This document shows positions 1-34,431 of a DNA stretch of 34,431 nucleotides, piece by piece. Every line of letters starts with the position of its first letter. Within the stretch, counting starts at the first letter, position 1. The position numbers were made by a program, and so were the translations under genes. The DNA is from Chthoniobacterales bacterium (GTDB taxonomy: Bacteria > Verrucomicrobiota > Verrucomicrobiia > Chthoniobacterales > Terrimicrobiaceae), in NCBI GenBank assembly GCA_014879575.1, contig JACSRU010000105.1, forward strand, positions 1 to 34,431, given 5' to 3'. The notes under the pieces were generated by a model. The model ran no database searches, was not told where the DNA came from, and saw nothing but the letters and a program-made list of their open reading frames with translations.

Positions 1-107
1 TCCCTACCAATAACGAAATTGAACATCAAGGCCTTTTTGCAAGAAAATGCAGCCTGACCCCTAGTTTCCACATTCGTGAATTGGCCGTGGGTCTGGCTGC
101 CAAGTCG

Positions 108-135
108 TTGACATCTCTTGCGGCTGTGTTAATTT
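108..135 (+). promoter_or_regulatory. Promoter of the toxin-antitoxin pair
   Basis: A consensus -35 hexamer TTGACA (108-113) is followed after 16 nt by TAATTT (130-135). The predicted transcription start is at about 142-143, which is the antitoxin ATG itself. There is no Shine-Dalgarno sequence before that ATG, so the transcript may be leaderless. Seen in sequence; activity is inferred. Confidence 0.6.
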
Positions 136-142
136 TCATTAC

Positions 143-361
143 ATGCGAACGACTCTCACCGTCAGCTTGCCGGAAGATTTGAACAAGGCGCTCTCCCTCG
201 TGGTCAAGCGCAAGGGCACCAGCCGCAGTCAGGTGGTGCAGGACGCCTTGCGTCGTCAGATTGCGCTGGAGCGTTTCCGCGACTTGCGGGATCGCCTAGT
301 TCCCAAAGCTGGCGAAGTCGGGTTCCACACCGATGAGGATGTCTTCAAGGCGATCTCGTGA
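143..361 (+). CDS. RHH (CopG-like) antitoxin
   Basis: This 72-aa protein begins with a short beta strand (RTTLTVSLPEDL, residues 2-13) followed by two predicted helices with a TSRSQVVQDALRRQ segment, the usual layout of a ribbon-helix-helix DNA-binding domain. In such antitoxins the N-terminal RHH dimer binds the operon's own promoter and the C-terminal tail (about residues 45-72, acidic near the end) wraps the toxin. The stop codon overlaps the GTG start of the downstream PIN toxin, so the two are translationally coupled. The promoter sits directly on the start codon, the usual place for autorepression. The pairing makes the antitoxin call firm, but the subfamily is not certain. Confidence 0.85.
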   Translation: MRTTLTVSLPEDLNKALSLVVKRKGTSRSQVVQDALRRQIALERFRDLRDRLVPKAGEVGFHTDEDVFKAIS

Positions 362-759
362 GGATCGTTTTCGACACCAACGTGCTCTTTGCCGCCTTCG
401 TCGCGCACGGGGTCTGCTCTGGGCTTTACGAGGAATGTCTGTCGCGCGGTCGCATCGTGGTTTCCCGTTTCATCCTTGAGGAACTGCATGAGAAGCTACT
501 CGCAAAAGCCAAGCTGAGCCAATCGGAAGCCAGAGAAATCATCGCCGCTGTGAGAGCGGATGCTGAGTTAGTGAAAACGCAACCGCTGGCCGCTCCGGTT
601 TGCCGCGATGCGGACGATGACTGGATTCTGGCCACCGCGCTCGCCGCCGAAGCCGACGCCGTGGTGACAGGCGACAAGGATTTGCTGGTGCTCGGGCGGC
701 ATGCAGGCATCCCGATTCTTACTCCGCGCGATTGCCTTGCCCTTTTGAGAAGCCTCTGA
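358..759 (+). CDS. PIN-domain toxin (VapC-like, COG1569 type)
   Basis: This 133-aa protein spans one PIN domain. Acidic residues typical of PIN nucleases are visible: Asp6 in the N-terminal FDTN motif, a Glu pair in the EELHEKL helix near residues 41-45, the DADDDWILATA segment near residue 85, and the VTGDKDLL motif near residue 104. Together these form the metal site for RNA cleavage. The N-terminal RIVFDTNVL resembles the 'putative toxin-antitoxin system toxin component, PIN family' group more than classic VapC. The start is the GTG that overlaps the antitoxin stop (GTGA). PIN toxins usually cleave tRNA or rRNA; the target here is unknown. The domain is complete, so the toxin is probably functional. 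Confidence 0.88.
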   Translation: MRIVFDTNVLFAAFVAHGVCSGLYEECLSRGRIVVSRFILEELHEKLLAKAKLSQSEAREIIAAVRADAELVKTQPLAAPVCRDADDDWILATALAAEADAVVTGDKDLLVLGRHAGIPILTPRDCLALLRSL

Positions 760-1011
760 GTCGCCCACGGTCAGACTCTGCCCGGCGGCACTGGCGCGTC
801 TATGGCTGATTGGAGGCGGAAGCAAAATGCCAAATTTGGCACGGTGCCTGACTTACGAAGTCGATCCTGAAAAACGCCCGGATCGTTGAAGGCAGCAGGT
901 TCGCAAGTGTGACAGGCTAGTTTGGATCGCTGGTTTTTGCGGGAAAACCCGCGCGATTCCTGCAATATGACGCGTATGCAAAGATGCGGGCGCAAAAACA
1001 AAATGCGGGTT
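760..1011. other. Non-coding stretch after the toxin gene
   Basis: I see no convincing gene in these 252 bp on either strand. Open frames here lack family-like motifs and a plausible start context. The stretch holds a 14-bp perfect palindrome (828-841) and a GCGGG/CCCGC hairpin with an AAAA loop (939-952). The hairpin is preceded, not followed, by a T-run, so it is not a plus-strand terminator. The region separates the toxin gene from a methyltransferase remnant and looks like decayed accessory DNA. Confidence 0.5.
828..841. repeat. 14-bp perfect palindrome
   Basis: TGCCAAATTTGGCA is self-complementary over all 14 bases and lies in non-coding DNA about 70 bp after the PIN toxin gene. It could be a dimeric repressor site or a remnant of a mobile element end. 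No adjacent intact gene explains it. Confidence 0.5.
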
Positions 1012-1179
1012 TCAGCCGCTCAGAACGCCGGGCGGGATTTTTGCCTCGTATGCCTTCTGACAATCAGCGTCAATGTCGCTGGAAAAAACGCACTCGGAGT
1101 CGGTCGAATAGCGGCGTGCAACCGCTTCAAGGGCAAAGCGAAACCCTCCGATACCGCAAAACAGGTCGATAAACCTCAT
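1012..1179 (-). pseudogene. 5' fragment of a cytosine-5 DNA methyltransferase gene
   Basis: From the ATG at 1179 the frame reads MRFIDLFCGIGGFRFALE, which is motif I (AdoMet binding, F-x-G-x-G) of C5 cytosine methyltransferases. It is followed by a CVFSSDIDADCQKAYEAK segment, which matches the motif II region. After about 55 residues the frame stops. The PCQ catalytic motif IV and everything downstream are absent, and no continuation is visible in other frames toward 760. It is therefore a truncated remnant. It lies between a toxin-antitoxin pair and the end of the cbb3 operon, which suggests a former restriction-modification locus lost by deletion. Translation of a short peptide cannot be excluded. 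Confidence 0.75.
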
Positions 1180-1325
1180 GGGTTCAGTGCGATGTCCGTT
1201 GATCTGGTGCATGTTGCCCGCGATGCCGCCCGAAAATCACCCGGTGCTCAATCTTGGATTTACCGAGACTTTATGGCTGCGGACCCGGTTTGAAGGGGCA
1301 GGCGAGGCCTTGCGACTCCCTCCGC

Positions 1326-1353
1326 AGGAATAAAGGCGGAAAACGCACCGCCT
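1326..1353 (-). terminator. Putative intrinsic terminator of the cbb3 operon
   Basis: On the minus strand, directly after the stop of the last operon gene, AGGCGG and CCGCCT form a 6-bp stem around an 8-nt loop, followed by TTATT. The stem is short and the T-tract is broken, so the call is moderate. Confidence 0.45.
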
Positions 1354-1355
1354 CC

Positions 1356-2630
1356 CTACGCCGCCTGCGCGGCTTGCTCACTGGCGGGCCGGTTTGCCGG
1401 GCGGAGCATGAAAAGGAAGTTTCCAAGGAATCCCACGCTTCCGACGATCAGAAAAAGCGTTCCAAGCCCGAGCATTTTCTCAATGCCAAGCCACGCCCCG
1501 GGAATGAGCATCAGGACGCCAATCGCATAGTTGAAGAACGAGGCGAGAAGCACATTCTGCGAAAGTTTAACCATCAGCGGAGCCTCCTCGCCGGAGGCCT
1601 CTCCACGGAGAAGCGAAGAGATCTGGTAAAAGGTCGCCACCATGGCTGGCACACAGACTCCAAGGACAAGGGCCAACAAGGCGGCGGCTTCCGGTTTCAA
1701 GGGAGCCTCCGCCTGGACCTGTCGCGTCCAGACGGCGAACACAAAAAGACCAAGGCAGACCGGAAGCATCCAGAGCGAGGTGTAGAGAATCTTGCTGTCC
1801 CACTCGAGAACCTCCTCGTCACGTCGCTGAAGCATCACCGTGAAACCCGCAAGAAAAACCAATTGCCCCAGCAGATAGACTCCGGCGCAAATGAGGATGA
1901 ACACCGGAGGACCAAATGTGATTGCCGCAAACAACCAGGCCACTCCCGAATTCAGCAGAATAAATGCCAGCCAGGAGAGCGGCAATCCCTCCCCCCGACT
2001 TCCAATGCGCCGGGCCGTGGTCCCCAGAGACACCCCAAAGATCCCATTCAATACCGCACCCGTGAGGCAGAGCATCAGCGTGGCCGGAGCCCAGTCCGTG
2101 CCCTCAAAGAATGGGATCAGGGAGGTTTTCGCAAACGGGATGCCCGCGACGATCATGATTCCCAGCCAGAGCAACGAGGAGACCAGGAAGGCGGACGACA
2201 CGTTCGGTCGGCCTTCGCGCCGGAAGGACGCGGCCAGATTCAGGAGGAATGTCAGCACTCCACAGGCCAAAAGCCCCTGCCCCACAAGGATCGGCGGCTG
2301 GTCTGGTTGGTAGGCCGACAGGATGAGGAGAATCACACCGGCAAGATGGAACACCACATGGAGAAACACCATTTTTGAGCTGAACAGACGCATGCCGGAA
2401 AGTACCGATACCCCCCGATAGACGAGTCCATAGAGGCCGGACAGGGCAAAGCCATAGATGATCAGATACACCCAGGCCGTGCTCTCCGGCGTGATCTGGG
2501 GCTCTGCAAGCAGGTAGGGTTTGAGGGCCAGCCACCCGGTGGCCAGGCAGAGCATGACAAGCGCAGCGATGGAGAAGAGAAGCGGACCTTTGGGAGCGGC
2601 CGCCGGAATGTTTGAGTTGGTGGTTTCCAT
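1356..2630 (-). CDS. 12-span membrane protein linked to the cbb3 oxidase
   Basis: I do not recognise this 424-aa protein as a named family. From the ATG at 2630 it has about 12 hydrophobic segments spread over its whole length: near residues 15-36, 50-70, 84-104, 111-131, 141-164, then seven more to the end. It has almost no soluble domain. Twelve spans is the core topology of haem-copper oxidase subunit I, but the set of conserved haem and copper histidines of that subunit is not present. The only clustered histidines are in FLHVVFH near residue 90. The ATG lies 5 nt after the ccoI stop, making it the last gene of the operon. The call 'oxidase subunit I-like fold without cofactors' is speculation; a transporter or assembly factor is equally possible. 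Confidence 0.7.
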   Translation of the reverse strand: METTNSNIPAAAPKGPLLFSIAALVMLCLATGWLALKPYLLAEPQITPESTAWVYLIIYGFALSGLYGLVYRGVSVLSGMRLFSSKMVFLHVVFHLAGVILLILSAYQPDQPPILVGQGLLACGVLTFLLNLAASFRREGRPNVSSAFLVSSLLWLGIMIVAGIPFAKTSLIPFFEGTDWAPATLMLCLTGAVLNGIFGVSLGTTARRIGSRGEGLPLSWLAFILLNSGVAWLFAAITFGPPVFILICAGVYLLGQLVFLAGFTVMLQRRDEEVLEWDSKILYTSLWMLPVCLGLFVFAVWTRQVQAEAPLKPEAAALLALVLGVCVPAMVATFYQISSLLRGEASGEEAPLMVKLSQNVLLASFFNYAIGVLMLIPGAWLGIEKMLGLGTLFLIVGSVGFLGNFLFMLRPANRPASEQAAQAA

Positions 2631-2635
2631 GAGAT

Positions 2636-4984
2636 TTATCTGGTCGAGTCGTTGGGATTTTGAAAGCCGAAAAGCACGATGCCGATCGACACAAGCGAAC
2701 TGAGGGGCATGATGATCGCGGCGACAAGCGGATTCATGAGTCCGGCAAGTGACGCCGTGACAGCCACGGCGTTGTAGGTGATAGCGAAGAAAAAGACCGC
2801 CCGAGTCACCTGATGATGGCGACACGAAGTGCTGAACAGGGCGGCAAGTCCCCGCAATCCACTTCCCGGCATGTAAAAGTCCGCCTTGTGTTCGAGCAAT
2901 CCCGTATCCACCGAGGGGGTGCCCCGACAAAGAGCCTCATCGAAGGCCAGACTGTCGTTGGCACCATCCCCGATCATGAGCGCATTTCCGGACCAACGGG
3001 CTTTTACGAGCCGGGACTTGTCTTCCGGGGAAAGTCCCCCGAACGCATGACCCGCGCCAATACCAAGGCTGGAAGCCAGGTGCCCCACTCGCACCGGATC
3101 ATCGCCGCTCAAAATAAAAATCTCGCGTCCGCCTTCGCGCAAGGCGGCAAGTTCCTCAGCGGCTCCCGGGCGGATCGCCTCATGAAACGAAAAGGCGGCC
3201 AACTCCCGTCCCTCATGGACAAAGGCGGTCTGCCCGGGACTCCCCCCACCGGCCCAGGAATTCCGGCCCAGACGCCAGAGCCCCTCGGCATCCCGCCATT
3301 CAAGCCCGTAGCCGGTCACCTCACGGACGTCTCCGCCCCCCTCTGCGGGCTCCACGCCGATTGGCAGAAGGGATTCCCGCAGGCAGGCGGCCACAGGGTG
3401 CAGGCTGGACCGCACAAGGCGCAAAAGCACGGCGCGATCTTTCGGGGAAAGATTCCCGAGGGATTCCGGATTTTTTAATGCGAGCGTCTCGAGTGTGATC
3501 GTGCCGGTTTTGTCGAAGAGGATGTTCGTGACATGCCGCAGGCGAGCCCACAGGGAACCCTCCCGGATATAGAGTCCGGATTTCTGGAGCCTTGCGGCCG
3601 CGACGTCATCGAGAAGCGGCAAGGCGACGCCAATCGCGCAGGGGCAGGAGACGACAAGCACCGACACGAGAACCTGCGTCGCCCGGATCCACCCACCCCC
3701 CAAAAGACCCCAGAAAAAAAATCCGATGACGGCCGTCCCAAGCACAACCGACAGGTAGATTGTGATCAATTTTTGCATCGAGGCGTTTCGCCACATCTTC
3801 CCGGACTCGACCTTCAGAAGTGCCTCCAATTTCGAATCCGACCACCGCTCCAGGGCCTCCACCTCCAACTCATCCGCCACCAGACTGCGCGCTCCCGAAG
3901 GCACAAGGCTCCCGCGCAAAAATTCCCGGGGAGCCGGCTCTCCCGTGATCCAGTTCAGAGCAAATAGCGCGCGCTCCGCACGGAGCAGGGAGCGAACCGG
4001 AAGGATTCCCCCCTTCGCAAGCAGGAGACGGTCACCGGGATGCAATTCCCCGACGGCAACCTCCCCGACGCCCCCGGCCTGCACACGCCGGACAGTTCCC
4101 GGGCTCGTCTTCATCGCCAAAAGCCGCCGCCGATTGCCCTCGAGAGCCCGCTCCTGGGTCCAGCGCCCAAGCAGCATCAAAAAGGTGAAAATCGCAATGA
4201 AGTCGAAATAGGCAAAGGAAGGTGCCCGGCTCGCCCAGGCCACACAGGATCCCAGATACGCCACGATCAACCCGAGGGAAATCGGGAGGTCAATAGGAAG
4301 CATCCGGGCCTTGACTCCGGCAATGGCCCTCCGGAAAAAATAACTGCCTCCGAGGAGGAGACTGGCCGTGGCGAGCCCCAGGGCGACCACATCGAAAAGG
4401 TGCGACAGCTCGTCACCGGGATGCAGTCCCAGATACCGCGGAAGCGAGAAGAGCATGGCGTTCAACGCCAGTGCCCCGCAGATCCCGAGCTTGCGCGCAA
4501 GCGGCCGGGTGGAAGGAGCCTGCGCGCTTCCCATCGGTCCCAGCAGGTAGCCAAACTTCCTCACATCCTCCGCATAGGCGGAAAGGTTGCACGGCCCCCT
4601 GCTCCATTCGAGACGCAATGTGCCGGAGGAGGAATTCACCCGGCAGGAAATCGCGCCGGGCTGCTCGAGAAAGACCGTCTCCAGCAGCCAGACGCAACCC
4701 GCACAGGAAATCCCCTGGATGTCCATCGTCGCGAAGGCAGTCGTCCCGGCGTCCGACTCCGCGCGCGCTTGCAGATCGTCCAACCAGGAAAAATCCCGTT
4801 CGTGAAAAACAAAAGTCCCCGCCGGAGACTTCCTTTCGCCGTAGTTATAGAACTCCCCGAACCCGCGCTTGTGGAGGAGGTGATTCACAAACTGGCATCC
4901 TGCACAGCAAAATTCCTTCCGCTGGGGAGTGGGCCGGAATGGGGTTCCACAATGGATGCAGGCGGTTGTGGCGGCAGCGTTCAT
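2636..4984 (-). CDS. ccoI: CcoI/FixI-type copper-translocating P-type ATPase
   Basis: This 782-aa P1B ATPase supplies copper for the CuB site of the cbb3 oxidase during assembly in the inner membrane. An N-terminal cysteine-rich module (C9/C12, then CCAGC at 26-30) is typical of FixI-type pumps. An HMA domain follows with GISCAGC (91-97). The actuator TGEP lies at 347-350, the membrane metal motif SCPCA near 446-450, the phosphorylation motif DKTGT at 491-495, the SLHP motif further on, and the hinge GDGAND near residue 700. Eight membrane spans fit the family. The ATG at 4984 overlaps the stop of the upstream TauE/SafE-like gene (ATGA), which fixes the start. A long open frame upstream in this phase is the shadow of that gene. 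Confidence 0.95.
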   Translation of the reverse strand: MNAAATTACIHCGTPFRPTPQRKEFCCAGCQFVNHLLHKRGFGEFYNYGERKSPAGTFVFHERDFSWLDDLQARAESDAGTTAFATMDIQGISCAGCVWLLETVFLEQPGAISCRVNSSSGTLRLEWSRGPCNLSAYAEDVRKFGYLLGPMGSAQAPSTRPLARKLGICGALALNAMLFSLPRYLGLHPGDELSHLFDVVALGLATASLLLGGSYFFRRAIAGVKARMLPIDLPISLGLIVAYLGSCVAWASRAPSFAYFDFIAIFTFLMLLGRWTQERALEGNRRRLLAMKTSPGTVRRVQAGGVGEVAVGELHPGDRLLLAKGGILPVRSLLRAERALFALNWITGEPAPREFLRGSLVPSGARSLVADELEVEALERWSDSKLEALLKVESGKMWRNASMQKLITIYLSVVLGTAVIGFFFWGLLGGGWIRATQVLVSVLVVSCPCAIGVALPLLDDVAAARLQKSGLYIREGSLWARLRHVTNILFDKTGTITLETLALKNPESLGNLSPKDRAVLLRLVRSSLHPVAACLRESLLPIGVEPAEGGGDVREVTGYGLEWRDAEGLWRLGRNSWAGGGSPGQTAFVHEGRELAAFSFHEAIRPGAAEELAALREGGREIFILSGDDPVRVGHLASSLGIGAGHAFGGLSPEDKSRLVKARWSGNALMIGDGANDSLAFDEALCRGTPSVDTGLLEHKADFYMPGSGLRGLAALFSTSCRHHQVTRAVFFFAITYNAVAVTASLAGLMNPLVAAIIMPLSSLVSIGIVLFGFQNPNDSTR

Positions 4985-5637
4985 CGGCAAAGCTGGCTGG
5001 GATCCCCACTCCCGCGATACAGCAACACCCCGACACTCACGACCGCCAAAACCCGCCGGATGCGATCCAGGGCGAGCGGAGACAATTTTTTGCCAAGACG
5101 AAAATACTGACTTTGCAGGGCGAACATCAACGGGATGGTGCCGAGACAAAACGCGACCAGGACCAGCATCCCGGTAAAAGCCGATCCGGAGAGAGCGGCC
5201 GCAGCGACAATCAGGTAGAGCGGACCACACGGGATAAAGGGCGTCAGCGTGCCGAGAATCGCGGATCGAACCGGGGCGGAATCCTGCGAGCCAAGACACT
5301 TCGCCATCCACTCCCCGGTCAATGGAATCCTCAGCCTCTTGTCCAAACCCGTGGCGACAACCACAAAAAATCCGACAAACGCCCAGGAGATCCACCGCGC
5401 GGTTCCAAGGAGCAGAATATCGGACACCGCACGACCCATCCAACCTGCCAGCAATCCGAGCATCCCGTAGGAAATCATGCGGGCTCCATGATAAAATGCG
5501 GACGCAGACAGGCTGCCCACGCCATGGGACCGCACACAAGTCGAGCAGGCGAGCGGGCCGCACATGCCGACGCAATGCAGACTGGTGACCAGTCCCGCAA
5601 CCAGTGCCGCCAGAGGACCCGTCATCGTGGGGGTCAT
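4981..5637 (-). CDS. TauE/SafE-like (UreH/DsbD-like) membrane protein of cbb3 cluster
   Basis: This 218-aa polytopic membrane protein begins with a TSLHCVGMCGPLA motif near residue 15. That motif typifies the small 'sulfite exporter TauE/SafE' (UreH/DsbD transmembrane) proteins found in many cbb3 clusters, where they are thought to help metal or redox handling during oxidase assembly. A second CGP motif (LTPFIPCGPLYL) lies mid-protein. This gives the two-fold repeat, each half with a Cys-Gly-Pro, that in DsbD relatives forms a thiol pair. About six spans are visible. The ATG at 5637 has a GGAGG four bases upstream and overlaps the preceding small gene's stop; the 3' end overlaps ccoI by 4 nt. 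The substrate is unknown; copper or thiol transfer is inferred from context. Confidence 0.85.
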   Translation of the reverse strand: MTPTMTGPLAALVAGLVTSLHCVGMCGPLACSTCVRSHGVGSLSASAFYHGARMISYGMLGLLAGWMGRAVSDILLLGTARWISWAFVGFFVVVATGLDKRLRIPLTGEWMAKCLGSQDSAPVRSAILGTLTPFIPCGPLYLIVAAAALSGSAFTGMLVLVAFCLGTIPLMFALQSQYFRLGKKLSPLALDRIRRVLAVVSVGVLLYRGSGDPSQLCR

Positions 5638-5810
5638 CGTCCTCCGGCCCTCCCTTGAAGGATCGCCGCCTCCTGCTCCGGAGTCAGGCGTCCCGTCGGA
5701 ACTCCGGCACTCAGCCGGATCGTGAGCGCCCAGCCAAAAATCAGCAACACAAACGCCAGCACAACCAGCAGCCAGGGTCTCGCAACAAGGAACGACCAGA
5801 GCGATTTCAT
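5634..5810 (-). CDS. 58-aa single-span protein in the cbb3 assembly operon
   Basis: A small ORF fits exactly between ccoG and the TauE/SafE-like gene, with 4-nt ATGA overlaps at both ends, which makes it very likely real. It encodes one hydrophobic helix (about residues 4-31, ending in LLIFGWALTIRL) followed by a short soluble tail containing LTPEQEAAILQGR. It sits where other bacteria have ccoH (FixH) but is far shorter than FixH (about 150 aa), and I see no FixH signature. It may be a minimal functional stand-in for CcoH or an unrelated assembly peptide. No function can be assigned from sequence alone. Confidence 0.8.
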   Translation of the reverse strand: MKSLWSFLVARPWLLVVLAFVLLIFGWALTIRLSAGVPTGRLTPEQEAAILQGRAGGR

Positions 5811-7189
5811 TCGCGAAACGGCCCCAGAAACGGGACGGCGTTTTCCGCCTCGACTTTGCCACCCTCCCCCTTGACGGAAACTTTCACCTCAAATTGTCCG
5901 GGAAAATCCGCATCCGGCAGGCTGAGGATGAGCGGCTCCTGGGTTTCCTCCCCGGCCTTGAGGTGCAGAACCTTGTTGTTGCCGCCCGCGACTTCGAGGC
6001 CGGCCACCGGGGATTCCATCGTAATCGTGTAGTCCTGGGGAACCGGACGTTTGTTTGCGATCCGCATCAGAAAATTGTTTCGGACCGTGTTCTCATCCCG
6101 GAAGTAGGGCGCGCCCTGCATGCGGAGCACCGAGACAACCACGGGCTTGACGTGCTGGATCGAGTAAAGGAACGCCCCCGCTCCGACCAGCATCAGAAGC
6201 AAATAGATGAACAACCTCGGACGCAGGAAACGCACCGACTTTCCGGCCAGCGCGTTCATCGAGTCGTGCCGAACGAGCCCCGGCGGCCGCCCCAGCTTCG
6301 CCATCACCTCGTCGCAGGCATCCACGCAGGCCGCGCACGAAATGCACTCGAGCTGGAGCCCCTGGCGGATATCAATCCCGGTCGGGCAGACCTGCACGCA
6401 GCGCAGACAATCCACACAGTCGCCAGTGGTGGTTCCCAGTTTCCCCCGTGGCTCCCCGCGACGCTCGTCGTAGCCCACCACAACCGAATTGTCGTCGATC
6501 AGTATGGACTGCAAGCGTCCATACGGACACATGACAATGCAAAATTGCTCACGGAACCAGGCGAAGTTGAAGTAGAGAACGCCGGTAAGGGAAAGCACAA
6601 ACAGGAACACGCTCCAGTTCTCCAGCGGCGAACGGTGAATCATTCCATACAGGGTCGGCATCGAAACAAAATAGGAAAGAAACACGTGGGCAATCAGCGC
6701 CGACAACAGAAAGTAGATTCCGTGCTTGAGCGTGCGACGCACCAACTTGCCGGGCGTCCAGGGTGCCGCGTCCAGTTTTCTGCGGTTCGTCGCATCCCCG
6801 TCAATCAGGCGTTCGACCTGACGGAAGACCTGATCGAGAAAAACAGTCTCCGGACACGCCCACCCACACCAAATCCGACCAAGAACCGCCGTCACAAGAA
6901 AAAGAAAAAATCCGACTCCTGTGATCAAAAAAAACAACAACCACATGTCCTGGAAAAGGAAGGTGATGCCGAAGAGGTGGATCTTTCCGTGCATCAAATC
7001 CAGGAAGACCGCCGGTGCTCCGTTGATTTTGATGAACGGCAGGAACACATAGACCGCGATGAGGAATCCCGCCGCAATCCGCCTCCACATCGTGAAGCGT
7101 CCCTGAACATCGGCGGGATGGACGAAATACCGCGATCCGTCCTCATTGATCGTCGTGACCGAATCAATCGTTGGAGCCTTGCGTCTCAT
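5807..7189 (-). CDS. ccoG: CcoG/FixG-type cbb3 oxidase accessory protein
   Basis: This 460-aa membrane protein carries bacterial-ferredoxin type 4Fe-4S motifs: CVDCLRCVQVCP near residue 255 and CISCAACVDAC about 25 residues later. Further cysteines lie in the WCGWACPE and MCPYGRLQ motifs of the membrane region. Membrane spans occur near residues 35-55, 78-105, 160-180, 195-215 and 340-360. The C-terminal third (about 370-460) is the periplasmic Ig-like domain of the family. CcoG homologues act in cbb3 oxidase biogenesis and have been linked to reduction of Cu(II) for CcoI. The gene follows ccoP after a 91-nt gap, the largest gap within the operon. No good Shine-Dalgarno precedes the ATG. Its stop overlaps the next small gene. 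Confidence 0.95.
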   Translation of the reverse strand: MRRKAPTIDSVTTINEDGSRYFVHPADVQGRFTMWRRIAAGFLIAVYVFLPFIKINGAPAVFLDLMHGKIHLFGITFLFQDMWLLFFLITGVGFFLFLVTAVLGRIWCGWACPETVFLDQVFRQVERLIDGDATNRRKLDAAPWTPGKLVRRTLKHGIYFLLSALIAHVFLSYFVSMPTLYGMIHRSPLENWSVFLFVLSLTGVLYFNFAWFREQFCIVMCPYGRLQSILIDDNSVVVGYDERRGEPRGKLGTTTGDCVDCLRCVQVCPTGIDIRQGLQLECISCAACVDACDEVMAKLGRPPGLVRHDSMNALAGKSVRFLRPRLFIYLLLMLVGAGAFLYSIQHVKPVVVSVLRMQGAPYFRDENTVRNNFLMRIANKRPVPQDYTITMESPVAGLEVAGGNNKVLHLKAGEETQEPLILSLPDADFPGQFEVKVSVKGEGGKVEAENAVPFLGPFRE

Positions 7190-7280
7190 CGGGAGTGGGA
7201 GAGAATGAGGCGCGTCCGGACACGCCCGTGTCCCCAGCGGCCGTCCTCCGGTCCCGGTTTCCCCTTATCCGCGGGAATTC

Positions 7281-7826
7281 TCACGGGGCGGTTCTCTCGA
7301 TGGTGCTGTTTTTGCTGATGAGGAAGGCCACGACCTCGGCAACGCGCGAGGCTCCGAGCACCGGCCCCCAGGTGGGCATGCCCTTGGCCGCCACGCCGGT
7401 GCTCACCGTATTGTAGATGTCGGTCGGCGTTCCTCCATGCAGCCAGGTGGCATCAACCAGATTCTGGCCAATCCCACCCTTGAGATCCGCTCCATGACAG
7501 GCCAGACAATTCGTCACATAGATTTTTTCCCCGGAGGCCACCACGGCCGGATCGTTGCTCATCTCGCAAAGTTTGGCATCCGTCGGAGCGGCTCCGTTGG
7601 CGTTCATGTTTTTTTGAAACTCCGCCACCTTCTGCTCCACGCTCTCGTAACCGGGCAACATGTGGCCGGTCCACTCGTAATACGCCCAGTAGCCCGCTGC
7701 AAAAACCATGGCGCCGTAGAGCGTGAAAAGCCACCAGTTCGGCAGCTTCTTGTCGTATTCCTGAATGCCATCATACGAATGGTTCCGAAGGGCCTCGGGA
7801 TCGTGATGTTTTGTGTTCTTGTTCAT
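7281..7826 (-). CDS. ccoP: CcoP subunit with a single haem c domain
   Basis: This 181-aa protein has a cytoplasmic N-terminus with PNWWLFTLYGAMVFA starting the membrane anchor (about 29-51), as in FixP/CcoP, then one cytochrome c domain. The haem motif is CLACH (107-111), with a likely axial Met140 in KGMPTWG. Canonical CcoP is about 300 aa with two CxxCH motifs; here only one is present and the protein is correspondingly short, with no sign of a frameshift. The subunit would pass electrons from soluble cytochrome c to the CcoO haem. The ATG at 7826 is preceded by GGAGGAG at good spacing and overlaps the ccoQ stop (ATGA), so upstream in-frame codons are excluded. Confidence 0.92.
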   Translation of the reverse strand: MNKNTKHHDPEALRNHSYDGIQEYDKKLPNWWLFTLYGAMVFAAGYWAYYEWTGHMLPGYESVEQKVAEFQKNMNANGAAPTDAKLCEMSNDPAVVASGEKIYVTNCLACHGADLKGGIGQNLVDATWLHGGTPTDIYNTVSTGVAAKGMPTWGPVLGASRVAEVVAFLISKNSTIERTAP

Positions 7827-7990
7827 GACCTTTTCTCCTCCCCAAGTGGCATCTCCGCCAGGTGGCGGACCTTTTGCTTCGAGCAGCGCATCGCGCCCAC
7901 GACGACCGTGACAAATACGGAAAAGCTCACAAGAAATGCGATGAGTGTGATGAGGCCGCTCCAACTGGCGAATTCCACCTGATTAAACAT
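7823..7990 (-). CDS. ccoQ: CcoQ-like small subunit of cbb3 oxidase
   Basis: This 55-aa protein begins MFNQVEFASW, then a single membrane helix (about 10-33) and a short basic, cysteine-containing tail (MRCSKQKVRHLAEMP). Size, topology and position between ccoNO and ccoP match CcoQ/FixQ, which stabilises the interaction of CcoP with the CcoN/CcoO core. The ATG lies one base after the ccoNO stop and the TGA overlaps the ccoP ATG. Sequence similarity in this family is weak, so the assignment rests mainly on position and topology. Confidence 0.85.
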   Translation of the reverse strand: MFNQVEFASWSGLITLIAFLVSFSVFVTVVVGAMRCSKQKVRHLAEMPLGEEKRS

Positions 7991-7991
7991 G

Positions 7992-10343
7992 TCAGTGCGA
8001 CTTGGCTTGTTTCTGATTGGCCGGGGCGGCGGAAATATCCGGGGCGGCGGAGGCCGCCGGGGCTGCGGTGGGGTCGTCGTATTTTCCCAACTGCTGCAGA
8101 TACGCGATCAGGGCGATGATTTCCTTGTCCGGAGAAATCTTGATTCCCCCCGACGCAAGATCCTCCGTTATGCGTTGCCCCTGGTCGATGCACGACTGCC
8201 GGATGTCTGCCGGCGAGCGTGGAGGAAACGGAACCCCATAGCTCGTGAGCACCCGGATCTTCGAGGACAGGGCCGGAATGTCGGTCACCTGGGTGTAGAG
8301 CCACGGGTAATTCGGCATCACGCTGCCGATCGATGTCGAGCGCGGATCCATCATGTGCTGGAAATGCCAGATGTTCGGGTATTTTCCGCCCACACGCTGC
8401 AAGTCGGGCCCCGTGCGCTTCGATCCCCATTGGTAGGGGAAATCATAAACGGATTCGGTGAGACGCCCGCTCTTTCCGTAGCGAAGCACATCCCCCACAA
8501 GGGAGCGAATCATCTGGCTGTGGCAATTGTAGCAGCCTTCGCGCACGTAAATATCCCGTCCGGCCAGTTCGAGGGGCGTGTAAACTTTTTGCAGCGGCGC
8601 ATCGGCTCCGGCCGTCTGCTTGATGAACACGGTCGGGAGGATCTGGATCATTCCGCCCGCCGCAACGGCGAGAAAGGTCAACACCGTAAAGGGCAGCCAG
8701 CTCTCGAGCAACTTGTCATACCACTCGCTCCACTTCTGCCCGGAAACTCCCATGTGGATCATTGCGATCAGGGCGGTTTCAACGAGCAAAACCAGGGAGA
8801 TCGTGCTCAGCATTCCCTGTGCGAACCCCCACCCGGCGCCAAAAATGACCAACAAAAACGAGTAGATGACCGGCGGGTTCAGGAAGCCTCCAAGCAACGT
8901 GAGGCTTTCCTTCGGCGGCTCCTCGGGCACCTGCACTTCGATGGATGCCACGGCCGGGTGTCCCGAGCGGATCGTGCGATAGAGATTGTAGGCCATGAGG
9001 ACCATTCCGACAAGGAAGAGAACCCCTCCCAGGATACGCATGCGCAGCATCGCCTGAGTCGAGTTGACGACTTCCAGGAAGTTCGGATACGCAAGGGCTC
9101 CCTCGGGTGTCACGGCATTGAGCATGAGACCCTGGGTGATTCCGGAGACCCACATCGAGGCGATGTAGAGAAGGATGCCCAGCATCCCGAGCCAGAAATG
9201 GATGTCCGCAAGTTTGGTGGAAAAGAGCTTCGTGTTCCAGAGCCTTGGAGCAAGCCAATAGAACATGCCCGCCGCCATGAAGCTGTTCCATCCGAGCGTG
9301 CCCCCGTGAACATGCCCGACGGTCCAGTCGCTGTAATGCGAAACGGCATTCACCGAGCGGATCGCCATGAGCGGTCCCTCGAATGTGGCCATTCCATAGA
9401 AGGTCACCCCGGCGGCAAAAAACTTGAGCACCGGATCCGTGCGCACCTTGTTCCAGGCACCCCGCAGGGTCAGCAGGCCATTGAGCATCCCTCCCCAGGA
9501 CGGCGCCCAGAGCATCACACTGAAAATCATTCCCAGCGTCTGCAACCACTCCGGCAGGGCGGTGTTCAGCAAATGGTGCGGACCCGCCCAGATATACACG
9601 AAGACAAGCGACCAAAAGTGAACGATCGAGAGCCGGTAGCTGTAAACCGGACGTTCGGCAGCCTTCGGCATGTAATAATACATGATGCCCAGGATGGGTG
9701 TGGTCAGGAAGAAGGCCACCGCGTTGTGCCCATACCACCACTGGACGAGCGCATCCTGGACCCCGCCGAAAATCGGATACGAGTGCAACAGACTCGTCGG
9801 GATCTGCAGGTGGTTCGTGATGTAGAGCATCGCCACCGTGATGATCGTGGCGATGTAGAACCAAATCGCCACATACAACGATTTCTCGTTCCGGATCGCC
9901 AGCGTCCAGAAAAAGTTGATGGCAAAAACCACCCAGATGAAAACGACCCCAATGTTCAGCGGCCAGATCAGCTCGGCATATTCCTTGCCCCGCGACAGTC
10001 CCAGCGGAAGGGTGATCGCGGCGCCCACAATGATCAACTGCCAGCCCCAAAAATGGAGGTGCGACAGAAAATCCGACGCGAGGCGCGTCCGCACGAGCCG
10101 TTGGGTCGAATGATACACGCCGCAAAAAATCATGTTGCCGACAAACGCAAAAATTGCCGCATTTGTGTGCAGCGGACGCAGCCGCCCAAAGGTCAGCCAC
10201 GAAGTGTCGAAATTCAGCACGTGAAAAGCGAGCTGTGAGGCGATCAACACCCCGATCAACATGGCCACCAAGGCCCAAAACACCGAGGCAATCAAAAATT
10301 GCCGGACGACCAAATCGTTATACTCAATTGTTTTTGTCTTCAT
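7992..10343 (-). CDS. ccoNO: Fused CcoN-CcoO: catalytic and mono-haem subunits of cbb3 oxidase
   Basis: One 783-aa polypeptide combines both core subunits. Residues 1 to about 470 are CcoN: His59 (RPLHT) and His346 are the likely low-spin haem b ligands; His206 (YGHN), His256 and His257 (GPHH) the CuB ligands; His344 a haem b3 ligand; and Tyr250 sits where the cross-linked tyrosine of cbb3 oxidases lies. About 12 spans precede a linker near residues 465-490. The rest is CcoO: a hydrophobic segment at about 559-580 and the haem c motif CYNCH (604-608), ending in an Ala/Pro-rich tail. The enzyme reduces oxygen to water with high affinity and pumps protons. The start overlaps ccoS by 20 nt. No stop or frameshift separates the halves. 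Confidence 0.96.
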   Translation of the reverse strand: MKTKTIEYNDLVVRQFLIASVFWALVAMLIGVLIASQLAFHVLNFDTSWLTFGRLRPLHTNAAIFAFVGNMIFCGVYHSTQRLVRTRLASDFLSHLHFWGWQLIIVGAAITLPLGLSRGKEYAELIWPLNIGVVFIWVVFAINFFWTLAIRNEKSLYVAIWFYIATIITVAMLYITNHLQIPTSLLHSYPIFGGVQDALVQWWYGHNAVAFFLTTPILGIMYYYMPKAAERPVYSYRLSIVHFWSLVFVYIWAGPHHLLNTALPEWLQTLGMIFSVMLWAPSWGGMLNGLLTLRGAWNKVRTDPVLKFFAAGVTFYGMATFEGPLMAIRSVNAVSHYSDWTVGHVHGGTLGWNSFMAAGMFYWLAPRLWNTKLFSTKLADIHFWLGMLGILLYIASMWVSGITQGLMLNAVTPEGALAYPNFLEVVNSTQAMLRMRILGGVLFLVGMVLMAYNLYRTIRSGHPAVASIEVQVPEEPPKESLTLLGGFLNPPVIYSFLLVIFGAGWGFAQGMLSTISLVLLVETALIAMIHMGVSGQKWSEWYDKLLESWLPFTVLTFLAVAAGGMIQILPTVFIKQTAGADAPLQKVYTPLELAGRDIYVREGCYNCHSQMIRSLVGDVLRYGKSGRLTESVYDFPYQWGSKRTGPDLQRVGGKYPNIWHFQHMMDPRSTSIGSVMPNYPWLYTQVTDIPALSSKIRVLTSYGVPFPPRSPADIRQSCIDQGQRITEDLASGGIKISPDKEIIALIAYLQQLGKYDDPTAAPAASAAPDISAAPANQKQAKSH

Positions 10344-10509
10344 GAATAATCGTTTTCCCCGCCGGTCTCGGCGGATTTTCTTTTTGAAAAGGAAGCAAGC
10401 TGTCGCGCATCGGGTCGTCCCCCGAAAAATCGTGGTGGTAGATAAACCCCGCCACGAAGAACAACGCGAGCATCACACTCACAAAAATTGTGAGATACAA
10501 GACACTCAT
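10324..10509 (-). CDS. ccoS: CcoS-like cbb3 oxidase assembly protein
   Basis: This 61-aa protein starts MSVLYLTIFVSVML with a single membrane helix, followed by a short acidic tail with GDDPMRDSLLPF. This fits the FixS/CcoS family (conserved start, helix, then a D-D-x-x-x-x-x-L-x-F-type tail). CcoS is needed to insert haem and copper cofactors into CcoN. It is the first gene of the operon, whereas in many bacteria it is the last. The start has no Shine-Dalgarno sequence, but the conserved N-terminus supports it. Its 3' end overlaps the ccoNO start by 20 nt, implying coupled translation. The C-terminal tail is longer than usual. Confidence 0.85.
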   Translation of the reverse strand: MSVLYLTIFVSVMLALFFVAGFIYHHDFSGDDPMRDSLLPFQKENPPRPAGKTIIHEDKNN

Positions 10510-10621
10510 TTGACAAACTTGGACATCATTTGTTTGCCCGAAGTCTAACGGTTTCCCCCGTGTCGTCTCCGCAATATTTTGGTTTTCGAGCGCATTTTAT
10601 TGGAAAAGGCTGCAATTTCCT

Positions 10622-10649
10622 TTGAGCGCGCGTCATTCCGATTTAAAAT
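10622..10649 (+). promoter_or_regulatory. Putative promoter of the PocR/AraC regulator
   Basis: TTGAGC (10622-10627) and TAAAAT (10644-10649) are separated by 16 nt. The expected transcription start is about 5 nt before the ATG at 10662, and no Shine-Dalgarno is present, so the leader would be very short. Prediction from consensus only. Confidence 0.4.
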
Positions 10650-10665
10650 CCTCCATCCGGAATGA
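10633..10665. promoter_or_regulatory. Inverted repeat, candidate autoregulatory operator
   Basis: TCATTCCG (10633-10640) and its exact reverse complement CGGAATGA (10658-10665) are separated by 17 nt. The arms bracket the predicted -10 box, and the right arm overlaps the ATG of the AraC-type gene. This placement suits autorepression. The arms are 25 bp apart centre to centre. Seen in sequence; function is inferred. Confidence 0.45.
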
Positions 10666-11522
10666 AAGCCAGACCACCAGGGATCCCCACAGTGCCAGAG
10701 AACGATCTCTTCCGGAAATTTCAATCCGCATTCGAGCGGGTGACCGGCTTGAAGGTGGAACTCATGGCACCGGGGGAATACCGCATTCCGGAGGGTGCGC
10801 CGGATTTCTGCAGGAGAATGGGCCTCACGCGGCCCTCCTGCAATGTGTGTCGCGACGCGCACCTTTTGCTTCAGGAGTCTTCGCGGGGTGGCACCCAGAC
10901 GCGGGAATGCTTTGCCGGGATGACTTCGACATCGGTGCCGGTGCGGGTGCGGGGAAGGACCGTGGCCTACCTGCACGTGGGACATGTTTTCCTTGGAAAA
11001 GTCGCAAAAGCCAACTGGGGGAAATTGAAGAAATTTCTGGTGAAACAGAACCTTGAGCCGGAGGCCTGTGCCCGGGATCTCTCTGCCGCCGGGAGAACCG
11101 AACCCGCTCACTACGAATCCGCTGTCCGCCTTCTGGAAATTTTTGCGCTCCAGCTATCCGACTCCCTGCCCTCGGGAGGAGTCAGCGCATCCTATCCGGC
11201 CGTGGACAAAATCCTGCAGATGATCCGGGAGGATCTGGAAGGGGACTGGACTCTGGCCAAAGCCGCCGGGAAGGCCAAGATGAATCCGAGCTACTTCAGC
11301 GACACGTTCCGGAAATCCACTGGCGAGACATTTACCGCCTGCCTGGCGCGCTTGCGCACCGAGCGCGCCTGCCGGTTGCTGGAATCCACCCGCCTGGGGA
11401 TCGGCGAAGTGGCGTTCGCCGCGGGCTTTCGCTCGATCTCCCAGTTCAATCGCGTGTTTAAGAAACACAAATCGGTTTCCCCCGGGCAATTCCGGCTCTC
11501 TCAAAGCCTGGCGGAACAGTGA
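10662..11522 (+). CDS. AraC-family regulator with N-terminal PocR sensor domain
   Basis: This 286-aa protein has two parts. Residues about 15-165 look like a PocR ligand-binding domain, with conserved cysteines C50, C60, C63 (RPSCNVC) and C83 (RECFAGM) and the following VPVRVRGRTVAYLHVGHVF strand pattern. Residues about 185-282 are an AraC-type DNA-binding domain with two helix-turn-helix units, including AKMNPSYFSDTFRKSTG and the signature IGEVAFAAGFRSISQFNRVFKK. PocR domains bind small molecules, in some cases hydrocarbon or short-chain metabolites, and the cysteines could also bind metal or sense redox state. It is divergent from the cbb3 operon with about 150 bp between them, so it may control the oxidase. 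That link is only positional. Confidence 0.88.
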   Translation: MKARPPGIPTVPENDLFRKFQSAFERVTGLKVELMAPGEYRIPEGAPDFCRRMGLTRPSCNVCRDAHLLLQESSRGGTQTRECFAGMTSTSVPVRVRGRTVAYLHVGHVFLGKVAKANWGKLKKFLVKQNLEPEACARDLSAAGRTEPAHYESAVRLLEIFALQLSDSLPSGGVSASYPAVDKILQMIREDLEGDWTLAKAAGKAKMNPSYFSDTFRKSTGETFTACLARLRTERACRLLESTRLGIGEVAFAAGFRSISQFNRVFKKHKSVSPGQFRLSQSLAEQ

Positions 11523-11533
11523 CTCTGGCGGAG

Positions 11534-11566
11534 AGCCCCCCGCCGACTCGCAGACAGGGCTTTTTT
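11534..11566 (+). terminator. Weak intrinsic terminator after the AraC-type gene
   Basis: AGCCC (11534-11538) can pair with GGGCT (11557-11561), followed by TTTTT. The stem is only 5 bp and the loop is 18 nt, so this is tentative. It lies in the 43-bp gap between two convergent genes. Confidence 0.3.
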
Positions 11567-12645
11567 CAGCCGAGGGTATCGTCGAGGGCGGCCAGCAACG
11601 CGTCTATCCGCTCCGGGGTTTCATCACCCATGTTTGAGATTCGGAAGGTCTTTCCCTTGATCTTGCCGTATCCCCCGTCAATGGCGAAGCGATGCTTTTC
11701 CCTCAAATTCTTGATCCAGGCCGCCACGTCCACCCCACGGTTGTTTTTCACGCAGGTCAGCGAAAGCGAACGGTATCCCTCGGGGGCAAAAAACTCAAAT
11801 CCCCTCGCCTTCACCCAGTCGTGAACCCGCGCATTGAGCGCGGCGTGTCGGGCATACCGGTTCTGCAACCCCTCGGAAAAAATGTCATCCAGCTTCGAGG
11901 CCAGCGCATGGATGAGCGGAATCACCGGCGTGCTGGGTGTCATGTCCTGTTCCTGGTTTTTCGCAAACTCGACGAAGTCGAAATAATAGCCGCGATCCGG
12001 CACGCTTGCGGCCCGTTCCTGCGCCCGTTCGGATACGGAGAAAAGGGCCAGCCCCGGCGGCATGGCGAGCGCCTTCTGGCTGCCCGTCAGGAGCACGTCA
12101 ATGCCGAGTTCATCCATCGGGATCGCCTCGGTGGAAAAGGAGGACACGCTGTCCACGATGAAAAGGACGCCGGGAAAATCCCGGAGGACCTTCGCGATCT
12201 CCCCCAGGGGATTCCGGATTCCGCACGAGGTCTCGTTGTGGATGAGGGTGAAGGTGTCGAAGTCTCCCGTCGAAAGTTTTTCGCGCACCTGCTCAGGCCG
12301 GATCGGCTGCCCCCACTCCACCTGCAAGCCCTCCGCCTGCCTGCCGCAGCGGCGGCTCACGTCGAGCCACTTGTCGGAAAATGCCCCGCACATGGCGTTG
12401 AGAACCCTGGTTTTTGTGAGGTTGCGAATCGAGCCCTCCATCACGCCCCACGCCGACGACGTGGAAAGGAACACCGGACGCTTCGTGCCGAAAAGTTCCT
12501 GGAGCCGGGGCTGGATCCCCCCATACAACTTTTTGAATTCCCCGCCCCGGTGCCCGATCATCGGCGCGCACATGGCGCGAAAGGTTTTCTCAGAGACCTC
12601 GATCGGACCGGGAATATACAACTTGATGTGCGAATCTTCAGACAT
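11566..12645 (-). CDS. Class V aminotransferase (alanine/serine-glyoxylate type)
   Basis: This 359-aa PLP-dependent enzyme of fold type I begins with the family's YIPGPIEVSE motif, then MIGHRGGEF, which is typical of alanine-glyoxylate and serine-pyruvate aminotransferases. FIVDSVSSFSTE holds the PLP-contacting Asp, and GSQKALAMPPGLA holds the Schiff-base lysine. RFAIDGGYGKIKGKTFRISNMG near the C-terminus carries the substrate-carboxylate arginine region. It would transfer an amino group between a small amino acid and a 2-oxo acid; the exact substrates cannot be read from sequence. The ATG at 12645 is preferred over an in-frame GTG nine bases upstream because AGGA lies at better spacing. It is monocistronic and divergent from the FmdB-like gene. 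Confidence 0.9.
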   Translation of the reverse strand: MSEDSHIKLYIPGPIEVSEKTFRAMCAPMIGHRGGEFKKLYGGIQPRLQELFGTKRPVFLSTSSAWGVMEGSIRNLTKTRVLNAMCGAFSDKWLDVSRRCGRQAEGLQVEWGQPIRPEQVREKLSTGDFDTFTLIHNETSCGIRNPLGEIAKVLRDFPGVLFIVDSVSSFSTEAIPMDELGIDVLLTGSQKALAMPPGLALFSVSERAQERAASVPDRGYYFDFVEFAKNQEQDMTPSTPVIPLIHALASKLDDIFSEGLQNRYARHAALNARVHDWVKARGFEFFAPEGYRSLSLTCVKNNRGVDVAAWIKNLREKHRFAIDGGYGKIKGKTFRISNMGDETPERIDALLAALDDTLG

Positions 12646-12725
12646 GAGGCGCACATCCTACGATGCCCCGCTCGCTTTGATCGAAAGAAAAATGTGCCGC
12701 ACGCCTTTTTTTCGTCCGCTCCCGG

Positions 12726-12755
12726 TTGACTCGCCTGTGGAGGACCGGCTACCCT
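12726..12755 (+). promoter_or_regulatory. Putative promoter of the FmdB-like gene
   Basis: TTGACT (12726-12731) and TACCCT (12750-12755) have an 18-nt spacer. Predicted initiation is within a few bases of the ATG at 12765, which has no Shine-Dalgarno. Consensus match only. Confidence 0.4.
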
Positions 12756-12764
12756 GTCCGGACC

Positions 12765-13001
12765 ATGACGACTTACGTTTACGAGACGATTCCCGAGCGC
12801 AAGGGGGGGAAGGTCCGCCACTTTGAGATCAAGCAGAGCATGAAGGACAAGGCGCTCACCAAGCACCCCGAAACCGGTGAGACGATCCGCAGGGTGGTTG
12901 TCGGCGGGTATGGAGTGCTCAAATCCGGCCAGGCGGCGTCCCGAGGTCCGGCCCCCTCCCCGGGCGGGCACTGTTGCGGCTCCGCTTGCGGATGCCATTA
13001 G
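12765..13001 (+). CDS. FmdB-like small protein lacking the N-terminal zinc ribbon
   Basis: This 78-aa protein starts MTTYVYETIPE, matching the PTYVYEC start of FmdB/CxxC-CxxC-SSSS regulators. It ends its core with ETIRRVVVGGYGVLKSG, which matches the family's ribbon-closing segment. The two CxxC knuckles that bind zinc in FmdB are absent and replaced by a charged loop (IPERKGGKVRHFEIKQ and LTKHPETGE). At the very C-terminus it carries a cysteine/histidine cluster, CCGSACGCH, after a Ser/Pro-rich linker, which could bind metal instead. Function unknown; FmdB relatives are proposed regulators. The start is chosen by homology of the MTTYVYE motif; an upstream in-frame ATG at 12726 lies inside the predicted promoter. 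Confidence 0.8.
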   Translation: MTTYVYETIPERKGGKVRHFEIKQSMKDKALTKHPETGETIRRVVVGGYGVLKSGQAASRGPAPSPGGHCCGSACGCH

Positions 13002-13046
13002 ACGCTGCTCTCACCACACCTGCGAACCGCACCTGCGAAAGAAATC

Positions 13047-14879
13047 CTATTCGGACTCCGCGCAGGCCAGCCATGCGGCGTTGGCCTTTTCCAAGGCTTC
13101 CGCGACACCGGTCAGCTGACGGTTGATTTCCATTGCCCGGGAGGGATCCTCGTAGGTTTCGGGATTTTCGAGTTTTTCAGTGAGTTCCGCCTGCCGGGCT
13201 TCGAGCGTGGAGATTTCCGCCTCCAGTTCGGCCACCCGTTTTTCCCGTTCCCGCTTGATCCGGTTGGCCGCCTGCCGGGCTTCTGATTCCGCCCGTCTTT
13301 GCGCCCGGACTTCCCTGAGTCCCGGCCCGGCAGTCACACGGGGGGTCGGCGGTGCCTCGGGTTGGTGGTTGCCGAGGGCGGCAATCGTTCCCGCCCGCGC
13401 ACCCGCGGCACGGGTTTTGTCGAGGTAGTAGGCATAGTCCCCGGCATACGGGGTAAGGTGCCCGCGCTGCACATGGATGACCGATGTCGCGAGGGCGCGG
13501 ATAAAATGCACATCGTGACTGACAAAAACGATGGTTCCCTCATACGGGCCCAGGGCCCGGATCACGGCATCAATACTGGGCATGTCGAGATGGGTGGTGG
13601 GCTCGTCCAGAAGAAGCAGATTCGGCGGATCCAGCAGAAGTTTGACCAAGGCGAGTCGGCTCTTCTCCCCTCCGCTCAACACGGAAACCGGTTTGAAAAC
13701 ATCGTCCCCGCGAAAGAGAAAGGAGCCCAACAAATTTCGAATCGCCTGCTCGGGAACCGGACGGGGCAGGCTTTGCACCTCCGCAAGAACCGTCTTCTTC
13801 AAATCCAACACCTCCGAGCGGTGCTGGGCAAAATACCCGACACTGACATTGTGCCCCGGCGTGCGCTCGCCGGCTTCCAATGGCAACTCCCCGGCAAGAA
13901 TTTTCAGCAGCGTGGATTTTCCCGCGCCATTCGGACCAACCAGCACGATCCGCTGGCCCCGTTCGACCCGGATGTGGAGGTTCTCGTAAACCACATGCTC
14001 CCCATACGCCTGGCGGACTCCTTCCAGGCTCATCACCCGCTGACCACTGCGCACGGGTTGCGGAAACTTGAAATGCACGGTCGGCTCGTCGGACTCCGGT
14101 GCCTCGATCCGCTTCATTCTCGCAAGTTGCTTGATGCGATCCTGTGCCTGCGCCGCCTTGCTGGCCTTGGCCCGGAAGCGATTGATGAAATCCTGGAGGT
14201 GTTCGATTTCCTTCTGCTGGTTTTTGTAGGCGGCGAGGTGTTGTTCCTCTCGGGCTTTTTTCATCTCCACGAAGGCGTCGTAATTCCCCTGGTAGCGGAG
14301 AAGCTTGCGATGCCGGATCTCAACGATCCCGCGGCAGAGGACGTTCAGGAATTCGCGATCATGCGAAATGGCAAGGATGGCACCCGGGTAGCCGAGCAGA
14401 TGGTTCTGAAACCACCCGAGCGTCTCGAGGTCGAGGTGGTTCGTCGGCTCATCAAGCAAAAGCAAATCCGGTTGCTCGACCAGCAGACGGGCCAGATGCG
14501 CGCGCATCACCCAGCCCCCGCTCAGGGCATTGACCGGACGGCCGAAATCCTGCTCCCGAAAGGCGAGCCCCGCCAGAATCCGCTTCGCGGCCGCTTCCGT
14601 GCGTCCATCGGCCTCCTCACCCGCCGCCAGTTCCATGACCGTGCCCTCGGTGGAGGCGGCGGTTTCCTGCGGAAGATACCCGCAGCGCACCCCTCGCTGG
14701 AGACTGACCGTCCCCTCGTCGGGCTCCTCCTGCCGCAGGAGCAGGGAAAAAAGCGTTGTCTTGCCGGCTCCGTTCGGTCCGATCAGACCGATGCGGTCGC
14801 CGGGATTCACCTGCAACGAAGCCTCCTCGAAGAGGATGCGCCCGCCGAAGGATTTGCTGACTTGGGAAACCGTAAGCAT
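13047..14879 (-). CDS. ABC-F family ATPase
   Basis: This 610-aa soluble protein has two ABC domains in tandem and no membrane spans. The first has Walker A GPNGAGKTT (34-42), the signature LSGGW, and Walker B LLLLDEPTNHLD. The linker contains a charged helix (KKAREEQHLAAYKNQQKEIEHLQ) and the RAKASKAAQAQDRIKQL segment typical of ABC-F P-site tRNA-interaction motifs. The second has GPNGAGKST, LSGGEKSRLAL and LLLLDEPTTHLD. The last 70 residues form a predicted coiled coil. ABC-F proteins act on the ribosome, relieving stalls or giving antibiotic resistance; the arrangement resembles YheS/Uup-type housekeeping members. The signature of domain one (LSGGW) departs from the usual LSGGQ/E. No Shine-Dalgarno is seen before the ATG. 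Confidence 0.93.
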   Translation of the reverse strand: MLTVSQVSKSFGGRILFEEASLQVNPGDRIGLIGPNGAGKTTLFSLLLRQEEPDEGTVSLQRGVRCGYLPQETAASTEGTVMELAAGEEADGRTEAAAKRILAGLAFREQDFGRPVNALSGGWVMRAHLARLLVEQPDLLLLDEPTNHLDLETLGWFQNHLLGYPGAILAISHDREFLNVLCRGIVEIRHRKLLRYQGNYDAFVEMKKAREEQHLAAYKNQQKEIEHLQDFINRFRAKASKAAQAQDRIKQLARMKRIEAPESDEPTVHFKFPQPVRSGQRVMSLEGVRQAYGEHVVYENLHIRVERGQRIVLVGPNGAGKSTLLKILAGELPLEAGERTPGHNVSVGYFAQHRSEVLDLKKTVLAEVQSLPRPVPEQAIRNLLGSFLFRGDDVFKPVSVLSGGEKSRLALVKLLLDPPNLLLLDEPTTHLDMPSIDAVIRALGPYEGTIVFVSHDVHFIRALATSVIHVQRGHLTPYAGDYAYYLDKTRAAGARAGTIAALGNHQPEAPPTPRVTAGPGLREVRAQRRAESEARQAANRIKREREKRVAELEAEISTLEARQAELTEKLENPETYEDPSRAMEINRQLTGVAEALEKANAAWLACAESE

Positions 14880-14973
14880 ACAAAAAGGGGGACAGCGTCG
14901 TGCAGGGAAGCCGTCCCGGCAAGCAGGAATCCCAACGGGATTTTGGAATTGCGGACGGGTTTTACGGCAACGA

Positions 14974-14994
14974 CTTTCGGAAAACCGCCGAAAG
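14974..14994. repeat. Intergenic inverted repeat before the ABC-F gene
   Basis: CTTTCGG (14974-14980) pairs with CCGAAAG (14988-14994) around a 7-nt loop in the 140-bp gap between the cyclase-like gene and the ABC-F gene. There is no T-tract on the minus strand, so it is not a clear terminator. It could be an operator or an attenuator-like leader hairpin. Confidence 0.4.
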
Positions 14995-15019
14995 CACAAA
15001 AACCGCCTGGGCGTCCTCC

Positions 15020-16288
15020 TTAAATGGCTGCGCTGAAGAGGAGCATCTGGTCCTTGTTGACCTCCTCCTCCCCCCGTCGGCTGCGCTCGACGCGACGGAT
15101 GTAGTAATCGAGGACATGGTCCGGAATTCCGGTGATGCGGGCCTTTGAAAATTCCTCAATCGCCTTGTCCCACTGCCGCTCCCGGTAGTGGAGGACGCCG
15201 GTCCAGTAGTGGTTGCGGCTGCGTTCGCGCTCGGGCGAGAGACCGTGCTTGCGGGTGAGGACCTCGTAAAGCTCCACCCGGCGACGCTCTCCGACGGATT
15301 TTACCACTTCGATCGGACGGACCTCCAACGTCTCGGCAGCAGGCTCATGAGTTTCCGGTCCGATAAGGATTCGGCACCCGTAGGTGCCACACGCCGAACA
15401 CAGGCGGCGCGCGAATTCCACGGCCGGCCCGGCGACGCTGAAGCTCCCCAGCCGGGATCCACCATACGCCGCCGCGATCATCTCGCCGGAATTGATGCCG
15501 ATCCGGAAATCAAGGCGCCGTTGCCAGGTCGCATCGCATTCCCGGTTGAGGTCATCCAACCGGGCGGCAAGGTCCAGTGCCGCCCGGCAGGCTTTTTCCG
15601 CGTGTTTGCTGTCGGCAAGCGGCGCACCGAACACCACGCGCACGCTCTCCCCGCCGCATTCGTCAAGGTAGCCCCCGACTTCGACGAGGTAGTCCGACGC
15701 GGTCTGCAAATAAAGGTTTGTCATCGCCGCATAGTCCTCCGGCTTGAGGAGTTCCATCAGCTCGGAGTGATTATGCACCGCCACGACGAGAACCGTTCCC
15801 TCCTGGAGTGCGCCCGGAAAATCCAACGGCACATCGGAATTGACAAGTTCGTTGAAGGCTCCCCGGGAAAGCCTCTGCCCGAACAGACGTTCCATGACTT
15901 TTTTTCGTGAACCGCTGCCTGTGCGCCCGTAAGCAAGTCCGATCAGGAAGCTTGTTAAAATGGCGAAGATCGAGGGGAAGGGCGAAAAGAAAACATTGTA
16001 AAGCGCCAGGACCATGGAGCCTGTCAGGAGCAAAATCATTCCTCCAAGAGCCACGATCGATTTCAAAACCGGACGCGTGATGTCCACGGTTGTCCAGGCG
16101 GAGGCAAACGCAAGGAAGGCGATGAGCATCACATGAATCCCCTGCTGGGTCACCATCGGTTTCTTGATTTTGTAGGTCTGCAAGAGGACGAGATCGAGGG
16201 TGTTCGTCAGCCAGCCCGTGGCATACAAAACAAGGATGAGGACGGAAGAAATCGTCCCGATCAAAATGGTGGCTTTAAGATATCTCAT
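15020..16288 (-). CDS. Membrane-anchored class III cyclase homologue, probably catalytically dead
   Basis: This 422-aa protein has three or four membrane helices in residues 5-120, then a cyclase homology domain (about 160-345) and a C-terminal TPR-like helix pair (YRERQWDKAIEEFSKARITG). The fold markers are present (GGYLDECGGESVRVVFGAP, RIGINSGEM, SVAGPAVEFARRL), but catalytic positions are changed. The first metal Asp (in the usual FxDI) aligns with Ala170. The second (usual GD) is Glu214. The Asp of the DYT motif is Ser282 and the transition-state Asn (VN) is Glu291, while the Arg (295) is kept. It is therefore probably a nucleotide sensor or protein scaffold, not an active cyclase. The ATG overlaps the stop of the ClpX-like gene (ATGA), so the two are co-translated. 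Confidence 0.85.
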   Translation of the reverse strand: MRYLKATILIGTISSVLILVLYATGWLTNTLDLVLLQTYKIKKPMVTQQGIHVMLIAFLAFASAWTTVDITRPVLKSIVALGGMILLLTGSMVLALYNVFFSPFPSIFAILTSFLIGLAYGRTGSGSRKKVMERLFGQRLSRGAFNELVNSDVPLDFPGALQEGTVLVVAVHNHSELMELLKPEDYAAMTNLYLQTASDYLVEVGGYLDECGGESVRVVFGAPLADSKHAEKACRAALDLAARLDDLNRECDATWQRRLDFRIGINSGEMIAAAYGGSRLGSFSVAGPAVEFARRLCSACGTYGCRILIGPETHEPAAETLEVRPIEVVKSVGERRRVELYEVLTRKHGLSPERERSRNHYWTGVLHYRERQWDKAIEEFSKARITGIPDHVLDYYIRRVERSRRGEEEVNKDQMLLFSAAI

Positions 16289-17829
16289 GAATTGTCGCGG
16301 TGCGAGGCCACCACCCACTGGCTCAGGACGCGATCAGGAGCATCCACCGCCTCCGCGGGGATCAAAAACTCCGAGCGTCCGCTGTTGCGGCGGATCAGGC
16401 CAAGCCCGAACTCGTAATCCTTAAACAAACTTTCGCATAAGTCACGCACAGGAATGTTTTTTTCTGCCGCCAGGTCCAGAAGGCGGGTCACCGCCTCGTC
16501 CTCGAAACGCAGGACCAAGGCGTGTTGCTCCCCAAATCTGGTGGCAAACTGCCCGACGACAAGACGCTGGGCGTCCCGGATCCCGGCTTTCCCGGCCTGA
16601 AGAAGGCGTGGGATGGCCACTCCCGGATGCTTCAAGACTTCGGGGGTGACTTCAAATGTGGTGACCCCGGAACCCGGAAACTCGTATTTGAAGTCCCGGA
16701 GCAGTCGCTCGCAAACCGTCAGCAACCCACGGGCTCCCGTGCTCTCGAGGGCGGCCAGGCTGGCAATATACGCCAGCGCGTCGTCGGAAAAAATCGCCTC
16801 GATCCCATACGCCTTGAAGGCCCGCTCGTATTGGCGGATCAGGCTCCCCTCGGATTGCTTGAGGATGTCGTAAAGATCCTGTTCGGACAGGGGTTCGCAA
16901 ACCACCCGAACGGGGAGCCGCCCGATAAACTCGGGTTCCAGCCCGTAGTCCACAAAGTCCCGGGTGCCGGCCATCCGCAACAGCTGGGAGGGCTCTTCGG
17001 CTTGCAGCGTGGGATCCGCCCCAAACCCAATGAGCGAGGCCTTCAGGCGGCGGGCGACTCGCTCGCTCAACTTGTCAAAAGCTCCGCTGACAATGAAAAG
17101 GATGTGCCGGGTGTTGATGGACTCGCGATGGATTTTTCCGCGCTTCTGAAATTCCATCGCAGCCTGCAACTGTCCCTGGAGATCATTCGCACTGCGAAGC
17201 GGAACCTCGGTCTCCTCCATCAATTTGAGCAATGTCGTCTGGACCCCGCGCCCGCTCACATCCCGCCCGCCCATCTCGCCCAGGCTCGCGATTTTGTCGA
17301 TCTCATCGATGTAAATGATTCCGAAGCGCGCCAGATTCAGGTCGCCATCGGCCTTATGCACAAGTTCCCGGACCAGATCCTCGACATCGCCCCCCACGTA
17401 GCCGGTTTCGCTGAATTTTGTGGCATCCGCCTTCACGAACGGCACACCGATGAGATCGGCGACATGTTTGACAAGGTAGGTCTTCCCGACTCCGGTGGGA
17501 CCCACAAGGATCACATTTTGCTTGGCGTATTCGAGCCGCCCGCCCTCTGCCGTGGCCACGAGGCCTTCCCGGGCATGGTTGTAATGGTCGCATACGGCAA
17601 TGCCGAGGACCTTCTTGGCCTCGTCCTGGCGGATGACGAAGCGATCAAGGTGCCTTTTGATTTCACGGGGCGTCAGGGAAAAATCCCGAATGGGATCGGA
17701 CGCCGACCTCTCTGCGGCGACGGGCTCGGGTTCTGTCGTCTCCGCTTCGGCGGTCGGCGTTGCAAAGCCGGACTTCAAAAACTCCTGGAGCTTTTGCTGC
17801 AACTGCTCCGGCGTGGGAAAATCGCTCAT
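16285..17829 (-). CDS. ClpX-like AAA+ unfoldase without the zinc-binding domain
   Basis: This 514-aa AAA+ ATPase is most like ClpX: Walker A GPTGVGKT (110-117), pore loop GYVG (133-136), Walker B IIYIDEID (171-178), and the FIGRLPVRV sensor/arginine region near 301-309. The IGFGA loop (257-261) that docks ClpX on ClpP is kept. The N-terminal C4 zinc domain that recognises ClpX substrates and adaptors is missing and replaced by about 45 low-complexity residues. The C-terminus is extended by about 90 residues (from about 420), with no match I recognise. It probably unfolds specific proteins, perhaps for ClpP. It sits between a Ser/Thr kinase gene and a dead cyclase homologue, which suggests regulated proteolysis under signalling control. 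Confidence 0.88.
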   Translation of the reverse strand: MSDFPTPEQLQQKLQEFLKSGFATPTAEAETTEPEPVAAERSASDPIRDFSLTPREIKRHLDRFVIRQDEAKKVLGIAVCDHYNHAREGLVATAEGGRLEYAKQNVILVGPTGVGKTYLVKHVADLIGVPFVKADATKFSETGYVGGDVEDLVRELVHKADGDLNLARFGIIYIDEIDKIASLGEMGGRDVSGRGVQTTLLKLMEETEVPLRSANDLQGQLQAAMEFQKRGKIHRESINTRHILFIVSGAFDKLSERVARRLKASLIGFGADPTLQAEEPSQLLRMAGTRDFVDYGLEPEFIGRLPVRVVCEPLSEQDLYDILKQSEGSLIRQYERAFKAYGIEAIFSDDALAYIASLAALESTGARGLLTVCERLLRDFKYEFPGSGVTTFEVTPEVLKHPGVAIPRLLQAGKAGIRDAQRLVVGQFATRFGEQHALVLRFEDEAVTRLLDLAAEKNIPVRDLCESLFKDYEFGLGLIRRNSGRSEFLIPAEAVDAPDRVLSQWVVASHRDNS

Positions 17830-17891
17830 TCACGTCTGTTATCAACGAAAAGGAGGGACTTCGCAAGTCCCGGCAGCCTAGAGAAAATCGT

Positions 17892-19751
17892 TCAGGGGGT
17901 CGCTCCCCTGGCTTTGGCTTTTTGCTCCAGCGCATCCAGCCGGTCGCTGATTTTGCTTCCGGTCTGGATGTTTGACCTGGCTTCCGCGATCTGCGCCTCC
18001 AGGGCCGAGGCGGCCGCAGGGGAATCGAGCTTCGCAAACGCCTTCTCAATGGGCTCAAGGAGCTTCCAGTCCGCGAGGTATTTCTCGGCGAGCGGCTTGT
18101 ATTGCGAAACCCAGTCCTCCGGCATCGCCTGCCGCATGAACGTCTGAAAAAGCGCCCCCGCATTGGCAAAATCCCCCTTGGCCTCCCAATCCCAAACCGC
18201 AAAAATCAGCAAAGCAAAGGCTTCCTTTTTTGCGGCGTAGAGTGATCGGATCGTTGAGGATATCGGCTGGTTCTGGCTGACAACCCGGCTGACCTCGACA
18301 AAGAAATTGGCGAGTTGTTGGTCCTCGGGCTTTGTGGAATAGAGTTCCGTTTCGCTCAACTTTTTGAGGCGGCTCAAAGCCGGACTCGTGTCGCCGAGCA
18401 GGAGAGAGGCCAGTGCGCCATTGAGAACGGTCCAGTTTTTCTGAGGCTGCGGAAAGTCCGCCTGGGCGGCCAGTCGCTGGAATTCCGTCTTTGCGCCCTC
18501 AAAATCCCCTCCGGCCAGCGTCGTCACGCCAGAGAGAAATTGTTCCTGGGCCGCCTCCTGCGACATGAGAGAGGGTCCCTTTCCGACACCGCTCCCGATC
18601 GTGGGTGGGAAAATCTTGTCGCGCAGGACATAGAGCCCAAGGCCTCCCAGAAGAACAACCCCGATCAGAATCAACGACAGAATCGCCGAGAATTTGCGCG
18701 TTTCCTCCGTTTCTAGAAGGGCTCTCTGTTTCGGCTGGATGGGTTTGCGCGACTTCTCCAAAAGTTTCTCCCTGGCATAGGTCAGGTGCCCGACCAGATC
18801 TTCATACGACTGATACCGTTCCTCGGGGTTTTTTGCCATCATCCGGTTGATGACATATGCCGTCTCGCTCGAAATATCCGGCGCGAATGCCTGGAGGCTC
18901 ACCTGTTGGCTCTTGAGTTGCTTCAGTGCCACCATGGAGGCGGACTCGGCTTCATACGGCGGGCGTCCGGCCAGCGCGTGAAAAAGCGTGCCCCCCAGAC
19001 TGTAGATGTCGCTCCGAAAATCCTCGGGCTGGTTGTCCAGTTTCTCGGGCGCGATGTAATAGGGAGTTCCCCAGATTTCCCCGCGGACGGACGCCTCCTC
19101 GTCCATGACGATCGCCAGCCCAAAGTCCACGAGCTTCGCGGTGTGGGCATCGGCGAAGAGAATGTTTCCGGGCTTGATGTCGCGATGGATGAGATCAAGT
19201 TCCAGCGCGGCACCAAGGCCCATCGCAATCTGCGTGCCGACCTGCAAAACCTGGGCCTCACCAATCCGCTTCTGAATGCTCATCAACTGGTCGAGCGAAC
19301 CTTTTTCCACCAACTCCATCGCCAGATAAAACTGCCCGTGATCCCGCCCGAAATGATAGACCTTCACCACATGCGGATGGTTGATCGCGGCGGTCAGCCT
19401 GGCCTCCTTGGCCAGCTTTTCCTGTTCCTCCGCATTTGCGCTGATCTCCTTTTTGAGAATTTTCAGTGCGACATAGCGGTTCAAATTATTATCAAGCGCC
19501 TTGTAAACCGCCCCCATTCCGCCCTCGCCGATCTGTTCGATGAGCGTGAAGTGGTTGAAGTGCTGCCTGGCCCGCATTTTGTGCTGACAACCCGGACAAG
19601 TGACCTCGGTGAAGGGCATCACATCCGACATGTCCATCAGCGTCTGACACGACGGACAGGCCTCAAAAACATTTTCCGTCCCGGATTCCACGGGTAACGC
19701 GTTGTCCAATGTCTCGGTGGACTCAGGGGTGGAGGAAGATTCGTTTGCCAT
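17892..19751 (-). CDS. Transmembrane Ser/Thr protein kinase with N-terminal zinc ribbon
   Basis: This 619-aa Hanks-type kinase has an N-terminal zinc ribbon (C32/C35 and C52/C55). The kinase domain spans about 68-335: G-loop GEGGMGAVYKA (75-85), catalytic Lys97 (VALKIL), HRDIKPGN (189-196), DFG (209-211) and APEKL in the activation segment, so it should be active. A single membrane helix (354-376) is followed by an extracytoplasmic domain of about 240 residues, rich in helices and TPR-like (AAQEQFLSGVTTLAGGDFEGAK and similar repeats), ending in a coiled coil. It is the first gene of a minus-strand group with the ClpX-like and cyclase-like genes (62-nt gap to the next). Substrates are unknown; the neighbours are obvious candidates. 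Confidence 0.93.
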   Translation of the reverse strand: MANESSSTPESTETLDNALPVESGTENVFEACPSCQTLMDMSDVMPFTEVTCPGCQHKMRARQHFNHFTLIEQIGEGGMGAVYKALDNNLNRYVALKILKKEISANAEEQEKLAKEARLTAAINHPHVVKVYHFGRDHGQFYLAMELVEKGSLDQLMSIQKRIGEAQVLQVGTQIAMGLGAALELDLIHRDIKPGNILFADAHTAKLVDFGLAIVMDEEASVRGEIWGTPYYIAPEKLDNQPEDFRSDIYSLGGTLFHALAGRPPYEAESASMVALKQLKSQQVSLQAFAPDISSETAYVINRMMAKNPEERYQSYEDLVGHLTYAREKLLEKSRKPIQPKQRALLETEETRKFSAILSLILIGVVLLGGLGLYVLRDKIFPPTIGSGVGKGPSLMSQEAAQEQFLSGVTTLAGGDFEGAKTEFQRLAAQADFPQPQKNWTVLNGALASLLLGDTSPALSRLKKLSETELYSTKPEDQQLANFFVEVSRVVSQNQPISSTIRSLYAAKKEAFALLIFAVWDWEAKGDFANAGALFQTFMRQAMPEDWVSQYKPLAEKYLADWKLLEPIEKAFAKLDSPAAASALEAQIAEARSNIQTGSKISDRLDALEQKAKARGATP

Positions 19752-19829
19752 TCTACTCGGCAGGGCTCAAGACTACGGTTGCCATGTCCCTTATCCTGTT
19801 GTCGGGAATCCCGCAATGCAAAAGCCTCC

Positions 19830-20744
19830 ATGAATTTTGAATCCTGGATTGCCGGGGACGAGGGCCGTGGTCTCCGGCTGGACAAATTCCTCACCGGGAG
19901 GATGCCGGAGTTTTCCCGGGTCCGCCTCCAAGGCTTTATCCGCGAGGGCCGTGTCCTGGTAAACGGTCTCCCGTCGCGCCCGTCACAAACACTGGATGCC
20001 GCAGACGCGGTGCGCCTGACCCTTCCCGATGTGGTGGTGCCCCCGACGGCGGAAGCCCAAAACATCCCGCTCGATATCCTTCACGAGGAAGCAGGCTTTC
20101 TGGTGCTGAACAAACCGGCAGGGCTCGTCGTACATCCCGGTGCTGGAAATGCGGATGGCACGCTGGTCAACGCCCTCCTGTTCCATTGCGCCGGTCTCAG
20201 CAACATTGGCGGCGTCGGACGACCGGGGATTGTCCATCGGCTGGACAAGGAAACCAGCGGGTGCCTCATCATCGCCAAAACCGATGCCGCCCACCGTTCG
20301 ATTTCCGAGCAGTTCGCCCAGCGGTCTGTCAAAAAAAATTACCTGGCCCTCGTGGGGGGCACCCTCCGAATGCCCCACGGCACGATTGAGGCCGCCATCC
20401 GCAGACATGCCGTCCATCGTCAAAAAATGGCCGTCAACGAGCGCGGACGTGCCGCCCTCACAAAATACCGCGTCATCGCCTCCTCGTCCGGAATGTCCCT
20501 TCTGGATTGCCAGCCTCAAACCGGCCGCACCCACCAAATCCGGGTGCACCTCAAACATCTCGGTCACCCGATCGTGGGCGATCCCCTCTACGGACGCCGG
20601 GGCACATCCCCGCGGCACTTCCTCCATGCCTGGAAAATTTCATTCCACCACCCGGAGACCGGAAAGACCCTGAAATTCCTCGCTCCCCTCCCCCCGGATT
20701 TCCCCGAATGGGCCGTCGAGGCGGCTTCCTCATGTGTCGGGTGA
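19830..20744 (+). CDS. rluD: RluD-like 23S rRNA pseudouridine synthase
   Basis: This 304-aa enzyme has an N-terminal S4 RNA-binding domain (about residues 14-60, LRLDKFLTGRMPEFSRVRLQ) and the RluA-family catalytic domain. The catalytic Asp is D139 in GIVHRLDKETSG. Further family motifs are VLNKPAGLVVHPG (92-104) and QPQTGRTHQIRVHL with GHPIVGDPLYG near the C-terminus. RluD makes pseudouridines in helix 69 of 23S rRNA; the S4 domain plus these motifs favour RluD over RluA, but RluC-type specificity cannot be excluded. The ATG at 19830 is chosen because the S4 domain starts soon after it. The gene is divergent from the kinase and ends 16 nt from the convergent ribD. Confidence 0.9.
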   Translation: MNFESWIAGDEGRGLRLDKFLTGRMPEFSRVRLQGFIREGRVLVNGLPSRPSQTLDAADAVRLTLPDVVVPPTAEAQNIPLDILHEEAGFLVLNKPAGLVVHPGAGNADGTLVNALLFHCAGLSNIGGVGRPGIVHRLDKETSGCLIIAKTDAAHRSISEQFAQRSVKKNYLALVGGTLRMPHGTIEAAIRRHAVHRQKMAVNERGRAALTKYRVIASSSGMSLLDCQPQTGRTHQIRVHLKHLGHPIVGDPLYGRRGTSPRHFLHAWKISFHHPETGKTLKFLAPLPPDFPEWAVEAASSCVG

Positions 20745-20760
20745 TTTGAGGGGTGCTCGC

Positions 20761-21786
20761 CTACAACCGCCCCTCAATTCGCAAATCCGGCCCGAGTCTT
20801 TGACAGGTGACATTCCGGAGGCGGAGGCCGCCTTCATTCGAGCCCGCTCCCCGGCCCGCAACCGCAGGCACACTGCCTCCGAGCAGAATCGGAGCCACAT
20901 AGAAAACCACACGATCCACAAGCCCCTGATCAAACGCCTCGCCGAGTGTCCGCCCTCCGCCCTCGATCAAAACCTTCTCGACACCTTGCCTGCCGAGATC
21001 TTGCAAGACTTTTGACAGGGACATTCTTTTATAAACAAGCGTCCTGTCACGGAAGGCATCCGTCAGGAGGTGGCTTGTGGGAGGGAGCTTTCCCGCGCGG
21101 GTCCAAACCACCCGCAAGGGTTGTGGTCTCCCGTTCATTCCGCGCACGGTGAGGCGGGGATTGTCGGCGCGGACGGTTTCTCCGCCCACAAGGATGGCTC
21201 CGCAACCGGCTCTCAACTCCATGGCATCCCGCCGGGATTCCTCCGATGTGATCCAACGTCTCCCCGGCGGTGAGGCGATGCAGCCGTCCAGACTCATCCC
21301 GACCTTGGCAACAACCAAGGGCCAGCCGGTCGAGATCCACTTGTTCCAAGCCTCGTTCCTCTCCGTACATTCTTCTCCCAGGATGCCTCTCGTCACGCGA
21401 ACCCCGGCTTTCCGTAAAATTCTGTCCGCGCGCCCCGCATGGCGGGGATTCGGATCACGGGCACCATAGACGACCCGCCGGATCCCCGCGTCAATAATGG
21501 CCGCCGTGCAAGGTGGAGTCCGTCCGTGCGTCGAGCAGGGTTCGAGCGTGACATAGAGTGTGGCCTCCCTGGCGTCCGCGGATTTCTTCAATGCCCGGAT
21601 GGCCTCAATCTCGGCATGGGGACACCCGGCCTGGCGGTGCCACCCCCGCGAAAGGATCCGCCCCCGCTTGACCACGACCGCTCCCACGGCAGGGTTCGGA
21701 TGCGTGCGACCGAAGCCCTTTTTCGCCTCCGCCAGGGCGATTCGCATGAATTTTATGTCCTCGCGCAAAATCCCGCTCACAGGCAT
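20761..21786 (-). CDS. ribD: RibD: bifunctional riboflavin deaminase/reductase
   Basis: This 341-aa protein combines a cytidine-deaminase-like domain and a dihydrofolate-reductase-like domain, catalysing the second and third steps of riboflavin synthesis. The deaminase zinc site is PHAEIEAI (H57, E59) with C84 and C93 in EPCSTHGRTPPC; THPNPAVGAVVV is the substrate loop. The reductase half starts near residue 150 with VVAKVGMSLDGCIA and continues with GGETVRADNPRLTVR and LIEGGGRTLGEAFDQG, the NADPH and substrate regions. Several start codons cluster (TTG, ATG, ATG); the ATG at 21786 is taken because the domain begins about ten residues later. No other rib genes are nearby. It is divergent from the PilC-like gene with under 20 bp between starts. 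Confidence 0.94.
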   Translation of the reverse strand: MPVSGILREDIKFMRIALAEAKKGFGRTHPNPAVGAVVVKRGRILSRGWHRQAGCPHAEIEAIRALKKSADAREATLYVTLEPCSTHGRTPPCTAAIIDAGIRRVVYGARDPNPRHAGRADRILRKAGVRVTRGILGEECTERNEAWNKWISTGWPLVVAKVGMSLDGCIASPPGRRWITSEESRRDAMELRAGCGAILVGGETVRADNPRLTVRGMNGRPQPLRVVWTRAGKLPPTSHLLTDAFRDRTLVYKRMSLSKVLQDLGRQGVEKVLIEGGGRTLGEAFDQGLVDRVVFYVAPILLGGSVPAVAGRGAGSNEGGLRLRNVTCQRLGPDLRIEGRL

Positions 21787-21803
21787 GATCATCCACAACT
21801 CTA

Positions 21804-22781
21804 TTGATCGTGCAACTTCGCTTCAAAGATAAAGAGCACTTCTTCCATGATGTGGCGCAAATGCTCCGAAGCGGGCTGCCTCTTCAAAGCGCATTGGAAA
21901 ATCTTGCGCTTGGACGCGACCGAACGGCCTCTGCCGCCCGCAGAGTCGCCCCCGGGATCACCACCGGACTCGATGCCGCCTTGCAGGAAGGGGGATTCTC
22001 GATTGTGGATCGGGAAATCCTGGCAGCCGGCGAACAAAGTGGCCGTCTCGAAGAGGCCTGTCGGGAGTTGGCGGGCTACTATTCGTATCTGGAAAGCGGA
22101 CGCAAGCGCGCCGTCGCTGCTTCGCTCTATCCGCTTTTCCTCCTCCACCTGGCTGCCCTGTTGCTTTCCGTCCCGAGTGCCATCATCGCGGGCAGTTTCC
22201 TGAAATTCCTTGGGCAGGTCGGCGTGTTTCTGGGTGCCGCGTATCTGGCGGCATTTCTTGTTGCCCTCGCCTATGGGATCCTAGCGCGGTCGTTCCGCTC
22301 CTCTCCTGCAGCTGATCGCCTGATCCGGGGAATCCCGATTCTCGGAGGCTGCCTGTGGGACGCCGCTCTATCCCGCTTCTGCCTGGTCCTCTCGCTGGGA
22401 ATTCGCTCAGCGGATGGCGTTCTTGCCAGTCTCCGACGCGCGGGACGGGCGAGCAAGAGCGCGGCCATCGAGGCCGCTGCGGAGTCGGCCGTTTCAGAAA
22501 TTCGTTCCGGCACGGGATTCGCCGATGCCCTCGCCGCCTCACGGGCCTTCCCGATGGATCTGGAGCGGGCCTTCCGTGTCGCGGAGGCCTCGGGACGCCT
22601 GGATGAGGAAATCACGCGGTGGGCGGGAATTTATCGGGACCGCTTTCATGCAAGAATCGAGACCCTCACGGAGTGGCTTCCGCGAATCTTCTATCTCCTG
22701 ATTGTTGCCCTGGTTGTCGCCCGGATGTTTTCCATGATTTCCCAGATCACCGGCATCTACTCCTCGGTGCTGGAAATGTAA
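21804..22781 (+). CDS. Orphan type II secretion/type IV pilus inner-membrane protein (GspF/PilC-like)
   Basis: This 325-aa protein has two T2SSF-type helical domains: residues about 8-95 (FHDVAQMLRSGLPLQSALEN, then AAGEQSGRLEEACREL) and 185-290 (SRFCLVLSLGIRSADGVLAS, then FRVAEASGRLDEEITRWA). Each half is followed by membrane helices (about 102-155 and 292-318). GspF/PilC platforms sit in the inner membrane and connect the assembly ATPase to the pilus or pseudopilus. At 325 aa it is shorter than usual PilC (about 400). No ATPase, pilin or secretin gene is adjacent. The start is TTG (21804) or GTG (21810); neither has a Shine-Dalgarno, and the promoter region must overlap that of the divergent ribD. 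Confidence 0.88.
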   Translation: MIVQLRFKDKEHFFHDVAQMLRSGLPLQSALENLALGRDRTASAARRVAPGITTGLDAALQEGGFSIVDREILAAGEQSGRLEEACRELAGYYSYLESGRKRAVAASLYPLFLLHLAALLLSVPSAIIAGSFLKFLGQVGVFLGAAYLAAFLVALAYGILARSFRSSPAADRLIRGIPILGGCLWDAALSRFCLVLSLGIRSADGVLASLRRAGRASKSAAIEAAAESAVSEIRSGTGFADALAASRAFPMDLERAFRVAEASGRLDEEITRWAGIYRDRFHARIETLTEWLPRIFYLLIVALVVARMFSMISQITGIYSSVLEM

Positions 22782-22894
22782 TGGATGGCACGGTTCCCCG
22801 CCGATCATTATCCCAAAGAAAAGGTGTTGTCACCCGGAGGGGATGTGAGAGAGTGGGTCCAGGCAACATGCCAGGAAAGGAGGGGAAATTCATC

Positions 22895-23014
22895 GTGAAC
22901 TTTGTCAAAGTCGTAGCAATGGTGGCAATCGCCACAGCAGCTCTCAGCCTCGGTGCTTGCGCCAGCAAGCCTGCGCCCGCACCGGCTCCGAGCAGCGTCG
23001 GATTGTCCAAATAA
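22895..23014 (+). CDS. Tiny lipoprotein (entericidin-like size), 39 aa
   Basis: The GTG at 22895 has a strong GGAGGGG sequence about 8 nt upstream. The product starts with a basic n-region and hydrophobic helix, then the lipobox LGAC at about residues 23-26. Only a 14-residue mature tail follows, rich in Pro and Ala (KPAPAPAP) and ending in SVGLSK. It would be lipidated on the cysteine and anchored in a membrane. An in-frame ATG at 22868 would add nine residues but lies upstream of the ribosome site. It has its own terminator at 23033-23068. Function unknown; small lipoproteins of this size are often stress or envelope factors. Confidence 0.75.
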   Translation: MNFVKVVAMVAIATAALSLGACASKPAPAPAPSSVGLSK

Positions 23015-23032
23015 GGGCTCGACACAATTTGC

Positions 23033-23068
23033 GCCGGACGGGGAGCCATCTCCGTCCGGCCTTTTTTT
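23033..23068 (+). terminator. Strong intrinsic terminator
   Basis: A 12-bp stem (23033-23044 with 23049-23060, one G-U pair) closes a GCCA tetraloop and is followed by C and seven Ts. It lies 18 nt after the lipoprotein stop. It may also slow read-through from the convergent COG1579 gene. Confidence 0.9.
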
Positions 23069-23099
23069 GTGCGTCCGGCGGGGCGCCAAACCGGATCAC

Positions 23100-23804
23100 C
23101 TAAGCCGGGACGAACAAAATTCTTCCGCACTGAGGGCACGAGACGATGGATTTCTCCGCGCGAAGTTCCACGCTGGTCTGGGCGGTGACCTTCATGTGGC
23201 ACCCCGTGCAGACCTCGTGTTCCAACGCGACAATGGCGGTCGCATTCTTCGTTTGGAACAGCCGGTCGTAGAGGCCGAGCAAATCCTCCTCGATGTCGCT
23301 GACTGCCTGCTGCCGGGCGGACTCCATTTCTGCGATCCTGGCCGTCAGGTTTCCTTCCTTCTCCACGAGATTGGCAATCTGACCCTCATATTTTGTTTTG
23401 TCGGCCGCATGCGTTTGCTCGGCTGCCGTGATCTCCGGCTTTAGCGACTCCGCTTCCTCCATGAGATCGATTTCCTTGTCCTCGAGTTGGATGATGACTT
23501 TTTCGGCGGCCTCAATTTCGTGGGCGAGCGCGGAAAACTCCTCGTTCTTGCGGGTCTGGGTCTGTTGGGTTTTATAGCGGTCGATCTGGCCGCGTTTGGC
23601 GGCGGCTTCGACTTCGAGGCTCTTTTTCCGCACCTCAATCTCCTTGGCGCGGCTGCGGGCGTTATCAAGTCGCGCGGCGGCTTCGGCGATCAAACGTTCC
23701 TTTGCGGCTTTCTCCTTGGGAAGCGCGGCAAGTTCGATTCTGAAGGTGCGAATGCGCTGGTCCTTGTCCTGAATGGCGAGAAGTTTTTCGATGGCTTCGA
23801 GCAT
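23100..23804 (-). CDS. COG1579 coiled-coil protein with C4 zinc ribbon
   Basis: This 234-aa protein is helical for most of its length: residues about 1-190 form a long antiparallel coiled coil (KEKAAKERLIAEAAARLDNA; EAAEKVIIQLEDKEIDLMEE). The last 40 residues hold a zinc ribbon with CTGC (about 199-202) and CPQC (about 222-225). It matches the COG1579 family (CT398/Cdsl01-like), widespread in bacteria and proposed to be a nucleic-acid or protein-interaction adaptor. No enzymatic motif is present. The ATG at 23804 starts the first helix directly. It follows the mrp gene on the same strand after 112 nt. Identity is clear; function remains unassigned. Confidence 0.88.
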   Translation of the reverse strand: MLEAIEKLLAIQDKDQRIRTFRIELAALPKEKAAKERLIAEAAARLDNARSRAKEIEVRKKSLEVEAAAKRGQIDRYKTQQTQTRKNEEFSALAHEIEAAEKVIIQLEDKEIDLMEEAESLKPEITAAEQTHAADKTKYEGQIANLVEKEGNLTARIAEMESARQQAVSDIEEDLLGLYDRLFQTKNATAIVALEHEVCTGCHMKVTAQTSVELRAEKSIVSCPQCGRILFVPA

Positions 23805-23916
23805 CCCGGCATCATGGAGGATTCGGGGAAATTATCCAGCCGCACTTTTTCTTCCGGGGAAAAATGTCGGCTGTTGGCGAAATCCCCTCGCGCGGTTTGG
23901 ACGGAGATCTCCGACC

Positions 23917-24951
23917 TCAATGGACAACTGTCGCGATGGAGGCGGCAATACCCCGGAAGACCTCCGCGGCTTCGCTCTTTGGGTGGGCTCCCACGACCGG
24001 CTTGCCGGTGTCGCCGGACTCCCGCACGCGAGGCTCGATCGGGACCTCCCCCAACAACGGGACACGGAGGCGTTCGGCTTCCCTCTTGCCGCCGCCCGTG
24101 CCGAAAATGTCGTAGCGTTTTCCGTCCCCCGGACAGAGGAAGTAACTCATGTTTTCCACAATGCCGAGCACCGGAACATTTGTTTTTGAGAACATGCTGA
24201 TCGCCTTGCGCGCATCGATCAAGGCCACTTCCTGCGGGGTGGTGACGATGAGGGCTCCGCTGAGGGCGACGGTTTGCACGATCGTGAGCTGGATGTCTCC
24301 GGTGCCGGGCGGCAAATCCAGAATCAAAAAGTCCAGATTTCCCCAGGCGACCTGCCGCAGGAATTGCTGGGTGTAGCGCGTCACCATCGGTCCGCGGAGA
24401 ACCGCCGGAGAGCCTTCATCCAAGAGGAATCCCATCGACATGAGGGAAACGCCGTAACGTTCGATGGGAATGATGCGATTCTCGTCATCGGCCAGGGGAC
24501 GTTCCGAGCCGCCGAACATGAGGGCAATGCTGGGTCCGTAAATGTCACAATCACAGAGTCCCGTGCGGTGGCCCGCTTGCGCAAGCGCGAGCGCAAGATT
24601 CGCGGCCACGGTGGATTTTCCCACACCACCCTTTCCACTGGCCACGGCGAGCACATGTTTGACTCCCCCGATTTTCACGGGCCCGACATCCCCGGACGCT
24701 GCTGCGGGTGCCTGGACATCGACTTTGACATTCACGCTGGCGACTCCCGGAACCGCCTGCACGACTTTCAAGGCACCATCCCGGATTTCGACCGCCACTT
24801 TTGGCTCCTGCGTCGAGACGACGATTTGGATCTGTACATCCCCGCCCTGGATTTGAATTTCCCGCACAAGCCCGAAGGACACGATGTCCCTCGAGAACCC
24901 CGGATACTTTACCGCGCGAAGAGCCTCGCGCACGATTTCCTCATTCAGCAT
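23917..24951 (-). CDS. mrp: Mrp/ApbC-type Fe-S cluster carrier ATPase
   Basis: This 344-aa P-loop protein has an N-terminal MIP18 (DUF59) domain (about 1-75) and a ParA/MinD-type NTPase domain. The deviant Walker A is SGKGGVGKST (105-114), followed by DCDIYGPSI and DLPPGTGDIQLT (Walker B region). These proteins hold a 4Fe-4S cluster at the dimer interface and pass it to apo-enzymes. In the usual cluster loop after ENMSYF there is CPGD, so one of the two cysteines of a CxxC is missing; CPxTG-type variants are common in this family. The ATG at 24951 is chosen because MIP18 starts immediately after it; a GTG seven codons upstream is possible. Confidence 0.93.
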   Translation of the reverse strand: MLNEEIVREALRAVKYPGFSRDIVSFGLVREIQIQGGDVQIQIVVSTQEPKVAVEIRDGALKVVQAVPGVASVNVKVDVQAPAAASGDVGPVKIGGVKHVLAVASGKGGVGKSTVAANLALALAQAGHRTGLCDCDIYGPSIALMFGGSERPLADDENRIIPIERYGVSLMSMGFLLDEGSPAVLRGPMVTRYTQQFLRQVAWGNLDFLILDLPPGTGDIQLTIVQTVALSGALIVTTPQEVALIDARKAISMFSKTNVPVLGIVENMSYFLCPGDGKRYDIFGTGGGKREAERLRVPLLGEVPIEPRVRESGDTGKPVVGAHPKSEAAEVFRGIAASIATVVH

Positions 24952-25055
24952 GCCTTTCCATACGGTCAACACCCCGACATCGCAAGCGAAACGAGGAGAA
25001 TGTTGGGCCCGCTCCCGCGCTCCAATCGGAGGGTGGCTCCGCGCCGGATGTGGCT

Positions 25056-26408
25056 TTAAAACGATTTCCGGAGATGGCTCGGAAGAATGTTCAACTGCTC
25101 CCGATATTTTGCCACCGTGCGCCGGGCGACCTCCAGCCCCTGGTCCTTCAGGAGGCGGACCATGTTCTGATCGCTTTGCGGGTGCTTGGGATCTTCCTCG
25201 CGCACGATCGCCTGGATCGCCTGGCGGACACTCTCATTGCTCACGGACTCCCCGGCACTGTTCGTGTAGCCGTGCGTGAAAAAGTATTTGATTTCGAAGA
25301 TCCCCTGGGGTGTTGCCATATATTTTCCCGAGGCCGCCCGGCTGACCGTCGTTTCATGGACCCCGACAGCCTCCGCAATCTGCCTCATCGTCAGGGGACG
25401 CAGACGCGAGGGCCCGTGATCCAGGAATTCCCTCTGCCTGAGCACGATTTCCCGCCCAATGTTCCGGAGGGTCTGTTGCCTTTGCTGGATGCTTCGAATG
25501 AAAAATTTCCCGTCCTTGATTTTATCCCGCAGATACTCGCGAACCTCGCGGGAGGACTCCGAGAGCATGTCCTTGTAATCGTCGGAAATCCGCAGGACGG
25601 GAATCTCGTCGCTGTTCAGGCTGACGAGGTAGTCCTCCCCCTCGCGCTCCACGATGATTTCGGGAATGACAACCTGCTCGGGCTCGGTCGAGAATGCCCG
25701 CCCCGGACGGGGATCCAACCGCGAAATCGTCTCGGCGGCCCGTTGGACATCCCCCACGGACACATTGAGCCTGGCGGCAATTTCCGGGATCTTTTTTCGT
25801 GCAAGTTCTTCCAGGTGCTGTTGAACAATCCGGGCCGCCGTGGAGTTTTCCTGGCCACGACGTTTGAGTTGCAGAAAAAGACACTCCCCAAGATTCCGCG
25901 CGACAACGCCCGGAGGGTCAAACTCCTGGACCTTCTCAAGGATCCTCTCCACCTCGAGCGCATTCGATCCGGTGGCATAGGCGACATCCCCGGAATCCGC
26001 CCTCAAGTATCCCTGGTCATCCAGATTCCCAATGATCTCGGCCGCAATGCGGGCCTCCAGCTTTGTCCACGAGGCCGTCAACAATTGCTCCAAAAGGTGC
26101 TCTTGAAGCGTCCGGGACCTCGTCTGGGAATCAAAAAAATGTTGCCGCCTGTCGAGAGCCTCGCGCGTCCAGGGTTCAGAAGCCGTCCGCTGCGCATAGT
26201 ATTCGTTCCACTGATCCTCCAGGCCACTTGTCCGGGGGACATCCTCCGTCGGCTTGTCCGGAATCACCTCCTCCAAGGCGGGATTCTCGCGGAGCTCCGT
26301 GTCCACAAGCTGCCGCAACTCGGTGAGCGGAGCCTGAAGAATATTCAGACTCTGCTGCATCTGCGGCGACATTGTCTGCTGCAATGCCAAACCCACAGTC
26401 TGTTCCAT
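25056..26408 (-). CDS. rpoN: RNA polymerase sigma-54 factor
   Basis: This 450-aa protein has the three regions of sigma-54. Region I (about 1-45, MEQTVGLALQQTMSPQMQQS) is glutamine-rich and contacts activators. The core-binding region follows (about 100-290), including LDDQGYL and FDPPGVVARNLGECL. Next is the helix-turn-helix RQIAEAVGVHETTVSRA, and last the RpoN box ARRTVAKYREQL near the C-terminus, which reads the -24 element. It directs transcription that needs AAA+ activators. The ATG at 26408 matches the family start; an in-frame ATG three codons upstream is an alternative. It lies upstream of mrp on the same strand with a 104-nt gap. I saw no convincing -24/-12 promoter in this window. 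Confidence 0.96.
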   Translation of the reverse strand: MEQTVGLALQQTMSPQMQQSLNILQAPLTELRQLVDTELRENPALEEVIPDKPTEDVPRTSGLEDQWNEYYAQRTASEPWTREALDRRQHFFDSQTRSRTLQEHLLEQLLTASWTKLEARIAAEIIGNLDDQGYLRADSGDVAYATGSNALEVERILEKVQEFDPPGVVARNLGECLFLQLKRRGQENSTAARIVQQHLEELARKKIPEIAARLNVSVGDVQRAAETISRLDPRPGRAFSTEPEQVVIPEIIVEREGEDYLVSLNSDEIPVLRISDDYKDMLSESSREVREYLRDKIKDGKFFIRSIQQRQQTLRNIGREIVLRQREFLDHGPSRLRPLTMRQIAEAVGVHETTVSRAASGKYMATPQGIFEIKYFFTHGYTNSAGESVSNESVRQAIQAIVREEDPKHPQSDQNMVRLLKDQGLEVARRTVAKYREQLNILPSHLRKSF

Positions 26409-26475
26409 GCCAACCATCTCTTGAAAATCCGTCAGGAGGGCTCTGGTGCGCAAGCAATAATCGCGCCAAGATCAG

Positions 26476-26505
26476 AAAAATAGGGATAGTTTTAAAAAAA
26501 TCCCT
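26476..26505 (-). terminator. Putative terminator after the DUF4256 gene
   Basis: On the minus strand AGGGAT and ATCCCT (arms at 26482-26487 and 26500-26505) form a 6-bp stem with a 12-nt A/T-rich loop and are followed by ATTTTT. It is 64 nt after the DUF4256 stop and just upstream of rpoN, separating the two. Confidence 0.55.
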
Positions 26506-26568
26506 CTTTCACGTCCCGCTTGTTTGGCCGGTGCCCGAACTCTGGAAAAGGTTTTTTCGGAACAGCGG

Positions 26569-27135
26569 TCAAACCCTCAGTGCCCCCCGAAACCCGCGCG
26601 CGCCGTAATACGATTCCGCGCCGTTGCAGCCGATGAAGACGCGTCCGTAACTGCGACCGCCCCAGAGCGCACCGCCCTGCTGGCGAAAGTCCGGCGGGGT
26701 CTTCAGCCAGCTCGACCGTTTCGCGTCGAACTCGCCCAACTTTTGCAGGTCCAGATATTGTTCCTCCGTCAACAGCTCGATGCCCATGGCGGCGGCCATA
26801 CCCACGGCGCTGCCCTTCGGCTTGTGTTCTTTCCGGGAGGTCAGTGCTTCGTCGTCGTAGCAAAGGCTGACGCGACCTGCGGGCGTTTGCTCGGAACAAT
26901 CGAAAAAAATGTATTCGCCCGACTTTTTATCGTGACCGACGACATCCGGTTCGCCACCGGTGCGTTCCATTTCCGCGAGCGTCCACAGCTTGTCCGGCCC
27001 GGCCTCCAACCGCGCCTGCACCTTGGCCCACCCCAAACCTTTGTGACGGGCCTTGTTCGCGTCAAACCGGGCCTTCAACGCGGCCAGCAACCCGTCACGT
27101 TGTTTGGGGGATAATTCTTTTTTGTTGATCTTCAT
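26569..27135 (-). CDS. DUF4256 family protein
   Basis: This 188-aa protein matches the DUF4256 family along its whole length. Recognisable conserved blocks are ARHKGLGWAKVQARLEA near residue 30, MERTGGEPDVVGHD near 55, EYIFFDCSEQTPAGRVSLCY near 73, MGIELLTEEQYLDLQKLG near 117 and GCNGAESYYGARGFRG at the end. No membrane span or signal peptide is visible. The family has no established function that I know of. The ATG at 27135 is chosen because the family typically starts with a short basic KKxELS segment, seen here. A REP doublet lies about 80 nt upstream of the start. The gene is probably monocistronic, with a terminator at 26476-26505. Confidence 0.88.
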   Translation of the reverse strand: MKINKKELSPKQRDGLLAALKARFDANKARHKGLGWAKVQARLEAGPDKLWTLAEMERTGGEPDVVGHDKKSGEYIFFDCSEQTPAGRVSLCYDDEALTSRKEHKPKGSAVGMAAAMGIELLTEEQYLDLQKLGEFDAKRSSWLKTPPDFRQQGGALWGGRSYGRVFIGCNGAESYYGARGFRGALRV

Positions 27136-27216
27136 GTTGTTCGCGGTTTGGTCGTCGGGCAGCAAAGTAAATCAATTCCGCGAACGTGATACAAGCCGGA
27201 CAAACAATTCGCCGAA

Positions 27217-27330
27217 GCGCGGCTGTGTAAAAGACCAGCCGCAGCAATGCTCACATCGGAACTACGCCACGGACTATTCACGCGCCTGGCCCGGCAACGT
27301 TGCTGCGACTGGCTTTCAGTCCAGTCGCCA
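27217..27330. repeat. REP doublet in inverted orientation (REPIN/BIME-like)
   Basis: Two related hairpins face each other. Hairpin A has arms GCGGCTG (27219-27225) and CAGCCGC (27236-27242). Hairpin B has arms GCGACTGG (27305-27312) and CCAGTCGC (27321-27328). Read from the minus strand for A and the plus strand for B, both carry the same head TTGCTGCG before the CTGG part, so they are two copies of one REP in opposite orientation, about 110 bp overall. Hairpin B ends 7 nt beyond the stop of the RAYT remnant, the enzyme class that mobilises such repeats. Confidence 0.7.
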
Positions 27331-27334
27331 TCCA

Positions 27335-27835
<501 letters not shown>

Positions 27836-27858
27836 TTAAAATTCTCGGTGAACACGGT

Positions 27859-28905
27859 TCAACTCTTTCGCGGAATGTGGATGCCTGCCTTCGCTCCTTG
27901 AACGCGAATCTCGTCCTTTGTCCACGAAAGTTGAATTGATTCCGGCCAAACGTCCTCGTGCTTTGCCATCTCGGTCAACGGCGGACGAATGTAGCGTTCG
28001 AGAAAAACAGCCATTGTCGTGCCTGCTTTGGAGTCCATGTGCGCCCATGCATTCACGCCAACGTAATGCTTGCCGCTGTTTGCTTTGAACGCCGCAATCA
28101 GTTCGTCGAGGCGTGGTGATGGAGTTGGATCAAGAACGATGAGCACTGGCGTCAGCCCGGCGGCGCGGGCTTCGCGCGGGAAAGAAAGTTCTTCGCCGAA
28201 GCGACCTTGGCCGCTGGCAGCAATGGTGACGCGCAGTTTGAATTCGTAGGCGAGTTGGCTCTCGCCGTCGTAGCAATCAATCTGGCGGCCTTCACCAGTC
28301 GATTCGCCCTGTTCGTTCAGGCGTTTGACGGGTGAGTTCTTCGAGCCGACGGCTTCGCCGCCGAGACAACTCGCCAGCACTGGCTCGAACAGATAACCAG
28401 TTTCTTGCGCCGCACGATTGTCCACGTCGAAAATCCATTTGCGCCAGATGAGCCATGAGGCGAGCAAGCCATCATCCACGCCACCAAATTCCAGCAGGCT
28501 GCGCGGGCCGACTTGGTTCATCGTCGGCTTCGGCTGGCAGGACAGAATGCGTTGATACTTGCACCGCCGTTTGTGCAGCGTGGCGAGGTTCTCGAAATAA
28601 AGTCGGAAGTCGGGTTCATGTGCGACGCAGGCAGCAAGGCTTTCCACAAGCCCGGCGGCAGAAGGACAGCCATCTTGTGGAGTTTGAAACCACGCCAGCG
28701 GAAGACGGTAATAGTCGTCGCTCGGCGGCGGAGACGAAAGCGCGGGCAGCTTCGAGACTGCTGCGTCAAGTCCAAGGTCGCGGCAGCATTGCGACAGCAG
28801 ACAGAAAAGCTCGTTCTCTGAAAGCGTCACGCGGTCGTCGCCATTGCCGAGGATGCGCGCGGCGCTGAACGACTTCTTGATCTCGGCGGGTATGGGCATG
28901 GTCAT
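27859..28905 (-). CDS. Type II restriction endonuclease, ApaLI-like, PD-(D/E)xK
   Basis: This 348-aa protein carries a PD-(D/E)xK nuclease core: Glu174 in GYLFEPVLAS, Asp210 in GRQIDCYDG, and Glu221-x-Lys223 in YEFKLRV. It is followed by TIAASGQGRFGEEL and PVLIVLDPTPSPRL, which I associate with ApaLI-family endonucleases. The N-terminal 130 residues have no motif I recognise. The ATG at 28905 overlaps the methyltransferase stop (ATGA), so endonuclease translation depends on prior translation of the methyltransferase, a common order that protects the host. A second ATG two codons later is possible. The recognition site is not predictable with confidence. The nuclease motif and pairing make the restriction role likely; the subfamily is less certain. 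Confidence 0.82.
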   Translation of the reverse strand: MTMPIPAEIKKSFSAARILGNGDDRVTLSENELFCLLSQCCRDLGLDAAVSKLPALSSPPPSDDYYRLPLAWFQTPQDGCPSAAGLVESLAACVAHEPDFRLYFENLATLHKRRCKYQRILSCQPKPTMNQVGPRSLLEFGGVDDGLLASWLIWRKWIFDVDNRAAQETGYLFEPVLASCLGGEAVGSKNSPVKRLNEQGESTGEGRQIDCYDGESQLAYEFKLRVTIAASGQGRFGEELSFPREARAAGLTPVLIVLDPTPSPRLDELIAAFKANSGKHYVGVNAWAHMDSKAGTTMAVFLERYIRPPLTEMAKHEDVWPESIQLSWTKDEIRVQGAKAGIHIPRKS

Positions 28906-30230
28906 TTCCTCGCTCTCTCCAGCAACACCAGTTGCTCGTCGTTCTTGCCGACGAGTTCGTTTAGCAAGGATTCCGTTTGCGCCAGCGCCGGACTCATCCC
29001 TTCCGAGCGAGTCAGACAAAATCGAAGCGCCGAATGGCCGTTGCCGTTGTATCGCACGCCAAACCCAAACTCCCGCGCGATGTGCTCGCCGATGGTTCGC
29101 GCCAGCATCGGCGGAATGGCGTTGCCGGTTTGCTGGATGCGGCTCGCCGCGCTGCCGGTGAACTCGAACGAATCCGGGAACGTCTGCAACCGCGCACACT
29201 CCCGCAACGTGAGCAGCCGGTCTTCCGTCGGATGCACAAACTCCCGCGTCGCCGCGCTGGTGATGGTCAGGCTCGGCTCGTCGGCAAACAGCCGCTTCAA
29301 GCCGGACGGCGCTCCGCCGCGCTTCTCCACCGGCGTCCCATCCATCACGCGCCGGAAAGCACGGCGGCGAAACGAGTCATGCTGCAAATGATCCGGCAAA
29401 TCCTTCATCGTCTGGCCCGGCCGCAATCCCCGCACGCGCTCAAGCTGAATCTCCGACAGCGCCACCGCGTAGTGATCCGTCACGCTCCCGACTTCGCCGC
29501 GCAGATACGCCTGCAATTCATTCTGCGGCGGCTGGCGATACGGCAATGATTCGCCCGCCTCTTGAACTGCGGTTGGCAAGTCCCCGACAGCACACGCGAA
29601 CGTCACTTCTCCCTTGCGAAAGATGCTGCCGGAAAAGCGCGTCACCGGTTGGGGAAACACGAAGTCATGGCCGATACAGTTACCGACAATGAGCACGCGC
29701 TTGCGCCGCTGCGGAATGCTGTAGCCCTGCGCATAAACCTTCTCAAGATTCAGAGAATAACCCGCTTCAAGAAAAGCGGCCACGGCATCGCGAACGTGCG
29801 AACCGCCGTCGTTGGTCAGCAGTCCCTCGACATTCTCCATCACGAACCACTTTGGGCGGATGCCTTCGAGCAGCCGGACGTAATGCGCGAGCAGCGAATT
29901 GCGCGGGTCATCGCCCGACTTCGCGCCCGCGCTGCTGAAACCCTGACACGGCGGACCGCCCAGCAGAATGTCGAGTTCTCCGCGCTTCAAGCCAATGCGT
30001 TCAAGAATGTCAGCGGCGCTCAAATCACGGATGTCCGCCGCCACACACGGAGTTTGCGGGAAGTTGCGCCGATACGACTCCACCGCGTCAGCATCAATGT
30101 CCGTGGCAAACCGAACGTCGTAGCCCGCCTGCCCAAACCCGAGCGAACACCCGCCCGCGCCCGCGAACAGGCTGATGGCGGTGGGCCTGTGCCGGCTGGC
30201 GGATGCTGAATTGTTTTGAGATTCGCTCAC
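28902..30230 (-). CDS. C5 cytosine-specific DNA methyltransferase
   Basis: From the GTG at 30230 this is a 442-aa enzyme. The C5 methyltransferase motifs appear in order: motif I AISLFAGAGGCSLGF, motif IV GGPPCQGFSSAG with the catalytic Cys, motif VI ENVEGL, motif VIII QRRKRVLIVG, and motif X QQTGNAIPPMLARTIGEHI near the end. The target recognition domain lies between VIII and IX (about 200-310). A C-terminal tail of about 65 residues follows motif X. It should protect sites cut by the downstream endonuclease, whose ATG overlaps its stop. The same frame extends up to an ATG at 30308, but that part overlaps the upstream stub and has no methyltransferase similarity. The stub ends 4 nt before the GTG, favouring re-initiation there. 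Confidence 0.9.
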   Translation of the reverse strand: MSESQNNSASASRHRPTAISLFAGAGGCSLGFGQAGYDVRFATDIDADAVESYRRNFPQTPCVAADIRDLSAADILERIGLKRGELDILLGGPPCQGFSSAGAKSGDDPRNSLLAHYVRLLEGIRPKWFVMENVEGLLTNDGGSHVRDAVAAFLEAGYSLNLEKVYAQGYSIPQRRKRVLIVGNCIGHDFVFPQPVTRFSGSIFRKGEVTFACAVGDLPTAVQEAGESLPYRQPPQNELQAYLRGEVGSVTDHYAVALSEIQLERVRGLRPGQTMKDLPDHLQHDSFRRRAFRRVMDGTPVEKRGGAPSGLKRLFADEPSLTITSAATREFVHPTEDRLLTLRECARLQTFPDSFEFTGSAASRIQQTGNAIPPMLARTIGEHIAREFGFGVRYNGNGHSALRFCLTRSEGMSPALAQTESLLNELVGKNDEQLVLLERARK

Positions 30231-30234
30231 GGTA

Positions 30235-30336
30235 TCAAACGGCGACGAACTCCGGCGTGAACTGGCCGCGCCAGCCGAAGATGTTGCTCCGCGTCTTGTT
30301 GACGACATCCAGCTTTTGGCGGTCGAGGGTTTTCAT
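30235..30336 (-). pseudogene. 33-codon N-terminal stub of a different DNA methyltransferase
   Basis: An ATG at 30336 overlapping the protease stop (ATGA) opens a 33-codon frame containing VNKTRSNIFGWRGQFTPEFV, then stops at 30235. This motif is the typical start of adenine/N4-type 'site-specific DNA methyltransferase' proteins (DNA_methylase N4/N6) found in defence islands; the AdoMet and catalytic motifs that should follow are absent. The stub is cut off exactly where the cytosine methyltransferase gene begins. It reads as a scar where one methyltransferase module was replaced by another. It may still be translated and couple the protease to the methyltransferase. Confidence 0.7.
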
Positions 30337-32912
30337 GGCACAGGAGTGCCCACGGCGACAGGCGGATGAATTCGGGCTGCAATCTCCTCGTAAACTGGAA
30401 CGCGCAATTCTTCCGCTACTTCAATCGAGACAACCAAACCGTAGCGAATTGTGCCTTCGAGTGCGGTGGCGTCAGCGCGGCAATTCACGCGAATCACCAT
30501 CGTTGCGTCTTCGGCGAACGCCGCTGCGCGCTCGCCTTCAAAGATTTCGTGCTGAACTGTGCCGTTTCTCGCCGAACGCCATTCGGCATCTTCGCGTTTC
30601 GTCGCGAGTTTCTGGTTTTCGATGTCAAACCATAGCGCCGCACCGCGGTAATTCCGATGCCTCGGGTGAATCGGGGAGAGCCAGGCCAAGGTTACGACAA
30701 TCCTCCGAAGCCCACGAACGCCGCTCAGACTCGGCGGCAGCGGAATGCGATACTCATGTGCTCCATCGCTGGCGAGCGTCCCGCAGCCGAGCATCGTCGC
30801 TCGATGGTCGGCACCGACCAGCGATTCAACCGGCTCCACAAAACCGAAGCCGAGGAACCTTGCAGCAATCCGCTTGAACTTGTCCTCCCGCATGGCGGCG
30901 GGCTTCAGCACTCCTCTCAAATGGTCGTAAGCCGCACCCCATGCGGCTGTGTGAATCAACATTGCCTTCAACAACACCGCAGCAAACTCGTCGGTGAGCC
31001 TGTCGCCGCCCGGTTCGGCACGCAATGAGACCAACTGTTCGTAGAGGAAAGCCGCTGAACGTGTCGCGAGCGCCGTCGCGTTACTTGTTCCTCGGGTGTG
31101 CTTTTCTCTGTCCACCTGCCCCGGCGCGGTGCTTGGAGCGGCTGCCAAAATGCCCGGCGCGACAGTAGCGGGTGCAATGTCGAGTGTGGCATTGGCATGG
31201 CTGTTCCCAAGGCGTTCTGAATAGAACTGCCTGCCACCCGGAAGGAGAATGTCCGGCTTGGTGGAATTGCGGAATCCGCAGCCGAGGCCGCTGACAGGAC
31301 TTGGGAGCGGCTCGGCGACCAGCGGGTTCAGTCGGTGCGGAAGATTCAAGACTGCACCAAAATCATGATGCCATGCGCCGACCGTCACCGCGTTGATGGA
31401 ATCAGCCGGGGCGAGAATCCTTCGCAACCTCAAGTCGCGTTCGAGGGCTTTCAAAACCTGTGCTTCACGATCCTGCGGAGTCAGGGCAGCGAAGTCAGCG
31501 TGGGGGACATCCAATTTCAGCGCACCTGCGTGGTTTCCTGCGCTGACGCAAAACAGCACGTTGTATTTCGCAGCCAGCCAATCGAGCAGCCTGCCCCATG
31601 CGCTGACGGCTGAGTGAAACTGCTGGAGAGGATCGCCGATGGAGAAATTGATGACGCGAACACTTGGCGCGACTGGCGGCGTTGCACCATCCGTCTCGAA
31701 TAGTCGCCTTACAGCCCGATGCGTCAGGTCGAGAGGATTGATTCCATGAGGAACCCGCTCATTGCGTGCACTGTTCCATAGCTGAGGGTCAGGTCGGAGA
31801 ATCGGGCGCTGATAAAGCGGGCGCGGCAACGCAGCACGCGGCGCGTTCAAGTCACCATGCACGATGATTGAAGCCATCGTCGTCCCGTGTTCGCGTTCGC
31901 TCGCACTGTAGGCGGATGCGTAGCCGTCCGGGTCATCTACCCGCAAACGACCGACGAGCCGCGCGTGGTTTTCTAGCGGGAGTCCATCAAGCAAAGCAAC
32001 TGTCGGCTCGCCACTGGGTATCCCCGCAGGCGGTGCGGCCACGGGCGCTTGCAAATCCGGTTCCCCAAGTCCCGGCATCACTGACTGGCCCGAAGGACGG
32101 AAAAACATGACCGCACTTTCTCCCAGCAACTCGACCTCTTGGCGGTTCACGAGGCGGCGAACTTCGGATGCGGGCATAGTCACCACTGCTGCGTGGTAGC
32201 AAATGGCGTCCAGTTCGCAGACAGAGGCGACCTGCCCTCGAAGTCTAGTGACAATCTGACGAATTCGGTCAACTGACGCTGCTCGCTGCTGTGCTGTCTG
32301 CCGGAACCACAACTCCACCTCGAACGGAATGATGGTGTCGTCGCCTGTCGTTGCCGCATCCTTCCAATACTCAATGACACCGGTTTCCAGGAGGCGATCT
32401 TCGGGAGACCAACGGCGAACATCGCGGAGGTGCTGGAACAAATCGAAAAAAGGAGAAAGGCCGCGTGCTGCGGTTCTGCCCGATTGGAACGCCAGCCAAA
32501 GACTCAGTAATTGCTGGAGGGCCTGTTGGTTGGTCATCACGAGGAAGACTCGTCCAGATAGGTGCGAATCTTCGCGCGCCTCGTTGTAGAAGTCGTTGTC
32601 GGGGGCAATGTCCTCGACATCCCATTCAGCGAGAAAGTCGAGGCCGGGGACGAGTCTTGCAGCATTGAGGAAGTTGGCAACGGAGCCAACGGTCTCAAAT
32701 ACGATTACTTCCTCGGGAACCTGCCCGGCGGCTGATGCCCTGAATTCAACTGCCCTCTGCTCAAAATACGCCTTGAGCGTCTCGAACTTCGGCCCAATCC
32801 GTTGCCCCTGCCGCGCCCTGCTCGGAAGGTGAGGCGATCCGCCACCACCGGGCGGTCGCCCGCGAGACGCGGCGGCTGGCGATGGCAATACAATCAGCGG
32901 GCGGTCCGGCAT
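30333..32912 (-). CDS. ietS: S8 subtilisin-like protease, IetS-like anti-phage component
   Basis: This 859-aa protein has a unique N-terminal region (about 1-300) and a subtilase domain with a complete triad. Asp309 lies in TVALLDG, His342 in EHGTTMASI, Ser610 in TRGTSNATALA, and the oxyanion Asn460 in CVSAGN. The N-terminal blocks EEVIVFETVGSV and VMTNQQALQQLLSLW match S8 proteases that are encoded with an AAA ATPase. IetAS pairs of this kind were described in plasmid exclusion and phage defence. There is no signal peptide, so it acts in the cytoplasm. The ATG is 3 nt after the ATPase stop, with GGAGGAAGG inside the ATPase 3' end. The protease probably kills or disables the infected cell when the ATPase senses a trigger (inference). 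Confidence 0.85.
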   Translation of the reverse strand: MPDRPLIVLPSPAAASRGRPPGGGGSPHLPSRARQGQRIGPKFETLKAYFEQRAVEFRASAAGQVPEEVIVFETVGSVANFLNAARLVPGLDFLAEWDVEDIAPDNDFYNEAREDSHLSGRVFLVMTNQQALQQLLSLWLAFQSGRTAARGLSPFFDLFQHLRDVRRWSPEDRLLETGVIEYWKDAATTGDDTIIPFEVELWFRQTAQQRAASVDRIRQIVTRLRGQVASVCELDAICYHAAVVTMPASEVRRLVNRQEVELLGESAVMFFRPSGQSVMPGLGEPDLQAPVAAPPAGIPSGEPTVALLDGLPLENHARLVGRLRVDDPDGYASAYSASEREHGTTMASIIVHGDLNAPRAALPRPLYQRPILRPDPQLWNSARNERVPHGINPLDLTHRAVRRLFETDGATPPVAPSVRVINFSIGDPLQQFHSAVSAWGRLLDWLAAKYNVLFCVSAGNHAGALKLDVPHADFAALTPQDREAQVLKALERDLRLRRILAPADSINAVTVGAWHHDFGAVLNLPHRLNPLVAEPLPSPVSGLGCGFRNSTKPDILLPGGRQFYSERLGNSHANATLDIAPATVAPGILAAAPSTAPGQVDREKHTRGTSNATALATRSAAFLYEQLVSLRAEPGGDRLTDEFAAVLLKAMLIHTAAWGAAYDHLRGVLKPAAMREDKFKRIAARFLGFGFVEPVESLVGADHRATMLGCGTLASDGAHEYRIPLPPSLSGVRGLRRIVVTLAWLSPIHPRHRNYRGAALWFDIENQKLATKREDAEWRSARNGTVQHEIFEGERAAAFAEDATMVIRVNCRADATALEGTIRYGLVVSIEVAEELRVPVYEEIAARIHPPVAVGTPVP

Positions 32913-32915
32913 GGT

Positions 32916-33887
32916 TTAGCGGGCCTTCCTCCGCGTTCGCAGCTTCCACTGCTCAATTCTCTCGCCGAGGATAGACGCCGCCTCCTTCTGTCCTTGAGAG
33001 AGAATCGTGCGGCGAACGACATCCAGAGCGAAGTCCTCCATCTCAGCAAAGCTCTCAAACTTCACCCGCTGGGCGATGCTCTTTGGAGACAGGGTGGTAG
33101 GTAATTTCCATCGCTCGGCTGCCAACCGGAACCACTCGGCAACTTGAGCCGACGTCGGCGCTGGCAATTCGAGCCGAAGTTGGAAACGACGCCAAACCGC
33201 GCGGTCGAGCAACTCTTGGTGGTTGGTTGCCGCGACTACCACGACGTAGCTCGGAAGGCGGTCGATTTGAAGCAGGAGTGAACTCACCACCCGCTTGATT
33301 TCGCCGGTGTCGTGAACATCGCCGCGCTCCTTGCCCAGCGTGTCGAACTCATCGAAAAACAAAACGCATGGGCGAGTGGTGACATGCTCAAAGAGCTTGT
33401 GGAGGCGACCGGCTGTCTCACCAAGGAAGCTTCCGACGACACCTTCATAGCGCACGGATAACAGCGTCACACCAAGCGACTGCGCCAAGGTTTCAGCGAG
33501 GCATGTTTTTCCGTTGCCGGGAGGCCCAATCAACAAGACGCGGTGCCGGGGTTCGACACTGTGAGAGCGGAGCAAATCGGCGCGGTGTTGCTCCTCAACA
33601 ATCTCCTGGCAAGCCTGCCGAACCGCAGAGGGCAAAACGAGGTCGGACATGCTCCTTTGAGGGATTGTCTCATGTAACAGGGCTTGATGTGTGCCGTTGG
33701 ACAAAAGCGGCTGCGAAGTGGCGGTCTTCCCGTTCTTTCGCAGTGTGTCTTCCAACTGGTCGGCCAAAACGTGATGCTGCTTCCCGCGCTCCTCCGCGAT
33801 AATCGCGTCGACAGTGCGATGGAACAGGCTCCGGTCTCCTTGGATACCGGCCTTCACTAGACCCAGCAGTAAGTCTGAACGTGCCAT
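32916..33887 (-). CDS. ietA: AAA ATPase paired with S8 protease, IetA-like
   Basis: This 323-aa single-domain AAA+ ATPase has Walker A GPPGNGKT (121-128), Walker B CVLFFDEFD with Asp169/Glu170, a sensor-like VVVAATNHQEL segment and an arginine-finger candidate in DRAVWRRF. The N-terminal 100 residues are helical and may sense a partner or trigger. The C-terminal lid is small. It is directly followed by the S8 protease gene, the arrangement of IetAS systems, in which the ATPase is thought to control the protease. The ATG at 33887 lies 12 nt after the thiC stop with only a poor ribosome site, so translation may depend on thiC. The motif set is also shared with other small AAA ATPases, so the name rests on the pairing. 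Confidence 0.85.
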   Translation of the reverse strand: MARSDLLLGLVKAGIQGDRSLFHRTVDAIIAEERGKQHHVLADQLEDTLRKNGKTATSQPLLSNGTHQALLHETIPQRSMSDLVLPSAVRQACQEIVEEQHRADLLRSHSVEPRHRVLLIGPPGNGKTCLAETLAQSLGVTLLSVRYEGVVGSFLGETAGRLHKLFEHVTTRPCVLFFDEFDTLGKERGDVHDTGEIKRVVSSLLLQIDRLPSYVVVVAATNHQELLDRAVWRRFQLRLELPAPTSAQVAEWFRLAAERWKLPTTLSPKSIAQRVKFESFAEMEDFALDVVRRTILSQGQKEAASILGERIEQWKLRTRRKAR

Positions 33888-33899
33888 CGCCGGAAAAGC

Positions 33900-34431
<532 letters not shown>

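Follow-up and report, generated by a model that had tools for sequence, protein, structure and literature searches.

Does a protease-based defence pair act together with the restriction-modification (RM) genes that follow it in the same gene run, or do the two only share expression and transfer? The question is raised by five minus-strand genes, in the order IetA, IetS, a short stub, a C5-cytosine DNA methyltransferase and a nuclease, at positions 27859-33887 of a 34,431-nt stretch of DNA from a Chthoniobacterales bacterium (the whole stretch is referred to here as the window). Embedding of one defence in another is a known theme. PrrC is embedded in EcoprrI, a type IC RM system, and is activated upon EcoprrI inhibition (PMC12707154); DarTG2 lies between hsdS and hsdR in the RRDM island, Septu lies in Hma ('guilt-by-embedding'), and the hsdS-hsdR slot is suggested to be, possibly, a hotspot of recombination (PMC12255303). 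Extra effectors also occur within BREX core loci, and the survey that reports them catalogues nucleases, its main text containing no subtilisin, serine protease or IetA term (PMC12839542). The mechanism of IetAS itself is stated to be unknown (PMC11878078). The open literature that we searched gave no account of IetAS being part of an RM or BREX operon, but an earlier listing is possible.

Results

A tightly packed run of five genes

All five open reading frames of the original prediction were recovered as one compact minus-strand run: an IetA-like AAA ATPase of 323 aa (32916..33887), an IetS-like S8 serine protease of 859 aa (30333..32912), a 33-codon stub (30235..30336), the C5 methyltransferase (28902..30230) and a predicted restriction endonuclease of 348 aa (27859..28905). 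IetA and IetS are separated by 3 nt, IetS and the stub overlap by 4 nt, the stub ends 4 nt before the methyltransferase (GTG start at 30230, with an in-frame ATG at 30308), and the methyltransferase and nuclease frames overlap by 4 nt. Of the predicted spacing (4-nt overlaps and gaps of up to 12 nt), the overlaps and gaps of 3-4 nt hold inside the block; the 12-nt gap is actually upstream of it, between the end of a thiC 3' part and IetA. The block holds one promoter-like site, no more than expected by chance, and we infer co-transcription of the five genes from their tight spacing. Since IetAS is found without RM genes and the RM pair without IetAS (see below), what meets in the composite operon is two distinct modules, IetAS and type II RM.

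The protease module

The two upstream genes form an IetAS-like pair, as predicted; IetAS, an AAA ATPase with an S8 protease, is linked to phage resistance and plasmid stability. IetA matches the PADLOC IetA model (6.8e-146) and PF00004 (8.3e-30) and carries the Walker A motif GPPGNGKT; it directly precedes IetS, the same gene order as in IetAS, and IetS matches the PADLOC IetS model (E=0, 1039 bits) and PF00082 (5.1e-17). The catalytic triad, predicted to be intact, is so: D309, H342 and S610, together with the oxyanion residue N460, are invariant in an alignment of 19 homologues. The pair thus shares gene order, PADLOC families, protease triad and Walker motifs with IetAS, but differs in being divergent and co-operonic with RM genes. 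Its scores miss by far the NCBI equivalog cut-offs for characterised IteA and IteS (224.6 versus 510 and 62.6 versus 900 bits), which is why we call it IetAS-like; judged by these scores, it is a divergent branch and not a characterised equivalog.

Its closest relative, locus L003, encodes an IetS 91% identical to that of the window, and dN/dS values of 0.04-0.09 across IetA and IetS in this comparison (0.04 for IetA) show both genes, at the sequence level, to be under purifying selection. The predicted structure of IetS (pLDDT 35) is too low in confidence for its 300-residue N-terminal region to be read. Neither the IetS profile nor that of the nuclease matched the sequences of solved structures, and a search of viral contigs found no IetS homologue.

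The restriction-modification module

The C5 methyltransferase was identified as predicted (PF00145, 3.8e-65; PADLOC type II methyltransferase, 3.9e-106), and its pairing with the nuclease as a type II RM system is borne out by six other loci with the same two genes in the same order, three in Verrucomicrobiota genomes (L049-L051) and three in viral contigs (L052-L054). These relatives are 41-56% identical, and their methyltransferase and nuclease frames overlap by 4-11 nt, except in L051, where 3 nt separate them; the surveyed stretches of the six loci yielded no IetAS homologue.

The nuclease is assigned from this pairing and from the residues D210, E221 and K223, whose spacing, D210-x10-E221-x-K223, is invariant in both nuclease alignments. 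Its predicted fold (pLDDT 74) is nearest to EcoO109I and PspGI at Z 6.3, which is below the level safe alone (Foldseek E 0.046), and other PD-(D/E)xK enzymes are also among its best fold matches. The PD-(D/E)xK endonuclease of the original prediction hence agrees with the catalytic pattern and with best fold matches that are restriction enzymes, and the fold model makes this type likely, not proven, because the fold-alignment score is modest. No match to the nuclease was found among Pfam (up to E=10), PADLOC or NCBIfam models; as no curated restriction-enzyme family model was matched, its designation as ApaLI-like is unsupported. The module resembles known type II systems with a C5 methyltransferase in its overlapping, recurrent gene pair, but differs in a nuclease family outside these three collections and in its placement behind IetAS.

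A methyltransferase remnant behind IetS

The stub, MKTLDRQKLDVVNKTRSNIFGWRGQFTPEFVAV, shares 14 of 29 residues with the N-terminal end of a methyltransferase that bears a DPFLGSGT motif, is encoded in IMG/VR contig L042 (pairwise E 3e-10) and itself matches type II methyltransferase models; the stub stops just upstream of the position of that motif. It was correctly predicted to derive from a methyltransferase, and by this similarity it is the start of an amino-type (N4/N6) enzyme different from the C5 enzyme. That the stub might be part of the C5 enzyme is ruled out by the same match.

The same DNA follows IetS in locus L004, whose IetS is 80% identical to that of the window (alignment score 91, versus a shuffle maximum of 47). 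There it is partly frame-shifted and reads as a 43-codon frame with a 4-nt overlap with the start of the next gene, an Eco57I-like N6 methyltransferase, which is followed by an AccI-type nuclease (PF09545, 7e-38). A degenerate pattern of the stub DNA retrieved nothing but the window from Verrucomicrobiota genomes, and L042 from viral contigs; tblastn of plasmids and phages with the stub gave nothing useful. Because the window and L004 carry the same remnant before two different RM cassettes, alignment of the two loci shows that the cassette behind IetAS was exchanged, with ~31 first codons of an earlier methyltransferase left as an in-frame bridge. The parsimonious history would place IetAS with an amino methyltransferase first and the replacement later. 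We further infer that the stub can serve as a bridge for translation between IetS and the C5 methyltransferase, given its 4-nt overlap with the IetS stop and the 4 nt that separate its own end from the next start. The stub illustrates how one RM cassette can take the place of another behind a fixed module without the reading frames becoming unlinked.

L003 has IetAS with neither RM genes nor stub. In L032 the first 26 residues of the ORF after IetS (3777-4220, minus strand) resemble the N-terminus of a BREX-3 helicase (15/26, E 2e-7) and the ORF continues as a Fic-like C-terminal domain; this may possibly be a second stub, left by partner loss.

thiC pieces at the edges of the block

The block is flanked by pieces of the host gene thiC, both on the minus strand. 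At its left edge lies a thiC 3' part (33900..34431; PF01964, 1.6e-61), 93% identical to ThiC of a genome of the same family, and at its right edge a decayed fragment (27489..27778) that matches ThiC in tblastn at aa 404-452 (1.4e-12) and aa 507-522 (1.2e-5), its ORF scoring 1.4e-8 against PF01964. L004 has a thiC 3'-end remnant before IetA (2392-2619) and a weaker one after its RM cassette (about 9212-9360), in L003 a 42-bp stretch from the end of thiC precedes IetA (1374-1414), and in host relatives thiC is followed by other genes. The block seems to have travelled with thiC pieces at its edges, and recombination at thiC may be how it moves. Beyond the thiC fragment in the window (about 27345-27480, minus strand) the translation resembles, by eye, the C-terminal end of a REP-associated (IS200-like) transposase.

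IetAS in and beside RM and BREX operons

Loci were gathered by IetS similarity alone, so that RM context was not selected for; IetS was found in 3 of 388 Verrucomicrobiota genomes and in 10 of 395 from the phylum to which the L005 genome belongs, two classes were searched as well, and neighbouring genes were identified by model matches. Among chromosomal and MAG loci whose flanks could be read (L035 stops at a contig edge), IetAS lay in or adjoining RM or BREX genes in 12 of 15, or 11 of 14 if the close relatives L036 and L037 are counted once, in a sample that is small and whose loci are not all independent. It occupies the interval between PglXI and BrxHII in four BREX-3 loci (L033, L034, L036, L037) and follows BrxL in a BREX-1 locus (L038). 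Type I operons read HsdM-DUF-HsdS-IetA-IetS-HsdR in L039 and HsdM-HsdS-IetA-IetS-PtuA-PtuB-HsdR in L041, and in L010 IetAS is followed, 254 nt on, by HsdM..HsdR. The context is type III in L005 and L040 and type II in the window and L004; IetAS stands alone in L003, L009 and L032. None of 10 plasmid IetAS loci had RM genes in the operon; in one of them a 'restriction endonuclease' lies unlinked on the opposite strand, at a distance of about 3 kb.

Overlapping frames are frequent at these loci. On either flank of IetAS in BREX-3 (PglXI/IetA/IetS/7 nt/BrxHII) the frames overlap or come close to abutting, and in type I they abut (HsdS/5/IetA/3/IetS/1/HsdR, in nt). On the IetS tree the embedded state needs six changes, at least four of them forced by supported branches, and the sisters L038 and L041 have different partners, BREX-1 and type I respectively. 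The predicted gene order, with IetAS, C5 methyltransferase and restriction endonuclease in exact succession, was found once, in the window, whereas within this branch of IetS an association of the broader kind is common. The idea that the association is more than coincidence is supported by the repeated occurrence of IetAS within RM operons of types I, II and III and within BREX operons.

Other genes were observed in these neighbourhoods. The type I operon of L041 (431-12482) has two defence pairs embedded in tandem in its hsdS-hsdR interval, IetAS followed by PtuAB (Septu). In L005 the type III mod gene is separated from IetA (1957-3258) by genes for a 131-aa protein like those of 23S rRNA intervening sequences and a Bro-N-like protein (both by eye), and in L039 a 398-aa gene, DUF1016-like by eye (13829-15025, minus strand), has 4-nt overlaps with hsdM and hsdS.

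Discussion

The reading we prefer, and to which we give an even chance, is that of a composite, two-module defence operon in which IetAS forms a second, partner-independent layer, at the protein level, beside type II RM. From what is known of the two families, the RM pair would act first, cutting unmethylated phage DNA, and IetAS would act at the protein level, with the IetS protease restrained or activated by the IetA ATPase and probably shutting down infected cells once the DNA-level defence is overcome. IetAS would probably be triggered by a general signal of phage or damage, or by an anti-restriction factor of the phage, and not by one RM protein, because the partners (types I-III, BREX-1 and BREX-3) share no common subunit; partner exchange between unrelated RM and BREX systems in sister IetS lineages likewise argues against fixed contact with one RM subunit. 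Against this two-layer reading stand the 10 plasmid loci without RM genes, the single occurrence of the exact order and the lack of RM genes in L003, which, with 91% identity over IetS, indicates that IetAS does not require RM.

Co-inheritance without interaction between IetAS and RM is a serious rival, possible though short of probable in our estimation: two independent defences or addiction modules would have been brought into one transcription unit by hot-spot recombination, with shared expression and shared transfer as their sole link. Both modules do occur alone (IetAS in L003, L009 and plasmids, RM in L049-L054), the RM cassette is freely swapped, the thiC pieces flanking the block in the window and L004 are as expected of a passenger unit, and the same hsdS-hsdR position, where recombination may have a hotspot, also houses DarTG2 and other pairs (PMC12255303). 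What hot-spot insertion explains poorly is in-operon embedding in at least five RM/BREX backbones with frames overlapping or abutting.

Direct coupling of the two modules could take either of two forms. IetAS might regulate the restriction enzyme, using ATP-driven proteolysis to remove the nuclease or hold it in check until methylation is in place, much as ClpXP degrades HsdR in type IA and IB systems for restriction alleviation (PMC12707154). An AAA ATPase with a protease does adjoin the nucleases of many systems here, but no nuclease subunit is common to the partners (BREX-1, BREX-3, types I-III), sister IetS proteins adjoin different systems and IetAS often occurs without any nuclease, so that we regard such regulation as unlikely. 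We think it more improbable still that IetS is a guard, triggered by directly sensing methylation loss or inhibition of the partner RM enzyme in the way that PrrC responds to EcoprrI inhibition from within its type IC locus (PMC12707154); IetAS occupies comparable positions, but would need to recognise unrelated partners, and L003, the closest relative of the window pair, has no RM partner.

The preferred two-layer reading places IetAS beside embedded second-layer defences of the PrrC and DarTG2 type: IetAS is in or next to another defence's operon in the 12 of 15 loci counted above, and in the window it comes ahead of the RM genes in one and the same run. Like PrrC, it would be a second-layer toxic gene embedded in an RM operon (PMC12707154), but PrrC, whose trigger is known, is a nuclease that acts on tRNA, and IetS is a protease with no known trigger. 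With DarTG2 and Septu it shares the form of a two-gene module inside an RM operon, and in L039 and L041 the very hsdS-hsdR slot (PMC12255303); it is nonetheless another module, spread over types I, II and III, BREX-1 and BREX-3. The extra effectors inside BREX core loci are a further parallel, those catalogued in the text of that survey being nucleases whereas IetS is a protease (PMC12839542). The interest of IetAS lies chiefly in its recurrence across five defence types and in the stub as evidence of cassette exchange.

More tentatively, and with less than even confidence, we propose that this IetAS branch serves methylation-based immunity as a partner-independent backup, which operons of type I, II and III RM, BREX-1 and BREX-3 have acquired repeatedly. 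On replacement of the partner cassette, the short N-terminal stub of the old gene would be kept as a translational bridge from IetS to the new one. The presence of the same protease pair in operons of five methylation-based defences suggests a common trigger, and the natural pairs and their partner-swapped relatives allow testing of whether proteolysis backs up restriction.
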